A stretch of DNA of 64,000 nucleotides from Flavobacteriales bacterium (lineage in GTDB: Bacteria; Bacteroidota; Bacteroidia; Flavobacteriales_E; Vicingaceae), in contig CAJPFH010000028.1 of NCBI GenBank assembly GCA_905339165.1, positions 1 through 64,000 on the forward strand, in the 5' to 3' direction. This document shows positions 1 through 64,000 of the stretch, one piece after another (position 1 is the first letter of the stretch; the number at the start of each line of letters is the position of its first letter). Under the pieces are notes generated by a model. The model saw nothing but the letters and a program-made list of their open reading frames with translations. It did not search any database and had not been told where the DNA came from. Position numbers and translations under genes: made by a program.

Positions 1-647
1 TGTATGGTAGCTCCTGCGGGTACTGTCCAGTTATAGTTTTGAGCAAATGGCATTGCAGGCACACTATAGGTTTGTGTGCTGCCTTCACACACTGTGGTGG
101 GGCCGTTCATATTCGGAATAGGGGGGGGAGGGGGGCAGCAAGGCTGATAACAAATGGTAATGATAGCACTGCTTACGCAAATAGTACCTGTATTAATTAA
201 CTGAATTTGGTTAATACCTCCATAAACATAGTTTGGAGCACCTGTGGGGCAAGGCCATGTTTTAGTAAAGGTTTGAGGCCAGCATGTTCCACAGCCACAA
301 TTACCACCCACCGGAGCTAAACACTGTACTGGCGCACCGTTCAATTCAACACACAAATTGGTGTATCCACAGTTTACTTTTTCAACTACCACACTAACCG
401 ATGTAACAACATTTCCTGGAGGAACCGGGTCGGCAAAGGTTCTAATTCCATTATTCCACATACCGCTGCCGGACCACGGTGGATTGCACGAGTAGTTTCC
501 TGTATTTCCATTACAGATACTACACCATCCGGTCGACCATGTAACCGTTACTGTACTACACTGTGAATAGGCTAAAGACGGCAGTATAAACAAAAGAGAA
601 GCAATTAAAAGAGCTTGTATTTTGTTCTTATTGAAAATATTTTTCAT
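1..647 (-). CDS. Secreted PKD-like protein, 3' end outside the window (partial)
   Basis: An open frame runs from an ATG at 647 leftward past the window edge, giving 215 visible codons. The N-terminus is a signal peptide (MKNIF, a hydrophobic stretch, then a probable cut after AYS). The mature part is Cys-rich (CNGNTGNYSC, VNCGYTNLC, GGNCGCGTC), followed by a CCPPPP linker and a PTTVCEGSTQTYSVP stretch typical of the PKD-like repeats in large Bacteroidota surface proteins. It starts 23 bases after the stop of the upstream gene, so it is probably co-transcribed with the two genes before it. A T9SS sorting domain would be expected at the unseen C-terminus; that is inference. The linker is coded by C6-T-C8 (minus strand, 121-135), a potential slippage tract. 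The specific function is unknown. Confidence 0.75.
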   Translation of the reverse strand, partial: MKNIFNKNKIQALLIASLLFILPSLAYSQCSTVTVTWSTGWCSICNGNTGNYSCNPPWSGSGMWNNGIRTFADPVPPGNVVTSVSVVVEKVNCGYTNLCVELNGAPVQCLAPVGGNCGCGTCWPQTFTKTWPCPTGAPNYVYGGINQIQLINTGTICVSSAIITICYQPCCPPPPPIPNMNGPTTVCEGSTQTYSVPAMPFAQNYNWTVPAGATI

Positions 648-670
648 AATGAAAATGTTATAGATTGGGG

Positions 671-1081
671 TTAAATATTTTTTACGTTAAGTCCTGAAAC
701 CATGTAATGTTCAAATTTTTCAGGAGAATCAATGATAGAACTTATCTTAATTTTCAAGATACCCTGTTCGTTGCATTGGCCTTCTGTCTCTTGGTTCGCT
801 TGAAGGATAAGTGTTTTAATTGTATTGTTTTTTTCGTATGTCCAGCCTCCGTTCTCATAAACTGCGTCAATCCACTCTACCGACACTTTAGTAGAATTAT
901 GGTTGATAAATTTTACAAGCACATATTCCTCATTTCCGCATGTAACTTTTTCGTAGAGAGCTTCCACTCCGCCTAACACGTATTGCCCATCGGCACGTAA
1001 GTTGGCATTTGTCCAGTTTTGAGAAAAAGCACTGATACTGATAAATGTGAGCATGATTAGGGATAAAAAAAATCTTTTCAT
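671..1081 (-). CDS. Small exported protein of unknown function
   Basis: 136 residues with a clear Sec signal peptide: MKRFF, a hydrophobic core, then a probable cut after AFS before QNW. The mature 115-residue part has two cysteines (CGNEE and CNEQG) and beta-rich, polar composition, with no domain I recognise. It lies between two secreted-protein genes with gaps of 22-23 bases on each side, so it probably belongs to one transcript with them. It could be an accessory or anchor protein for the large neighbours, but nothing in the sequence shows that. The start is the only ATG that includes the full signal peptide. Confidence 0.7.
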   Translation of the reverse strand: MKRFFLSLIMLTFISISAFSQNWTNANLRADGQYVLGGVEALYEKVTCGNEEYVLVKFINHNSTKVSVEWIDAVYENGGWTYEKNNTIKTLILQANQETEGQCNEQGILKIKISSIIDSPEKFEHYMVSGLNVKNI

Positions 1082-1103
1082 ATGGTTCTTTTTTAGTTTA
1101 AAC

Positions 1104-4073
1104 TTATCTTACAACTGTAACAGTTCCTTTTAAATTATGCGATTCGTCTGTTTTATCTTTGAATGAGAAAACATATACGTAAACCTCGGTTTCTACTTTT
1201 TTGTTATTAACGGTTCCATTCCATCCGGCAGCTATATCGTTGGTTTCAAAAATTAATTCACCCCAACGGTCGTAAATTTTCATTTTGAATGTCTCTGGTT
1301 GAATTAACTCTAATCTTCCTTTAATGTTAAACACATCGTTGATTCCATCGCCATTAGGTGTAAATGAATTTGGAATATAGTAGATAACATCTGGTTTTAC
1401 AACAACTTTATAAACCACCGTGTCGGTACAACCCCAATCGTTTTTTACCACTAGTGTTACATCATAGGTTCCTGTATCTCCGTATGTATGCTTCGGATTT
1501 TCAATATTGGTAGAATTTCCATCACCAAAATTCCAACTTAATGAAGTTTCGTAGTGTGAATGATTCTTGAAGTGAAATAATGGATTTAAAATGGTAGTTA
1601 CAGCTGGATCAAATGTAAATTCTGCGATAGGTTGAGGGTAAACATCTACCAAATCCTTCACAATGTAGTAGCTTTTACATCCATAATCTGAAACAACCTC
1701 TAATTCTACGGTAAAAATCTTTCTGTCTTTGGAACGATTAGTAAAACAATGCACCGGATTTTTTGCTGCAGAAAGTTCTCCATCGTTGAATGTCCATTTG
1801 TAATATTGAATAGTACTATTAAACTCGTTGGTAATAGTGCTTTGATCGAAAAAGTTTACACACAAAGGCGAACAACCCGATAATTCATCTGAATATGAAA
1901 ATTCGGCCTTTGGTTTTGGATAAATATCGGTAGGTTTAATCATCTCCGCCACGCAACCTTTATCCGAAGTAATCACTAACTGCACATTATAAGTGCCGGG
2001 AGTATAGAAAATATTTTTAGGGCTTGTTTGGCTACTAGTGGGAGATCCATCGCCAAAATTCCAATACCAAGAAGAAACGGTTCCAGAGCCTATCGTTGAT
2101 AAATCATTAAATAAGATGGTATCATTTTGGCAAGTAGTACTTAACGAAAAATCAGGTATTGGTTTTGGAAATACATCAACATATACTTCTGAGGTATCTT
2201 TACATCCACTATCGGAAATAGCAATTAAAGTAACCTTATAGTTTCCCCATGTATTGTATGTATAACTATCGTTAAAAGCATTGCTGGAACCACCATTTCC
2301 ATAATACCAAAGCCAACCGGTAATACTTCCATGGGGTATTATAGAGTAATTTTGGAAAGTTGTTGCATAGGTTTCACATACATTCGTTGCAGTAAAAATT
2401 GAAGAAGGTTGAGGGTTTACTACAATGGGTTTAACTATGGTATCGGCACACCCTTGATTGGTAACTACTATTAACTGTACATTATATGCCCCATAGTACT
2501 GATAATTATAGTTAAAGGAGTGTATCGTAGTGTCCGTTCCATTACCCAATGTCCATTTATTAAGTACAATATTTGCACTATTAACAGTAGATTGATTTAA
2601 AAAATTTGCCGTTTCGTAAATGCAAATATTTTTTGTTGTAAAATCAGCATTTGGTTTATCATAAACTCGCACCTGTTTGGTAATAGAATCCACGCATCCA
2701 CTATCTGATGTTACTACCAATTTTACATTAAAATATCCATAAGTACCATAGGTATAGAGGTTATTTTGAGTGTTTGAAGTATTTCCATCACCAAAATACC
2801 ACTGCCATGTATTAATAGAAGAACCCAAACCCAAACTAGTATTATCAATGAAAGTTGTTTTATTTCCCAAACAAACCGTGTCTGAGAAAAAGTCTACATA
2901 GGGTTTTGCATTCACAAATATAGTACCTTGAGCTGGCACCTTGCAGGGGCCTACGGAATAAGTAACCGTGTACGTGGTGGTCCATTGTGGGCTATCTGTC
3001 ATGGTGGGTGTTGTAATATTTCCCGGAACCCAATTATAGGTTCCTCCGGGAGTACTAACCACCGCCTCTAAGGTACCCGATTTTGTTTCGCAAATATATT
3101 TATCGGCAACAGTTACAGTAGGAGGAGGAGTAACCGTTAGACATACTACGTTTGAATAGGCAAATTGAGTACCAAAACAAGAAGTAAGTTGAGCCCTATA
3201 ACATAAACTCGATTGGGGAGCAACTAAAACATGCATATTTCCGTTTGCTCCGGGAATATCCGTCCATGGTCCATTTGCGGTAGGAGCCCATTGCCATTGA
3301 ATTTGACCGATAGAAACCCCTAAGGTTAGTGTATCATTTTGTCCTAAACAAATACTTCCGTTATTTATTGCGGCAGGACCTGCAGAAGGCATAGAATCTA
3401 CTACTACCGTAAAAAACAATGTAGTATCCTCACATCCGGTAGAAACAATGACATTATAATTCGTGGTAACTGTAGGTGTAACATTTATACAAGGTGTAGT
3501 AGCCCCTCCATTCCATGTATAGGTGTAATTACCTTGAGTAAAACAGCCCCCTGTGGCATTCACGCACAAAGTAGAATTTCCTCCTATACATATGGTATCT
3601 GCTGTTTGAGATTGAGTAACCACAAAAGGTGCGGGTGCTTGACCGGGAACTGTAAACTGGTAAGTGGGCATCCATGGACCCGGGGTTCCCCCTCCGGTGG
3701 GATTTTCTCTTACTCTCAAATAATATGTGCATCCTGCATTTAGGTTGGCGTATGGAATAAAAATAGGGTGGTAAGGTTCTACTGCACATTGATCTGGCCA
3801 ATTTGGCGGACCGTAATTCGGCACATTTAACAAAGATTGATACGAAACGTTTCCATTAAAATTATTGGGGTTGCATGCCAATTCGGCCTGCATATAATAC
3901 GGACCACAACCGCAGGTAGGTGAATCGGAACTTCCATTAATGGTAATACCTAATGGACCCGCTACAATAGTAAAATTAACTAATGGCATACCGTGGCATG
4001 CCAACACTTTACTTGAATTAAAAAAGATTGCTAAAAGAAAAATTGAAGAAAGTAGAATATTTTTAATACGCAT
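1104..4073 (-). CDS. Large PKD-repeat surface protein with T9SS type B (gliding motility-associated) C-terminal domain
   Basis: 989 residues with an N-terminal signal peptide (MRIKNI, hydrophobic core, LAC). The first third has Ig/fibronectin-like segments. The middle holds about six PKD modules, marked by FGDGNTSN, LGNGTDTT, YGNGGSSN, FGDGSPTS, FNDGELSA and FGDGNSTN. The last ~95 residues (IPNSFTPNGDGINDVFNI ... KMKIYDRWGELIFETND ... GTVTVVR) match the CHU_C / gliding motility-associated C-terminal family, which targets proteins to the outer surface through the Type IX secretion system. PKD modules usually mediate adhesion or spacing on the cell surface; the ligand is unknown. It is the first gene of a probable three-gene run of exported proteins. 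No catalytic domain is visible. Confidence 0.9.
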   Translation of the reverse strand: MRIKNILLSSIFLLAIFFNSSKVLACHGMPLVNFTIVAGPLGITINGSSDSPTCGCGPYYMQAELACNPNNFNGNVSYQSLLNVPNYGPPNWPDQCAVEPYHPIFIPYANLNAGCTYYLRVRENPTGGGTPGPWMPTYQFTVPGQAPAPFVVTQSQTADTICIGGNSTLCVNATGGCFTQGNYTYTWNGGATTPCINVTPTVTTNYNVIVSTGCEDTTLFFTVVVDSMPSAGPAAINNGSICLGQNDTLTLGVSIGQIQWQWAPTANGPWTDIPGANGNMHVLVAPQSSLCYRAQLTSCFGTQFAYSNVVCLTVTPPPTVTVADKYICETKSGTLEAVVSTPGGTYNWVPGNITTPTMTDSPQWTTTYTVTYSVGPCKVPAQGTIFVNAKPYVDFFSDTVCLGNKTTFIDNTSLGLGSSINTWQWYFGDGNTSNTQNNLYTYGTYGYFNVKLVVTSDSGCVDSITKQVRVYDKPNADFTTKNICIYETANFLNQSTVNSANIVLNKWTLGNGTDTTIHSFNYNYQYYGAYNVQLIVVTNQGCADTIVKPIVVNPQPSSIFTATNVCETYATTFQNYSIIPHGSITGWLWYYGNGGSSNAFNDSYTYNTWGNYKVTLIAISDSGCKDTSEVYVDVFPKPIPDFSLSTTCQNDTILFNDLSTIGSGTVSSWYWNFGDGSPTSSQTSPKNIFYTPGTYNVQLVITSDKGCVAEMIKPTDIYPKPKAEFSYSDELSGCSPLCVNFFDQSTITNEFNSTIQYYKWTFNDGELSAAKNPVHCFTNRSKDRKIFTVELEVVSDYGCKSYYIVKDLVDVYPQPIAEFTFDPAVTTILNPLFHFKNHSHYETSLSWNFGDGNSTNIENPKHTYGDTGTYDVTLVVKNDWGCTDTVVYKVVVKPDVIYYIPNSFTPNGDGINDVFNIKGRLELIQPETFKMKIYDRWGELIFETNDIAAGWNGTVNNKKVETEVYVYVFSFKDKTDESHNLKGTVTVVR

Positions 4074-4145
4074 GGTAAAATGTTTTATCTGAACACACTC
4101 AAGACGTAAAAAATTATATCAGGTTGCCTTTTTCAAATTGAAAGT

Positions 4146-6554
4146 TTAATACCATCTACTAAACTGTGTGTAAGAGGAATATATGGGGTTTAATTTAAAA
4201 TAGTCTGCAATCGTTTTTGAATATTTTTTTTGATCTGAAAAGTAATGTATCGCATCAAGGCTAGGCTGAGCTAAACGGTTATTTGCTTTTGTACCCGCTT
4301 CTACAAGGTTTTTCAATAGTTTCTCGTTAAAATAATTCAGTTTTTTAAGAGCATTTGCGGCATTTACCCTCGTTCTAAATTCGTAAGATGAAGAGGTAAA
4401 TTCAACGAGTTGGTGCACTGCCTCCATTTTATTTGTATAAAAATATTCCAATTCCAGTCTTTTTATGAGTGTGCTTTTTCCAACAGCCCCTTCTGTATCG
4501 CTCACTTTTTCAATATATTTTCCGGCATTTTCAGGAAAATGGGAACAAAGTAATTCTAAGGCTAATTCTATGTTCGAATAAGATTGGTCGTTTAGCATCT
4601 TTTCATATTCAGAAACCAATGATGCCGGAATGGTTGAAGTATTTTCCAAAACGGCTTTCTTTACTTCTGTTCTTTTATCGGAAAAAGCTTTTCGTATAAA
4701 ATCTATATCTACGTTGTTATTCGCGAACAACTGACTTACAATTTCAGTCTTTACGGCATAGAATACTTCTTTGTTAAATATTTCTAAGAGAAGGGGTTTC
4801 TTTTGCTCTATGGATATTTCTCGCATAGCAACTACCGCATCGTATCGGTCTATCATGTGTATGGCTTGTAACGCTTGTTTTTTGAGCATTTCAAAGGATT
4901 TAATAAAAGAACATTCTTTCATTATGTTGGAATTAGGATCAAACAAAACATAGGCAATTTCTTTTCCTTTTTTATTTGGAACTTTTACGACATGATTTTT
5001 ATTCTCAATCCATACTTTCATAGAATCCTTAGAGCCATCGATATAATGCACTTCGAACCAAACGGGCATTTTAAACAGGCCCACCACTTCGTTTGTTGAG
5101 TGTGTTTGTTCTATCTCAAATACACTGTTTTTCTGATTATTTTCTATGCTTTCGTAAAAACGTACCTGATAATGGGGCTCTCCTCCTTTATACACCCACT
5201 GCTCCCAAAACCAATCTAAAGATAACCCTAAGTTTTCATGAAAGGCAATGAGCAAATCTTCCGAATCAACATTTTTATAACCATGTTTTTCTATATAATA
5301 TTTAACTGATGAATTATACTGTTCTCTTCCTACTACGTACCGAAGCATATGTAATACATGAGCACCTTTGGGGTAATGGCGAGTGCTGCCGGCACTGCTG
5401 TTGGCAATGGGCTTGTAATCTTTTTTTGTTTCAGCAATAGCGACATTGGCCGCATTTCTTCGGTTCCAATCATAGTGTTCTTTTCCGAATACTTCATATT
5501 CATATAGCCAATTGTAAAAAGTGGCAAAACTTTCCTGAAGCCAGTGGTGTGCTGCACAACGTGCAGAAACCATATCGCCAAACCACTGGTGTGCCAACTC
5601 ATGAGCATTTACCGAAACATAATTTCTATCGTTGTAGGCCTTTTCATCTACCATAAAAAAGTCGCCAAAAACAGTAGCTGTGGTATTTTCCATGGCTCCA
5701 AACATAAAATCCTGCACAGGAATTTGGGAATAATTTTCCCATGGATATTTTACTCCTATCTCGTTTTCAAAAAAATCTACCATTTCGGCACTGTAGCGAT
5801 AGGTGGGTTCTACCCTTGTTTCCCAATCGGGATAATACCAAAGATCAATATTTACTCCGCTCTTCGATTTTATATTTTTGATTTTATATTCACCTATTCC
5901 CAACATGATAAGGTAGGTAGTGTGAGGTTTATTCATTTTGTAGTGCCAAAGGGTAGTGCCATCTTTTTGAGGTTTTTCTTCCAGCTTTACGCCATTGGAT
6001 AGTACCTTGTATTTATTGTTGAACTTCACAATAATTTCCGATGTTATTTTATCGTTTTGTTCATCATACATCGGAATCCAATGCCTATTATCTATACCTT
6101 GCCCTTGAGTCCAAATTTGTTTACGGCAAATTCCTTTGGGGTCGTTCCAACCAATAAAATAAATTCCTTTTTTGGGTACACACTCGTAGGTTATTTCTAA
6201 AAGATGCTTGGTTTTCCAAACGAGTGGCTTAAAGTAAAGAGTAATCCCATTCTCATACGTTTTATATTCTACATTAATTCCGTTTAATTTGGCCGATTTG
6301 ATATTTATGTTTATTCCGTCTAAAAAAATAGAATCTACATTTTGCTGAAGTGTAACAAAGGAATGCCAAACGGTTCCCTTAACCAGCCCTTTTTCTGGTT
6401 CGAAATCTACCAACAGCTTTAGGTGTTCAAAATCTACGTTGTGTTCTCGGGGTGTTAAGGATTCATCGTAAATATACGAACGGGTTTTTACTTGTGCTAA
6501 AAGCCCCTGTGCTGTTATTAAAAGAATTACCCAAAGTAAAACACCATTTTTCAT
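4146..6554 (-). CDS. M1 family zinc aminopeptidase, exported
   Basis: 802 residues from the ATG at 6554. The family signatures are GAMENT (about residues 286-291, substrate N-terminus binding) and HELAHQWFGD, with H318, E319, H322 and the third zinc ligand E341 in LQESFATF, giving the full HExxH-x18-E site. A signal peptide precedes the catalytic part, so it probably acts in the periplasm or outer envelope on peptides with free N-termini. The C-terminal ~250 residues look like the helical repeat region of M1 enzymes. An upstream ATG at 6575 exists, but the -7 promoter element at 6573-6580 overlaps it, and only the 6554 start gives a normal signal peptide, so I prefer 6554. It is monocistronic or a distal leader for the PKD gene 72 bases downstream. 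Confidence 0.93.
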   Translation of the reverse strand: MKNGVLLWVILLITAQGLLAQVKTRSYIYDESLTPREHNVDFEHLKLLVDFEPEKGLVKGTVWHSFVTLQQNVDSIFLDGININIKSAKLNGINVEYKTYENGITLYFKPLVWKTKHLLEITYECVPKKGIYFIGWNDPKGICRKQIWTQGQGIDNRHWIPMYDEQNDKITSEIIVKFNNKYKVLSNGVKLEEKPQKDGTTLWHYKMNKPHTTYLIMLGIGEYKIKNIKSKSGVNIDLWYYPDWETRVEPTYRYSAEMVDFFENEIGVKYPWENYSQIPVQDFMFGAMENTTATVFGDFFMVDEKAYNDRNYVSVNAHELAHQWFGDMVSARCAAHHWLQESFATFYNWLYEYEVFGKEHYDWNRRNAANVAIAETKKDYKPIANSSAGSTRHYPKGAHVLHMLRYVVGREQYNSSVKYYIEKHGYKNVDSEDLLIAFHENLGLSLDWFWEQWVYKGGEPHYQVRFYESIENNQKNSVFEIEQTHSTNEVVGLFKMPVWFEVHYIDGSKDSMKVWIENKNHVVKVPNKKGKEIAYVLFDPNSNIMKECSFIKSFEMLKKQALQAIHMIDRYDAVVAMREISIEQKKPLLLEIFNKEVFYAVKTEIVSQLFANNNVDIDFIRKAFSDKRTEVKKAVLENTSTIPASLVSEYEKMLNDQSYSNIELALELLCSHFPENAGKYIEKVSDTEGAVGKSTLIKRLELEYFYTNKMEAVHQLVEFTSSSYEFRTRVNAANALKKLNYFNEKLLKNLVEAGTKANNRLAQPSLDAIHYFSDQKKYSKTIADYFKLNPIYSSYTQFSRWY

Positions 6555-6572
6555 TGTATAAATTTTAGCGGA

Positions 6573-6580
6573 CAAATGTA
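6573..6580 (-). promoter_or_regulatory. -7 element (TACATTTG) of the M1 aminopeptidase promoter
   Basis: The minus strand reads TACATTTG, an exact match to the Bacteroidota TAnnTTTG element, 19 bases before the ATG at 6554. No exact TTG is found at the -33 position (TTTC instead). It matters because it excludes the longer start at 6575. Confidence 0.5.
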
Positions 6581-6627
6581 GTGATTAATCTTTGAAATAA
6601 GGTATTAATAGCGGGGTATAGGATATA

Positions 6628-6655
6628 AAAAAAGCCCCTGAATCGGGGCTTTTTA
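6628..6655 (-). terminator. Rho-independent terminator of rpsF-rpsR-rplI
   Basis: AAAAGCCCC and GGGGCTTTT form a perfect stem around the loop TGAATC, flanked by A's on one side and T's on the other. It lies 18 bases beyond the rplI stop. The symmetric flanks mean it could work in both directions, but only the minus strand has a gene ending here. Confidence 0.85.
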
Positions 6656-6672
6656 ATTTAGTTGTTTTTATT

Positions 6673-7119
6673 TTATTCCGCCACTACTTCAAATTTAAAT
6701 GATGCAGAAACTTCTCTGTGCAAGCGAATATCAGCATCGTACTTTCCAAGTTGTTTTATAGCTTCTCCCCTAATGGTTATATACTTTCTGTCTACGTTAT
6801 GGCCTGCTTTTTGGAGGGCATCGGCAAGCATAATGGTATTTACAGAACCAAATATTTTACCTTTTTCTCCTGCTTTTACAGCTACAGAAACAATTTGTGT
6901 TTTCAATATTTCAGCCAGTTTAGTGGCTTCATCTTTTAGTTTAGCATCTTTTTTGGCCCGTTGTTTTAAGTTTTCCTGAAGAACTTTTTTATTTGAAGAG
7001 TTTGCAATAACGGCCATTCCTCTGGGAATTAAAAAATTCCTACCATAACCGTCTTTTACTTTCACTAACTCGTCCTTAAAGCCAAGTTTTTCTATATCTT
7101 GTTTTAAAATGATTTCCAT
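6673..7119 (-). CDS. rplI: 50S ribosomal protein L9
   Basis: 148 residues, the usual length. The N-terminal domain carries the conserved MEIILKQDIEKLG ... VKVKDGYGRNFLIPRGMA signature, which binds domain V of 23S rRNA. A long charged helix (about residues 45-75) links it to the C-terminal domain, with GSVNTIMLADAL. It is the third gene of the rpsF-rpsR-rplI operon, 14 bases after rpsR, and is followed by a strong terminator. There are no anomalies. Confidence 0.97.
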   Translation of the reverse strand: MEIILKQDIEKLGFKDELVKVKDGYGRNFLIPRGMAVIANSSNKKVLQENLKQRAKKDAKLKDEATKLAEILKTQIVSVAVKAGEKGKIFGSVNTIMLADALQKAGHNVDRKYITIRGEAIKQLGKYDADIRLHREVSASFKFEVVAE

Positions 7120-7133
7120 ATTCGTTTCTCCTT

Positions 7134-7397
7134 TTATTTTAATTGGTCGGCAACATAGGGTAATAAAGCCAAATGGCGAGCCCTTTTTATTGCTTGGTTT
7201 ACTTTTCTTTGAAACTTTAAAGAAGTTCCGGTAACCCTGCGAGGGAGTATTTTTCCTTGCTCGTTTACAAATTTCAATAAAAAGTTTGGGTCTTTGTAAT
7301 CAATGAAGTTTATGCCCATTTTTTTAAAACGGCAATACTTCTCTTTTCTTAATTCAATGTTGGGTGGTGTTAAATACCTGATATCGTCTGCGGCCAT
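7134..7397 (-). CDS. rpsR: 30S ribosomal protein S18
   Basis: 87 residues. It has the family core [37 protein letters not shown], shown here only as a description of its order: the zinc-like CRF motif region, FIDYKD, and the [32 protein letters not shown] tail that contacts 16S rRNA and S6. It sits 12 bases after rpsF in the standard S6-S18-L9 operon. S18 forms a heterodimer with S6 on the 30S platform. The single upstream ATG gives the normal length. Confidence 0.97.
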
Positions 7398-7409
7398 ACT
7401 ATTTCCTCC

Positions 7410-7748
7410 TTAAGCTGTTTTTAATTTTGTTTTACGTTTTTCTGCATATTCGGCATGATGTTTTTCCATCTTTACGGTTAAGAAACGCATCACACGCTCG
7501 TCTCTTCGAAAATTCACTTCCAATAAATCTACTATTGTTCCTTCTGCCTCGTAATCGAATAAAAAGTAGAATCCTGTGCTTTTCTTTTGAATGGGATATG
7601 CTAATTTGCGTAATCCCCAACTTTCTTCATGAAGGAGAGTTGCCCCATTTTCCTTCAGCAATTGTTTAAATTTTTGTACTGTCTCCTTTGCCTGGGCATC
7701 AGACAAAACGGGAGTTAAAATGAAGACAGTCTCGTAACGGTTTTTCAT
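7410..7748 (-). CDS. rpsF: 30S ribosomal protein S6
   Basis: 112 residues from the ATG at 7748, starting [16 protein letters not shown], the normal S6 N-terminus. A longer in-frame start at 7823 would add 25 residues without family support, and the promoter lies inside that extension, so it is rejected. The body has the ferredoxin-like S6 fold motifs ([47 protein letters not shown]). It heads the rpsF-rpsR-rplI operon and is divergent from dnaX across about 160 bases. Confidence 0.96.
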
Positions 7749-7783
7749 AGGTTGAACTTTTTTAGTTTTAAATTTTAGGACGG

Positions 7784-7813
7784 CAAAAGTAATAAAACAT
7801 TCGTTCATTTCAA
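7784..7813 (-). promoter_or_regulatory. Promoter of rpsF-rpsR-rplI
   Basis: On the minus strand, TTG (7813-7811), a 19-base spacer and TACTTTTG (7791-7784) match the Bacteroidota sigma-A consensus TTG-N19-TAnnTTTG. It lies 36 bases before the rpsF ATG, which decides for the shorter start. Confidence 0.75.
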
Positions 7814-7864
7814 ATATTTTCACAAAATCATCCTCTTATTCTAATGATGTTAATAAATAACGCT

Positions 7865-7893
7865 TTGTATGCCATTTGAAAAAAGTAAATTTG
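7865..7893 (+). promoter_or_regulatory. Promoter of dnaX
   Basis: TTG (7865-7867), an 18-base spacer and TAAATTTG (7886-7893), 19 bases before the ATG at 7912. The consensus is that of Bacteroidota. A longer dnaX start at 7876 would overlap the element and is therefore unlikely. Confidence 0.7.
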
Positions 7894-7911
7894 TTCTCTT
7901 TAAAAATAAGC

Positions 7912-9660
7912 ATGGAAAATTTTGTAGTTTCGGCACGTAAGTACCGTCCTATTACATTTGATACGGTAGTTGGACAACATTCCATTACTTCTACATTAAA
8001 AAATGCCATACAAACCAACCATTTGGCACAAGCTTTTCTATTTTGCGGCCCTAGAGGTGTTGGAAAAACAACATGTGCCCGCATTTTAGCTAAAACCATC
8101 AATTGTATAAACCGCACCCATAAAATTGAACCTTGTGATACTTGCGAAAGTTGTATCTCTTTTAATCAAGGGCAATCATTAAATATTTATGAACTTGATG
8201 CCGCTTCCAACAATTCCGTTGATGACATAAGAAATTTGATTGACATGGTGCGTTACGCCCCTCAGGTAGGTACCACTAAGGTATATATTATAGATGAGGT
8301 GCATATGCTCTCTCAGGCAGCCTTCAATGCCTTTTTAAAAACCTTAGAAGAGCCACCCAAACATGCTATTTTTATACTCGCAACAACCGAAAAACACAAG
8401 ATTCTACCTACCATTTTATCCCGTTGTCAGGTTTTTGATTTTAACAGAATTACGGCCTATGATACGGCTAAACATCTTGCCGAAATAGCCGCCAAAGAGG
8501 GCATTACAGCCGAACCCGATGCGCTGCATATTATAGCCCAAAAAGCCGATGGAGCTTTAAGAGACGCTTTATCTATTTTCGACCAAGTAGTTAGTTTTTC
8601 CGGAAACAACATTAGCTACGAAAAAGTAATTGAAAACCTTAATGTACTAGATTATGATTATTATTTCGGATGTGTTAATGCCATGCTGAAAAACGATATT
8701 AGCAGTCTATTGCTAACCTTTAATGAAATTTTACAAAAGGGGTTCGATGGGCACAATTTTATGAACGGGTTGGCCAATCATTTCCGCAATCTGTTGGTTT
8801 GCAAAGATGAAAAAACACTAATCCTATTAGATGCAGGAAAAAACATTAAAGAAAAATACAAAAATCAATCGCAACAATGTTCTCCGCCTTTTTTATTAAA
8901 GTCCTTAGAAATTTCCAATACCTGCGATTTAAACTACAAAATGGCTAAAAACCAACGCCTACTCGTTGAAATAACCCTAATGCAACTTGCTTCTTTTTCC
9001 AATTCTTCCACTTCGGTTACCGAAGAAAAAAAAAACACTGATTACATAATTCCGCCCAATAACGGAAAAGAAAATAAAATGGTTTCTGAAAGCACGCTGG
9101 AATCAACACCTATTGAACCACAAAATCCGATTCGGCCAAAAGAAGCAGAGACCCTTGTGCAACCTTTATCATCTATGCCAACAAAACCCGTTCTAACATC
9201 GAATTTTTCTTTAAAAAATAGAACAAAACAAACAGAAAAAAAGGAAACAAAACCTCTTTTGATTGAAAATGACAATGAACAAGCATTTACCTTTGAAGCC
9301 TTTATGGAATGTTGGCAACAAATTGCCAACGCATACCGCTTAAAAAATAATATCAGCTTGTATTCTACTTTTACTGTTCGTAAACCCATTTTACACGAAA
9401 ATCATTTAGTAGAAATCTTATTAGACAACAAGGCTCAGGAAGAAGAACTGAATGCAGAAAAAATAGAAATTTTAAACGCCCTAAGGAAAAGCTTGAATAA
9501 TTATAAAATTCAACTTTCTACTACCGTAAATAAAAATGAAAAAATTAGAAAAGCATACACCTCGTCCGATAAATTTAAAGAAATGGCCATAGAAAACCCA
9601 TTGCTCAATACGCTTAAAGAACAATTAGATTTAGATTTCAATGTAAACACCTTTAACTAA
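7912..9660 (+). CDS. dnaX: DNA polymerase III subunit gamma/tau
   Basis: 582 residues from the ATG at 7912 (MENFVVSARKYRP, the standard N-terminus). It loads the beta clamp as the motor of the clamp-loader complex. Visible motifs are the Walker A GPRGVGKT (46-53), the zinc-binding cysteines C65, C75, C78 and C81, the Walker B region IIDEVHML, LKTLEEPP, and the SRC sensor motif in ILSRCQVFDF. The AAA+ and collar region ends around residue 365, followed by a low-complexity linker and a C-terminal tau-like domain (from about 460). A run of ten A's (9026-9035, codons 372-375) lies exactly at the end of the collar; a slip by one base in either direction meets a stop within a few codons (see findings), so a gamma-like short form is plausible. 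Confidence 0.96.
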   Translation: MENFVVSARKYRPITFDTVVGQHSITSTLKNAIQTNHLAQAFLFCGPRGVGKTTCARILAKTINCINRTHKIEPCDTCESCISFNQGQSLNIYELDAASNNSVDDIRNLIDMVRYAPQVGTTKVYIIDEVHMLSQAAFNAFLKTLEEPPKHAIFILATTEKHKILPTILSRCQVFDFNRITAYDTAKHLAEIAAKEGITAEPDALHIIAQKADGALRDALSIFDQVVSFSGNNISYEKVIENLNVLDYDYYFGCVNAMLKNDISSLLLTFNEILQKGFDGHNFMNGLANHFRNLLVCKDEKTLILLDAGKNIKEKYKNQSQQCSPPFLLKSLEISNTCDLNYKMAKNQRLLVEITLMQLASFSNSSTSVTEEKKNTDYIIPPNNGKENKMVSESTLESTPIEPQNPIRPKEAETLVQPLSSMPTKPVLTSNFSLKNRTKQTEKKETKPLLIENDNEQAFTFEAFMECWQQIANAYRLKNNISLYSTFTVRKPILHENHLVEILLDNKAQEEELNAEKIEILNALRKSLNNYKIQLSTTVNKNEKIRKAYTSSDKFKEMAIENPLLNTLKEQLDLDFNVNTFN

Positions 9661-9688
9661 GTAAAAAACTACTTTAACATCATTTATT

Positions 9689-12625
9689 ATGAATATTTTT
9701 TTAAAAAAGACTATTCGTTACATAGCCGGCATATCTTTCATTGTAATTATTACCGGTATTGTGGCATGCGGAGAGCACAAAAACTTTTCGGGAAGTTCCG
9801 ACTCAATACCCTCCGACCCCTTAAACACAAGAATGTACACCCTTAAAAATGGTTTAAAGGTTTACCTTTCGGTATATAAAGAAGAACCAAGAATACAAAC
9901 TTACATAACCGTTAAAGCCGGAAGCAAAAATGATCCTACCGATGCCACCGGGTTGGCTCATTACCTGGAACATATGCTCTTCAAAGGTACCGATAAGTTT
10001 GGTTCAAAAGATTTTGAAAAAGAAGTTATATTAATTAACCAAATAGACAGTTTGTACGAGGTATACAGAAATACGGTCGAGGAATCCGAGAGAAAAAAAA
10101 TCTACAAGAAAATAGACAGCGTATCTTTTTTGGCTTCTCAGTTTGCCATTGCCAACGAATACGATAAAATGGTTGCGGGCATTGGAGCGAAAGGCACAAA
10201 TGCCTACACCTCCGAAGAAAGAACTGTTTACATAAACAACATTCCCTCCAATCAACTAGAAAACTGGATTACCATTGAAGCGGAGCGTTTCAGAAACCCA
10301 GTGCTTCGTCTCTTTCATACCGAACTGGAAGCCGTTTACGAAGAAAAAAACATGAGTTTAGACCGAGATGGGGACCAAGCCTACGAAACCCTTATGCTCC
10401 ATCTCTTTCCCAATCACCCATACGGTACACAAACTACTATTGGCACAATAGAGCATCTTAAAAACCCATCGCTGAAAAGAATCAAAGAATATTACGATGC
10501 CTATTATGTTCCCAACAATATGGCCATCTGTATTTCGGGCGATATTGACCCCGATAAAACGATTGAACTTATTGAAACTCACTTTGGATCTTTTAAAAAC
10601 AAAGAGACTCCAACTTTTACACTTCCGGAAGAAAAAACAATTTCCTCTCCCATTGAAAAAGAAATAAGTGGCCCCGATGCCGAATTTGTAATGATTGGAT
10701 ACCGATTACCCGGACAAAGTACAAAAGATGCTCTTATTGCAGAATTAATAAGTGCGATGTTGCATAACGGCACAGCCGGGCTGTTCGACTTAAATCTTAT
10801 ACAACAACAAAAAGTGCTGGAAGCCTACTCCTATTTAAGTGTAATGAACGATTACTCTGCCCACATTCTGGAAGGATTAACTAAGGAAAACCAAAAACTA
10901 GAAGACGTAAAAGATATATTACTTGGCGAAATTGAAAAAATTAAAAAAGGCAACTTTCCCGATTGGCTTCCACAGGCTGTGGCCAATGATTTTAAGTTGT
11001 CGCAATTAAAACAATTACAAAGCAATAATTCTCGAGCACACCTTATGGTAGAAGCATTTTCGGCCAATATGCCCATAAACCAATACATGGCGAAACCTTA
11101 CGAAATGGCTAAAATCACCAAACAAGAAATTATTGATTTTGCCAATAAATATTACCAAAACAATTATGTGGTGGTGTATAAACGCGAAGGAGAAAAAAGC
11201 AACACAACAAAAGTTGAAAAACCGGCTATTACGGAAGTCGCTGTTAACCGAGAAGACGAGTCGCCCTTTCTTAAAAATATTTTAAAAAACACCCCCAAAG
11301 AAATAGAACCTGTTTTTATTGATTATAAAAAAGATATTAAAACCCTCTCTTTAAAATGCTCCGCCCCCCTTTACTATTCAAACAATAAAGAGAATAAACT
11401 TTTTTCTCTATACTATGTAAACGAAATGGGCTCGAACCATAACCCCTTGCTACAATATGCCGTAAACTACTTAGAATTTTTAGGTACCACAAAATATACG
11501 GCCGAAGAAATAAAACAACAGTTTTATCGCATTGGTTGCGAATTCCACGTTTCGTCTTCAGAAGACATGACCTACATTTATCTGGAAGGTTTGCAAGAAA
11601 ATTTCGAAGAATCCATTCAACTATTCGAACACTTATTGGCTAACGCACAGCCCAACGAAGAAGCACTAAAAAATTTAATTTCGGATGAACTCAAAACACG
11701 AAGCGATAACAAAAAAAACAAAAGCTATATTTTTTGGAATGGCCTTATGAATTACGCCAAACACGGAGAAAAATCACCTTTTAATAATGTGCTAAGTAAT
11801 GAAGAATTAAAAAACATAAGCTCTGAACAACTTATAAAAATTATTAAATCACTTACCGCATACAAACACAAAGTACTCTACTACGGGCCAGAAAGCATAG
11901 AAAATATTTCTACCTCTATAAATAAATGGCACAACCCGGCCTCTCCTCTGCTTGAATTACTTCCAGAAAAAGAATTTACACTCGAAGCCAATACCCAAAC
12001 TAAAGTATTCGTAGTAGATTATGATATGAAACAAGCCGAAATTCTTTTCTTCTCGAACGGAAAAAAATTCGACCCCCAACTTATTCCAATTACCACACTT
12101 TTTAACGAATATTTCGGGGGCGGAATGTCTAGTATTGTTTTTCAGGAAATACGCGAAGCAAAAGCACTTGCATATAGTGCTTTTTCTACGTTTAGTTTAG
12201 GTGCTAAAAAAGATAAAAACAATAGTTGTTATGCTTACATTGGAACACAAGCCGATAAGTTGCCAGAAGCCATGAAAAGCATGAACGAACTTTTGATAAA
12301 CATGCCTAAATCCGATAAAAATTTTAAACTATCTGTAGATGCCGCCTTACAGAAAATACGCACCTCTCGGATAACACGCACCTCTCTACTATTCAACTTT
12401 ATTGATAATGAAAGAAAAGGGATTACTCACGATACCCGTAAAGATATTTTTGAACAACTTCCTAAATTTTCTTTTCAAGATTTAGAAAATTTTCATGTAC
12501 AAAATATAAAATCGAATCATTACAACATAATGGTTTTAGGCAAGAAAAACGAGCTCGACCTAAATACCCTAAAAAAGTACGGAAAAGTAGAATTCTTAAC
12601 TCTCGAACAAATTTTTGGATACTAA
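9689..12625 (+). CDS. M16 family zinc metallopeptidase, lipoprotein
   Basis: 978 residues, the length of a two-module (four-domain) M16 protease of the pitrilysin/PqqL type. The signal peptide ends in a lipobox with C27 (IVAC), so the protein is probably lipid-anchored in the envelope. The inverted zinc motif HxxEH is intact: H91, E94 and H95 in HYLEHMLFKG, with further acidic residues in ELEAVYEEKN about 75-80 residues later, as the family requires. The second half (LFNEYFGGGMSSIVFQEIREAKALAYSAF) is the inactive M16 C-terminal half with the RExxxLAY signature. It probably degrades short peptides in the periplasm. It stands between dnaX and icd with separate spacing. Confidence 0.93.
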   Translation: MNIFLKKTIRYIAGISFIVIITGIVACGEHKNFSGSSDSIPSDPLNTRMYTLKNGLKVYLSVYKEEPRIQTYITVKAGSKNDPTDATGLAHYLEHMLFKGTDKFGSKDFEKEVILINQIDSLYEVYRNTVEESERKKIYKKIDSVSFLASQFAIANEYDKMVAGIGAKGTNAYTSEERTVYINNIPSNQLENWITIEAERFRNPVLRLFHTELEAVYEEKNMSLDRDGDQAYETLMLHLFPNHPYGTQTTIGTIEHLKNPSLKRIKEYYDAYYVPNNMAICISGDIDPDKTIELIETHFGSFKNKETPTFTLPEEKTISSPIEKEISGPDAEFVMIGYRLPGQSTKDALIAELISAMLHNGTAGLFDLNLIQQQKVLEAYSYLSVMNDYSAHILEGLTKENQKLEDVKDILLGEIEKIKKGNFPDWLPQAVANDFKLSQLKQLQSNNSRAHLMVEAFSANMPINQYMAKPYEMAKITKQEIIDFANKYYQNNYVVVYKREGEKSNTTKVEKPAITEVAVNREDESPFLKNILKNTPKEIEPVFIDYKKDIKTLSLKCSAPLYYSNNKENKLFSLYYVNEMGSNHNPLLQYAVNYLEFLGTTKYTAEEIKQQFYRIGCEFHVSSSEDMTYIYLEGLQENFEESIQLFEHLLANAQPNEEALKNLISDELKTRSDNKKNKSYIFWNGLMNYAKHGEKSPFNNVLSNEELKNISSEQLIKIIKSLTAYKHKVLYYGPESIENISTSINKWHNPASPLLELLPEKEFTLEANTQTKVFVVDYDMKQAEILFFSNGKKFDPQLIPITTLFNEYFGGGMSSIVFQEIREAKALAYSAFSTFSLGAKKDKNNSCYAYIGTQADKLPEAMKSMNELLINMPKSDKNFKLSVDAALQKIRTSRITRTSLLFNFIDNERKGITHDTRKDIFEQLPKFSFQDLENFHVQNIKSNHYNIMVLGKKNELDLNTLKKYGKVEFLTLEQIFGY

Positions 12626-12682
12626 AAATAGAATGATAACTTTTGCCGGTAAAATTTTTCACAAACAATAAAAATAAAAAAA

Positions 12683-13909
12683 ATGAGCAAAAAAATTAAA
12701 GTGAGTAATCCTGTAGTAGAACTAGACGGAGACGAAATGACCAGAATTATTTGGAAATTTATTAAGGACAAACTCATTCTACCCTATTTAGAAATTGATA
12801 TAAAGTATTACGACTTAGGAATAGAATACAGAGACCAAACAAACGACCAAGTTACGATTGATGCTGCCGAGGCAATAAAAAAATATGGAGTGGGTATTAA
12901 ATGCGCTACCATTACCCCGGACGAAGCAAGAGTAGAAGAATTCAAGTTAAAGAAAATGTGGAAATCGCCCAATGGTACCATACGAAACATTGTGGGAGGA
13001 ACCGTTTTCAGAGAACCTATCATTTGCAGCAATGTGCCACGCCTTGTTCCGCATTGGACTCAGCCTATTGTAATTGGTCGCCACGCACATGCCGATCAAT
13101 ACAAAGCCACTGATGTTGTTGTAAAAGGAAAAGGAAAACTTACTATGACTTTTACCCCCGAAAACGGAGAAGCCCAAACATGGGAAGTTTTCAATTACAA
13201 AGGCGATGGGGTTGCCATGAGTATGTACAATACCGATGAGTCGATTTATGGATTTGCACACTCCTGTTTCAATCTTGCCCTCGATAAAGGGTGGCCTCTT
13301 TATCTCTCCACCAAAAACACCATTCTTAAAGCATACGATGGAAGATTTAAAGACATTTTTCAAGAAGTGTACGAAAAAGAATTTAAAACCAAATTTTCCG
13401 AAAAAGGAATAGTGTACGAACACCGCCTGATTGATGACATGGTAGCCTCGGCTATGAAATGGAACGGAGGATACGTGTGGGCCTGCAAAAACTACGATGG
13501 TGATGTACAAAGCGATACCGTGGCTCAAGGCTTTGGTTCTCTTGGTTTAATGACATCTGTACTCATTACTCCCGATGGAAAAACGGTGGAAGCAGAAGCT
13601 GCCCACGGAACCGTTACTCGCCATTACCGCATGCACCAACAAGGTAAACCAACCTCTACAAACCCTATTGCTTCTATTTTTGCATGGACAAGAGGGTTGT
13701 ATTACCGTGGCAAATTTGATGGAAATAACGAATTGATTCGTTTTGCCGAAACATTAGAAAAAGTTTGCATCGAAACGGTAGAAAGCGGTAAAATGACCAA
13801 AGATTTAGCCGTATGTATCTACGGAAACGAAGTAGCATCCGACAAATACCTTACAACCGAAAACTTTTTAGAAGCCATTAACCAACACCTTCAACACAAA
13901 TTAGCCTAA
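12683..13909 (+). CDS. icd: NADP-dependent isocitrate dehydrogenase (homodimeric type)
   Basis: 408 residues. It oxidatively decarboxylates isocitrate to 2-oxoglutarate in the TCA cycle and generates NADPH. The sequence is the eukaryote-like dimeric class: [12 protein letters not shown] at the N-terminus, SPNGTIRN (isocitrate-binding Ser and Arg), the [11 protein letters not shown]-like block, the metal-binding region around [22 protein letters not shown], and the NADP region [12 protein letters not shown]. About 15 bases before the gene an AT-rich segment contains a near-consensus -7 (TAACTTTTG, one base longer than usual). It is followed by a strong terminator, so it is probably monocistronic. 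Confidence 0.96.
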
Positions 13910-13930
13910 ATAAAAATTTCCGTTTACCTT

Positions 13931-13966
13931 AAATAAACCCCTTTCTTAAAGGGGTTTATTTTTTTG
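13931..13966 (+). terminator. Rho-independent terminator of icd
   Basis: A perfect 14-base stem (13931-13944 with 13948-13961) closed by the loop CTT and followed by T's. It begins 21 bases after the icd stop. Confidence 0.9.
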
Positions 13967-14151
13967 CCCCCCTCACAAAAAACATTTATTAATACTCCAT
14001 ACGTTTGTTTTACATATACATCAAAACCAAAGGGTAGCATACTCTCCTAAGCAAAAATCATTTAGATACCCTGCTGCCGCAAGTATTTACTTGTGGCATT
14101 ACAATTTGTATTTACTATTTCTTGCATGTTTTCTTGTTGAAGTTAAATAAC

Positions 14152-14193
14152 TTGTTTCTTTTCTTTTTTTCCGCTAAAAAAGAAAAGAAACAA
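14152..14193. repeat. 18-base perfect inverted repeat
   Basis: Arms at 14152-14169 and 14176-14193 are exact reverse complements, separated by TCCGCT. Both arms are pure pyrimidine or purine apart from one G/C (TTGTTTCTTTTC and so on). It is far from any gene end, so it is not an obvious terminator. It lies in the gene-free block 13967-14626, which otherwise holds only other palindromes and AT-rich filler. Confidence 0.7.
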
Positions 14194-14241
14194 AAGAAAA
14201 AACTCCTCGCTTAAAAAATGTTTCTAAAAACTATACTGCTT

Positions 14242-14275
14242 CTCGATATGCCCTCATGCTTCGGGCTACTCGAGG
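14242..14275. repeat. Imperfect palindrome of the intergenic repeat block
   Basis: CTCGATATGCCC and GGGCTACTCGAG pair with two mismatches around TCATGCTTC. It lies just before the REPIN-like repeat and is probably another dispersed intergenic unit. No second copy is in the window. Confidence 0.4.
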
Positions 14276-14300
14276 TGCAAAGAACGGTAAAAACCTCCGC

Positions 14301-14468
14301 TTAGATTCCGAAACAAGTTCGGAATGACGAGTTCTCTCATTGCGTCATGCTGAACTTGTTTCAGCATCTTTTTAGTTCGCAATGGCCTTCTTTTGTTTTG
14401 CCTTTCAAAATTTAAAATTTCAAGATTTCCACTTTTAACTTTCTACTTTACTCTGGGATTGCTTCAGT
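14301..14468 (+). repeat. REPIN-like dispersed repeat, copy 1
   Basis: About 168 bases that recur, nearly identical, in inverted orientation at 63807-63980. It contains two hairpins in opposite orientation: stem 14305-14312/14318-14325 with loop ACAAG, and stem 14347-14354/14360-14367 with loop CTTGT. Read from opposite strands they share the layout AGAT-stem-ACAAG-stem-ATGA but have different, internally compensated stem bases. The rest is an AT-rich tail. Any ORF across it is not a gene. Confidence 0.85.
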
Positions 14469-14481
14469 TGAGCCTTGTTTA

Positions 14482-14508
14482 CCCCCCCCCAACCCCTCTT
14501 AAGAGGGG
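14482..14508. repeat. C9 run followed by a 16-base perfect palindrome
   Basis: C9 at 14482-14490 is followed by CCCCTCTTAAGAGGGG (14493-14508), a perfect palindrome without a loop. It interrupts the otherwise collinear AT-rich tail next to REPIN copy 1. Confidence 0.6.
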
Positions 14509-14575
14509 AGTTTGCTTACATTTTCAAACTTTTAACTTTCACATTTTCACTTTCATCTCGTTAGTGTTAAGAAAC

Positions 14576-14599
14576 CTTTTTCTTTTTCTTTTTCTTTTT
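14576..14599. repeat. Short tandem repeat (CTTTTT)x4
   Basis: Four exact hexanucleotide units, just beyond the 3' end of the pseudogene remnant. The array is short and no ORF crosses it in a meaningful frame. Confidence 0.7.
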
Positions 14600-14626
14600 T
14601 TATTTCTCCTGTTGCTGCGGTGTAGG

Positions 14627-14912
14627 TTACAAGGTAAAAATAGGTGCAAAATACTGAGAGGTAAAATGGCGGATGCTGTCAACGAAAACAATTACTGCTG
14701 TTTGGCAAGTATTGATGTTTTGTGCATTAAGCATGCTTGTAACATTAATGAATACTGCTAATACAACGGTTTTTTAATGCTCCAAAAATGGGGTTGGAGG
14801 CAAGAGACTCATAATGAATGTGTTACAAATGCTTGGTACAAAGGTAGAAAAAAAGAAATAAAGCAACAGAAATAAATTTTCAATTATTATCTCTTTGTTG
14901 TTGGCTCATGTT
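14627..14912 (-). pseudogene. Truncated promoter and 5' remnant of the 58.5-kb T9SS surface-protein gene
   Basis: Read on the minus strand, 14912-14690 aligns closely with 58383-58602 on the plus strand. Shared are AACATGAGCCAACA at the start, the AT-rich spacer, the -7 element (TACCTTTG at 14846-14839 against TATCTTTG), TTTGTACCA, the ATG (14812-14810) in CATTATGA, and the signal-peptide codons: AVFINVTSMLNAQNINTCQTA against AVFVNVTSMLHAQNNNSCQTA. After CQTAVI the similarity stops and the frame ends at a TAA (14629-14627). The ATG frame itself closes after 12 codons at a TAA (14776-14774) in the same place as in the full-length gene. It is a decayed duplicate, a donor/silent cassette, or the scar of an internal deletion. 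Confidence 0.75.
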
Positions 14913-14959
14913 ATTAGAAGAAATTCTTCATAAAGAACAAGGGGCTAATATATTTTTTA

Positions 14960-14967
14960 TACATTTG
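14960..14967 (+). promoter_or_regulatory. -7 element (TACATTTG) of the NSS transporter promoter
   Basis: An exact TAnnTTTG match, 19 bases before the ATG at 14987. No TTG is at the right distance upstream, so the -33 half is weak or absent. Confidence 0.5.
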
Positions 14968-14986
14968 GAAAGAAAACAAATTTTAT

Positions 14987-16645
14987 ATGACAGTTAAAGA
15001 AGCATGGGGCTCTCGTATAGGTCTTATTTTAGCAATGGCCGGCAATGCCGTTGGTTTGGGCAATTTTCTCCGATTTCCGGTTAAAGCGGTTCAAAATGGC
15101 GGAGGAGAATTTATTATTCCCTATTTAGTTTGTTTTTTGGTAATGGGCTTACCTCTGCTGTTTGTTGAATGGGGAATGGGACGGTTCGGTGGAAAATTTG
15201 GAGACCACTCTACCCCATTTATACTCAACAATATGACCAAAAAGAATTTTTGGAAGTACTTTGGAGTATTCGGTATTTTTACCAACTTCGGAGTAATTGC
15301 CTATTATACTTATATTGAATCGTGGACTTTAGCCTACGTTTTCGAATCTATAAAAGGAACTTTTGTAGGAATGGACATTCAAGCCGTTGGCAACTTTTTT
15401 AATGAATATGTAGATATAAAAAGCGATGGAAGCATCTTTAACTGGCCAATAAAAGCCATTATATTCTTCACCATTACATTGGCAATAAACATCTACATCT
15501 TATCCAAAGGATTAAGCGGAGGAATTGAAAAAGCAGCCAAAATTGCCATGCCCCTATTGTTGGTTTTTGGTTTATTTTTAGCAATAAGAGGACTAACTCT
15601 TGGCAAAACAGGCGAATGTGTTGGTTGCGACTCAAACGTGGCATTAGCCTTTATTTGGGAACCCAGCTTAAACGGTTTATGGAATTTTAAAACATGGCTA
15701 GAAGCAGCTGGTCAAGTATTTTTTACCCTTTCGGTAGGAATGGGAACCATTCAATGTTATGCCTCATACATACGTTCAAAAGATGATATTGCCTTAAATG
15801 CAGTTAGTGCTGGTTTTATGAACGAATTTGTAGAAATTGTGTTGGGGGCATCTATTGTGATACCTATTGCAGTAGGATACTTAGGTATGGATTGGGTGAT
15901 GGAAAATGCCGGCTTTATGATGGCATTTAAAACCATGCCCTTTTTATTTGATAACTGGGGGGCTACCCTTGGTATTGCAGCCGGAGTAATGTGGTTTGGT
16001 TTGCTTTTTTTTGCCGGTGTAACCTCTTCTTTAGCTATGGGTACCCCATGGATGGGTTTTATGGAACACGAATTCGACTGGAGCAGAAAAAAAGCCGCCT
16101 TTGTTTTTGGCTGCATTGTATTTGTACTAGCAATCCCTCCTATCATTTTATTCCAACAAGGAGTGTTTGATGAATATGACTATTGGTCGGGAACTGTATC
16201 GCTAGTTGTTTTTGCTTTAGCTGAGGTAATAATTTTCGGCTGGGTGTTTGGAATAGATAAAGCCTGGCATGAAGTAACACACGGGGCTGATATAAAAATA
16301 CCTACTATTTTCAAGTTCTTTATTAAATGGGTAACCCCCCTTTTTATTTCCGTTGTTTTTATTGGCGCTCTCATAAAACCCAATGGAGACCAATGGGCCG
16401 AATCATGGAATAGTTTTACTTCGGGTAACGGATGGATATTTGATAACGGCAGTATATTAAACCAAATTTTTCGATTTAACACTCCGGCTACAGAACTTAA
16501 ATGGTTTGTTGAGGGCAGCCCCACCTCCTTGTTTTTTGTAGATATGAGCAGGCTTCTTTTAACATTAACTTTTTTGTTCGTGTGTTATTTAGTTTACGTT
16601 GCCTCTAAAAAAAGAAATAATAGAATTCCCGTAGAACATAAATAA
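14987..16645 (+). CDS. Neurotransmitter:sodium symporter (NSS/SNF) family transporter
   Basis: 552 residues with about 12 hydrophobic segments. The N-terminus WGSRIGLILAMAGNAVGLGNFLRFP is described here by its hallmark: the unwound TM1 motif NAVGLGNFLRFP, which binds sodium and substrate in LeuT-fold NSS proteins; NGGGEFIIPY follows. Such bacterial proteins import amino acids with Na+. Substrate cannot be read from the sequence. The next gene is a 47-residue single-span protein of the MetS type, the partner of the methionine transporter MetP in Corynebacterium, so a MetP-like two-part system is a reasonable reading. A well-placed -7 promoter element precedes it. Confidence 0.93.
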   Translation: MTVKEAWGSRIGLILAMAGNAVGLGNFLRFPVKAVQNGGGEFIIPYLVCFLVMGLPLLFVEWGMGRFGGKFGDHSTPFILNNMTKKNFWKYFGVFGIFTNFGVIAYYTYIESWTLAYVFESIKGTFVGMDIQAVGNFFNEYVDIKSDGSIFNWPIKAIIFFTITLAINIYILSKGLSGGIEKAAKIAMPLLLVFGLFLAIRGLTLGKTGECVGCDSNVALAFIWEPSLNGLWNFKTWLEAAGQVFFTLSVGMGTIQCYASYIRSKDDIALNAVSAGFMNEFVEIVLGASIVIPIAVGYLGMDWVMENAGFMMAFKTMPFLFDNWGATLGIAAGVMWFGLLFFAGVTSSLAMGTPWMGFMEHEFDWSRKKAAFVFGCIVFVLAIPPIILFQQGVFDEYDYWSGTVSLVVFALAEVIIFGWVFGIDKAWHEVTHGADIKIPTIFKFFIKWVTPLFISVVFIGALIKPNGDQWAESWNSFTSGNGWIFDNGSILNQIFRFNTPATELKWFVEGSPTSLFFVDMSRLLLTLTFLFVCYLVYVASKKRNNRIPVEHK

Positions 16646-16651
16646 AAAAAC

Positions 16652-16795
16652 ATGTCAACTTCTGCTATTATAATGATGTTATTAGTACAAGGCACTGTTA
16701 CAGCTATTACAGGCTACCTTTTTTATAAAGTGCTAACCACTAAACCAAAACCAGAACCAGATTCCTACATAGAAAACGACTCAGACCCTCGGTAA
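16652..16795 (+). CDS. MetS-like NSS transporter small subunit
   Basis: A 47-codon ORF that begins 6 bases after the NSS transporter stop. The first ~28 residues (MSTSAIIMMLLVQGTVTAI, then TGYLFYKVL) form one transmembrane helix, followed by a short charged tail (KPKPEPDSYIENDSDPR). Length, topology and position match MetS-family small subunits, which accompany NSS transporters and are needed for methionine uptake by MetPS in Corynebacterium glutamicum. The tight spacing implies translation from the same mRNA. Homology is judged from layout and composition, not from a search. Confidence 0.75.
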   Translation: MSTSAIIMMLLVQGTVTAITGYLFYKVLTTKPKPEPDSYIENDSDPR

Positions 16796-16859
16796 TTAAG
16801 GATAAGCACATCTCTTTGTGGTGTATGCAAACACACTGATTTTGTCCAATATTTTACCG

Positions 16860-17786
16860 ATGAAAAAATTTATAAAAAACTATTTTGCATTTACTCGCAG
16901 AGAAAGCATTGGGATTTCAGTTTTACTCCTAATCATTTCAATTCTTATCATCTATCTTATGCTATCTAATAATGGCATAAAACTTATACCTACAGACTAC
17001 AGTGAATTTGAAAAAGATATAAATCTTTTCGAAAGCCAAATAAGATTAAAAAACACCCTACGAATTACAGAAAACAATAACATAGAACCGTACCCCACCG
17101 ACACTGCTACTCCATTTAATTTTAACCCGAATACGATTGATAGTACTACATGGTTAAAACTTGGCTTTTTACCAAAGCAAGTAAAATCAATTTTTAATTA
17201 CAAACGCAAAGGCGGTAAATTTTATTCTAAAAAAGATGTACAAAAAATGTACTCCATAGACTCTGTTATGTACAAAAAAATTGAGCCTTATATTCAAATA
17301 CCCAATAGAGATTACAAAACAATTACACACTATGAAAACAAGAAAAAAGAATCAAATAACACTACCCGATTTCATGAAAAAATAAGTTCTCTTAATTTAA
17401 ACACGGCTGATAGTGCTGAACTCAACACACTAAAAGGAATAGGCCCTGTGCTTGCGGCACGAATTATAAAACGCAGAAACGAATTAGGTGGTTACATAAA
17501 CAAAAACCAATTAAGCGAAATATATGGCCTAAAGCCAGAAGTGATTACGCAAATTGAAAGTTTTGTATATATAGACCATTTGTTTTCTCCCAACAAAATA
17601 AATATTAATACGGCCACATACGAAGTATTAAAAAAACACCCCTACATAAATCATGCGTTAGCTAACGCAATTGTGTCCTATCGCCAACAGCACGGAAATT
17701 ATAAAAAGATAGAAGATGTTAGAAAAATACATTTGGTAACAGCCGAATTATATAGTAAAATTGCACCCTATATCAGTATTGAATGA
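16860..17786 (+). CDS. ComEA-like helix-hairpin-helix protein, membrane-anchored
   Basis: 308 residues from the ATG at 16860 (MKKFIKNYFAF); the longer start at 16818 adds no family sequence. One TM segment (about residues 15-35) is followed by a linker and three HhH-type modules: one around LKLGFLPKQVKSIFNYKRKGG, a canonical ComEA pair LNLNTADSAELNTLKGIG/ARIIKRRNELGG, and ININTATYEVLKKHPYI/ANAIVSYRQQHG. HhH modules bind DNA backbone non-specifically; ComEA proteins bind incoming DNA during transformation. Whether this one does is not shown. The gene overlaps apt by 4 bases (ATGA), so the two are translationally coupled. Confidence 0.87.
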   Translation: MKKFIKNYFAFTRRESIGISVLLLIISILIIYLMLSNNGIKLIPTDYSEFEKDINLFESQIRLKNTLRITENNNIEPYPTDTATPFNFNPNTIDSTTWLKLGFLPKQVKSIFNYKRKGGKFYSKKDVQKMYSIDSVMYKKIEPYIQIPNRDYKTITHYENKKKESNNTTRFHEKISSLNLNTADSAELNTLKGIGPVLAARIIKRRNELGGYINKNQLSEIYGLKPEVITQIESFVYIDHLFSPNKININTATYEVLKKHPYINHALANAIVSYRQQHGNYKKIEDVRKIHLVTAELYSKIAPYISIE

Positions 17787-18313
17787 ACCTTGAAAACAAA
17801 ATAAAAACCGTAATACGTGATGTTCAAGATTTTCCCAAACAAGGCATCGTTTTTAAAGATATTACACCTATATTAAAAGATCCCGCCCTCTGCAAGGAAA
17901 TAATACATGCCTTTGAAGATCAAATTCTCCAACTTAAACCCGATGCCATAATGGCTATTGAAAGCAGAGGTTTTTTATTTGGAATGATGATGGCTCTGCA
18001 CTTTAATATTCCTTTTATTCCGGTTCGCAAAAAAGGCAAACTTCCCTATAAAACCATTTCATACAGCTATCATTTAGAATATGGTTCGGCCACCGTAGAA
18101 ATTCACGAAGATGCCCTTGCAAAAGGGAGCAAAGTGCTAATACATGATGATTTGCTTGCCACCGGAGGCACTGCCATTGCTGCAGCCGAATTAGTAAAAA
18201 TGCAGGAAGGCGAAGTGGTCGGTTTTTCTTTTGTAGTTGCACTCGATTTTTTGAATGGAGCCAATCGTTTGAAAAAATATTCTAACAATATCTTAAGTCT
18301 TGTACATTATTAA
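17783..18313 (+). CDS. apt: Adenine phosphoribosyltransferase
   Basis: 176 residues, the family length. It converts adenine and PRPP to AMP in purine salvage. Visible: DFPKQGIVFKDITPIL at the N-terminus, the AIESRGFLFG block, the RKKGKLPYKT flexible loop, and the PRPP-binding motif VLIHDDLLATGGTA. The ATG overlaps the stop of the HhH gene by four bases. The next gene (acyl-CoA dehydrogenase) starts 12 bases downstream, so all three may be on one transcript. Confidence 0.96.
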   Translation: MNLENKIKTVIRDVQDFPKQGIVFKDITPILKDPALCKEIIHAFEDQILQLKPDAIMAIESRGFLFGMMMALHFNIPFIPVRKKGKLPYKTISYSYHLEYGSATVEIHEDALAKGSKVLIHDDLLATGGTAIAAAELVKMQEGEVVGFSFVVALDFLNGANRLKKYSNNILSLVHY

Positions 18314-18325
18314 TTTTTTATTACC

Positions 18326-19465
18326 ATGAATTTTGCGTTAACAGAAAACCAACAAATGATTGCACAAATGGTGCATGATTTTTCAGAAAAAGAAATACGA
18401 CCTTATTTTATGCAGTGGGACGAAACGCAGGAATTTCCCCTCTCTGTTTTTAAGAAATTGGGTGAACTAGGATTAATGGGCGTATTAGTTCCTCAGGAAT
18501 ACGGTGGTGCCGGAATGGGTTATTTAGAATACGCCACAGCCATTTCGGAAATAGCCAAAGTATGCGGTTCTGTTGGCCTGTCTGTTGCTGCCCACAATTC
18601 TTTATGCACAGGGCATATTTTACAATTCGGAAATGAAGAACAAAAGAAAAAATATTTACCTAAACTGGCCACTGCCGAATGGATAGGTGCATGGGGATTA
18701 ACAGAACATAATACCGGATCTGATGCAGGAGGTATGAATACCACAGCCATAGAAGATGGAAATTGTTGGATATTAAATGGTGCAAAAAATTTTATTACAC
18801 ATGGAAAATCGGGTAATGTGGCGGTAGTAATTGCACGCACCGGTGCTAAAGGCGATTCTCACGGTATGTCCGCTTTCATTGTAGAAAGAGGAAACCCGGG
18901 TTTTACAGCCGGAAAAAAAGAAAACAAATTAGGGATGAGAGCCTCAGAAACAACTGAAATTATTTTCAGCGATTGCCGCATTCCTAAAGAAAACTTAATT
19001 GGAAAAGTGGGCGAAGGCTTTATACAAGCCATGAAAGTGCTTGATGGAGGCAGAATTTCTATTGCGGCATTAGCTCTTGGTATTGCAAAAGGAGCCTACG
19101 AATGTGCATTAAAATATTCTAAAGAACGTGAACAATTCGGAAAACCCATTTCTCAATTTCAGGGTATTGCTTTTAAACTAGCCGACATGGCTACCGAAAT
19201 TGAGGCAGCCGAATTACTGATATTCCAATCGGCCGATCTAAAAAACAAAGGACAAAACGTAACTAAAATTTCGGCCATGGCCAAATACTATGCCTCTGAA
19301 ATTGCATGTAAAGTAGCCAACGAAGCCGTACAGATTTTTGGAGGTTATGGATACACCAAGGATTTTCCTGCTGAGAAATTTTATCGCGATTGTAAATTAT
19401 GTACCATAGGCGAGGGAACCTCTGAGATTCAAAAACTGGTAATATCCCGGCAAGTGCTTCGGTAA
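18326..19465 (+). CDS. Acyl-CoA dehydrogenase (short/medium-chain type)
   Basis: 379 residues, the standard ACAD length. FAD-dependent alpha,beta-dehydrogenation of an acyl-CoA, feeding electrons to ETF. Order of domains: N-terminal helices ([17 protein letters not shown]), the middle beta domain with [12 protein letters not shown], and the C-terminal helical domain with [13 protein letters not shown] and [17 protein letters not shown], then IGEGTSEIQ, which holds the usual catalytic Glu position. Chain length preference cannot be read; butyryl- or isobutyryl-type enzymes have this pattern. The transcript ends in the 44-base palindrome at 19506-19549 shared with the convergent DUF3467 gene. 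Confidence 0.93.
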
Positions 19466-19505
19466 AAAACACTTTTTTCAACAAGAGAGAAATAAAAAAT
19501 TTGAA

Positions 19506-19549
19506 ATAAAAAACAAAACCCACAGCATGCTGTGGGTTTTGTTTTTTAT
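19506..19549. terminator. Bidirectional terminator, 44-base perfect palindrome
   Basis: A perfect palindrome centred between 19527 and 19528, with a GCATGC core, ACCCACA/TGTGGGT arms, and A/T runs on both ends. It separates the convergent acyl-CoA dehydrogenase and the rpoBC-DUF3467 operon, and overlaps the stop codon of the latter (19546-19548). Confidence 0.9.
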
Positions 19550-19872
19550 GCTTGTGCTGTAGGGCCTCCAAAATTTATGGGAACCGAGGGTTGCTCCATT
19601 TCTTTTATTACACCATGCATTGCTTCAAACTTAGAAATATTTTCTCCTAAGGCATGGAGCAAACGTTTGGCATGCTGTGGAGTCATCAGAATTCGGCTTT
19701 TTACCTTTGCTTTTGGAACACCGGGCATCACTTTAATAAAATCCAGAACAAACTCCGAGTTCGAATGGCTGATGATGGCTAAATTCGAATAAATCCCTTC
19801 TGCAATATCCTCTGTTAACTCTATATTCAGGTGATTTTCCTGTGGTTGATTATTATTTTTTTCGTCTGCCAT
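19546..19872 (-). CDS. DUF3467 family protein
   Basis: 108 residues, matching the DUF3467 layout: a polar N-terminus, then YSNLAIISHSNSEFVLDFI, MPGVPKAKVKSRILMTPQHAKRLLHAL and a GPTAQA tail. Function is unknown; these small proteins occur downstream of rpoC in many Bacteroidota. It starts 5 bases after the rpoC stop, so it is the last gene of the rpoBC transcript, and its stop lies inside the shared terminator palindrome. Confidence 0.88.
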   Translation of the reverse strand: MADEKNNNQPQENHLNIELTEDIAEGIYSNLAIISHSNSEFVLDFIKVMPGVPKAKVKSRILMTPQHAKRLLHALGENISKFEAMHGVIKEMEQPSVPINFGGPTAQA

Positions 19873-19877
19873 ACGCT

Positions 19878-22800
19878 TTATATTTCTGATTCTACTTCTT
19901 CTTTAGCAGAAAGTAGCTGTTCGTATTCTTCGTTAGAACCCACTACGTAATTTTTATAATCGCGCAAACCTGTACCGGCAGGAATTAAGTGTCCTACAAT
20001 TACGTTTTCTTTTAAGCCCTCTAAGAAATCTACTTTACCACTAACAGCAGCTTCGTTTAATACTTTTGTTGTTTCTTGGAAAGAGGCAGCCGAAATCCAG
20101 CTCTTTGTTTGTAACGATGCACGGGTAATACCTTGTAAAACCTGATTAGAGGTAGCAGGTATGGCCTCTCTTGCTTCAACCTGTTTTTTATCCATTCGTT
20201 TTAGTTTAGAGTTTTCATCTCTTAGTTTACGTATAGAGATAATTTGCCCTGCTTTGAATGTATCAGAATCTCCCGAATCAACCACCACTTTTTTACCGTA
20301 GATGTTGTCGTTTTCTTCCATAAATTCGCTTTTGTTTACAATTTGTTGTTCTAAGAATGTAGTATCTCCTGCGTCAACAATTTCTACTTTACGCATCATT
20401 TGTCTAACGATTACTTCAAAGTGTTTGTCGTTTATTTTTACACCTTGTAAACGATATACTTCTTGTACTTCATTTACCAAATACTCCTGAACAGCCGTTG
20501 GCCCTTTAATGGCAAGTATATCATACGGAGCAATAGAACCTTCCGATAGCTGAGCGCCTGCACGAATAAAATCGTTCTCCTGTACCAATACATGCTTGGC
20601 TAAAGGAATCATATATTTTTTCGTTTCTCCCGTACGAGATTCAACAATGACTTCCCGATTGCCTCGTTTTATTTTTCCGAATGTAACAATGCCATCAATT
20701 TCAGAAACTACAGCCGGATTTGATGGGTTACGTGCTTCAAAAAGCTCGGTAACTCTAGGTAATCCACCTGTAATATCACCCGATTTACCAGATAAACGAG
20801 GTATTTTAACTAAAATATCGCCACTAATCACTTTATCTTTATCATTAATAGCAATGTGTGCTCCAACAGGAACATTGTACGTTTTTAATACATCTTTTTT
20901 ATTCAATACTTTTATTACCGGTATTTTCTTTTTATCTCTCGACTCAATAATTACTTTTTCCGTAAAACCGGTTTGTTCGTCCGATTCTTCCCTATATGTT
21001 ACCCCTTCTTCGAAGTTTTCAAACTCTATGATTCCCGAAAATTCTGAGATAATGACAGCATTATAAGGATCCCAATCGGCAATTAAATCGCCTTTTTTAA
21101 CCTTTGCCCCGTTTTTAACATACAACATGGCTCCATACGGAATAATTGAATTATAAAGCACAATATTGGTGTTTGTATCAATGATTCGCATTTCACCCGA
21201 ACGACCAATTACAATTTCGGCTTTTTCTTTGGTTTTGCTTTCTTTGGCAACTGTTTTTAGTTCCTCGAACTCTATTTTGCCCTCATACCTAGCTTCTATT
21301 TTAGATTCTGATGTAATTTTAGAAGCTGTGCCTCCAACGTGGAATGTACGTAGTGTTAATTGGGTACCTGGCTCACCAATAGATTGAGCAGCAATAACCC
21401 CAACAGCTTCGCCTTTTTGAACCATTTTTCCGGTAGCTAAGCTTCGGCCGTAACATTTTGCACAAACTCCTTTTTTTGCTTCACAAGTAAGTACTGATCG
21501 TATTTCTACCTCTTCAATAGGCGATGATTCTATGGCTGCAGCAATGTCTTCGTTTATTATTTCACCGGAAGCTACTACTAAATCTCCTGTTAGAGGATGA
21601 TATACATCATGAACAGAAGCTCTTCCTAAAATTCTATCCGATAAACTTTCTACTATTTCATCGTTATTTACAAGGGATGTCATTATAATACCTCTTAATG
21701 TACCACAATCTTCAACACCTACAATTACATCTTGCGATACATCTACTAATCTTCTTGTTAAATAACCGGCATCGGCTGTTTTTAGGGCTGTATCTGCTAA
21801 TCCTTTACGTGCACCGTGGGTGGAAATAAAGTATTCTAATATTGATAACCCTTCTTTAAAGTTAGATAAAATGGGGTTTTCAATAATTTCTTGAGCGGTT
21901 GCTCCCGATTTTTGGGGTTTAGCCATTAATCCACGCATACCTGCAAGCTGGCGAATTTGCTCCTTAGAGCCTCTGGCACCTGAATCGAACATCATATACA
22001 CGGAATTAAAGCCTTGTTTATCGTTCTTTAATCTGTCCATCAGAATATTGGTAAGTCGGGTATTGGTGTGTGTCCAGATATCGATGATTTGGTTGTATCT
22101 CTCGTTGTTTGTAATGAAACCCATGTTATAGTTCGACATTACCTCCTCTACCTGAACAAGAGCGGCATCTATAAGTTTTTCTTTTTCTGCCGGAATAACC
22201 ACATCAGACAAATTAAAGGAAAGGCCTCCTTTAAAGGCCATATCGTAACCCAATGCTTTAATATCGTCTAAGAAACGAGCTGTTTTGGCATTGTTGGTTT
22301 TCTTTAAAATATCATGAATAATATCGCGTAAAGATTTTTTGGTTAATAAATCATTGATGTACCCCACTTCTTCCGGAACACACTTATTAAAAATTACCCG
22401 GCCTGTGGTGGTTTCAATAATTTTATGCACGTATGAATCGGCCTCTTTTAAGCGAATACGTACTTTAATCCAGGCGTGTAAGTCTAATTTTCCTTCGTTG
22501 TAAGCAATTACTACTTCTTCCGGAGAGTAAAATGTTTTTCCTTCTCCTTTCACCGGTTCTTCAGGCGTACTTTTTTTACCTTTGGTAATGTAATATAAGC
22601 CCAACACCATATCTTGCGATGGAACCGTAATAGGAGAGCCATTAGCCGGATTTAAAATGTTGTGAGAGGCTAACATTAAAATTTGTGCTTCTAAGATAGC
22701 TGCATGTCCAAGCGGAACATGAACGGCCATTTGGTCACCGTCAAAGTCGGCATTAAATGCGGTACAAACCAATGGGTGTAAACGAATGGCTTTCCCTTCT

Positions 22801-24176
22801 ATTAATCTTGGCTGAAAAGCTTGAATACCTAGGCGGTGTAATGTTGGGGCACGGTTTAGTAAAACAGGGTGTCCTTTCATTACATTTTCTAAAATATCCC
22901 AAACTACAGGGTCTTTTTTATCTACTATTTTTTTTGCTGATTTTACGGTTTTAACAATTCCTCTTTCGATGAGTTTACGAATAATAAACGGCTTAAATAA
23001 TTCGGCAGCCATGTCTTTCGGTAAGCCACATTCGTGTAATTGCAAATCGGGGCCTACCACAATAACGGAGCGACCGGAATAGTCAACACGTTTTCCTAAT
23101 AAATTTTGGCGGAAACGGCCTTGTTTTCCTTTTAACGAATCGGAAAGGGATTTTAATGCTCTGTTTGATTCTGTTTTTACTGCACTTGATTTTCTGGAGT
23201 TATCCAATAGTGAGTCTACCGCTTCTTGTAACATTCTTTTCTCGTTTCGAAGAATCACGTCTGGAGCTTTTATTTCCAAGAGTCTTTTTAAACGGTTATT
23301 TCTAATAATAACTCTGCGGTATAAATCGTTTAAATCTGATGTAGCAAAACGTCCTCCATCTAAAGGCACAAGTGGACGAAGTTCTGGTGGAATAACAGGC
23401 ACTACTTTTATAATCATCCATTCTGGTCTGTTATCCGTATTTTTTTGGGAATTTCTGAAAGACTCAACTACTTGCAAGCGCTTTAGTGCTTCGTTTTTTC
23501 TTTGTTGCGATGTTTCTGTGTTGGCTTGATGGCGTAGATTGTATGATAAGGAATCTAGATCTAATCGTTTTAATAATTCGTATAACGACTCCGCCCCCAT
23601 CTTAGCAATAAACTTGTTGGGGTCGTTATCATCTAAATACTGATTATCTTTGGGTAGTGCGTCAATAATATCAAGGTACTCTTCTTCGGTTAAAAAGTCG
23701 AGATAATTAATCGGTTGACCTTCTTTATTTTTGGCCAAACCGGCTTGAATAACCACATAGCGTTCGTAGTATATAATAGCATCAAGTCTTTTGGTTGGTA
23801 GGCCTAGCAGGTAGCCAATTTTATTGGGTAAAGATCGGAAATACCAAATGTGTGCAACAGGTACCACTAAATTTATGTGTCCCATTCTTTCTCTTCGCAC
23901 TTTCTTTTCTGTAACCTCTACACCGCATCGATCACAAACAATTCCTTTGTAGCGAATTCTTTTATATTTTCCGCAATGACATTCCCAATCTTTAACGGGC
24001 CCAAAAATTCTTTCACAAAACAAACCATCTCTTTCGGGCTTGTAGGTTCGATAGTTAATGGTTTCGGGTTTTAAAACCTCGCCAAACGATTTTTCTAAAA
24101 TCATTTCGGGCGAAGCTAAACTTATGGTTATTTTCGAAAAATTGCTTTTTGCTTTTAATTCGCGCTTAAATGCCAT
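19878..24176 (-). CDS. rpoC: DNA-directed RNA polymerase subunit beta'
   Basis: 1432 residues. It holds the RNA polymerase catalytic centre: NADFDGD with Mg-binding D477, D479 and D481. The N-terminal zinc ribbon is [19 protein letters not shown]-like (C-x-C ... C-x-x-C), and the second zinc site is C-GTLRG ... [13 protein letters not shown]. The bridge helix/trigger loop region ([20 protein letters not shown]) is intact. It follows rpoB by 73 bases, which contain a stable hairpin, and precedes DUF3467 by 5 bases. Confidence 0.98.
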
Positions 24177-24216
24177 AGTATAGTAGTTTTATTTATTTAA
24201 TTGTTAAAAATAGTAT

Positions 24217-24244
24217 CCGGTACACCTCCAACAAGATGTACCGG
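24217..24244 (-). promoter_or_regulatory. Hairpin between rpoB and rpoC
   Basis: CCGGTACA (24217-24224) and TGTACCGG (24237-24244) are perfect complements with a 12-base loop. On the minus strand it is followed by ATACTATTTTT. It could be a weak attenuator, an mRNA processing site or a stabiliser; the sequence does not decide. Confidence 0.5.
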
Positions 24245-24249
24245 TATCG

Positions 24250-27200
24250 TTAATCTAAAGTAATATTTAGTGCCAATCCTCTAAGTTCATGCAATAACAC
24301 ATTAAACGACTCGGGTATACCGGGAGTAGGCATATTATCGCCTTTCACAATGGCTTCGTAAGCTTTTGCTCTGCCTACTACATCATCGGATTTAATGGTT
24401 AAAATCTCTTGTAAAATATTGGCTGCACCAAATGCTTCGATAGCCCAAACCTCCATTTCACCAAAACGCTGACCACCAAACTGAGCTTTACCACCCAATG
24501 GTTGTTGTGTAATAAGTGAGTATGGTCCAATGGAACGAGCATGCATTTTATCATCAACCATGTGGCCAAGCTTAATCATGTAGATTACTCCTACCGTGGC
24601 TGGTTGGTGAAAACGGTCGCCTGTTCCTCCATCGTAAAGGTATGTTTTTCCGTAGCGAGGTACTCCGGCCTTATCTGTCCATTCATTGATTTGGTCAATA
24701 GAGGCTCCATCAAAAATTGGGGTAGAGAATTTCACTCCTAGCTTTATTCCTGCCCAACCTAAAACGGTTTCATATATTTGACCAAGATTCATACGTGATG
24801 GCACACCGAGAGGATTTAACACGATATCAACGGGAGTTCCATCTTCTAAGAAGGGCATATCTTCATCACGTACTATTTTTGCTACAATTCCTTTATTACC
24901 GTGCCTTCCTGCCATTTTATCACCCACTTTTAATTTTCGTTTTTGAGCTATGTACACTTTAGCTAATTTTATGATTCCGGCAGGTAATTCATCGCCTATG
25001 GAAACCACGTATTTTTTACGTTTGTAAATACCTAAAATTTGATTGGATTTTTTACGATAGTTAAAAAGTATTTTTTTAATGGTTTCGTTTGTGCTTGCTT
25101 CGTTAGTCCAATTATTTCCATCAACCGAAGTATAATCGGCTACTTTTTGTAACACTTTGGCATTAAATTTTGTTCCTTTAGAAATAATTTCTTCTTTGTA
25201 GTAGTTATAAACTCCCTGACAGGTTTTTCCTTCAACTAGTTTAAGCAGTTTTTCGATTAGGGTATTTTTAAGATCAGCCATTTCATTATTAAATTCAGCA
25301 TCAAGCTTGTCTAAAATAACTTTTTCTTCGGCTTTTGCTTTACGATCTTTTACAGCTCTGGCAAAAAGTTTTTTGTCTATTACCACTCCGTAAATTGATG
25401 GAGGAACTTTAAGCGAGGCGTCTTTTACATCGCCCGCTTTATCGCCAAAGATTGCTCTCAGAAGTTTTTCTTCGGGCGTAGGGTCCGATTCTCCTTTAGG
25501 AGTAATTTTACCTATTAAAATATCGCCTTCTTTTACTTCTGCACCAATTCTAATCAGTCCGTTTTCATCTAAATCTTTTGTAGCCTCTTCGCTCACATTA
25601 GGAATATCAGAAGTAAGTTCTTCTAACCCTCTTTTTGTATCGCGAACATCTATTGAGAACTCTTCAATATGTAATGAAGTAAAAATATCATCTCTCACTA
25701 CTCTTTCTGAAATAACAATAGCATCTTCAAAATTATATCCTTTCCATGGCATAAAAGCCACTTTTAGATTTCTTCCTAAGGCTAATTCTCCTTTTTCGGT
25801 GGCATACCCTTCACACAATATCTGTCCCTTTACCACTTTATCGCCTTTTTTTACGATGGGTCTAAGAGAAACACAAGTATTTTGGTTGGTTTTTCTGAAT
25901 TTAACAATATCGTAGGTTACTGAGTCTCCTTCAAAATTTGCTATTTTATCTTCATCAGACATTTTATATTTAATAACAATTTTATTACCGTCAACGTAAT
26001 CTACAAGACCTTCAGCTTCAGCCTCTAATAATACTCTAGAATCTTTGGCAATTTGTTCTTCTAATCCAGTACCTACAACGGGAGCTTGCGGACGAAGCAG
26101 CGGAACTGCTTGACGTTGCATATTAGACCCCATCAAAGCACGGTTTGCATCATCGTGTTCTAAGAAAGGAATTAATGAAGCGGCAATGGATGCTATTTGA
26201 TTTGGGGCAACATCCATTAATGTAAGCTTATCCGGCTCTACAATGGGAAAATCGCCTTCATACCTTGCTTTAACTCTATTGGTTAAAAAAGTGCCTTTTT
26301 CGTCTATTTTGGCATTAGCTTGTGCTATGGTTTGGTTATCTTCTTCTTCTGCACTTAGGTAAATAACATTTCTTGATAAATCTACTTTGCCTTTATTTAC
26401 CATTCTGTATGGAGTTTCGATAAATCCCAAACGATTTACCTTAGCAAAAACGCAGAGAGAGGAAATAAGTCCAATATTGGGTCCTTCCGGTGTTTCAATT
26501 GGGCAAAGCCTTCCGTAGTGCGTATAATGAACGTCTCGGACTTCAAATCCGGCTCTTTCTCTGGATAATCCACCTGGCCCTAATGCGGACATTCTTCTCT
26601 TGTGGGTAATTTCAGAAAGTGGATTAGTTTGGTCCATGAACTGAGAAAGCTGATTAGTCCCAAAAAACGAATTGATAACGGAGGAGAGTGTTTTTGCATT
26701 AATTAAATCGGCAGGTGTAAATACCTCATTGTCTCTCACATTCATTCGTTCTCGTATTGTACGAGCCATACGAGCCAAACCTACACCAAATTGAGAATAT
26801 AGTTGTTCTCCAACCGTTCGTACTCTTCTATTGCTTAGGTGGTCAATATCGTCCACATTTGCTTTAGAATTAATCAGTTCTATTAAGTACTTTATGATAC
26901 AAATAATATCATCTTTAGTAAGCACTTTTGTTTCTTGAGGAGTGGTTAAGCCTAGTTTTTTATTTATTCTGTATCTGCCCACCTCGCCTAAATCGTAACG
27001 TTGTTCTGAAAAGAATAATTTATCAATGATTCCTCTTGCTGTTTCTTGGTCTGGTGGTTCTGCATTTCTTAACTGACGATAAATATGCTCTACGGCTTCT
27101 TTTTCGGAGTTAGAGGGGTCTTTTTGAAGGGTGTTGTATATAATTCCGAAATCTGTGGCATTTATGTCTTCTCTATGTAAAAGAATGGTTTTAATATTGG

Positions 27201-28068
27201 CGTCAACAATTTGGTCTATGTGTTCATCTTCCAAAATGGTTTCGCGATCTATAATAATTTCATTTCTTTCAATTGAAACTACTTCTCCGGTATCTTCGTC
27301 TACAAAGTCTTCTATCCATGTTTTAAGAACTCTTGCGGCAAGTTTTCGACCTACCACTTTTTTAAGGCCAGATTTGCTTACTTTAACTTCTTCGGCAAGG
27401 TTAAATATTTCTAAAATATCTTTATCGCTTTCGAAACCTATTGCCCTTAATAATGTGGTAACGGGAAGTTTCTTTTTACGATCGATGTATGCATACATCA
27501 CGTTATTAATATCGGTAGCAAATTCAATCCAAGAACCTTTAAAAGGTATTACTCTAGCTGAATACAGTTTAGTGCCATTTGCATGGCGACTTTGACCAAA
27601 AAACACTCCTGGAGATCTGTGCAACTGAGAAACAATAACTCTTTCGGAACCATTAATAACAAAGGTTCCTCTGGGTGTCATATATGGAATGGTACCTAAA
27701 TAAACATCTTGAACGATGGTTTCAAAATCTTCATGTTCTGGGTCTGTACAATATAATTTTAGTTTCGCTTTTAATGGAACGCAGTAGGTTAATCCTCGCT
27801 CTATACATTCATTGATTGAATAACGGGGAGGGTCGACAAAATAATCTAAAAATTCGAGTACAAATTGGTTACGAGCATCGGTAATTGGATAGTTTTCACT
27901 AAACACCTTAAACAAACCCTCATCAGTACGGTTTTCATGCGTGGTATCTATTTGAAAAAAATCTTTAAAAGATTGTAACTGTACTTCAAGGAAATCGGGG
28001 TAAGCAAATTGTTTGGTTGCAGTAGCAAAATTGATACGTTGGTCTTTCTTGGCTAAAGAAGCGCTCAT
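24250..28068 (-). CDS. rpoB: DNA-directed RNA polymerase subunit beta
   Basis: 1272 residues. Core RNA polymerase. The rifampicin-pocket region reads [21 protein letters not shown] then [17 protein letters not shown]; the residues usually changed in rifampicin resistance (Q, D, H, R, S in that block) have the sensitive-type identities. Other conserved blocks: [45 protein letters not shown], and the C-terminal [18 protein letters not shown]. It belongs to the rplKAJL-rpoBC cluster, 103 bases after rplL with a strong hairpin between them. Confidence 0.98.
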
Positions 28069-28108
28069 TACAAAAGGTATTAAAAGTGGTGTCCGAATAT
28101 AACAACAA

Positions 28109-28147
28109 AAGGGTTTAGGCCCCTCCAGACTTGAGGACCTAAACCTT
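28109..28147 (-). promoter_or_regulatory. Attenuator-like hairpin between rplL and rpoB
   Basis: On the minus strand AAGGTTTAGG pairs with CCTAAACCCTT (one bulged C) and is extended by TCCTC/GAGGG, followed by TTTTGTTGTT. The position between rplL and rpoB is where many bacteria have a partial terminator that lowers rpoBC output relative to ribosomal proteins. That role is inferred from position. Confidence 0.6.
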
Positions 28148-28171
28148 TAGTATAAAAGGGAGTTATTTGGT

Positions 28172-28546
28172 TTACTTAACTTCAACCTCAGCTCCGGCTT
28201 CTTCTAATTGTTTTTTAATTGATTCTGATTCTTCTTTAGAAACACCTTCTTTAATTGGTTTTGGGGCTCCGTCAACTAAATCTTTTGCTTCTTTTAAACC
28301 AAGACCGGTAATATCTTTTACGATTTTAACAACGCCTAATTTTTGAGCACCGCCACTTTTAAGTATTACATCGAAAGAGGTTTTTACTTCAGCCACTTCG
28401 CCACCACCACCTGACGGAGCTGCCACTGCAACTGCGGCTGCGGCTGGTTCAATACCATATTCAGATTTTAAGATATCTGCTAAATCGTTTACTTCTTTTA
28501 CCGTTAGGTTTACTAACTGTTCTGCTAGAGCTTTTACGTCTGCCAT
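28172..28546 (-). CDS. rplL: 50S ribosomal protein L7/L12
   Basis: 124 residues. N-terminal dimerisation helices ([20 protein letters not shown]), an Ala/Gly hinge ([16 protein letters not shown]), and the C-terminal factor-binding domain ([31 protein letters not shown] region). It recruits translation factors to the ribosome stalk. It is 43 bases after rplJ, and followed by the attenuator-like hairpin before rpoB. Confidence 0.97.
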
Positions 28547-28589
28547 TGTATTTAATTTTAATTGGTTAATTATTAATTTTTAATTGTTT

Positions 28590-29111
28590 TTAGTTTGCTC
28601 GGTCTTGCAATGTTTTCACTAAACCGGCAATTTTGTTTTTTCCTGATAATAAACCTGAAATAACATTTTTTGCAGGAGATTGAAGCAACATAATAATATC
28701 GCCAATAAGTTCTTCGCGAGATTTTAAGTTGGCAAGTGTTTCTAGCTGGTTATCGCCAATAAAAACAGCTTCATCAATATAGGCCCCTTTTAAAACCGGT
28801 TTGTCGTTTTTCTTTCGAAATTCTTTAATGATTTTTCCGGGGGCATTTCCCACTTCGGCAAACAGAATTGAACTATTTCCTTTGAGCACATCATAAAGGC
28901 CTTCGTAATTTCCGTTTGCTTGCTCCATAGCTTTTTTAAGCAATGTATTCTTTACCATGTGTAATTTCACGTTTTTACTGTTACACATTCTTCTTAAAGA
29001 ATTTGTTTTTTCAGCATCTAACGCGGAAATATCTGCAATGTAAAGTACATTATTGCTATTGAGTTTTTCTGTTAGCAGGGTTATTGCAGCATTCTTTTGT
29101 TCCCTGTTCAT
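28590..29111 (-). CDS. rplJ: 50S ribosomal protein L10
   Basis: 173 residues, normal for L10. It forms the base of the ribosomal stalk, binding 23S rRNA through its N-terminal globular domain and L7/L12 dimers through the C-terminal helix (GLLSGKNKIAGLVKTLQDRAN). Conserved parts: LTEKLNSNNVLYIADIS, LRRMCNSKNVKLHMVKNTLLKKAM and NAPGKIIKEFRK. It lies in the order rplK-rplA-rplJ-rplL. The rplA-rplJ gap is 51 bases without a strong L10-leader fold that I can identify. Confidence 0.97.
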   Translation of the reverse strand: MNREQKNAAITLLTEKLNSNNVLYIADISALDAEKTNSLRRMCNSKNVKLHMVKNTLLKKAMEQANGNYEGLYDVLKGNSSILFAEVGNAPGKIIKEFRKKNDKPVLKGAYIDEAVFIGDNQLETLANLKSREELIGDIIMLLQSPAKNVISGLLSGKNKIAGLVKTLQDRAN

Positions 29112-29162
29112 TTTTTGTTTTTTAAATTTAGTTTACTTTTTTTTGGAAGCATTCTGATTTAA

Positions 29163-29855
29163 TTAGTTCATGTTTTTCACATCAACTATTACACCCGGGC
29201 TCATAGTACTGGAAAGCGTAACACTCTTTACATATGTACCTTTTGCCGATGTGGGTTTTAATTTTATAATGGTTTGAAGCAATTCTTTTGCATTATCTGA
29301 AATTTTTTCTGCATCAAATGATACACGACCAATGCTGGCATGTACAATTCCGGTTTTATCTACTTTAAAATCTATTTTACCAGCTTTTACATCGGTGACT
29401 GCTTTGCCTACTTCAAGGGTAACGGTACCTGATTTTGGATTTGGCATTAATCCTCTTGGACCTAGCACTTTACCTAAAGCACCCACCTTACCCATTACAC
29501 TGGGCATGGTAATAATTACGTCAATATCTGTCCATCCGCCTTTAATTTTTTCTACATACTCATCTAATCCTACGTAATCTGCTCCGGCAGCCTTAGCCTC
29601 CGCTTCTTTATCGGGCGAAACTAATGCTAACACACGAACTGTTTTACCTATTCCATGCGGCAAAGCAACCGTGCCCCTTACCATTTGGTTTGCTTTTCTA
29701 GGGTCAATACCTAAACGAATATCTAAGTCTACAGAGGCATCAAATTTTGTGAAGGTTATTTGTTTCACAATTTTTGATGCGTCTTCTATAGAATACACAC
29801 TATCAGGATTATATTTTCCTAATGCTGCTTTTTTGTTTTTTGTTAATGTGGCCAT
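29163..29855 (-). CDS. rplA: 50S ribosomal protein L1
   Basis: 230 residues. It binds 23S rRNA at the L1 stalk and, in many bacteria, its own operon mRNA. Recognisable blocks: [57 protein letters not shown] and [11 protein letters not shown]. It is 21 bases after rplK. Autoregulation would act on the rplK-rplA leader, but no clear L1 site is visible to me. Confidence 0.97.
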
Positions 29856-29876
29856 AATTCTTACTTCTTTTTACAT

Positions 29877-30314
29877 TTAAAAGGGAGCATCACCTTTCAC
29901 GGTAATTCCCATGCTGCGAGCTGTTCCTGCAACCATACTCATTGCCGATTCTATTTTAAAGCAATTTAAATCGGGCATTTTATCTTCAGCAATTCTTTTT
30001 ACGTCTTCCCAAGAAACGCTAGCTACTTTTTTTCTATTGGGTTCTGCCGATCCTGATTTTAGTTTTGCCGCATCTTTTAGCTGTACTGCAACGGGTGGAG
30101 TTTTAACAATAAAATCGAATGATTTATCGGCATACACCGTAATTACTACGGGTAGTATTTTTCCTGGTTTATCTTGTGTTCTGGCATTAAATTGCTTGCA
30201 AAACTCCATTATATTTACCCCTTTAGAACCTAAAGCGGGTCCTACAGGTGGAGATGGATTTGCTGCTCCTCCTTTAATTTGCAATTTAATCATTCCGGTT
30301 ATTTCTTTTGCCAT
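29877..30314 (-). CDS. rplK: 50S ribosomal protein L11
   Basis: 145 residues. It binds the GTPase-associated centre of 23S rRNA. The N-terminus has the [26 protein letters not shown] block, with the conserved prolines contacting thiostrepton; the C-terminal RNA-binding domain has [22 protein letters not shown] and the usual GTARSMGI. It starts 13 bases after nusG, in the standard secE-nusG-rplK order. Confidence 0.97.
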
Positions 30315-30327
30315 ACGTTTATTTTTT

Positions 30328-30879
30328 TTAAGATTCTTTTTCTACTTGCAAATAGCTAAGTTCTAAGGGTTGTTTTCGCCCGAAAATTTTAACCATTACT
30401 TCAAGTTTTTTCTTTTCTTCATTAATATTTTCGATAGTTCCGGTAAAACCGTTGAAAGGTCCATCGATTACCTTTATTGACTCACCTATAATAAAAGGTA
30501 TATTTAGTTCGGCCTCTGTATCGGCTAACTCATCTACTTTTCCAAGTATCCGGTTAACTTCTGATTGGCGGAGTGGAAGCGGTACTCCTCCTTTTTCGGC
30601 ACCTAAAAACCCTATAACACCATTTATATTTTTAATAATATGTGGCACTTCTCCAGTAAGTTCTGCCTCAATAAGAACATAGCCTGGGAAAAAACTTCTT
30701 TCTTTACTCACTTTCTTTCCATTCCGAATTTGATAAATTTTTTCGGTTGGAATGAGCACTTGAGAAAGATTTTCGGAAAGGCCATTTCTGGCAATTTCGT
30801 CTAGAATAGCTTCTTTCACTTTTCTTTCTTTTCCGCTAATGCTTCGAACTACGTACCACTTTTTTGATTCTGCCGCCAT
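30328..30879 (-). CDS. nusG: Transcription termination/antitermination protein NusG
   Basis: 183 residues, both domains present. The NGN domain begins [19 protein letters not shown] and contains [12 protein letters not shown], which contacts the RNA polymerase clamp. The KOW domain starts around residue 128 with [21 protein letters not shown]. It promotes processive elongation and links to Rho or S10. It is 14 bases after secE in the usual pair. Confidence 0.97.
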
Positions 30880-30893
30880 AATAATTACTTCAA

Positions 30894-31085
30894 TTAAAAT
30901 ATGCTGTAAATGAATTCCATTAGCTTGTTAAAAGAAGAATCCATTACAAAAACAATAAGTGCAATAATGACCGATGCAACCAACACAATGAGCGAACTGC
31001 TTTGTAATTCGCTCCAGGTTGGCCATGACACTTTGTTCAAAAGCTCGTCTACCGACTCGTCTATATATGCCCTAATTTTTGACAT
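30894..31085 (-). CDS. secE: Preprotein translocase subunit SecE
   Basis: 63 residues, the short single-span form of SecE. The amphipathic segment DESVDELLNKVSWPTWSEL with the conserved WPT precedes one TM helix (SSLIVLVASVIIALIVFVMD). It clamps the two halves of SecY. Its position between tRNA-Trp and nusG is the normal one. Confidence 0.95.
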   Translation of the reverse strand: MSKIRAYIDESVDELLNKVSWPTWSELQSSSLIVLVASVIIALIVFVMDSSFNKLMEFIYSIF

Positions 31086-31114
31086 TCGTTTGTTTTTTAA
31101 ATTTGGGTCTCCTG

Positions 31115-31185
31115 CACGGGCACCTGGATTCGAACCAAGATCAACGGTTTTGGAGACCGCTATTCTACCATTGAACTATGCCCGT
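31115..31185 (-). tRNA. trnW: tRNA-Trp (CCA)
   Basis: The minus strand folds with acceptor arms ACGGGCA and TGCCCGT, the anticodon loop CTCCAAA-type with CCA, a T-arm GGTTCGAATCC and discriminator G. CCA is not encoded in full after it. It stands between tuf and secE as in many bacteria. Confidence 0.93.
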
Positions 31186-31213
31186 AATATTGTTTGTTTT
31201 TTATGCCAAGAAA

Positions 31214-31235
31214 GGCATTCCGAAAACGGAACACC
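31214..31235. terminator. Hairpin between tuf and tRNA-Trp (weak terminator or processing signal)
   Basis: GGTGTTCCG and CGGAATGCC pair through the loop TTTT, using two G-U pairs in the minus-strand RNA, and are followed by TTTCTT. T's on the plus side make it symmetric. Because tRNA-Trp and secE lie just downstream without a promoter I can see, read-through or processing is more likely than full termination. Confidence 0.45.
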
Positions 31236-31260
31236 TTTTTTAGCTTATTATTTGTTTTTC

Positions 31261-32448
31261 TTATTTAATAATTTCAATAACCTGACCTGCTCCAACTGTT
31301 CTTCCTCCTTCTCTTATAGCAAAACGAAGTCCTTTGTTGATTGCCACCGGCACAATTAATTTTACAGTAATGGTTACATTGTCTCCGGGCATAATCATTT
31401 CTCGACCTTCTCCCAAGTATATTTCGCCAGTTACGTCTGTTGTACGTAGGTAAAATTGTGGGCGATATTTATCGTGAAACGGAGTATGGCGACCACCTTC
31501 TTCTTTTTTCAATACATAAATTTCAGCTTTAAATTCGGTATGGGGTGTAATAGAACCCGGCTTAGCAAGTACCATTCCTCTCCAAATATCTTTCTTTTCA
31601 ACACCACGTAATAGTAAACCTACGTTATCTCCAGCCTCTCCTCTATCGAGCAGTTTTCTGAACATTTCTACGCCTGTAACTGTAGATTTCATGTTCTCGT
31701 CTCTCATACCAATAATTTCAATTTCTTCGCCTACATTAATAACGCCTGTTTCAATACGACCTGTGGCTACAGTACCACGACCTGTAATGGTAAACACGTC
31801 TTCTACGGGCATTAAGAAAGCTTTATCTACATCTCTAGGAGGTACGGGAATAAAAGAATCAACTGCATCCATTAATTCTTCAACTGTTTTAACCCACTTG
31901 TCGTCTCCGTTTAATGCACCTAGTGCAGAGCCACGAATAATAGGAGTTTCATCACCAGGGAATTCATAAAAATTCAAAAGTTCTCTTATTTCCATTTCAA
32001 CAAGGTCTAGAAGCTCAGCATCATCTACCATGTCAACTTTGTTCATAAACACAACGATGCGAGGCACACCAACCTGACGAGCCAAAAGAATATGTTCTCT
32101 TGTTTGTGGCATTGGACCATCGGTAGCGGCTACCACCAAAATAGCTCCGTCCATTTGGGCTGCACCTGTTACCATGTTTTTAACATAGTCAGCATGGCCA
32201 GGACAATCTACGTGAGCGTAGTGGCGATTTTTTGTTTGATACTCTACATGCGATGTATTAATGGTAATACCTCTTTCTTTTTCTTCCGGAGCGTTGTCGA
32301 TAGAAGAAAAGTCTCTAACTTCTGCAAATCCTTGCTTTGCAAGAACGGTGGTAATAGCAGCGGTTAATGTAGTTTTACCGTGGTCTACGTGACCAATAGT
32401 TCCGATATTAACGTGCGGTTTAGAACGGTCGAATGTTTCCTTAGCCAT
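31261..32448 (-). CDS. tuf: Elongation factor Tu
   Basis: 395 residues. GTPase that delivers aminoacyl-tRNA to the ribosome. Walker A GHVDHGKT at 19-26, switch [10 protein letters not shown], and NKVDMVDD (NKxD) are all present; domain 2/3 motifs include [14 protein letters not shown] and the C-terminal [13 protein letters not shown]. It is preceded by four tRNA genes on the same strand and followed by tRNA-Trp, so the mRNA and tRNAs probably come from one precursor. Only one tuf copy is in the window. Confidence 0.98.
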
Positions 32449-32515
32449 GAGTTTTATTGTTTTTTATTGTTTATTATTTGGTTTAATTTATATTTCTTTC
32501 TTTATTTTTTTCTAG

Positions 32516-32587
<72 letters not shown>

Positions 32588-32648
32588 ATGAAGCAGCGAG
32601 CAGTGTTTTATTTTAGCATAAAAGCTACCCTGCTTATTACAAATTTAG

Positions 32649-32721
32649 AGCGGAGAACGAGATTCGAACTCGCGACCCTCAGCTTGGAAGGCTGATGCTC
32701 TACCAACTGAGCTACCTCCGC
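32649..32721 (-). tRNA. trnG: tRNA-Gly (TCC)
   Basis: Acceptor GCGGAGG with TCTCCGC, anticodon stem TCAGC/GCTGA with the loop CTTCCAA (TCC), discriminator T as expected for Gly, and T-arm GCGAGTTCGAATCTCGT. Confidence 0.95.
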
Positions 32722-32800
32722 AATTTTTTGTACTTGGTTACTTTATTTTTTTCAACTTTTAAAGAACGTTTTCTTTCTTTGAATCGCTTCAAAACATTAG

Positions 32801-32883
32801 TGGGGAGTGATGGATTCGAACCACCGAAGGTATAAACCAGCAGATTTACAGTCTGCCCCATTTGGCCACTCTGGTAACTCCCC
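32801..32883 (-). tRNA. trnY: tRNA-Tyr (GTA)
   Basis: 83 bases with a long variable arm, as in bacterial Tyr tRNAs. Acceptor GGGGAGT with ACTCCCC, anticodon stem GCAGA/TCTGC with the loop CTGTAAA, discriminator A. Confidence 0.95.
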
Positions 32884-32907
32884 TACTTTTCTAAATCTTC
32901 TGCCCAG

Positions 32908-32981
32908 AGCCGGTGGAGGGATTCGAACCCCCGACCAGCTGATTACAAATCAGCTGCTCTGGCCAACTGAGCTACACCGGC
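32908..32981 (-). tRNA. trnT: tRNA-Thr (TGT)
   Basis: Acceptor GCCGGTG with CACCGGC, anticodon stem GCTGA/TCAGC with the loop TTTGTAA (TGT), T-arm GGGGGTTCGAATCCCTC. First gene of the Thr-Tyr-Gly-Thr-tuf transcript, 41 bases after the promoter -7 element. Confidence 0.95.
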
Positions 32982-33022
32982 AAAGAACGTATTTGCTACT
33001 ACCCCTTTTTTTTTAAGGACTG

Positions 33023-33052
33023 CAAATGTAGTAAAAAATAAATACGATTCAA
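33023..33052 (-). promoter_or_regulatory. Promoter of the tRNA-tuf operon
   Basis: On the minus strand TTG (33052-33050), a 19-base spacer and TACATTTG (33030-33023): an exact Bacteroidota consensus. The TTG overlaps the last bases of the hpf terminator stem. Confidence 0.8.
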
Positions 33053-33090
33053 AAAAATGAAAAAACTTTTTTGTTTTTTTCATTTTTTTG
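33050..33090 (-). terminator. Terminator of hpf
   Basis: C-A7-TG-A6-C (33050-33066) and G-T7-CA-T7-G (33073-33090) form an almost perfect hairpin (one extra T) with a short A/T loop. The stem is AT-rich but long. It lies 16 bases beyond the hpf stop and ends within the tRNA-tuf promoter. Confidence 0.6.
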
Positions 33091-33105
33091 CTTATCAGGT
33101 AGTTC

Positions 33106-33402
33106 TTACTTTTTTTCTTTGTGTTTCTTAATTTGTTTAAGTAGTGCCTCTGATACAGAGTCAACCGCTTCTTCAAATGTTTTTGACTGCTTTTTGGCAA
33201 ACAAATCGTTGCCAGGTATATTCAACTTAATTTCTGCTATTTTATTCTCATCGCTGCTGGTTTTTTGCAATTTCAGAAACACTTCGGCTCCTTCAATTTT
33301 ATCGTAAAATTGGGTTAGTTTATCCATTCGTTTTTGGATGAATGTAAGCAATTTCTTGTCTGCATCAAAATGTATTGATTGCACTTTTACCGGTACTTTC
33401 AT
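33106..33402 (-). CDS. hpf: Ribosome hibernation-promoting factor, short form
   Basis: 98 residues, the short HPF/YfiA class without the C-terminal dimerisation domain. The fold is marked by VKVQSIHFDADKKLLTFIQKR at the N-terminus and DLFAKKQSKTFEEAVDSVSEALLKQIKKHK at the C-terminus. It binds the 30S decoding centre and tRNA sites in stationary phase. It lies 18 bases after xerC on the same strand, an arrangement common in Bacteroidota. Confidence 0.92.
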   Translation of the reverse strand: MKVPVKVQSIHFDADKKLLTFIQKRMDKLTQFYDKIEGAEVFLKLQKTSSDENKIAEIKLNIPGNDLFAKKQSKTFEEAVDSVSEALLKQIKKHKEKK

Positions 33403-33420
33403 AATGTTTCCTCCTTCTTT

Positions 33421-34305
33421 TTATGCCTTTGGATGGGCTTGTTTATATATGTTTTTTAATTTTTCTATTGAATTGTGTGTGTACACTTGAGTGGCCGCTA
33501 AACTACTATGCCCGAGCAATTCTTTTATTGCGTTTATATCCGCACCATTGTTAAGCATATGCGTTGCAAAGGTATGCCTAATTACATGTGGGCTCTTTTT
33601 GCTTAGGGTGGTTACCTTGCTTAAATATTTATTTACTATTCTGTACACCAACTTATGATACAGTGGGCTTCCTTTGCTCGTAAGCAACATTTCTTCATAT
33701 TCGGTGTTTGGAAATTTTGCATTTCGAGCTTCAATATATTCTTTTAATATTTCTAATAAATAATGATTAAAAGGAATCATTCTTTCCTTATTGCGCTTTC
33801 CTAAAACTTTAACTTTAGATTCTGCTATATCTACATCTTTTATTTTTATTCCTATTAACTCACTTAAACGAATTCCAGTATTGTACAAAAATTCCAAAAT
33901 CAAACGATCTCTTATTCCATTAAACCCCTCTACAAATAAATCTTTCTGCAATAGGTTGTTCATGTTACTTTCGGGAACATAGGTTGGCAAACGCTTAGGT
34001 ATTTTGGGTGCTATTACCTTTAACATGGGATTGTTTTGCACTACCTTGTTCTTTATTAAAAAATTAAAAAATGATTTTAATGTGGATAGTTTTCTATTGA
34101 TTGTTTTTGCTTCATTCTTATTTTCCATTAAATACGCAACCCAAGAACGCACAAAATGATGAGTACAAAGAGAAATGTCGTTTAGCGAAAATTCTTTTTG
34201 CAAGAATTGTTGAAAGGCAAATAAATCGTTTTTGTATGCTGTTATAGTATGCTTAGAATACCGTTTTTCTGTTTGCAGATAGCTTATAAAGGTATTTATG
34301 GGCAT
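33421..34305 (-). CDS. xerC: Tyrosine recombinase XerC/XerD family
   Basis: 294 residues from the ATG at 34305. A GTG eight codons upstream (34329) lies in the loop of the rpsU terminator and is less likely. N-terminal SAM-like domain (FISYLQTEKRYSKHTITAYKND) and catalytic domain with Arg in TGIRLSEL, Lys in KVKVLGKRNKERMIPF region, HVIRHTFATH (HxxR), GHSSLAATQ and the nucleophile Tyr in VYTH. All catalytic residues are present. It probably resolves chromosome dimers. The position rpsU-xerC-hpf is chromosomal, with no integration signatures nearby, so it is not read as a phage integrase. XerC versus XerD is not decided. Confidence 0.88.
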   Translation of the reverse strand: MPINTFISYLQTEKRYSKHTITAYKNDLFAFQQFLQKEFSLNDISLCTHHFVRSWVAYLMENKNEAKTINRKLSTLKSFFNFLIKNKVVQNNPMLKVIAPKIPKRLPTYVPESNMNNLLQKDLFVEGFNGIRDRLILEFLYNTGIRLSELIGIKIKDVDIAESKVKVLGKRNKERMIPFNHYLLEILKEYIEARNAKFPNTEYEEMLLTSKGSPLYHKLVYRIVNKYLSKVTTLSKKSPHVIRHTFATHMLNNGADINAIKELLGHSSLAATQVYTHNSIEKLKNIYKQAHPKA

Positions 34306-34308
34306 AAA

Positions 34309-34357
34309 AAAAGGTAAGTCTGTTTCCACAAATTTCGTAAAAACTGCCTTACCTTTT
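34309..34357 (-). terminator. rpsU terminator that runs up to the xerC start codon
   Basis: On the minus strand AAAAGGTAAG (34357-34348) pairs with CTTACCTTTT (34318-34309) across a 29-base loop, followed by T's. It begins 23 bases after the rpsU stop, and the T run ends just before the xerC ATG at 34305. Confidence 0.55.
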
Positions 34358-34379
34358 AAGGTTTCTTTATTAAAAAACG

Positions 34380-34574
34380 TTAAGCTTCTTCTTTTCTACG
34401 TAATCCTTGTACGTACACCGCTTTTATAATTTCCTGCCTGCGGATAATGGAGGGCTTTGTAAAATGTTGTCTTTCTCTTAATTCTTTTACCACTCCGGTT
34501 TTTTCAAACTTTTTTTTATACTTTTTTAGTGCTTTTTCAATGCTTTCGCCTTCTTTAACTGGTACTACTATCAT
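34380..34574 (-). CDS. rpsU: 30S ribosomal protein S21
   Basis: 64 residues: MIVVPVKEGESIEKALKKYKKKFE, then VKELRERQHFTKPSIIRRQEIIKA. It matches S21 throughout. In Bacteroidota S21 helps sequester the 16S anti-Shine-Dalgarno, which fits the general lack of strong ribosome binding sites in this window. It has its own promoter and a terminator before xerC. Confidence 0.96.
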   Translation of the reverse strand: MIVVPVKEGESIEKALKKYKKKFEKTGVVKELRERQHFTKPSIIRRQEIIKAVYVQGLRRKEEA

Positions 34575-34596
34575 ATTTTTTAAATTAAATAGGTTG

Positions 34597-34627
34597 CGAA
34601 ATTACTGAATTTGTTTTTACGTTGCAA
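34597..34627 (-). promoter_or_regulatory. Promoter of rpsU
   Basis: TTG (34627-34625), 20-base spacer, TAATTTCG (34604-34597), one mismatch from TAnnTTTG. 22 bases before the rpsU start. Confidence 0.55.
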
Positions 34628-34763
34628 ACTTTATTTATAAAATACATCAAATACTAGGGAAACTATTAGCTCTGATTGTATAATTAGGTGCGATTAGAAA
34701 GCATTCTTAATGGCTTTCTTATAACTTCGTTATTTAAAATATCTAATTTGCTGGTTTATTACC

Positions 34764-35978
34764 TTACTTGCAGGCGTTGTACCTATATTTTTCAGGATTA
34801 TTGGTATAAAGGGCATTTATACCTGTTATTTTAAAAACATCCCTATTATCCTCATCTATTTCTCTATGTATAAACCATTTTAATAAAGGGAATCCGATTT
34901 CTGGGTATCCTAAGGTATTACTTTCCAAGGCAGACTCTCCTCCTCTGGCCACCAATAATAATTGATTATTATCGTTTATATCCACTAATTTAAGCACAGT
35001 GTAATAAGCCACATCATCTTCGTTATCTGCTATCATGTAATAATCTGATAAATCGGTTTTATATTTTTTCAGCTGAAAAAAATTTACGCCCCCATTTTGG
35101 CAATTTTCTTGAACAAAATACCCCTCTTCGCTTTCGTTCAGTTGAGTATACTTTGAAGAATACACTTCGAATTTTTCATTATCGGGGATTGTGCAAATTA
35201 AACCTGTTTCCCATATTATATTTTTCTTAGACCACCTCCATGTTAATTGGTAGGAGAGATCAATTTTTACTTCATTGTATTTATCATCAAAAAAGGTTTC
35301 TGAATAAATACTTCTGCTGTTATGTGATAAAAAAATGGTTGGAGGAGATCCTTCTTTTTCAACAAACTTCAGTTCCTCTTTTACGTAAGGTATTGTAGTT
35401 TCGTTTTCGGTGTAAAAGTTTGATTGGGATTTTATTTGTGTAGGATAAAGTGTATTTTTTCCATCATATAAAATAATCTGTTCGCTTGTAAAGGTTTCCA
35501 TTCCTTTAAACTTTTCGTTTGTGAGTAGAAAATCATTGGAATGATCGAGCAAAAAATCGCAAGCATGACTGAAGTTTCCTTTAAAAAAAGTAGTATTAAT
35601 ACCCAGCTCTCTTATGTGGTTGTACAAATCGAAATATTTCTCGTTTTCTGCAATGTTTTCAACCAATTCTTCATATCCTATACAAATGGAATATTTGCAA
35701 TTTAATTGCCACTCATCAAAAGTTTCTATGAAATTATAAATTACCAAACTGCTATCGGAGTTTATAAAAAATATTTCGCCTTCAATTTCAAAACCGGAAG
35801 TATTTTTTTCAACTTCTGTTCGTTCTTTTTTTACCCATTCTAAAAATTGTTGAGGTGTGTTTACAATATTTCTGTTTTCAATTATATCAACTGTATTTGG
35901 TTCTGATGAAGAATTACAAGCAAAAGACAAAATGCAAACAGTGAAACAGACATAGGCAAAATTCTTGAATAGCCGCAT
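34764..35978 (-). CDS. Predicted lipoprotein of unknown function
   Basis: 404 residues from the ATG at 35978. The start is MRLFKNFAYVCF, and the signal peptide ends in the lipobox LSFAC, so the protein is probably membrane-anchored. The mature part is rich in Asp/Glu/Asn with scattered aromatic residues, with no domain I recognise. The last third (GYPEIGFPLLKWFIHREID ... VFKITGINALYTN) contains mixed beta/alpha patterns. A TTG 12 bases upstream would overlap the preceding gene's stop; the ATG is more normal. Close spacing (8 bases) to the DUF4177-like gene upstream suggests co-transcription. Confidence 0.7.
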   Translation of the reverse strand: MRLFKNFAYVCFTVCILSFACNSSSEPNTVDIIENRNIVNTPQQFLEWVKKERTEVEKNTSGFEIEGEIFFINSDSSLVIYNFIETFDEWQLNCKYSICIGYEELVENIAENEKYFDLYNHIRELGINTTFFKGNFSHACDFLLDHSNDFLLTNEKFKGMETFTSEQIILYDGKNTLYPTQIKSQSNFYTENETTIPYVKEELKFVEKEGSPPTIFLSHNSRSIYSETFFDDKYNEVKIDLSYQLTWRWSKKNIIWETGLICTIPDNEKFEVYSSKYTQLNESEEGYFVQENCQNGGVNFFQLKKYKTDLSDYYMIADNEDDVAYYTVLKLVDINDNNQLLLVARGGESALESNTLGYPEIGFPLLKWFIHREIDEDNRDVFKITGINALYTNNPEKYRYNACK

Positions 35979-35986
35979 AAGAAAAA

Positions 35987-36337
35987 TCAATTTTTCTTAA
36001 ACAAATAGCGTGTGATAAAAATTCCTGTGCTTTTATCGGCACTGTAAACACCCGGGGTTACTGCTACAAGTTCCCAACCTTCTTTGTATAGCTGAGTAAT
36101 TTTATCTGTAATTTGTTGGTCGTTTTTACGAATGTTTCCAAAGTTGATGCCCACCATGCTAAAAAAATTCTCCATACCCTGTTCGGATAAATTTCCTTTT
36201 TCATCAGTCATAATCATCCTAGATCGTCCTAAGCCTCCGGGAACAACTGATTCTACTGTAGTAATTTGTAAAAACTCTTGAGAATAAGAGTAAGCCACAC
36301 TAAATATGGCAAGAAATAAAAAGCATAATTTTTTCAT
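35987..36337 (-). CDS. Exported small protein with DUF4177-like segment
   Basis: 116 residues from the ATG at 36337; an upstream ATG at 36385 would add 16 basic residues before the signal peptide and is less likely. The signal peptide is MKKLCFLFLAIFSV ... SYSQ. The C-terminal half (ITDKITQLYKEGWELVAVTPG ... FITRYLFKK) has the GWELV core seen in DUF4177 proteins. Function unknown. It is divergent from the PBP1C gene with about 70 bases between starts. Confidence 0.65.
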   Translation of the reverse strand: MKKLCFLFLAIFSVAYSYSQEFLQITTVESVVPGGLGRSRMIMTDEKGNLSEQGMENFFSMVGINFGNIRKNDQQITDKITQLYKEGWELVAVTPGVYSADKSTGIFITRYLFKKN

Positions 36338-36410
36338 AAGATTGGTTTTTATTTGGGTTAATTTTTTTCGCAAATATCGATACATAAACCTTAAATCGGA
36401 ATTTTATGAT

Positions 36411-38759
36411 ATGTTTAAAAAGAAAAGAAGCCTTTTAAGTTTCATTGTCGTTGGACTAATATTGCTTTACTGGCTTCTTTGCTTGCCTGCTCCTCTTTTT
36501 GATGAGCCTTATAGTACCGTTGTTTACGACCGCAACAACGAACTTGCCGGAGCTCTTATTGCCAGTGACGGACAATGGCGATTTCGTAATTCTTCCTCTT
36601 TGTCTCACAAGGTTTCTACCTGTATTGTTTTTTTTGAAGATGAGTATTTTTATTTTCATCCCGGCATAAATCCCTTATCGGCAGCAAGAGCATTTTGGCA
36701 AAATTTAAAATATAAAAAAATTACCAGTGGGGGTAGCACATTAAGTATGCAAACCATCCGCTTAGCTCGTAAAAATAAAAGAAGAACTCTTATCGAAAAA
36801 TTAATTGAAGTGTTTATGGCTACCCGCCTGGAGTTAACTTATTCTAAAAAAGAAATACTTCAGTTATACGCCAATAATGCACCGTACGGAGGAAACATTG
36901 TGGGCTTAGAAACCGCTTCGCAGAAATATTTTGGAAGAAATTCCGATAATCTCTCTTGGGCCGAAGCCGCTTTGTTAGCCGTCCTTCCCAATGCTCCTTC
37001 ATTAATTTTTCCCGGAAAAAATCAGCGATTACTAATAAAAAAAAGAAATAGACTACTTACCAAACTGTATCTCAAAAAAAAAATAGACCTTCTTACCTTT
37101 CGGTTGGCATGTTCCGAATCGCTTCCCTATAGTGTATTGTCTTTCCCAAAATTAGCACCTCACTTTGTAACCTTGATATATAAAGAACAAAAAAGTAAAA
37201 CCATATACTCTACTATAGATAACCGTTTACAGAAAAAAGTAAACGACATTATTTTAAAACACGGCATAGAATTACAACAAAACGAAATACAAAATATGGC
37301 GGCATTAGTAGTTGATGTGGAAACAGGACAAGTGCTTGCATATGTAGGAAACAGCCCATCGGCCGGAAAAGAAAACGAAGGTGATGTTGATATAATTAAA
37401 GCCCCCCGAAGCCCCGGAAGTATCTTAAAACCCCTTTTATTCGCTTCGATGCTTGATGAAGGCTCTCTGCTTACCGATATGCTTATTGCCGATATACCCA
37501 CTCAAATATCGGGCTACTCGCCAAAAAATTTCGATTTGGAATACGATGGGGCTGTGCCATCTAAAAGGGCTTTAGCTCGTTCATTGAATGTTCCGGCCGT
37601 TAAATTGTTACAAGAGCATGGTATAGAAAAATTTCATCTTCTGTTAACTCAAAAAATAAAGTTCAGTACTATTCAAAAAAATGCAGCCCATTACGGACTT
37701 TCCATCATATTGGGAGGATCTGAAAATACCCTGTGGGAATTAGCCGGGTGCTATGCCTCTATGGCCCGTACATTAAACCACTATGCAAAATACAATGGAA
37801 AATACAATTCTTATGATTTTCGTTTTCCAACATACGAAAAAGAAAACCACCAGAATTCTTTAATCGCAGATTATCCCGTGTTCTCTGCCGGAGCTATTTA
37901 TCAAACCTTCGAAGCGTTGGCAGAAGTAAATCGTCCCGACCTTGAATCGGGTTGGATACACTACCACTCTAATCAAAAAATTGCTTGGAAAACAGGTACC
38001 AGTTTTGGGTTTCGCGATGCCTGGGCTATTGGCACCACCGCTAAATATGTGGTAGCCGTTTGGGCTGGCAATGCCGATGGCGAAGGAAGAAAAGGTTTAA
38101 GCGGCATCTCTGCAGCAGCCCCTGCCCTCTTTGATATTTTCAGTGCATTACCCTCCTCGCCTTGGTTTGAAAAACCATATGATGAGTTTAAAACAATAAA
38201 AACATGTAGACAAAGTGGTTTTAAAGCCTCTCCACTTTGCCCCGACACGTTAGCCTCTGAAGTATTGCCTAAAGGAGTAAAAACAAAGATATGTCCCTAC
38301 CATACCCTTGTACACTTAAGCAGTAGCGGACTACATCGGGTAAACAGCCACTGCGAAAATCCGGAAAATATGCAGCATAAAGCATGGTTTGTATTGCCTC
38401 CTGTGATGGAGTTTTATTTTACGAAACGAAACCCATGGTATCAAAAAACTCCTCCGTACCGAGAGGACTGCAACCCTTTGTCTGATAAAAATAACATGGA
38501 ATTAATATATCCCAAAGAAACAGCTAGAATCTATATTCCTAAAGAGATTGACGGAAAACCCGGAAAAGTGATATTTGAAGCAGCACATAGAAATGTTAAT
38601 ACTACTATTTTCTGGCATCTAAATAATACCTTTGTCGGCAGCACAAAAAACCTGCACCAAATAGCAATTTACATTACAGAAGGAAAATATACCCTAACGC
38701 TTATTGACGAAAATGGGGAAAGTATTTTAAAAAATATTACGATAGAAAATAAAAAATAA
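36411..38759 (+). CDS. pbpC: Penicillin-binding protein 1C (bifunctional)
   Basis: 782 residues from the ATG at 36411; the in-frame ATG at 36306 would overlap the divergent gene and add no family sequence. One N-terminal TM anchor, then the GT51 glycosyltransferase domain with EDEYFYFHPGINPL and SGGSTLSMQTIRL, then the transpeptidase domain with S337-x-x-K340 (SILK), SLN in RSLNVPAVK and K527-TG (KTGTSFG). A C-terminal BiPBP_C-like beta domain follows (PKETARIYIPKEIDGK). It polymerises and crosslinks peptidoglycan; PBP1C usually has a repair or accessory role. All catalytic motifs are intact. Confidence 0.94.
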   Translation: MFKKKRSLLSFIVVGLILLYWLLCLPAPLFDEPYSTVVYDRNNELAGALIASDGQWRFRNSSSLSHKVSTCIVFFEDEYFYFHPGINPLSAARAFWQNLKYKKITSGGSTLSMQTIRLARKNKRRTLIEKLIEVFMATRLELTYSKKEILQLYANNAPYGGNIVGLETASQKYFGRNSDNLSWAEAALLAVLPNAPSLIFPGKNQRLLIKKRNRLLTKLYLKKKIDLLTFRLACSESLPYSVLSFPKLAPHFVTLIYKEQKSKTIYSTIDNRLQKKVNDIILKHGIELQQNEIQNMAALVVDVETGQVLAYVGNSPSAGKENEGDVDIIKAPRSPGSILKPLLFASMLDEGSLLTDMLIADIPTQISGYSPKNFDLEYDGAVPSKRALARSLNVPAVKLLQEHGIEKFHLLLTQKIKFSTIQKNAAHYGLSIILGGSENTLWELAGCYASMARTLNHYAKYNGKYNSYDFRFPTYEKENHQNSLIADYPVFSAGAIYQTFEALAEVNRPDLESGWIHYHSNQKIAWKTGTSFGFRDAWAIGTTAKYVVAVWAGNADGEGRKGLSGISAAAPALFDIFSALPSSPWFEKPYDEFKTIKTCRQSGFKASPLCPDTLASEVLPKGVKTKICPYHTLVHLSSSGLHRVNSHCENPENMQHKAWFVLPPVMEFYFTKRNPWYQKTPPYREDCNPLSDKNNMELIYPKETARIYIPKEIDGKPGKVIFEAAHRNVNTTIFWHLNNTFVGSTKNLHQIAIYITEGKYTLTLIDENGESILKNITIENKK

Positions 38760-38777
38760 TTCTAAAAACACATTAAA

Positions 38778-39797
38778 ATGAAAAAGAAAATTCAACTCCT
38801 TGTACTGATGATTTTTCTCTGCACCACTTCGTTTTCTCAGCATACCAAAAATTTTCGCATTGCTTTTTATAATGTGGAAAATTTATTTGATACCATAGAC
38901 GACCCCAAGACCAACGACAACGATTTTTTACCAAGTTCCACACACCAATGGAATACTCAAAAATATAATACAAAAATTAAAAATTTAAGCAATGTAATTG
39001 CTGCTATGAGCAATAAAGAACTGCCCGAAATTGTGGGTTTATGCGAAGTTGAAAATGAGATGGTACTCGAAGATTTAATAAATTCCAATCCTTTAAAAAA
39101 CGGAAATTATAAAATTATACACAGCAACAGCGAAGACCCTCGCGGAATTGATATTGCTCTTATTTATCGCCCAAACGAAGTAAACTACCTTAACCACAAT
39201 TACATTAGAATTCCTAAAAACGATACCATGAAACTTCGTACCCGCGATATACTTTATTTTAAATATACAACCATACGTAACGATACGGTGCACTTATTTG
39301 TAAATCACTGGCCATCGAGACTGGGAGGTGAAGCCAATAGCGAACCTAAAAGAATATGGGTAGCACAAACATTAAAATTTTATTGCGATTCTATCTATAA
39401 ATCGTCTCCCAATGCGGCTTTAATTATTACGGGTGATTTTAACGATTACCCTACCAACAAAAGTATTTCGGAGGTATTGAATGCCACAGGCAATAAAAAA
39501 AGCAGAAAACACAAACTGCTTAACCTCATGTACAGCGAATATGTAAACAAAAAAGGCACTTATTATTTTAACAAGGAGTGGGGTTGTTTAGACCAGTTTA
39601 TTGTTTCATTTTCTATTGTTCGAAAAACAAGTATTTTGAAGTTGACATATAAACAACATCAAATTTTTAGTAAAGACTGGCTGCTGCAAACCAACAACAA
39701 AGGCGAAACTTTACCTTTTAAAACATTCAACGGAAAGAATTATGCAGGAGGTTATTCCGATCACCTTCCCATACTTTTAGATTTTAGAATAAAATAA
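38778..39797 (+). CDS. Secreted endonuclease/exonuclease/phosphatase family protein
   Basis: 339 residues with a signal peptide (MKKKIQLLVLMIF ... SFSQ). The EEP fold is marked by FRIAFYNVENLFDT (the N-terminal NxEN with metal-binding Glu), GLCEVENEMVLEDL, the HWPSRLGG block (catalytic His), TGDFNDYP (DxN) and SDHLPILLDF (final D-H pair). All parts of a DNase I-like active site are present, so it is probably a phosphodiesterase working outside the cytoplasm. Substrate (DNA, nucleotide or lipid headgroup) is not determined. It is 19 bases after pbpC and may share its transcript. Confidence 0.88.
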   Translation: MKKKIQLLVLMIFLCTTSFSQHTKNFRIAFYNVENLFDTIDDPKTNDNDFLPSSTHQWNTQKYNTKIKNLSNVIAAMSNKELPEIVGLCEVENEMVLEDLINSNPLKNGNYKIIHSNSEDPRGIDIALIYRPNEVNYLNHNYIRIPKNDTMKLRTRDILYFKYTTIRNDTVHLFVNHWPSRLGGEANSEPKRIWVAQTLKFYCDSIYKSSPNAALIITGDFNDYPTNKSISEVLNATGNKKSRKHKLLNLMYSEYVNKKGTYYFNKEWGCLDQFIVSFSIVRKTSILKLTYKQHQIFSKDWLLQTNNKGETLPFKTFNGKNYAGGYSDHLPILLDFRIK

Positions 39798-39802
39798 AAA
39801 AA

Positions 39803-40603
39803 TTACCAGCTTCCACCAGCTCCCCCTCCGCCAAAACTGCCTCCTCCAAAACTACGAGAACTTCCGCCCCACGAAGAAGATCTACCTCCAGAAAACCCTC
39901 CCCCCCCATAAAAAATAGTCCCACCCCTTCTGCCGGCACTTGATATGGTTCCATATTTTCTTGATCGATAAATGGCTAATGCAACATATATCGCTATGAT
40001 AAGAAAGAAAACAATTAAGCCCGAAATTTGAGGTGTTCTGTTGGGTTCATATGTTTTAAATTCGCCCGAAGCAATGCCTATTATAATGTTTACAGCAGCA
40101 TCTACTCCCTCAAAATATGCCTTTTTCTTAAACAAGGGTATCATTTCATTTTGTACAATATCCCAGCAAATGGCATCGGGCAAGGCCCCCTCAAGGCCAT
40201 ATCCACTGGCAATAAAGGCCTCTCCTTTTCCGTCTATTTCTTTTGGTTTTACTAAAATAACAACCCCGTTATTAAAATCTTTATTTCCCACGCCCCATTT
40301 TTCTCCAATCTGTTGTGCAAAGGAAGACTTGTCATATCCGCATAAATCAGAAACGGTAATTACTAAAATTTGAGTGGAATTCGTATCGCTGAATGCCCCT
40401 ATTTTATTCTCCAATTCATTTTTTTGAGCTGTTGTAAAAACATTGGCTAAATCATTTACAAAACGGGCAGGAGCAGGCTTTTCTGGGAAACATTCTTTGG
40501 CTAAAACCGTTTTTAGTGAAAAGAACAAGAAGAAAATAGAAGCCACCAAAATAGTTCTTAAGATAATACGATTGCTTACTATTTTTTTATTTTCCTCTTT
40601 CAT
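39803..40603 (-). CDS. TPM domain protein with Gly/Ser-rich tail
   Basis: 266 residues: N-terminal signal/TM segment, TPM domain (PARFVNDLANVFTTAQKNEL ... GVGNKDFNNGVVILVKPKE ... ASGYGLEGALPDA), one TM helix (ISGLIVFFLIIAIYVALAIY), and a Gly/Ser/Trp-rich tail (GGGGFSGGRSSSWGG and so on). The architecture is that of YgcG-type proteins, which stand next to LemA. TPM domains have been linked to photosystem repair in plants and phosphatase activity in vitro; the bacterial role is not settled. Its ATG directly abuts the upstream gene's stop. Confidence 0.85.
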   Translation of the reverse strand: MKEENKKIVSNRIILRTILVASIFFLFFSLKTVLAKECFPEKPAPARFVNDLANVFTTAQKNELENKIGAFSDTNSTQILVITVSDLCGYDKSSFAQQIGEKWGVGNKDFNNGVVILVKPKEIDGKGEAFIASGYGLEGALPDAICWDIVQNEMIPLFKKKAYFEGVDAAVNIIIGIASGEFKTYEPNRTPQISGLIVFFLIIAIYVALAIYRSRKYGTISSAGRRGGTIFYGGGGFSGGRSSSWGGSSRSFGGGSFGGGGAGGSW

Positions 40604-41044
40604 TTAGCTTCCTCCAAAAGAAATTTCATCGCTTAGTTCATTCCGATCGGTTTGGCTTTTAAATGGAAAATGTTTTTTCAACTGTTCGCCTGCCATCATA
40701 ATTCCTTCGGATAAACCTTGGGCAAATTGTTCTTGTTTAAAAGATTGTATCATGTGGTTTCGCACTTCGTTCCAAAAGTCTTCCGGCACTTTTTTATTGA
40801 TTCCCTCATCACCCACAATGGCCAGTTTATGGTCGTTTACAGACAAATAAAAAAGTACACCATTACGTTGTTGGGTTTGATGCATTTTGAGTTTTTCAAA
40901 AATGCGTATTGCATGTTCCAGCACATCTTCTTTACACCTTTTTTCGATATGTACTCTAATTTCGCCCGATGTATTTTTTTCGGCTACTTTAATCGCTTCA
41001 ACAATTTTTTGTTGTTGTTCTTTCGAGAATAATGTATTCGACAC
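40604..41044 (-). CDS. TPM domain protein, cytoplasmic type
   Basis: 146 residues with no signal peptide or TM helix. TPM-like core: FSKEQQQKIVEAIKVAEKNTSGEIRVHIEKRC, then RNGVLFYLSVNDHKLAIVGDEGINKKVPEDFW and GLSEGIMMAGEQLKKHFP. It sits in the middle of the LemA-TPM-TPM operon with a 4-base gap to lemA and none to the second TPM gene. The set probably works as one envelope-associated unit; function is unknown. Confidence 0.85.
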   Translation of the reverse strand: MSNTLFSKEQQQKIVEAIKVAEKNTSGEIRVHIEKRCKEDVLEHAIRIFEKLKMHQTQQRNGVLFYLSVNDHKLAIVGDEGINKKVPEDFWNEVRNHMIQSFKQEQFAQGLSEGIMMAGEQLKKHFPFKSQTDRNELSDEISFGGS

Positions 41045-41048
41045 TTTG

Positions 41049-41639
41049 CTAAAATTTTACCTGAGGTGCCTTTTCTGCACCGCTTTCGGCTTCGAAATAG
41101 GCTCTTTTTTCAAATCCAAACATTCCGGCAATTATATTTTTTGGAAACTTTCTGATGTATGTATTATATTCTTTAGCCGTATCGTTGAATTTTTGTCGTT
41201 CAACCGTAATACGATTTTCTGTACCCTCTAACTGAGCCTGAAGTTGAAGAAAATTCTGATTGGCCTTTAAATCGGGGTAACGCTCTACTACTACCATTAA
41301 GCGAGAAAGTGCCGAACTGATTCCCTCTTGTGCGGCCTGAAATTTTTTGATTGACTCGGCATTGAGATTCGAAGGATCTATATTTACTGAGGTTGCTTTA
41401 CTACGAGCCTCTACCACTCCAGTAAGCACTTCTTTTTCGTGTGCAGCGTACCCTTTAACCGTTTCTACTAAATTAGGAATAAGGTCGGTTCTGCGTTGAT
41501 ACACATTTTCTACCTGCGACCAGGCACCCGACACCGCTTCGTCTTTTTCAACCATACTATTATAGGCTCCAATGGTTACTGAGTATAGAATAATTACAAT
41601 TAATGCAACTACTCCTATGGTGATCCATGTTTTTTTCAT
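41049..41639 (-). CDS. LemA family protein
   Basis: 196 residues. An N-terminal TM helix (WITIGVVALIVIILYSVTIGAY) followed by a long helical domain with the family signature YNSMVEKDEAVSGAWSQVENVYQRRTDLIPNLVETVKGYA, described here by its order: DEAV..AW..V...YQRR.DLIPNLV. The C-terminal segment FNDTAKEYNTYIRKFPKNIIAGMFGF is also typical. Role is unknown; operon with two TPM genes is the common arrangement. Confidence 0.93.
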   Translation of the reverse strand: MKKTWITIGVVALIVIILYSVTIGAYNSMVEKDEAVSGAWSQVENVYQRRTDLIPNLVETVKGYAAHEKEVLTGVVEARSKATSVNIDPSNLNAESIKKFQAAQEGISSALSRLMVVVERYPDLKANQNFLQLQAQLEGTENRITVERQKFNDTAKEYNTYIRKFPKNIIAGMFGFEKRAYFEAESGAEKAPQVKF

Positions 41640-41665
41640 TTTTATTTTTTTTTGCTAAGGTAAAC

Positions 41666-43534
41666 TTATTTTATTAAATCGAAACTACGTTTTACAAACC
41701 TGGTAAGCTCTTCTCCTTTAAGCATGCCTTGAGAAAGAAGAGCTAAGTCGGCAGCTTGTTTGGCTATTTCTTTCTTCTTTTCTTCGTTTTCTTCGTTTAG
41801 TATTTTAGACGCTAAAGGGTGATTGGCATTTACTACCACATTAAACATTTCCGGCAATGCTCCATAGAAACCAATGCCTCCGCCTAAGGCGCTCATTTCT
41901 TTCATTCTTCGCATAAATTCGGGTTGGGTAATGGTAATGGGTGCATCTGTTTCGCTTAAACTATCTATGCTAATGCTGTATTTTTCTTTACTCAATACTG
42001 CTTCAAATAAAGGCTTTATTTTTTCTTTTTCTTCTTCAGAAAGTTTACAAGGTATTTGCTCGTCTTTTTTAATTAGTTTGTCTATGATATCAGCATCTAC
42101 GCGTGTAAAATGAATTTCGCTGTCGTGTCGTTCAAGTTTTTCTAATAAGTGTGCTGTAAGCGGTGTATCCATTACCAACACGTTGTACCCTTTTTCATTT
42201 GCTATTTGAATGTACGAATGTTGGTCTTCGGCATGATTGGCGTAAAGGAAAATTATTTTTTTGTCTTTATCCGTTTGCAATGGCTTCACTTTTTCCTTGT
42301 ATTCAGCAAACGATAAACAGTTTCCTATGGTATCTTTAAAGAGCATGAATTTAAGAGCTCGTTCAAAAAACTTTTCATCGGTAAGCATACCGTACTCAAT
42401 AAATACTCTAATATCGTCCCATTTCTTTTTAAAATCTTCTGCATCGGTTTTGTACATTTCTTCTAACTTGTCGGCTACTTTTTTACTAATGTGCGATGAT
42501 ATTTTTTTTACATTGGCATCGCTTTGTAAATAAGACCGGGAAACATTCAATGGGATATCGGGCGAATCGAGTACTCCGTGTATGAGGGTTAGATACTCCG
42601 GCACCACACCTTCTACGTTATCGGTAACAAAAACCTGATTGCAATACAATTGAATTTTTTCTTTTCGTAGTTCCAGCTTATTTTTTATTTTAGGAAAATA
42701 TAAAATACCGGTTAAATTAAAAGGATAATCAACATTCAGGTGTATATGAAACAGAGGCTCTTCGAATTGGTAAGGGTATAACTCTCTATAAAATTTTTGA
42801 TAGTCTTCCTCTTTCAAGTCCTGCGGACTTTTGGTCCATGCCGGTTCGGGGTTATTTATAATGTTATCTACTTCAATTTCCTTGTCTTTTTCTGTATTCT
42901 CTTCATCTTTTACCCATTCTTTCTTTTTTCCAAAGCGAATTGGAATAGGCATAAATTTACAGTACTTATCGAGCAAATTCTGTATTCTGGTTTCTTCTAA
43001 AAACTCGGAAGATTCGTCAGAGATGTGCAGCACAATGTCAGTTCCTCTTTCTTTCTTCTTTTTATATTCTTCCAGTTTGTATTCTGTATTTCCTTCGCAT
43101 ACCCACTTTACGGCAGGAGCATCGGTGTAACTTTTAGTTATTATTTCTACTTTATCGGCTACCATAAACGCAGAATAAAACCCTAATCCAAAGTGCCCAA
43201 TAATGTTGGTTTTGCCTTCGTATTTTTTTACAAATTCTTCGGCACCCGAAAAAGCTACCTGATTAATGTATTTTTCTACCTCTTCGGCACTCATGCCAAT
43301 ACCTTTATCTGAAATAGTTAAGGTTTTCTTTTTTGTATCGAGTGCAATATCGATAGTGGTTTCGCCCAATTCGCCCTTAAATTCGCCCACTGAAAGCAGT
43401 GTTTTTAATTTTAATGTGGCATCGGTGGCATTGCTGATTAATTCGCGAAGAAAAATTTCTTGATCAGAATAAAGAAATTTTTTGATAATGGGAAAAATGT
43501 TTTCGGTTTGAACGCGTATGCTTCCTGTACTCAT
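41666..43534 (-). CDS. htpG: Molecular chaperone HtpG (Hsp90)
   Basis: 622 residues. The GHKL ATPase domain has FLRELISNATDATLKLK, the DKGIGMS motif and GHFGLGFYSAFMVADK (lid/ATP binding), with a shorter charged linker around residue 215 (KDEENTEKDKEIEVDN). The middle domain carries the conserved Arg region, and the C-terminal domain ends without MEEVD, as in bacteria. It works in stress protein folding. Transcribed divergently from corA. Confidence 0.97.
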   Translation of the reverse strand: MSTGSIRVQTENIFPIIKKFLYSDQEIFLRELISNATDATLKLKTLLSVGEFKGELGETTIDIALDTKKKTLTISDKGIGMSAEEVEKYINQVAFSGAEEFVKKYEGKTNIIGHFGLGFYSAFMVADKVEIITKSYTDAPAVKWVCEGNTEYKLEEYKKKKERGTDIVLHISDESSEFLEETRIQNLLDKYCKFMPIPIRFGKKKEWVKDEENTEKDKEIEVDNIINNPEPAWTKSPQDLKEEDYQKFYRELYPYQFEEPLFHIHLNVDYPFNLTGILYFPKIKNKLELRKEKIQLYCNQVFVTDNVEGVVPEYLTLIHGVLDSPDIPLNVSRSYLQSDANVKKISSHISKKVADKLEEMYKTDAEDFKKKWDDIRVFIEYGMLTDEKFFERALKFMLFKDTIGNCLSFAEYKEKVKPLQTDKDKKIIFLYANHAEDQHSYIQIANEKGYNVLVMDTPLTAHLLEKLERHDSEIHFTRVDADIIDKLIKKDEQIPCKLSEEEKEKIKPLFEAVLSKEKYSISIDSLSETDAPITITQPEFMRRMKEMSALGGGIGFYGALPEMFNVVVNANHPLASKILNEENEEKKKEIAKQAADLALLSQGMLKGEELTRFVKRSFDLIK

Positions 43535-43666
43535 AATGAATTATTTTTTTTTTGACATTTGTGTTTTTCAATACTTATGCCATTTGTGTATTTATGACAA
43601 AATGACGTAGCCAACTGTTTACTCAATAAGAAAAAACTAACTTTACACAAGTTCTAATTAAAACAG

Positions 43667-44728
43667 ATGTCCAAAAAAATAAGAAAAAGAGTATCGGAAA
43701 AAGCAGGTCTACCGCCCGGAAGTTTAGTTTATATTGGAGCAGAAAAACAACAAAAGCATCTAGTAGAGCTTATATCGTACACGAATTCGGAATATTTTTT
43801 CTATTCATCAGAAAATGTCGATGAAGTTTTAAAAAAAATTAATCCGGCACACCAATCATGGTTCAATGTAGTAGGGCTTACTCAAATTGAAACCATCTCT
43901 AAAATTGGAAACTATTTTTCACTTCATCATTTATTATTGGAAGATATTTTAAATACCGATCAAAGGGCTAAATCTGATGTGTATGAACAACAGATTTCCA
44001 TTACGCTTAAGGTTTTAAATAAATTGGAAAATGAAAATATAGAGTACGAACAAATTAGTTTCGTGTTGGGTAAAAATTACATTATTTCTTTTCAGGAAAA
44101 AGAAGGAGATATGTTTTCAAACATTAGAAATAGGCTTAACACAACCGGCTCTAATGTTCGAAATAAAAACACAGAATACTTGTTTTACCGTTTATTAGAC
44201 CATGTTGTAGATAGTTATTTTTCTATTCTAGAAAAGTTAGGAGAAAGAATAGAACTTTTGGAAAATGAGATGAATAAACCGAACAGAATATCGGTTAACA
44301 AAATACATGAATTGCGAAGAGAATTAATTATTATTCGAAAAAACATATACCCTTTAAGAGAAGCCTTAAACAAACTAATAAAAGATGATGCGGGTCTTCT
44401 TTCGTTAGAAACCGAGCGTTATTTAGGCGATGTGTACGACCATTGTTTAATAATTATCGAAACATTAGAAACATATCGAGAACTTGCTTCGGGATTAACC
44501 GAATTCTATATGTCTACCGTAAGCAATAAAATGAATGAGGTAATTAAAACATTAACTATTATTTCAACTATTTTTATTCCACTTACTTTTTTAGTGGGTG
44601 TTTATGGCATGAATTTTAAATATATGCCCGAAATTGACAAGCCTTATGCCTACCCAATTGTTTGGGGTATTATGTTGCTTATTGCCGTGGCAATGTTGGT
44701 GTATTTTAAAGTAAAAAAATGGTTATAA
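43667..44728 (+). CDS. corA: Magnesium/cobalt transporter CorA
   Basis: 353 residues. The large cytoplasmic N-terminal domain precedes two TM helices at the C-terminus: the first (TIISTIFIPLTFLVGVYGMNF) carries the YGMNF selectivity motif, followed by a short periplasmic loop and the second helix (PIVWGIMLLIAVAMLVYF), then a basic tail KVKKWL. Pentameric Mg2+ channel. A weak -7-like element (TAACTTTA) precedes it in the corA-htpG intergenic region; I would not insist on it. Confidence 0.95.
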   Translation: MSKKIRKRVSEKAGLPPGSLVYIGAEKQQKHLVELISYTNSEYFFYSSENVDEVLKKINPAHQSWFNVVGLTQIETISKIGNYFSLHHLLLEDILNTDQRAKSDVYEQQISITLKVLNKLENENIEYEQISFVLGKNYIISFQEKEGDMFSNIRNRLNTTGSNVRNKNTEYLFYRLLDHVVDSYFSILEKLGERIELLENEMNKPNRISVNKIHELRRELIIIRKNIYPLREALNKLIKDDAGLLSLETERYLGDVYDHCLIIIETLETYRELASGLTEFYMSTVSNKMNEVIKTLTIISTIFIPLTFLVGVYGMNFKYMPEIDKPYAYPIVWGIMLLIAVAMLVYFKVKKWL

Positions 44729-44740
44729 AAACAACTTGAC

Positions 44741-45301
44741 TTAAAACCTCAACGAAAAAGAAATTCCTGCCGAAAAACCTCTTGTAGTATAGAAAACAGG
44801 CTGCCACTGCATACTTAAATCATCGCTTACATCGAAATAAAAAAGGTGGGCATCTACAGCGGCATCTACCACATTTAGTACATAAACGGCTGTGGTAGCA
44901 ATAATCATTAAATCTCGGTTTCGTCTGGAAATTTCCATGTTGCTCAGTATCCATTGCTCACTTTGGGTAGAAAATTCATCGGCTTCTCCCTTTTGCCTCA
45001 ATAGGTATGCATTTTTATAGCGTACAAAATCGTTGTTTTCATTCACTGCAAAATAACCGGCAGTAGCTATACCTGCATATATAATGGGTACTTTCCAGTA
45101 TTTCCGATTATACACCTGCCCTAGGCCTGGAATAACGGCCGAATACAATGTTGCTTTGGGGGGCGAATGTTTTTTTAACGAATCAGCCGGAGTTTTTAAG
45201 GTATCTGAAATAGGGCGTTGCTTTTTTGCTTTCTCTTTTTGCTGTGCAAATATTGTAAGAGAAGTAAGAGAAAAAAGAAATATGAAAAAAAATTTTACCA
45301 A
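44741..45301 (-). CDS. DUF5683 family protein
   Basis: 186 residues with an N-terminal signal peptide and a DUF5683 core: KATLYSAVIPGLGQVYNRKYWKVPIIYAG, described here by order, then SRRNRDLMIIATTAVYVLNVVDAAVDAHLFYFDV and a C-terminal beta strand ending in F (FSLRF), which suggests the outer membrane. It lies directly after parA-parB on the same strand, 27 bases behind parB. This neighbourhood is common in Bacteroidota, but no functional link to segregation is known to me. Confidence 0.85.
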   Translation of the reverse strand: MVKFFFIFLFSLTSLTIFAQQKEKAKKQRPISDTLKTPADSLKKHSPPKATLYSAVIPGLGQVYNRKYWKVPIIYAGIATAGYFAVNENNDFVRYKNAYLLRQKGEADEFSTQSEQWILSNMEISRRNRDLMIIATTAVYVLNVVDAAVDAHLFYFDVSDDLSMQWQPVFYTTRGFSAGISFSLRF

Positions 45302-45328
45302 TGTTGCAGGTTCAGATAAAAACTTTTT

Positions 45329-46237
45329 TTACAACTTTAAAAGTTCTACAATATTCTCTAATTCTTGTTCGGAAGCAAATGGAATCACAATTTTTCCCTT
45401 CCCTTTTTTATTAGCCGATAGTTCAACATTTATCTTAAAAAAAGAACTTAAATCGTTTTTAATTTTTTGCTGAGAAAAAGAAATTCCCCTCTGTTTAGCC
45501 ACTTTAGTTGCCTTAGTTAGTTTTCGTGTTTGAGGTGTAAACCCTCTCGACATATCTTCGGCTTGCCTTACCGATAAACCGTTTTCAATAATGGCATTGC
45601 AAATTTCGAGTTGCTGTTTTTCATCGTCAATGTTTACTAATGCTCTGGCATGCCCCATACTAATGGCTTTTTTTCTAATAGCCATTTGTATTTCGGCCGG
45701 AAGTTTTAAAAGACGCAAAAAATTAGTTACCGTAGTTCTCTTTTTTCCAATTCTCTCACTTAAGTTTTCTTGTGTTAAATTACACTCGGAAATAAGTCGC
45801 TTCATACTAATGGCAATTTCAATGGCATCTAAGTTTTCTCTCTGTACATTTTCCACTAACGCCATTTCCAGCATCGCCTGGTCGTTTGCTATACGAATGT
45901 AGGCCGGAATTTCTTTAAGCCCTGCTAACTGCGAAGCTCTAAAACGTCTTTCACCCGAAATCAGTTGGTATTTATCGTATCCAAGTTTTCGAACGGTTAC
46001 GGGTTGAATAATTCCTAATTGCTTTATGGATTCAGCCAATTCTTCTATGGCTTCCACATCGAACTTTGTTCGTGGCTGGAAAGGGTTTGCTTCTATTTGC
46101 TCTATGGGAATAGATGAAATGGAGCCTACTATTCTTAGCTCTCCATCTACCTGTGTTTTGGTGGTAATATCGGTTGATGCATTTTCTAAAAGGGCGCTAA
46201 GCCCTCTTCCTAATGCCGGTTTTTTACTGCTGCTCAT
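45329..46237 (-). CDS. parB: Chromosome partitioning protein ParB
   Basis: 302 residues. N-terminal ParB/Srx domain with [18 protein letters not shown] and the CTP-binding [12 protein letters not shown] motif, the HTH domain ([27 protein letters not shown]) and [13 protein letters not shown], then a C-terminal dimerisation region ([23 protein letters not shown]). It binds parS sites and spreads as a CTP clamp. It overlaps parA by 14 bases. I saw no obvious parS palindrome in the window. Confidence 0.95.
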
Positions 46238-47042
46238 CGGTAATATCTATTATTTTCTCGTTTTCATTTATTTTAGTAAGCGAATTTTTTTGAAGTATTT
46301 CTCTGGCTAAGTTTAAATAGTTCACAGAGCCTTTGCTGGCTGCATCGAACATAATGACTGTTTTGCCGTGGCTGGGGGCTTCGCCCAGTGTGGTATTACG
46401 CTGTATAATGGTGTCGAATACCATTTGTTGAAAGTGCGTTTTTACATCTTCTACTACTTGATTGGCTAAGCGCAAACGCATGTCGTACATGGTTAAGAGC
46501 AATCCTTCAATTTCTAAATCGGGGTTTAATCGGCTTTGTACAATTTTGATGGTATTTAATAATTTACCTAAACCTTCTAATGCAAAATATTCGCACTGTA
46601 TCGGAACTATTACAGAGTTGGCGGCAGTAAGTGAGTTTACAGTAATTAAACCTAACGATGGAGCGCAGTCTATAAAGATGAAATCATAGTTATCTTTTAT
46701 TTTAGAAAGCGTTCTTTTTAACATCTTATCTCTATTGGGTAAATCAATCATTTCCAATTCGGCTCCCACTAAATTGATGTTGGTAGGAATTAAATCTAAA
46801 TTGGGCGAATCTGTTTTTAAGATAAGCTCTTTGGTGTCTAGGTCATTTATAATACACTCGTATATTCCGGATTTTATGTTACGAGGATCGAACCCTACCC
46901 CTGATGTTGAATTGGCCTGTGGGTCGGCATCTACTAATAACACTTTGTACTCCAACACGCCCAATGCAGCGGCAAGGTTAATGGCTGTTGTGGTTTTTCC
47001 TACTCCTCCTTTTTGATTCGCAATAGCTATAATTTTTCCCAT
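46224..47042 (-). CDS. parA: Chromosome partitioning ATPase ParA
   Basis: 272 residues, the short ParA class (no N-terminal HTH), as for chromosomal Soj. Deviant Walker [10 protein letters not shown] (K11 and K16), switch I region DADPQANS, Walker [13 protein letters not shown]. It forms a gradient on the nucleoid and moves ParB-parS. First gene of the parA-parB-DUF5683 operon; the MBL-fold gene ends just 3 bases upstream and may be co-transcribed. Confidence 0.96.
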
Positions 47043-47045
47043 AAT

Positions 47046-47726
47046 TTATACTTCGTATGTTTTACCCAATTCGGGTAAGGTTAGATTTATATTTTTTTGT
47101 TTAAACTTTTCTTTCGTTTCCCTGTGGTTTATTTCTATATATGGAAAGGTATCGAAATGCATACCTACAATGTTTTTACAATTTACAAACTCTGCAGCAA
47201 TAATGGCATCATCTACATCCATTGTAAAGTTACCGCCTAAAGGCAAAAATGCACTGTTTATATTATCAAATTCTCCTATCAGCTTCATGTCGTAGGTAAG
47301 GGATGTATCTCCGGCAAAATAAAAAGTGCACTCTTGCGAATAAACTACAAAACCCATTGGATTGCCTCCGTAGCTTCCATCGGGAAGCCCGCTGGAATGT
47401 ACAGCCAACACGCACTTTACTTTTCCGAAATCAAAATTCCACTTTCCTCCAATATTCATGGGGTGTGTATTGGTTACGCCCTGTTTATTCAGCCATTCAT
47501 GTATTTCCCAAGAGCAAACTACTTTTGCATTAGATTGTTTGGCTATTTGAACCGTATCGGCTATATGGTCGAAATGACCATGAGAGATTAGAAGGTAATC
47601 CGGTTTAATATCAGTAATGTTAATATCTTTTGCCTTTTCATTAAAACTAATAAATGGATCGAACAGTAGTTTTTTGCCGTTTACTTCGGCTAAAATACAA
47701 GAATGACCGTAATATATTATTTTCAT
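47046..47726 (-). CDS. Metal-dependent hydrolase, UPF0173/MBL-fold family
   Basis: 226 residues, the UPF0173 length. Beta-lactamase-fold metal ligands are in SHGHFDHIAD (HxHxDH), a later CSWEIHEWL and MNIGGKW, FAGDTSLTYDM, and GMHFDTFPYIE near the C-terminus. It is annotated generally as a metal-dependent hydrolase; the substrate is unknown. It precedes parA by 3 bases, so the two probably share a transcript. Confidence 0.92.
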   Translation of the reverse strand: MKIIYYGHSCILAEVNGKKLLFDPFISFNEKAKDINITDIKPDYLLISHGHFDHIADTVQIAKQSNAKVVCSWEIHEWLNKQGVTNTHPMNIGGKWNFDFGKVKCVLAVHSSGLPDGSYGGNPMGFVVYSQECTFYFAGDTSLTYDMKLIGEFDNINSAFLPLGGNFTMDVDDAIIAAEFVNCKNIVGMHFDTFPYIEINHRETKEKFKQKNINLTLPELGKTYEV

Positions 47727-47877
47727 AATTAAACTATTTATCTAATTTTAAAACACTTAAAACCAGGCATGCATTTTTTTTGGAAAGCCTAAAGATACTA
47801 ATTAAAAAAGGGAGGGAAATACAGATTTATAAACACGTTATAAACACTTTTTGAACTCAAAAAAAATACGCTGAATT

Positions 47878-48738
47878 TTATTTATTCAATGGCACAAACA
47901 TTTCTGAAGGACTTGTATCCGGCTCTGGCAAAGGAGGTACAGGCGGATTAAGTTGCATTTCTTGAAATTCTTTAGGGCTAATGATTCGGTTGAGTTCGTA
48001 CGTGTTGTTTCTGCCGTCATCGCATTTGAATGAATAACGGACTAAACCAATCCCTTGTGCGTAATAATAGGTTTTAGAACAATTCATTTCATTGTTATAG
48101 GTAAAATGTTTTTGTTTGTAACTAAACTTAAAATTACCCATCATTACAAGCATGGGAACTTCTCTGTTTTTCCAAATAGATTTGTCTAACCATTCTACCC
48201 AGTTTTTATCATTAAACACTGCGTAAAAATCGGGTTGCGAGGGAGAATCAAAACGAAAAGAAATGCTAAGTGTATCTTTAACCGGAAACTTTAATTGATA
48301 GGGAAATGCCTCTAAGCTATCGGCAACAGCCGGTTTGGGGGTTCCATTGTTATCCGGCTCAAAAATTACGTATGCCAACAGTCTCACAATATTATCTTTC
48401 ACTTCCTCTTTGTAAGAGTTTGACGGATTCAAGTAATAATCGTACATATTAAAACTACTAGTTCTTTGTTTTTTTTCAAGTTTTGTATCAATTTCTATGT
48501 ACTGAAATAAATCGCCTAGCGTATCGCCCACGAGTTTATATTCAAAAATTCCGTGAAAGTTTGCTCCATATAAATAAGGCGTATGAAACAGGGAGAAATC
48601 TATAAATTCGGGCAGGCTATTCTCCTGCACATTCAATGTATCTACAAAAACATTTTCGCTCGTTTTTTTTGTAAGAAATGTGCACGAAAAGAGGGTAAGC
48701 AAAAAAATGCACAAAATATATAGGCTTCTGAATTTCAC
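47878..48738 (-). CDS. Predicted lipoprotein of unknown function
   Basis: 286 residues. Signal peptide MKFRSLYILCIFLL ending in lipobox LFSC, so membrane-anchored. The mature part is beta-rich (YLYGANFHGIFEYKLVG, ISFRFDSPSQPDFYAVF, YYYAQGIGLVRYSF) and ends in a Pro-rich tail PPVPPLPEPDTSPSEM. I do not recognise a family. The 150 bases after its stop hold nothing I can call beyond a doubled TATAAACAC. Confidence 0.68.
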   Translation of the reverse strand: MKFRSLYILCIFLLTLFSCTFLTKKTSENVFVDTLNVQENSLPEFIDFSLFHTPYLYGANFHGIFEYKLVGDTLGDLFQYIEIDTKLEKKQRTSSFNMYDYYLNPSNSYKEEVKDNIVRLLAYVIFEPDNNGTPKPAVADSLEAFPYQLKFPVKDTLSISFRFDSPSQPDFYAVFNDKNWVEWLDKSIWKNREVPMLVMMGNFKFSYKQKHFTYNNEMNCSKTYYYAQGIGLVRYSFKCDDGRNNTYELNRIISPKEFQEMQLNPPVPPLPEPDTSPSEMFVPLNK

Positions 48739-48755
48739 TTTTACAATCGAAAAAA

Positions 48756-48763
48756 CAAATGTA
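48756..48763 (-). promoter_or_regulatory. -7 element (TACATTTG) before the lipoprotein gene at 48738
   Basis: Exact TAnnTTTG on the minus strand, 18 bases before the ATG. No TTG at the -33 position (TTC instead). It lies between the permease stop and the lipoprotein start, so the latter can be expressed alone. Confidence 0.45.
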
Positions 48764-48768
48764 TTTTT

Positions 48769-50058
48769 TTATTTTGAACGCATGGCATCTACCGGATTTA
48801 ATTTGGCTGCCTGCATAGAAGGAAATATCCCTGAAACAATACCAATGATTACAGAAAAACTAATACCCATCAGCACATTGTAAAAACTCATAGATACGCT
48901 AAATTCAGTAACTGCACTCACTAATAGAGTAAGTAAAAAAATAAATAATATACCCGCCACTCCGCCAATTAAACAAAGAAAAACCGACTCGAACAAAAAT
49001 TGTAAAAGAATAAAATAATTTTTTGCACCCAATGCCTTTTGAATACCTATTTGTCCGGTTCTTTCTTTAACCGAAACAAACATAATGTTTGCTATGCTAA
49101 AGCCTCCCACTAATATAGAAAAACCACCTATTACAAAACCAGCAATATTTACAATATCAAAAATAGATGAAAAACCTTGTGCTATCATACTGGTTTGATT
49201 GAGGGCAAAATTATCTTCTACCCCAGGTTTTAGTTTTCGGTGAGCACGTAAAATCATGGTTAATTCGTTCATTAATTCTTCGTTAGTTACCAATGGTTTT
49301 GCTTTAACCATTACGGTAGGATTTAAGTTTTCGTTATCCAGTTTGTATAATTTTCGTGCAAATTGAATAGGAAAAATGACTTTATTATCGCTTGAATTTC
49401 CGAATATACTTTCGCCTTCTTTTTTAAGAACACCTATTACTTCAAACTTATGTCCATCTATTTTTATAGTGTTTCCAATCGGATTGTTTTGTAAAAAAAG
49501 CGTTTCGGCCAAATTGAAACCTAACAAAGCCACGGCAGCCCCTCCGGCCGATTCTTGCTCGGTAAAGAAACGACCAATTTGCAAGTTTAAATTACTTACC
49601 AAAGAATAATGGTGCGAAACTCCTTCTAAAGCAACATTTTCTACTATATCGCTTTGATATTGTACTGTTTTTTGGGCATCTATTTTAAAACACGAAGCCA
49701 TCGCCAAGTCGGAGTTTTTGTCTATTGCCTTTAAATCATCATACGATGCTACAGGTCTTTGCCAGTATTTCCACCAGGGATAATCGTTACCAAAAGTCCA
49801 TGGCCATTTTTGCACAAATACCACATTATCGCCCAGTGATTCAATGCTGCCTTTAATGTTTCTTTCCAAAGAATCTACCACAGTGAAAACCGCTACTATG
49901 CAAAAAATACCAATGGTTACGCCCAACAAGGAAAGCATGGTGCGAAGCTTATTCACAATTAATGCCTGCCTTGCAAAGGCAATGCTTTCGTTTAATATGC
50001 GAAGCACCAACAGAAATTTATTTTTCCATTGCTCTTTTAATGTGTATTCCTTTGGCAT
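48769..50058 (-). CDS. MacB/FtsX-type ABC transporter permease
   Basis: 429 residues from the ATG at 50058; an ATG at 50133 lies upstream of the -7 promoter element and is unlikely. Topology: a TM helix near residue 50 (LRTMLSLLGVTIGIFCIVAVFTVVDSL), a large periplasmic MacB_PCD domain, then three TM helices carrying the FtsX domain (VAGFVIGGFSILVGGFSIANIMFVSVKERTGQIGIQKALGAK). The final MQAAKLNPVDAMR is the family end. It would need an ATPase partner, and none is adjacent in the window. Substrate unknown; lipoprotein, peptide or antimicrobial export are family options. Confidence 0.9.
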   Translation of the reverse strand: MPKEYTLKEQWKNKFLLVLRILNESIAFARQALIVNKLRTMLSLLGVTIGIFCIVAVFTVVDSLERNIKGSIESLGDNVVFVQKWPWTFGNDYPWWKYWQRPVASYDDLKAIDKNSDLAMASCFKIDAQKTVQYQSDIVENVALEGVSHHYSLVSNLNLQIGRFFTEQESAGGAAVALLGFNLAETLFLQNNPIGNTIKIDGHKFEVIGVLKKEGESIFGNSSDNKVIFPIQFARKLYKLDNENLNPTVMVKAKPLVTNEELMNELTMILRAHRKLKPGVEDNFALNQTSMIAQGFSSIFDIVNIAGFVIGGFSILVGGFSIANIMFVSVKERTGQIGIQKALGAKNYFILLQFLFESVFLCLIGGVAGILFIFLLTLLVSAVTEFSVSMSFYNVLMGISFSVIIGIVSGIFPSMQAAKLNPVDAMRSK

Positions 50059-50073
50059 TTCTGTTTTAAACCA

Positions 50074-50081
50074 CAAAAGTA
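50074..50081 (-). promoter_or_regulatory. -7 element (TACTTTTG) of the permease promoter
   Basis: Exact TAnnTTTG on the minus strand, 16 bases before the ATG at 50058. No perfect TTG 18-20 bases upstream. It rules out the longer ORF start. Confidence 0.5.
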
Positions 50082-50169
50082 GATAAAACAAATTTCGAAA
50101 CAGGTTTATTTCGGTTATAAACAATTGATGCAAATTATCAACATGTGCGAAAATGCATACTCTAAAGCA

Positions 50170-50199
50170 TTGTGCCTTGCTGCATTATTCCTAACATTG
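50170..50199 (+). promoter_or_regulatory. Promoter of purH
   Basis: TTG (50170-50172), 19-base spacer, TAACATTG (50192-50199), one mismatch from TAnnTTTG. 27 bases before the purH ATG. No PurR-box or riboswitch is visible upstream. Confidence 0.55.
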
Positions 50200-50225
50200 C
50201 ACTCCCTTAAAATTTATCCATTACC

Positions 50226-51755
50226 ATGAACACGCAACGCACAATTAAAAATGCACTTATATCGGTTTTTTATAAGGATCATTTAGCCCCCGTGGTAGAA
50301 AAACTAAATCAACTGGGCATCACTATTTATTCAACCGGGGGAACATTATCATTTATTGAAAGTTTAAACATTAAAGCTATTCCGGTAGAAACACTCACTT
50401 CTTACCCTTCAATATTAGGAGGCAGAGTAAAAACACTACACCCTAAAATTTTTGGAGGCATATTAAATCGTAGAAATTTAGAAGAAGATAAAGAACAACT
50501 CGCAACATACGAAATACCCGAAATAGATTTAGTTATTGTTGATTTATATCCTTTCGAGGAGACATTAAATTCCGGTGCTACCGAACAAGAAATTATTGAA
50601 AAGATTGATATTGGAGGAATTTCACTAATTCGTGCGGCAGCCAAAAATTTTAACGATGTGCTAGTTGTTTCACATCGAAATCAGTATGAGGGTTTGCTGC
50701 AATTACTCAAAGAACAAAACGGAGAGAGTTCCCTGTTTCAAAGAAAAGCATTTGCAGCCGAGGCTTTCAACATAAGCTCTCATTACGACACTAACATTTT
50801 TACATATTTCAATCCATCCGAAACCTCCTGTTTTAAACAAAGTATTTTAGAATCTCAACCGCTTAGGTACGGAGAAAATCCGCACCAAAAGGGTGTATTC
50901 TTCGGAAAACTAAACGAACTTTTTGACCAGTTAAACGGAAAGGAATTATCCTATAACAACCTGCTGGATATTGATGCCGCCATTGCTTTAATAAAAGATT
51001 TTGAAAATGAGCCTCCTACTTTTGCTATACTAAAACACAACAATGCCTGTGGTATGGCTTGCCGTAGCACGCTGCTTGAAGCCTGGCACCACACCCTTGC
51101 CGCAGACCCCCTCTCCGCATTTGGTGGAATTGTGGTAAGCAACTCTAACATTGACATAAAAACAGCCTCCGAAATCGATCAATTATTTTGTGAAGTAATT
51201 ATTGCACCAGGCTACGAAAACCAAGCATTGGAAATTCTAAAATCGAAAAAAAACAGAATTGTTCTTTTACAAAAACCGCTATTGCTCCCTAAAATACAGT
51301 TTCGTTCGGCCTTAAATGGGGTTTTACTTCAAGAAAAGGATTTAATAACCGAAAATCCAGAAAACCTTGTTACGGTAACTACTAAAACACCAAGCCCCAA
51401 AGAAACTGAAGACTTACTTTTTGCCAACAAATTAGTTAAGCATACCAAATCAAATACCATTGTTTTAGCCAAAAATAAAACATTGCTAGCCAGCGGAACC
51501 GGTCAAACCTCAAGAGTAGATGCCTTGAAGCAAGCCATAGAAAAAGCAAAACATTTCGGGTTTGATTTGAATGGAGCCGTAATGGCCTCCGATGCCTTTT
51601 TTCCTTTTCCGGATTGTGTTGAAATAGCCGGCAATGCAGGCATTACTGCCGTTATTCAACCCGGGGGTTCTATTAAGGATAAAGATTCGATAGAATATTG
51701 TAATAAAAATAATATATCTATGGTTTTTTCTGGAAACAGGCATTTTAAACATTAA
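50226..51755 (+). CDS. purH: Bifunctional AICAR transformylase/IMP cyclohydrolase
   Basis: 509 residues. Last two steps of de novo IMP synthesis. N-terminal cyclohydrolase (MGS-like fold): ALISVFYKDHLAPVVEKL, STGGTLSFIE, and GGRVKTLHPKIFGGIL. C-terminal transformylase: LRYGENPHQKG, the KHNNACGMA motif (Lys-His), DPLSAFGGIV, and DAFFPFPD ... IQPGGS. The gene precedes mreB by 46 bases with a possible separate promoter at the gene end (TAATTTTG, 51753-51760). Confidence 0.97.
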   Translation: MNTQRTIKNALISVFYKDHLAPVVEKLNQLGITIYSTGGTLSFIESLNIKAIPVETLTSYPSILGGRVKTLHPKIFGGILNRRNLEEDKEQLATYEIPEIDLVIVDLYPFEETLNSGATEQEIIEKIDIGGISLIRAAAKNFNDVLVVSHRNQYEGLLQLLKEQNGESSLFQRKAFAAEAFNISSHYDTNIFTYFNPSETSCFKQSILESQPLRYGENPHQKGVFFGKLNELFDQLNGKELSYNNLLDIDAAIALIKDFENEPPTFAILKHNNACGMACRSTLLEAWHHTLAADPLSAFGGIVVSNSNIDIKTASEIDQLFCEVIIAPGYENQALEILKSKKNRIVLLQKPLLLPKIQFRSALNGVLLQEKDLITENPENLVTVTTKTPSPKETEDLLFANKLVKHTKSNTIVLAKNKTLLASGTGQTSRVDALKQAIEKAKHFGFDLNGAVMASDAFFPFPDCVEIAGNAGITAVIQPGGSIKDKDSIEYCNKNNISMVFSGNRHFKH

Positions 51756-51801
51756 TTTTGCGTAAACTTATACCCTCCTAAAATAAAAGGATATTAATAA
51801 T

Positions 51802-52824
51802 ATGGCACTATTCGAATTTTTAACACAAGAAATTGCAATTGACCTGGGTACCGCAAATACCTTAATTATACACAATGACAAAGTGGTTGTTGACGAACCC
51901 TCTATTGTTGCACAAGACAGAAGAACGGGCAAAATTATAGCGGTTGGTAAAGAGGCCATGCAAATGCATGGCAAAACACACGAAAACATCAAAACCATTC
52001 GTCCGCTTAAAGATGGGGTAATTGCCGATTTCTACGCTGCCGAACACATGATTCGGATGCTCATTAAAATGATAAACCCTAAGAGAAGATTTTTTTCTCC
52101 TTCCCTGCGTATGGTCATTTGTATTCCATCGGGAATAACCGAAGTAGAAAAACGTGCCGTAAAAGACTCGGCCGAACATGCCGGAGCAAAAGATGTTTAC
52201 TTAATACACGAACCTATGGCTGCAGCTATTGGAATTGGCATTGACGTACTAGAACCCATGGGAAATATGATTATTGATATTGGCGGTGGCACTTCCGAAA
52301 TTGCCGTTATTGCTTTAGGAGGTATTGTTTGCGATAAATCTATACGAGTAGCAGGTGATGAATTTACCAGCGACATTATGGACTACATGCGAAGACAACA
52401 TAACCTGATGATAGGTGAACGCTCGGCCGAACAAATTAAAATTGAAGTAGGAGCTGCCCTTCCCGAGTTAGACAATCCGCCAGCCGACTATGCCGTTCAA
52501 GGTAGAGATTTAATGACTGGTACGCCAAAAGAAATTATTGTTTCTTACCAAGAAATAGCACACGCCTTAGACAAATCCATTTCAAAAATTGAAGAAGCGG
52601 TTCTAAACAACCTTGAACTTACCCCTCCCGAACTTTCTGCCGATATATACAAAACAGGCATTTATTTGGCAGGGGGAGGCTCTTTACTTAGAGGCTTAGA
52701 TAAAAGAATTTCCATTAAAACAAAACTTCCGGTACACGTTGCCGAAGACCCTCTGAGAGCCGTAGCCAGAGGAACAGGAATTGCCCTAAAAAATATTGAT
52801 AAACTACCGTTTCTGCTTAAATAA
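51802..52824 (+). CDS. mreB: Rod shape-determining protein MreB
   Basis: 340 residues, actin-like. IDLGTANT (phosphate 1), GGGTSEIAVIALGG (phosphate 2) and GGGSLLRGLDKRI (adenosine) are present, with the connect motif region EPMAAAIGIGIDV. It forms membrane-bound filaments that orient cell-wall elongation. It heads mreB-mreC-mreD-PBP2-rodA, which together give the elongasome. Confidence 0.97.
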   Translation: MALFEFLTQEIAIDLGTANTLIIHNDKVVVDEPSIVAQDRRTGKIIAVGKEAMQMHGKTHENIKTIRPLKDGVIADFYAAEHMIRMLIKMINPKRRFFSPSLRMVICIPSGITEVEKRAVKDSAEHAGAKDVYLIHEPMAAAIGIGIDVLEPMGNMIIDIGGGTSEIAVIALGGIVCDKSIRVAGDEFTSDIMDYMRRQHNLMIGERSAEQIKIEVGAALPELDNPPADYAVQGRDLMTGTPKEIIVSYQEIAHALDKSISKIEEAVLNNLELTPPELSADIYKTGIYLAGGGSLLRGLDKRISIKTKLPVHVAEDPLRAVARGTGIALKNIDKLPFLLK

Positions 52825-52846
52825 AAACACATAAACCGGAGCATAA

Positions 52847-53677
52847 ATGGGCAATTTAATAAAGCTTTTAATCCGGTATTCGTTTTTTATTTTATTTCTG
52901 TTATTCGAACTGATTTGCTTTTTTCTAATTGTTCAGAACAACCACTACCAGCGAAGTTCTTTCCTTAACCTATTTTATGAAACATCAGGCTCCATACAAA
53001 ATAAATATGCCGCAATTACCGAATACCTAAACCTAAAAAATATTAATAAAGAACTAGCCGAAGAAAATGCCCGGCTAAATGTTTCGGCCTTAGAATCGAA
53101 AATGAAATTATTTGGAGAAAATTATCTTATTAACGATACGCTTTTTAAGCAAAAATATGTATATCTTGCCTGCAAGATAATTAATAATTCCGTAAATAAA
53201 TCAAGTAATTATATAACCTTAGATAAAGGAGCATTAAACGGAATTGAACCCGAAATGGGGGTAATAGGCCCCAACGGAATTGTTGGAATTGTAAAACATG
53301 TTTCGCCTCATTTTTCTACAGTTGTTTCAGTTCTCCACACTAATTTCAGAGCCAGTGCCAAAGTAAAAAATACCGGTTTTTTTGGTTCTTGTTATTGGGA
53401 TGGAAACCATTACCAAACAGGCATTGTAGAAGATATTCCAAGCCATATTAAAATAAAAAAAGGCGATACCATTATTACTACCGGATACTCTACTGTATTT
53501 CCTGAAAATGTAAACATAGGTACCGTTCTCTCTTTTGAATTGCCCCCCGAAAAGAATTTTTATACGGTTAAAATACAATTTACACAAGATTATAAAAACA
53601 TAAATTATGTTTACGTTGTGAAAAACCTCATGAAAGAAGAAATAAGGGAACTTGAAAAGTTAACCGAAGAACAATGA
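52847..53677 (+). CDS. mreC: Rod shape-determining protein MreC
   Basis: 276 residues. One N-terminal TM helix (FILFLLFELICFFLI), a coiled-coil segment (LKNINKELAEENARLNVSALESKM) and the periplasmic beta domain with NYITLDKGALNGIEPEMGVIGPNGIVGIV, described by order, and KKGDTIITTGYSTVFPENVNIGTV. Bridges MreB to periplasmic PBP2. Overlaps mreD by 4 bases. Confidence 0.95.
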   Translation: MGNLIKLLIRYSFFILFLLFELICFFLIVQNNHYQRSSFLNLFYETSGSIQNKYAAITEYLNLKNINKELAEENARLNVSALESKMKLFGENYLINDTLFKQKYVYLACKIINNSVNKSSNYITLDKGALNGIEPEMGVIGPNGIVGIVKHVSPHFSTVVSVLHTNFRASAKVKNTGFFGSCYWDGNHYQTGIVEDIPSHIKIKKGDTIITTGYSTVFPENVNIGTVLSFELPPEKNFYTVKIQFTQDYKNINYVYVVKNLMKEEIRELEKLTEEQ

Positions 53678-54195
53678 ACAGTAACTTATTCCGATACATA
53701 TTCAGTTTTATTTTTCTCATCTTATTACAATCGTTTGTGCTAAACAATGTTCAACTAAGCGGATATTTAAACCCCTATTTATATATTCTTTTTATCCTTT
53801 CTTTACCTTTCGATATTTCGAAATATACTTTATTGCTGCTTTCCTTTTTGCTGGGCTTGTGCATCGATTTTTTTTTAGGAACCACAGGAGTGCACGCCTC
53901 AGCTAGTGTGTTTATGGCCTTTTGCCGGCCATTTATTTTACGTGTAATTGCTCCCCGCGAAGGGTATGATACAGCCACCCGCCCTCGCCTTCAGGATATG
54001 GGTGTTAAGTGGTTTATCATTTATGCTTTTACACTTACATTGCTGCACCACCTATTTTTATTCTATACCGAAGTATTTCGTTTTTCTCATTTTTTTACCA
54101 CACTTGGCCGAAGCATAAGCAGCACATTGTTTACGTTTATTCTTATTTTTATTTCTCAATTATTTATTTTCAAAAAGGCCGATTCTAAATCATAG
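53674..54195 (+). CDS. mreD: Rod shape-determining protein MreD
   Basis: 173 residues, mostly hydrophobic with about five TM segments. Recognised by position and by the Bacteroidota MreD pattern (LPFDISKYTLLLLSFLLGLCIDFFLGTTGVHASASVFMAF in order: the GxxxDFFxGTxGxH motif). It is 4 bases into mreC and 4 bases before the PBP2 gene. Integral part of the elongasome. Confidence 0.9.
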   Translation: MNSNLFRYIFSFIFLILLQSFVLNNVQLSGYLNPYLYILFILSLPFDISKYTLLLLSFLLGLCIDFFLGTTGVHASASVFMAFCRPFILRVIAPREGYDTATRPRLQDMGVKWFIIYAFTLTLLHHLFLFYTEVFRFSHFFTTLGRSISSTLFTFILIFISQLFIFKKADSKS

Positions 54196-54199
54196 TATT

Positions 54200-56014
54200 A
54201 TGCACGGTTTAGAAAATAGAAAAATTGTAATCTTGTTTATTTTCTCTCTGCTCTGTTTTATTTTCCTGATTCGCTTGTTTTACCTTCAGGTTCCGGATAA
54301 TCAGTATAAATTAGAAGCAAGCAATAATGTGCTTCGCAGAGTTATTATATACCCCGCACGAGGTATGATATACGACCGTAATGGTCAATTAATGGTATAC
54401 AATGAAGCCGCTTACGATTTAATGGTAATTCCGAACCAACTGCAACCTATAGATACACTCGCTTTTTGTAAACTTATAGGAATTAGTAAAGAGCAATTTA
54501 TAGAAAGAATTCATAAAGCAAAAAAATATTCTCGTTATAAATCATCGGTTTTCGAAAAAGAAATTTCATCTAAATCGTATGCCGAAATACAAGAAAAATT
54601 AATGTATTACCCCGGATTTTATGTGCAATGGCGTACCCTGCGTAAATACCCCAAATCCATTGCAGCACACTTGTTGGGCTATATTGGCGAAGTAGATGAA
54701 AACACCATTAAAAAAAATCCGAAATACCGCATGGGCGATTATATTGGCATGAGTGGAATAGAAAAATCGTACGAAGAGATTTTAGGCGGAATTAGAGGAA
54801 TAAATTACTTGATGGTTGATGTACACAACCGAGAAAAAGGAAAATACCTCAATGGAAAATTTGATACCCTGGCTGTTTCCGGCAAAAGCATGCACATTAC
54901 CATTGATGAAAAAATTCAGGAATACGGAGAAAAGTTAATGCAAAACAAAAAAGGCAGCATTGTAGCCATAGAACCTTCTACCGGAGAAATACTGGCCTTT
55001 ATAACCAGTCCAACATACGACCCTAATTTACTGGTAGGAAGAGCAAGAAGTAAAAACTTTCCTGAATTGGCAAAAGACTCGCTGAAGCCCCTTTTCAACA
55101 GAGCCTTAATGGCACAATACCCTCCGGGCTCAATATTTAAACTGGTAGATGCTTTAATAGGGCAACAAGAACAAGTACTGTTTCCTGAAACACGATACCC
55201 CTGCCGTGGAGGATACCCTCTGTTAGGGGGCAAACCCAAATGCCACCCGCATGCTTCTCCTTCTGATTTGAGGGGGTCTATCCGAACATCGTGCAACTCG
55301 TATTACAGTTACGTATTCCGAAGCATTGTAGATAAAAAAGGATTTAAAACCTTTGAAGAGGGCTACACCAATTGGAGAAACCACATTCTAAGTTTCGGAA
55401 TAGGAAGAAAATTAGGTACCGACCTCCCACACGAACTAAGCGGAAATGTTCCTTCGGTTGAATACTATAATAAATACTTTGGCAAAAACGGTTGGAAATC
55501 TTCTACCATCGTATCTCTTGGAATAGGCCAAGCAGAACTCGGAATTTTACCCGTACAAATGGCCAACGTAATGTGCATTATTGCCAACCGAGGCTATTAC
55601 TATATTCCGCATATTATTAAAAAATTAAACGACACCCCATATACCAAAGCCGAATTTTTAAAGAAAAACCATGCTAGTGTTGACGAAAAATACTACGATG
55701 TAGTCATAGACGGTATGGAAATGGCTGTACAAATGGGTACCGCAGCAGCCTCAAAAATAAAAGATATCAGTATGTGTGGTAAAACAGGTACAGCACAAAA
55801 TCCACACGGTAAAGACCATTCGGTTTTCGTTGCATTTGCCCCACGCGAAAATCCTAAAATTGCCATTGCCGTAGTAGTAGAAAATGCAGGATTCGGTGGT
55901 ACATGGGCTGCCCCCATTGCCAGTTTAATCATAGAAAAATACTTAACCGATACCATTACCCGTCCTCATATTGAAGAACGTATGTTAAATGCCAATTTGA
56001 TACAAAACCCATGA
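54200..56014 (+). CDS. mrdA: Penicillin-binding protein 2 (elongation transpeptidase)
   Basis: 604 residues. One N-terminal TM helix, PBP dimerisation/pedestal domain (ARGMIYDRNGQLMVYNEAAYDL), and transpeptidase domain with S311-x-x-K314 (SIFK in YPPGSIFK), the SCN equivalent in RTSCNSYY, and K528-TG (KTGTAQ). Synthesises cross-links for lateral wall growth, activated by MreC and paired with RodA. It overlaps rodA by 4 bases, giving equal expression. Confidence 0.95.
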   Translation: MHGLENRKIVILFIFSLLCFIFLIRLFYLQVPDNQYKLEASNNVLRRVIIYPARGMIYDRNGQLMVYNEAAYDLMVIPNQLQPIDTLAFCKLIGISKEQFIERIHKAKKYSRYKSSVFEKEISSKSYAEIQEKLMYYPGFYVQWRTLRKYPKSIAAHLLGYIGEVDENTIKKNPKYRMGDYIGMSGIEKSYEEILGGIRGINYLMVDVHNREKGKYLNGKFDTLAVSGKSMHITIDEKIQEYGEKLMQNKKGSIVAIEPSTGEILAFITSPTYDPNLLVGRARSKNFPELAKDSLKPLFNRALMAQYPPGSIFKLVDALIGQQEQVLFPETRYPCRGGYPLLGGKPKCHPHASPSDLRGSIRTSCNSYYSYVFRSIVDKKGFKTFEEGYTNWRNHILSFGIGRKLGTDLPHELSGNVPSVEYYNKYFGKNGWKSSTIVSLGIGQAELGILPVQMANVMCIIANRGYYYIPHIIKKLNDTPYTKAEFLKKNHASVDEKYYDVVIDGMEMAVQMGTAAASKIKDISMCGKTGTAQNPHGKDHSVFVAFAPRENPKIAIAVVVENAGFGGTWAAPIASLIIEKYLTDTITRPHIEERMLNANLIQNP

Positions 56015-57315
56015 GAAATACCAACAACATATTCGGTAACATAGACTGGGTTCTTGCACTCCTCTACCTTGTATTTGTTTTTATTGGTTGGCTTAGCGTG
56101 TATGCCGCAGTATATAACGAAGAACATCAGAGCATTTTTGACATTTCGCAACGCTACGGAAAACAATTATTATGGATTGGCACTTCGCTGCTAATAGCTA
56201 TTCTTATTTTAGTAATAGACCAAAATTTCTTTCCATCGTTTGCCTACCCTATTTATACCTTTATTCTGATTTTACTTTTTGGAGTGTTAGTGTTCGGACA
56301 GGTGGTAAAAGGCTCTAAATCGTGGTTCGAAATTGGAGGATTTGCCCTTCAGCCATCAGAGTTTGCAAAATTCGCTACCGCACTGGCTCTCGCAAAATAT
56401 CTAAGCACGTTGGGCATTCGAATGGAAAACTTAAGAACAAAAATAACGGCCATCTTCATTATTTTACTACCGGCTGTTATGGTACTCGCTCAAAATGATA
56501 CCGGTTCTACGTTGGTATTTTTTGCATTTATTTTTGTTCTTTATCGCGAAGGATTATCCGGAAATATAATGATTCTTGGATTGTACACCGCCACGCTGTT
56601 TATTCTCTCCCTGCTAATGCGGTTAAGCACGTTCACTCTTCCTTTCGGATTTACCCTTTCGGGCGATTGGTTTCTGATTGGGATTTTGGGAAGCATTGCT
56701 CTCCTTATGTATTCTATTACCCGAAAAATTAAACGCATTTGGCTTGTCATTCTTTTAGCCTGGATTTTTTCTGCCGGCCTTATTTTTAGCGTAGATTATA
56801 TTTTTGAAAAAGTATTAGAGCCACATCAGGCTACCCGAATAAATGTTTTACTAGGTATAGAAAGCGACCCTAAAGGAGCCGGATATAACGTAAACCAAAG
56901 CCTTATTGCCATTGGCTCCGGAGGCTTTTTAGGCAAAGGGTTTTTAGAAGGTACACAAACGAAATTTAACTTTGTACCGGAGCAAAGTACCGATTTTATT
57001 TTTTGCACTATTGGTGAAGAATGGGGATTTGTCGGCTCACTCTTTCTAATTGCTCTTTTCCTTACTTTATTTATAAGAATCATTATCGTGGCCGAAAGGC
57101 AGCGTTCTACCTTTACCCGTATCTACGGCTACTCGGTAGCCTCTATTCTTTTTTTCCATTTTATGGTAAATATTGGCATGGCTATAGGATTGGCACCCGT
57201 TATAGGAATACCATTGCCCTTTATCAGTTACGGTGGCTCTTCGCTTTGGTCTTTTACCATTTTACTTTTTATATTAATAAAACTAGACCGAGACCGCTTA
57301 CTCGTGTTTAGGTAA
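56011..57315 (+). CDS. rodA: Rod shape-determining protein RodA (SEDS glycosyltransferase)
   Basis: 434 residues, about ten TM helices. SEDS signatures: SKSWFEIGGFALQPSEFAKFATALALA, the KQND-like region (AQNDTGSTLVFFAF), GKGFLEGTQTKFNFVPEQSTDFIF and the C-terminal GIPLPFISYGGSSL. It polymerises glycan strands from lipid II with PBP2. Somewhat longer than E. coli RodA because of an extra segment after TM6 (LPFGFTLSGDWFLIGILGSIALLMYS), as is usual in Bacteroidota. Confidence 0.95.
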   Translation: MRNTNNIFGNIDWVLALLYLVFVFIGWLSVYAAVYNEEHQSIFDISQRYGKQLLWIGTSLLIAILILVIDQNFFPSFAYPIYTFILILLFGVLVFGQVVKGSKSWFEIGGFALQPSEFAKFATALALAKYLSTLGIRMENLRTKITAIFIILLPAVMVLAQNDTGSTLVFFAFIFVLYREGLSGNIMILGLYTATLFILSLLMRLSTFTLPFGFTLSGDWFLIGILGSIALLMYSITRKIKRIWLVILLAWIFSAGLIFSVDYIFEKVLEPHQATRINVLLGIESDPKGAGYNVNQSLIAIGSGGFLGKGFLEGTQTKFNFVPEQSTDFIFCTIGEEWGFVGSLFLIALFLTLFIRIIIVAERQRSTFTRIYGYSVASILFFHFMVNIGMAIGLAPVIGIPLPFISYGGSSLWSFTILLFILIKLDRDRLLVFR

Positions 57316-57336
57316 ATTAGATAACTTAGCTCTAAA

Positions 57337-58389
57337 ATGGAACGCTATACAAAATATTTTTGGTACTCCTTTCTTATTCTTTGTGCTTTACTACTCGCCT
57401 CATTTTTGTTTAAAGTAGTGGTTTACTTAGCCATTGTTTTTGTGTTGCTTATTCTTACATCGCCTGTTCGCAGATTCCTATTACAGTTTCCATTTTTCGA
57501 AAAACACAAATGGTTTTCCGCTTTATGTATTGTATGTACAGTGCTACTTTTCTTCGCTGGCTCATTTTTTATATTTATTCCGTTAGTAGTAACAGAGGCA
57601 AAAAAAATATATACAACCGATACCGGTGCTATTGTTTCTAATTTCGAACATTTATTTATTCAACTTAAAGCGTACATAGATACACTCAACCTTTCGGAGT
57701 ACGAATTGCACCAACAATACATTCAGGAAAAACTTATAAGCCTAATAAATTTAGGAAACATTCCGTTGTTGCTCCGTAATATTGTAGGTATTACAGGCGA
57801 TATTTTTGTGGGAATTTTTGCCGTACTTTTTATATTTTTCTTTTGCCTAAAAGATTACGAAAAAATTAAATTGAACCTTATTCATCTTTTTTCGGAAAGC
57901 AAAAGAGAAAAGATTTACACCTCTCTGCATCGTGCTCAACAACTGTTTCAGCGATACGTTGTAGGATTATTTTTAGAAGTAATTGCCGTAAGTATTTTAA
58001 CCGCTACAGGTATGTTTATCATTGGTTCCGAAAGCATTTTACTAATTGCATTTTTGGCCGGAATTCTAAACCTAATTCCCTATCTGGGTCCACTAATAGC
58101 CGCTTTTGTGTGTACACTGCTGGGGGTTTATTATCATCTTTCTGAAGATTTAATTTCGGTTGTTCTACCTTTGGCTATAAAATATATTATTGTTTTTACA
58201 AGTGTTCAACTAATAGATAATTTGTTATTGCAACCCTATATTTATTCGAATAGTATTAAGGCTCATCCCTTAGAAATATTTATTATTCTTTTAGCAGCAG
58301 GAACTGCAGGTGGCATTGGAGCTATGATGGTGGCTATTCCAACATACACTATTCTGAAAGTTTTTATTATGGAATTAAATAAAACATGA
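57337..58389 (+). CDS. AI-2E family transporter
   Basis: 350 residues, with the AI-2E (TqsA/PerM-like) layout: two N-terminal TM helices, a helical cytoplasmic/periplasmic segment, then a pair of hairpins with GVGLFLEV-type motif (YVVGLFLEVIAVSILTATGMFIIG) and the signature IPYLGPLIAAFVCTLLG and NLLLQPYIYSNSIKAHPLEIFIILLAAG, in that order. Substrate is not known for most members; Na+/H+ antiport has been reported for some. It follows rodA by 21 bases, so it may ride on the rod operon. Confidence 0.9.
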   Translation: MERYTKYFWYSFLILCALLLASFLFKVVVYLAIVFVLLILTSPVRRFLLQFPFFEKHKWFSALCIVCTVLLFFAGSFFIFIPLVVTEAKKIYTTDTGAIVSNFEHLFIQLKAYIDTLNLSEYELHQQYIQEKLISLINLGNIPLLLRNIVGITGDIFVGIFAVLFIFFFCLKDYEKIKLNLIHLFSESKREKIYTSLHRAQQLFQRYVVGLFLEVIAVSILTATGMFIIGSESILLIAFLAGILNLIPYLGPLIAAFVCTLLGVYYHLSEDLISVVLPLAIKYIIVFTSVQLIDNLLLQPYIYSNSIKAHPLEIFIILLAAGTAGGIGAMMVAIPTYTILKVFIMELNKT

Positions 58390-58426
58390 GCCAACACCAA
58401 AAGCAATAATAATTGCAACATAATTC

Positions 58427-58457
58427 TTGTTCTCTGCTTTATTTTTCTCTATCTTTG
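58427..58457 (+). promoter_or_regulatory. Promoter of the 58.5-kb surface-protein gene
   Basis: TTG (58427-58429), 20-base spacer, TATCTTTG (58450-58457), an exact consensus. The element recurs as TACCTTTG in the truncated copy at 14839-14846. It places transcription start around 58464, about 20 bases before the ATG at 58484. Confidence 0.7.
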
Positions 58458-58495
58458 TACCACACCTTTATAAAGTACTCATTATGAAACACTTA

Positions 58496-58503
58496 CCCCC
58501 CCC
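58496..58503 (+). repeat. C8 homopolymer in the start region of the surface-protein gene
   Basis: Eight C's directly after ATG-AAA-CAC-TTA (58484-58495). With eight C's the ATG frame stops at TAA (58517-58519); with nine it would enter the long reading frame and complete the signal peptide. Confidence 0.85.
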
Positions 58504-58527
58504 ATTTTCGGGACACTAAAAACCCTT

Positions 58528-61500
58528 GTGTTTGCAGTATTTGTTAATGTTACCAGCATGCTCCATGCACAAAACAACAACTCTTGCCAAACGGCAGCCA
58601 TTTTAAATCCGGTATTGGAATGTAACAGCCCGCAAACTTTTGTTTTTGGTAATGGGCAGACGGAGCAATGGTTTAGTTTTAATACAGGAAGCAGTCAATT
58701 TTTCATATTGGAATATGCTATTCATTCTTCTTACTACAAATATTCCGTTGATTTATTTAGTGGAAATTGCAATAGTAACCTGTTTATTAAAACAGACACC
58801 CTTGCAAATTATGTTTTTTTAGATGAATTGTTTTATGAAAACTTAGATAGCAATACTCAGCATTATATCAGAATAAATAAACTAAGCAACTCAAATACTA
58901 ATGACACCATTACCCTTTGTCTAAACAACAAAAATATGTTGGATAATGATTTTGAAGCCTGTATTACATTAGACCCTTTGAGCAATATTTTTGGGTGGTG
59001 CTGTGCACAAGAAGGAGAGCCAATAAAAAATTGCTCTTGGGAAGAATCAGGAATCGGTTGTTACAACACTCCTTTTACAGTGAAAAGCAGTTATGGTGGA
59101 GCAGGTATAAGGATAGTATGGACGTTACCGGGTGCAGTCATTATTAAAGACTGGGTGGGAAATAATTCAAGTTTGAGTGTAACGAATTACACCATACCTT
59201 CCGGATTCTATCCTCCGGGTTCAGGAAATTGGGTACTCGCAGGGGTTTCAGCCGAGTATTTTAAAGAGGATGGTTTTGGAAACTATTATCCATTAAATAA
59301 AAAAATAAGTATTACATTCTCTGTTGTTGTTCCACATGCAGAACCCCATTTTGAAATTGTTGGAAACGGGCCATTTTGCATGGGAGATGAGGTTTGTTTT
59401 GATTTTTATTCAAATAATACGGAAACAAAAGATATCTTCACTACTATAGGTATATTTGAACCTTATATACCTTTTTTTTCTTATCCTGACCCGGTTATTA
59501 ATTCACATACGGGAGGAATTGGCATATTAACCGAAACAAAATGCTTCCAATACCTTTCCCCCGGTATTTACACACCCACATTAACCACTGAAAACGCTTG
59601 TGGTATTTGGAGCAAAACACTAACACTGGAAATAGGCCCCTACCCCAAATTTGAAGTCCCCGAACCCTTATGTGCCGGGCAGGAATTTACCTTTACCAAT
59701 AACACAACCTGCCTGCAATATGTGCAAAGTTGGTTTTGGGATTTTGGCGATGGTTTTTCCAGCACCCAGCCTAACCCCTCACACACCTACACCACCCCGG
59801 GTAACTATACCGTTACACTTTGCTTAACCGATGCCAACGGACAGCAACATTGCATTACCCAGTCGGTAGAAGTACACCCCAGTCCTGCATCGCCTGTTAT
59901 TTTGGGCAACTTGTTTGTATGCGACCCCAACCCCGAATTTTGTGTACAAAACCAACAGCCGGGCGAAACTTATACTTGGAACATCACCAATGGATTTCCT
60001 CAATCGTACAACGGGCCCTGCGTAGAAGTGAACTGGACTCAGAACGGAAGCGGATTCCATACCGTAATGGCCACTAACGAATTTGGCTGTATAGCCGTTA
60101 CCGATGCCGAAGTAGCCGAATGTTGTTATAAAGAGGACATCAATAACCCGGGTACAGAAATAAACCTATACAATACATCGGCTTCTTTTATCATTAATAA
60201 TATTTTAGGAGGAAGCACTACCTGGACTACCAACACCTTCATTAACCTAAACGGGGTAATGGAAATTGACCAAGACTTTACTTTTTCCAATTGCCCCAAT
60301 ATTTACCTTGGGCAAAATGCACGCATTGAAATACCAACAGGTAAAAAATTGCGTATAGAAAATGCCAGTAAGTTGGAAGCCGCCTGCCCCGATAAAATGT
60401 GGGATGGCATTTACCTGCAAACTTTTACCTCGCAGTTAGAAGCCGACTTCAGCACCTTTATGCATGCCCAAAACGCTATTGTTTCTCAAAATGGAGCTAA
60501 ATACACCATTACATCATCTACCTTCAACCAAAACTGGATAGGCATCAAAGTAGAACCTTTTTCTTTTAACCACCCGGGCATTGTTACAGCCGGAGCCTTT
60601 GGCCCTACCAGCTTTTTATGTACAGCCCCACTGATGTATCCACACCTGAATAAACGCAGCCATGCCGGAGTATTAATTGAAAGAGTAGGAAACCAAAACG
60701 GAAATATTACCATAGGCTCCAGTCTGCTGTTCGATAACCAAAACACTGGCATATTAGCCGATCAAAGTTATTTAACAGTAATAGGAAATACTTTCCAACA
60801 TATGGGTATTACACAGGGGCAAGGCGGAGGTATTGGCGTACATGCCATGGGAGGCAAGTTTAGCACCCAAACATTGGTGGGAGGGGCTAATGCCAACCAA
60901 AACCATTTTAACAACTGCTTTATTGGGGTGCTTATTGAAGGCTGGCAGCAGGCCGAAGTAAGCCACAATACATTTAACAGCAACAACAATGGTGGAGGTA
61001 CAGGAATTTCTGTAAAAAATGTTACTAACTTTAACATCCCTATTCCGTACAAGAACATTATCATAGCCCAAAACCAGATAAACAATTACCAAACCGGCAT
61101 AAACCTGTACAACAACATGAACGCCAAAATAAACGTGTTAAAAAATACCATTAACCAGCAAGGTATACCGTTTGGCAGTGGCATTATTGCACAGGAAATG
61201 CCCATAAGTACCACCTTTAACCTTACCATTATTACCGACAATAACATTACCGCCCCCGCTACCGGTATTAGTGCAGGCGGTTTACGCAATGCCCTGATAG
61301 AAAACAACAGCATAAGCAAGCTGAAACAATTCCCTATGTTTAATACGTATGGGGTATTGCTGCGAGGCTGTTTGAATGCAAAAATAAATGCAAATACCGT
61401 AAGCAGCCAAAACCCAAGCACCAACACCCGCCAGCACGGCTACGCCTTCGAGATGAGCGAAGCCACCTTGGCCACCTGCAATGAAGCCGATAAAACAGGT

Positions 61501-62631
61501 ACAGGTATGCGTTGTGCGGGGGTGATGCCCAACAGTTTTATTTTGGGCAATGCATTTAAAAATAATTACCACGGTTTTACCATGACCAACAATGCCATTA
61601 TTGGCGAACAGTATAGAATGGTGCAAGGAGTAAAATACCCCTCCGATAACCGTTGGCAGGGAAATTTTAATTCGAGAATCAATGCTAACGCCACAATGAA
61701 TCCCGATAAAAATTTATCTCCTTTTAATGTTCGTAGTATTTCAGGAAACAATCCTTTTTATCCTAATGCAGGTGTATTCCCATTAACAAATGAAGTTGTT
61801 GTTTCGCTTTTAGTTGAAAATCCGCCTTTAAAATGTGGTAAAATAGACAATCCCGGCATTAAAAAAGGCATATCCCAACAAATTGCCAAAAAACAAATTC
61901 CAATAAATGATACCGCTTCTATTATTGGACGTATGCAGGTGTTTGAAACCTTGCGACAAACCTACACATGGCAGCCCGACACTCTTCTTGCCCAGTTTGC
62001 CGATAGTATGCAAACTACATCATACCGAACTCTTCAGCTAATAGATAGTGTAATGTTTGATACTGCACAGTGCAACGCAACTTTACTAAGTACTTGCCAA
62101 AATATTACATCCCAAAACCACGTAGAGCAGCACATACAAACGGCTACTGAAATTTATATAAACTCTCGCATAAGTAACAACGGTATTTACACCCCCCAGC
62201 AAATTTCTGATTTGGAAAACATAGCCTGGCTTTGCCCATTTGATGATGGATTGGGTGTTTACTTGGCTCGTTTTCTGTTGCAGGAAGTAAACGATACAGA
62301 ATACCTGAATAGTTGTGAAGAAGCAAACGGAAACAACCTGAGAATTTTCAGCAGTGAAGAAGAAAACGAAATTACGTTTGAAGCTATTTCAAGCAAAGAT
62401 AGTATAAGCGTTTACCCCAACCCTGCCAATGAAAGCATACATATAGAATCAAGCGGTAAACAGCCCTTGCACATTGATATATTTGATATGGTAGGTCGTA
62501 AAGTATTATCACATTATTCTGTAAACCAACGTACATCAGTAAATGTAGTTAATATGCCAACAGGATTGTATATAATAAAAATACGTACAGGAGATATTGG
62601 AAAAAATTACAAAATAAACATACAACATTAA
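58528..62631 (+). CDS. Giant PKD/beta-helix surface protein with T9SS type A C-terminal sorting domain
   Basis: At least 1367 codons open from a GTG at 58528. That start leaves only part of a signal peptide (FAVFVNVTSMLHAQ); the ATG at 58484 would supply the rest (MKHLPPPIFGTLKTLV) if one base were added in the C8 tract. Order: unknown N-terminal region (about 1-370), a PKD module (FWDFGDGFSSTQPNPSHTYTTPG), a second Ig-like unit, a long right-handed beta-helix region (about 540-1010, repeated N-rich turns such as GNTFQHMG, HNTFNSN, NQINNY, NNSISKL), an unknown segment, and the T9SS type A end (ISVYPNPANESIHIES ... MPTGLYIIKI). GC jumps inside the gene (see findings). Surface-exposed adhesin or polysaccharide-binding protein, by family. 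Confidence 0.88.
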   Translation: MFAVFVNVTSMLHAQNNNSCQTAAILNPVLECNSPQTFVFGNGQTEQWFSFNTGSSQFFILEYAIHSSYYKYSVDLFSGNCNSNLFIKTDTLANYVFLDELFYENLDSNTQHYIRINKLSNSNTNDTITLCLNNKNMLDNDFEACITLDPLSNIFGWCCAQEGEPIKNCSWEESGIGCYNTPFTVKSSYGGAGIRIVWTLPGAVIIKDWVGNNSSLSVTNYTIPSGFYPPGSGNWVLAGVSAEYFKEDGFGNYYPLNKKISITFSVVVPHAEPHFEIVGNGPFCMGDEVCFDFYSNNTETKDIFTTIGIFEPYIPFFSYPDPVINSHTGGIGILTETKCFQYLSPGIYTPTLTTENACGIWSKTLTLEIGPYPKFEVPEPLCAGQEFTFTNNTTCLQYVQSWFWDFGDGFSSTQPNPSHTYTTPGNYTVTLCLTDANGQQHCITQSVEVHPSPASPVILGNLFVCDPNPEFCVQNQQPGETYTWNITNGFPQSYNGPCVEVNWTQNGSGFHTVMATNEFGCIAVTDAEVAECCYKEDINNPGTEINLYNTSASFIINNILGGSTTWTTNTFINLNGVMEIDQDFTFSNCPNIYLGQNARIEIPTGKKLRIENASKLEAACPDKMWDGIYLQTFTSQLEADFSTFMHAQNAIVSQNGAKYTITSSTFNQNWIGIKVEPFSFNHPGIVTAGAFGPTSFLCTAPLMYPHLNKRSHAGVLIERVGNQNGNITIGSSLLFDNQNTGILADQSYLTVIGNTFQHMGITQGQGGGIGVHAMGGKFSTQTLVGGANANQNHFNNCFIGVLIEGWQQAEVSHNTFNSNNNGGGTGISVKNVTNFNIPIPYKNIIIAQNQINNYQTGINLYNNMNAKINVLKNTINQQGIPFGSGIIAQEMPISTTFNLTIITDNNITAPATGISAGGLRNALIENNSISKLKQFPMFNTYGVLLRGCLNAKINANTVSSQNPSTNTRQHGYAFEMSEATLATCNEADKTGTGMRCAGVMPNSFILGNAFKNNYHGFTMTNNAIIGEQYRMVQGVKYPSDNRWQGNFNSRINANATMNPDKNLSPFNVRSISGNNPFYPNAGVFPLTNEVVVSLLVENPPLKCGKIDNPGIKKGISQQIAKKQIPINDTASIIGRMQVFETLRQTYTWQPDTLLAQFADSMQTTSYRTLQLIDSVMFDTAQCNATLLSTCQNITSQNHVEQHIQTATEIYINSRISNNGIYTPQQISDLENIAWLCPFDDGLGVYLARFLLQEVNDTEYLNSCEEANGNNLRIFSSEEENEITFEAISSKDSISVYPNPANESIHIESSGKQPLHIDIFDMVGRKVLSHYSVNQRTSVNVVNMPTGLYIIKIRTGDIGKNYKINIQH

Positions 62632-62666
62632 TAATATAGCAGGTGTTAAAGACATCTGTTTTTTTT

Positions 62667-63698
62667 ATGAAATATTTAAAATTTTTATTTGTATTACTTT
62701 TTCTGCCGATGTTATACTTTGGGCAAAACAATTTGGCATTAAATCCATCTTTTGAAGAATTTGTAACACCTTGTAATTTCCCGGCAGGAGCTATTAGATG
62801 GGGCGAAAGGGTAGTTGGTTGGTCTTCTCCTGATGCATTAGACCCTGATTATTTTAACGAATGTAGGGGCGGTAGTATTGGAATCCCTAAGAATGATTTA
62901 GGATTTGAGTACGCAAAAGATAGTAAAGCTTATGTTGGATTTCACCCATACGACTCTACCATTTCTTCAAATACTGAATTTTTACAAGGAACATTATTAA
63001 AAGTCTTACAAAAAGATACAATTTATTGTATCTCCTTTTGGATAAGCCATGCTGATAGTGTGCATTATTATATTAATGCCAAACACATAGGTGTATGGTT
63101 TATTAATTACAAGAGTGGTTATCCACCTACAGTAACACTAAATGATAGTTTGCCTTTTATACAACAAAAAATAGCCTTTATACCAGATACTTTTTACATG
63201 GAAAATGATAGTGGATGGACAGAGCTAAAAACTACCTACAAAGCTAAAGGTGGTGAAACACATTTTATCATTGGAAACTTTACTCCTCATAATCAAGTTA
63301 ACACCTCATATAAAGCAAATGGTAAGACCAACGGATATAAAAATTTCGCCTACTACTACCTAGACGAAGTAAGCATTTACCGTTGCAACGATACCCTACC
63401 GCCCCCTGTACCCAAAGATACCGCCTACTTAAACCTGCCCACCGCCTTTTCGCCTAATGGAGATGGGCAAAACGATGTGTTTAGTGTATTGGGAGCAAAG
63501 TATGTGCAAAGCATAGAGTTGCGGATATATAACCGCTGGGGGCAGGAGGTATTTTACACCAACCAAAAAGAAACAGGCTGGGATGGCACGTTTAAAGGGC
63601 AGCCTGCCCCCACAGGAGTGTATGCCTACACGCTGGTAGCCACCCTGCCAAACGGAGAGGTAATAACCAAAAAAGGAAATGTTACTTTGAAGAGATGA
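62667..63698 (+). CDS. Secreted protein with jelly-roll-like N-terminal domain and T9SS type B C-terminal domain
   Basis: 343 residues from the ATG at 62667 (MKYLKFLFVLLFLPM ... FGQ signal peptide); the frame is open further upstream through a T8 run, but without better start. The N-terminal ~220 residues (NLALNPSFEEFVTPCNF ... WTELKTTYKAKGGETHFIIGNF) resemble galactose-binding-like modules seen in Bacteroidota surface proteins. The C-terminus (LPTAFSPNGDGQNDVFSVLG ... RIYNRWGQEVFYT ... TGVYAYTLVA ... KGNVTLKR) is the gliding motility-associated CHU_C domain. It follows the giant gene by 35 bases. DNA for the last ~110 codons is notably GC-richer than the first part. Confidence 0.88.
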   Translation: MKYLKFLFVLLFLPMLYFGQNNLALNPSFEEFVTPCNFPAGAIRWGERVVGWSSPDALDPDYFNECRGGSIGIPKNDLGFEYAKDSKAYVGFHPYDSTISSNTEFLQGTLLKVLQKDTIYCISFWISHADSVHYYINAKHIGVWFINYKSGYPPTVTLNDSLPFIQQKIAFIPDTFYMENDSGWTELKTTYKAKGGETHFIIGNFTPHNQVNTSYKANGKTNGYKNFAYYYLDEVSIYRCNDTLPPPVPKDTAYLNLPTAFSPNGDGQNDVFSVLGAKYVQSIELRIYNRWGQEVFYTNQKETGWDGTFKGQPAPTGVYAYTLVATLPNGEVITKKGNVTLKR

Positions 63699-63806
63699 GA
63701 GATGAAAGAGGAAATATGAAAGTTGAAATAAGAAATTTTGAAAAGTGGAAATGTAAAAACTGAAATTAGAAATGAACATTTACCGTCATTGCGAAGGAGG
63801 CACGAC
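63699..63806. other. Purine-rich non-coding tract after the T9SS type B gene
   Basis: The plus strand is almost free of C for about 80 bases (repeated GAAA, GTTGAAA, AATTTTGAAA-like units), followed by TCATTGCGAAGGAGGCACGACTGAAGC-like sequence given here only in part, an intergenic repeat type common in bacteria. ORFs read on the minus strand are by-products. A similar, shorter tract stands in the same relative place next to REPIN copy 1. Confidence 0.6.
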
Positions 63807-63980
63807 TGAAGCAATCCCAGAGTAAAGTAGAAAGTTAAAAGTGGAAATCTTGAAATCTTAAATTTTGAAAGGCAAAACAAAAGAAGGTCATTGTGAACTA
63901 AAGAGATGCTGAAACAAGTTCAGCATGACGCAATGCGAGAAAAAAGGAGGTCATTCCGAACTTGTTTCGGAATCTAAGTG
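63807..63980 (-). repeat. REPIN-like dispersed repeat, copy 2
   Basis: Reverse-complement copy of 14301-14468 with few differences. Hairpins: stem 63906-63913/63919-63926 with loop ACAAG, and stem 63953-63960/63966-63973 with loop CTTGT. The two loops are complementary to each other. The last 20 bases of the window lie beyond the repeat. Confidence 0.85.
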
Positions 63981-64000
63981 AAGCAAACCATACCCCCATC

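Follow-up and report, generated by a model that had tools for sequence, protein, structure and literature searches.

A decayed copy of a multicopy, putatively phase-variable surface-protein module in a Flavobacteriales genome

The segment at positions 14069 to 14945 (minus strand) of the window, by which we mean the whole 64,000-nucleotide stretch of DNA analyzed here, is, judged from its sequence, a dead remnant, lacking its interior, of a multicopy surface-protein module. The window belongs to contig C28 of the genome under study (G000, 3.16 Mb in 136 contigs), which was compared with a sister genome (G005, a MAG); both are draft assemblies. We consider it probable (roughly 80%) that the module family is a repertoire of secreted surface proteins made phase-variable by strand slippage, with a logic like that of Opa, and that the relic is one decayed member of it. 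By itself the relic is of little weight, except as a cue to this family. The earlier note on this DNA overlooked the poly-C tract, the feature that explains why the shared 5′ cassette matters.

The relic was first noticed from a proposed similarity between its 5′ part and the promoter and 5′ end of a surface gene 44 kb away. Searching the genome with 58383-58602 recovered C28:14695-14912 on the minus strand with 77% identity over 215 of the 220 query bases (E = 3.8e-39), so the similarity is real and, as had also been claimed, far above chance. All of the parts said to be shared are present in the relic, namely AACATGAGCCAACA, the -7 element TACCTTTG (14839-14846, minus strand; a Bacteroidota-type promoter TAnnTTTG by sequence reading and alignment), TTTGTACCA, the ATG and the VFxNVTSML codons. 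The description as a degenerate duplicate is borne out by two frame-breaking changes, the ~77% identity and an internal deletion, whereas the idea of a second copy, one of two, fails, as the cassette occurs at six places in G000 and five in G005. The ATG (14810-14812, minus strand) stands where the intact copies have their start codon and opens only MSLLPPTPFLEH before a stop. In the alignment of copies, the usual run of 8-10 C is replaced by a ruined tract of 11 nt, CCTCCAACCCC (14790-14800, minus strand), which is followed by one extra A. Because the tract is interrupted and out of frame, an extra base is present and the body is deleted, the relic can neither switch nor encode the surface protein and is itself no phase-variable gene. 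The differences fall on the three codon positions as 8/4/8 in the relic versus 11/5/15 in a control pair, too few sites to judge decay.

The similarity had been reported to stop after CQTA with the rest of the gene missing, and each statement holds in part. Against the 58 kb allele the match does end there, but against the allele on G005 contig C18 (80% identity overall) it extends 43 nt further, up to position 14647, and the alignment then skips ~5.1 kb and resumes at the far end of that module. A recombination hotspot at CQTA, shared with a deletion in the G005 counterpart of the 58 kb gene, was considered and rejected, as the relic's breakpoint is 14647 and not CQTA. The relic thus comprises, up to its internal deletion junction, the 5′ cassette and the first ~60 codons (60-odd; 14647-14912, minus strand). 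About 5 kb of the module interior is indeed gone, but 14647-14069 retains the 3′ end of such a module. This stretch begins with the C-terminal part of a T9SS type B gene (14553-14647, minus strand; GTYFYLVTYTAATGEIKKEKEKEKGFLTLTR and a stop, translated by eye), which is collinear with the 3′ end of the C18 locus in G005 and is joined to the 5′ part out of frame, and continues into a downstream region closing with a terminal hairpin, TGCCACAAGTAAATACTTGCGGCA (14075-14098, minus strand), at which the homology of independent copies ends. The remnant as a whole (877 bp) was delimited by its matches to both module ends and by its absence at the orthologous site of G005. Interspersed palindromic repeats, TCATGCTGAACTTGTTTCAGCATC and CCCCCAACCCCTCTTAAGAGGGG, lie inside it (14295-14373 and 14480-14515), and part of the 3′ similarity among modules comes from such repeats.

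An intact module of the same family lies on the plus strand near the other end of the window. Sequence reading, search and alignment place its 5′ cassette at 58383-58602, with a -7 element TATCTTTG at 58450-58457, an ATG at 58484-58486 and a tract of eight C at 58496-58503, out of frame and hence OFF in the assembly; the ATG and the -7 element were assigned by sequence reading. Behind the tract, ORF reading and domain searches identified a large surface protein body, open for 1,375 codons (58504-62631, plus strand), with a PKD domain and a T9SS type A sorting domain, and a second gene (62643-63698, plus strand) with a T9SS type B sorting domain (CHU_C). The sorting domains scored 47.3 bits for TIGR04183 (cut-off 23) and 67.1 bits for TIGR04131 (cut-off 35). 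A putative signal peptide, recognized by eye, combined with a C-terminal sorting domain above cut-off is what is expected of T9SS cargo. The module's 3′ region (63716-63983, plus strand) is homologous to 14556-14295 of the window, with 80% identity over 272 columns. At the other edge, the stop codon of an AI-2E transporter gene falls within the first bases shared among cassettes, AAACATGAGCC (58380-58395).

The genome-wide search with 58383-58602 that the earlier note had called for found six 5′ cassette copies with at least two different bodies behind them. Besides the 58 kb copy (C28_58k) and the relic (77%), these are C31:71704 (95%), C65:34278 (90%), C45:102568 (88%) and C38:56403 (86%). 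The C45 match covers only the part from promoter to tract, and the body behind it differs, with ~33% protein identity. In the alignment the -7 element reads TAnCTTTG, the ATG follows ~26 nt downstream, and a C run comes four codons later in most copies (C28_58k 8, C31 9, C65 8, C38 10, C45 8); in the C38 copy, ATA replaces the ATG and three bases are added. Several cassette places of G000 and G005 are cut by contig ends, and exactly 141 identical bases are common to the ends of C38 and C65, of C6 and C3, and of C51 and C105. Such exact 141-base ends are what an assembler leaves when it breaks contigs at repeats, so more full copies exist than the contigs show; C38, C65, C3 and C6 probably represent both ends of two full copies.

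The length of the tract sets entry into the downstream reading frame. With nine C, the ATG frame reads MKHLPPPIFGTLKTLVFAVFINVTSMLHAQ, a putative signal peptide (judged by eye), and then runs into the 1,375-codon body in C31, whereas with eight C the ATG frame of C28_58k ends after 11 codons. Nine-C tracts in frame are found in C31 and in G005 C6 and C18, and the in-frame use of the ATG is further backed by the 9-nt tract of G005 C14. A start further downstream would leave no signal peptide, as the next in-frame ATG of both C28_58k and C31 is close to the site where signal cleavage is expected (SMLHAQ). The bodies are open and under purifying selection: they run for 1,375 (C28_58k), 1,375 (C31) and 1,304 (C45) codons, although the tracts are out of frame in two of the three, and the C28 and C31 bodies differ at ~25% of bases with no stops and a dN/dS of 0.212/0.851, or about 0.25. 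The arrangement is that of a slipped-strand repeat, i.e., 8-15 C within ~42 nt after the ATG and downstream of a promoter-like site. G000 holds ~39 runs of at least eight C, 13 of them directly after an ATG versus 0.7-1 expected from random placement (assuming 2,500-3,500 genes), and a reversed control pattern gave no matches in this genome.

These features suggest how working copies may operate. In a module made up of the cassette (a Bacteroidota promoter, an ATG and poly-C in signal-peptide codons), the type A body, the type B gene and the 3′ end, replication slippage would change the number of C. Lengths that keep the frame (nine in most copies; 8, 11 or 14 in copies of a second family with one extra base, described below) would connect the ATG with the 1,300-1,400-codon body of the large-protein copies and yield a full signal peptide, MKHLPPPIFGTLKTLVFAVF, with the protein made and exported. 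At other lengths translation would end some dozen codons in. With several copies switching independently of one another, a population would then present a mixed surface. We infer slippage in living cells, export and a selective cause such as phages, predators or surface adhesion.

Comparison with the sister genome, in which orthologous loci were paired through upstream flanks 88-99% identical, provides further alleles in favor of the phase-variable reading. Of the 11 orthologous pairs, 10 have tracts that differ in length or composition; ON and OFF here denote the consensus states of the assemblies. The C65 copy has eight C (OFF) versus nine (ON) in G005 C6, the C45 copy eight (OFF) versus nine (ON) in G005 C18, and C72 12 C versus nine in its partner; C51 and its partner both have 11. 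Allelic tract lengths therefore differ, as expected of slipped-strand phase variation. G005 C14 carries CCCTCTCCC, nine nucleotides in frame without a slippery run, and this locked-ON allele shows that the intended reading frame passes through the tract.

Some copies are decaying, as seen in G005 C18, where the tract is ON and the body is split into several ORFs. The G005 orthologue of the 58 kb gene (C20:853-4098) has a ~3.5 kb internal deletion (between the equivalents of window 58590 and 62078) and ATA in place of ATG. Together with the relic, the ATA start of C38 and the frameshifted bodies of the second-family copies on C8 and C3, this orthologue would suit plain gene decay, whereby duplicated genes are going bad and the tract differences are ordinary frameshifts in dying genes. 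We regard this explanation as unlikely, because out-of-frame members keep 1,375, 1,304, 439, 372 and 358 open codons, the bodies show the low dN/dS given above, and long C tracts are concentrated directly after start codons.

Only one of the 13 tracts of G000 is in frame. Homopolymers can be slippery, and the predominance of out-of-frame tracts in G000 could also fit a situation with no mutational switching, in which OFF lengths yield some protein because the polymerase or the ribosome slips on the C run. Such slippage is unneeded for the differences between orthologues, and six of the ten assembled tracts of G005 are in frame, which makes this scenario distinctly unlikely. When G000, G005 and six open-bodied tracts of other genera are pooled, 7 of 29 tracts are in frame, a proportion not different from one third.

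The relic had also been proposed as a silent cassette able to recombine with the expressed locus, or as a promoter donor. The C28 and C31 bodies are mosaics, with 95% identity in codons 400-600 and 49% in 1200-1400, which makes recombination among full copies likely and would be in keeping with gene conversion from a donor. The relic itself makes a poor donor: its variable coding body, the part that a pilS-like silent locus would supply, is deleted, its identity is only ~77%, it could pass on only a broken tract and a frameshift, and it is an isolated copy whose site in G005 is empty. Gene conversion from the relic to an expressed locus is accordingly highly improbable, and the same low identity, two frame-breaking changes and isolated position leave the promoter-donor role unsupported.

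How the copies arise is a separate matter, and movement of whole modules would be compatible with phase variation, as it concerns only their origin. On G005 C20 the equivalents of window 12683-14068 and 14946-16645 are joined directly without 14069-14945, and the Iso_dh and SNF genes adjoin at this empty site. The hairpin TGCCACAAGTAAATACTTGCGGCA is found at C28:14075, C31:63945 and C3:2702 in G000 and at C7:610 in G005, with no control matches; the homology of the three G000 copies and the G005 copy stops at it, and this common edge hints at modules inserted as units. It is tempting to speculate that whole units move in a transposition-like manner through the 3′ terminal hairpin, with the relic as an internally deleted, non-autonomous copy, given that the shared hairpin end coincides with the edge of the G005 empty site and that cassettes at different places have a common 5′ edge, (A)AACATGAGCCAACA. 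We nevertheless hold this to be doubtful. No transposase was connected with the module in this analysis, there is no matching 5′ terminal structure, and only three such hairpins occur in G000. The 3′ end of the remnant is sharp with respect to the empty site, but the 5′ end is fuzzy, the edge of the inserted segment lying 33 bp outside the shared cassette edge. Insertion and deletion are not polarized by an outgroup, as the Iso_dh-SNF neighborhood is not kept outside the genus among the outgroups examined for this purpose. The proposal that a switchable cassette, a T9SS type A gene, a T9SS type B gene and a hairpin-ended 3′ flank make up a mobile unit in Bacteroidota, with the relic as a deletion derivative seen alongside its empty site, is likewise tentative. 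If modules were mobile, the genome would gain and lose independently switching surface genes through insertion and internal deletion. The transposable elements to be compared would be those with a terminal hairpin, of the IS200/IS605 or REP/RAYT type. Downstream of the ON copy on C31 (L007, G000 C31:61704-78000, positions 870-5941), three T9SS type B (CHU_C-like) genes alternate with 3′ fragments of the large gene, one of which is entered by a hairpin-ended module end; the copies look nested.

Switching by slippage is well known in pathogens. Neisseria pilC carries a run of G in signal-peptide codons, and thus shares with the putative system described here a homopolymer in the signal peptide and control by frame shift, but it comprises two pilus-associated genes rather than a large T9SS family. 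Closest in logic is Neisseria opa, with CTCTT repeats in leader-peptide codons (PMC3960869): multicopy surface proteins, a repeat in signal-peptide codons whose frame sets ON or OFF, independent copies and inter-copy recombination. The opa system involves a pentamer and outer-membrane barrels, in contrast to the C tract and large T9SS-sorted proteins of these environmental Flavobacteriales, where the switching is deduced from sequence. Within Bacteroidota, a 2025 review describes phase variation in gut Bacteroides chiefly by DNA inversion (capsule promoters, SusC/SusD) and does not mention Flavobacterium (PMC11868660); surface components and reversible switching, putative in the present case, are common to both, but inversion depends on a recombinase rather than on tract slippage. 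The two genes of the module carry TIGR04183/TIGR04131 sorting domains, and these models are silent on phase variation. In the open-access literature, to which our searches were confined, we found no account of poly-C or slippage switching of T9SS surface proteins, environmental Bacteroidota included. If phase variation holds, it would account for the pseudogene-like appearance of such genes in assemblies (the tract being off by one base) and for the contig breaks they cause, and environmental Flavobacteriales could be tested for it simply at the level of reads.

Another multicopy surface family, the second in G000 (C32, C45:1.8k, C51, C55, C105, C8 and C3), has the same device, with 8-15 C in the signal peptide between a basic n-region and NYLKISLLCLLMSIF, which also favors a switch over decay. 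Its bodies (L075, L077, L080, L081, L085, L090 and L091) resemble tail-fibre or endosialidase-chaperone proteins, with VGVGTxNP repeats and a WCDYVFxxxYxL end, and gave no Pfam match above cut-off. At L084 2444 (G000 C72:3943), the same kind of start, an ATG and a 12-C tract, precedes a different body, rich in glycine, which stops early at 207 codons, ahead of a putative transposase-like sequence. Among 46 genomes of the family, which are also those covered by the order-level search, the cassette-like pattern is strong in this genus only. Across the class, a stricter pattern matched 13 of 395 genomes versus about seven or eight for the reversed control, a count weak by itself. Open bodies behind the tract were found in four other genera: G067 (1,035 aa), G130 (663 aa), G252 (513 aa) and G317, whose three loci have bodies of 1,067, 588 and at least 114 aa, the last two tail-fibre-like as in the second family. 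These G317 loci (L342, L343 and L344), from another family of the class, have three paralogous MKN-(A/T/S)-(F/L)-T-[poly-C] signal peptides with different bodies and look like an independent case of this device. Finally, at L348 (G307 C2:126057) a 23-C tract follows ATGAAGTATATCTA in frame, with a stop 42 codons on.
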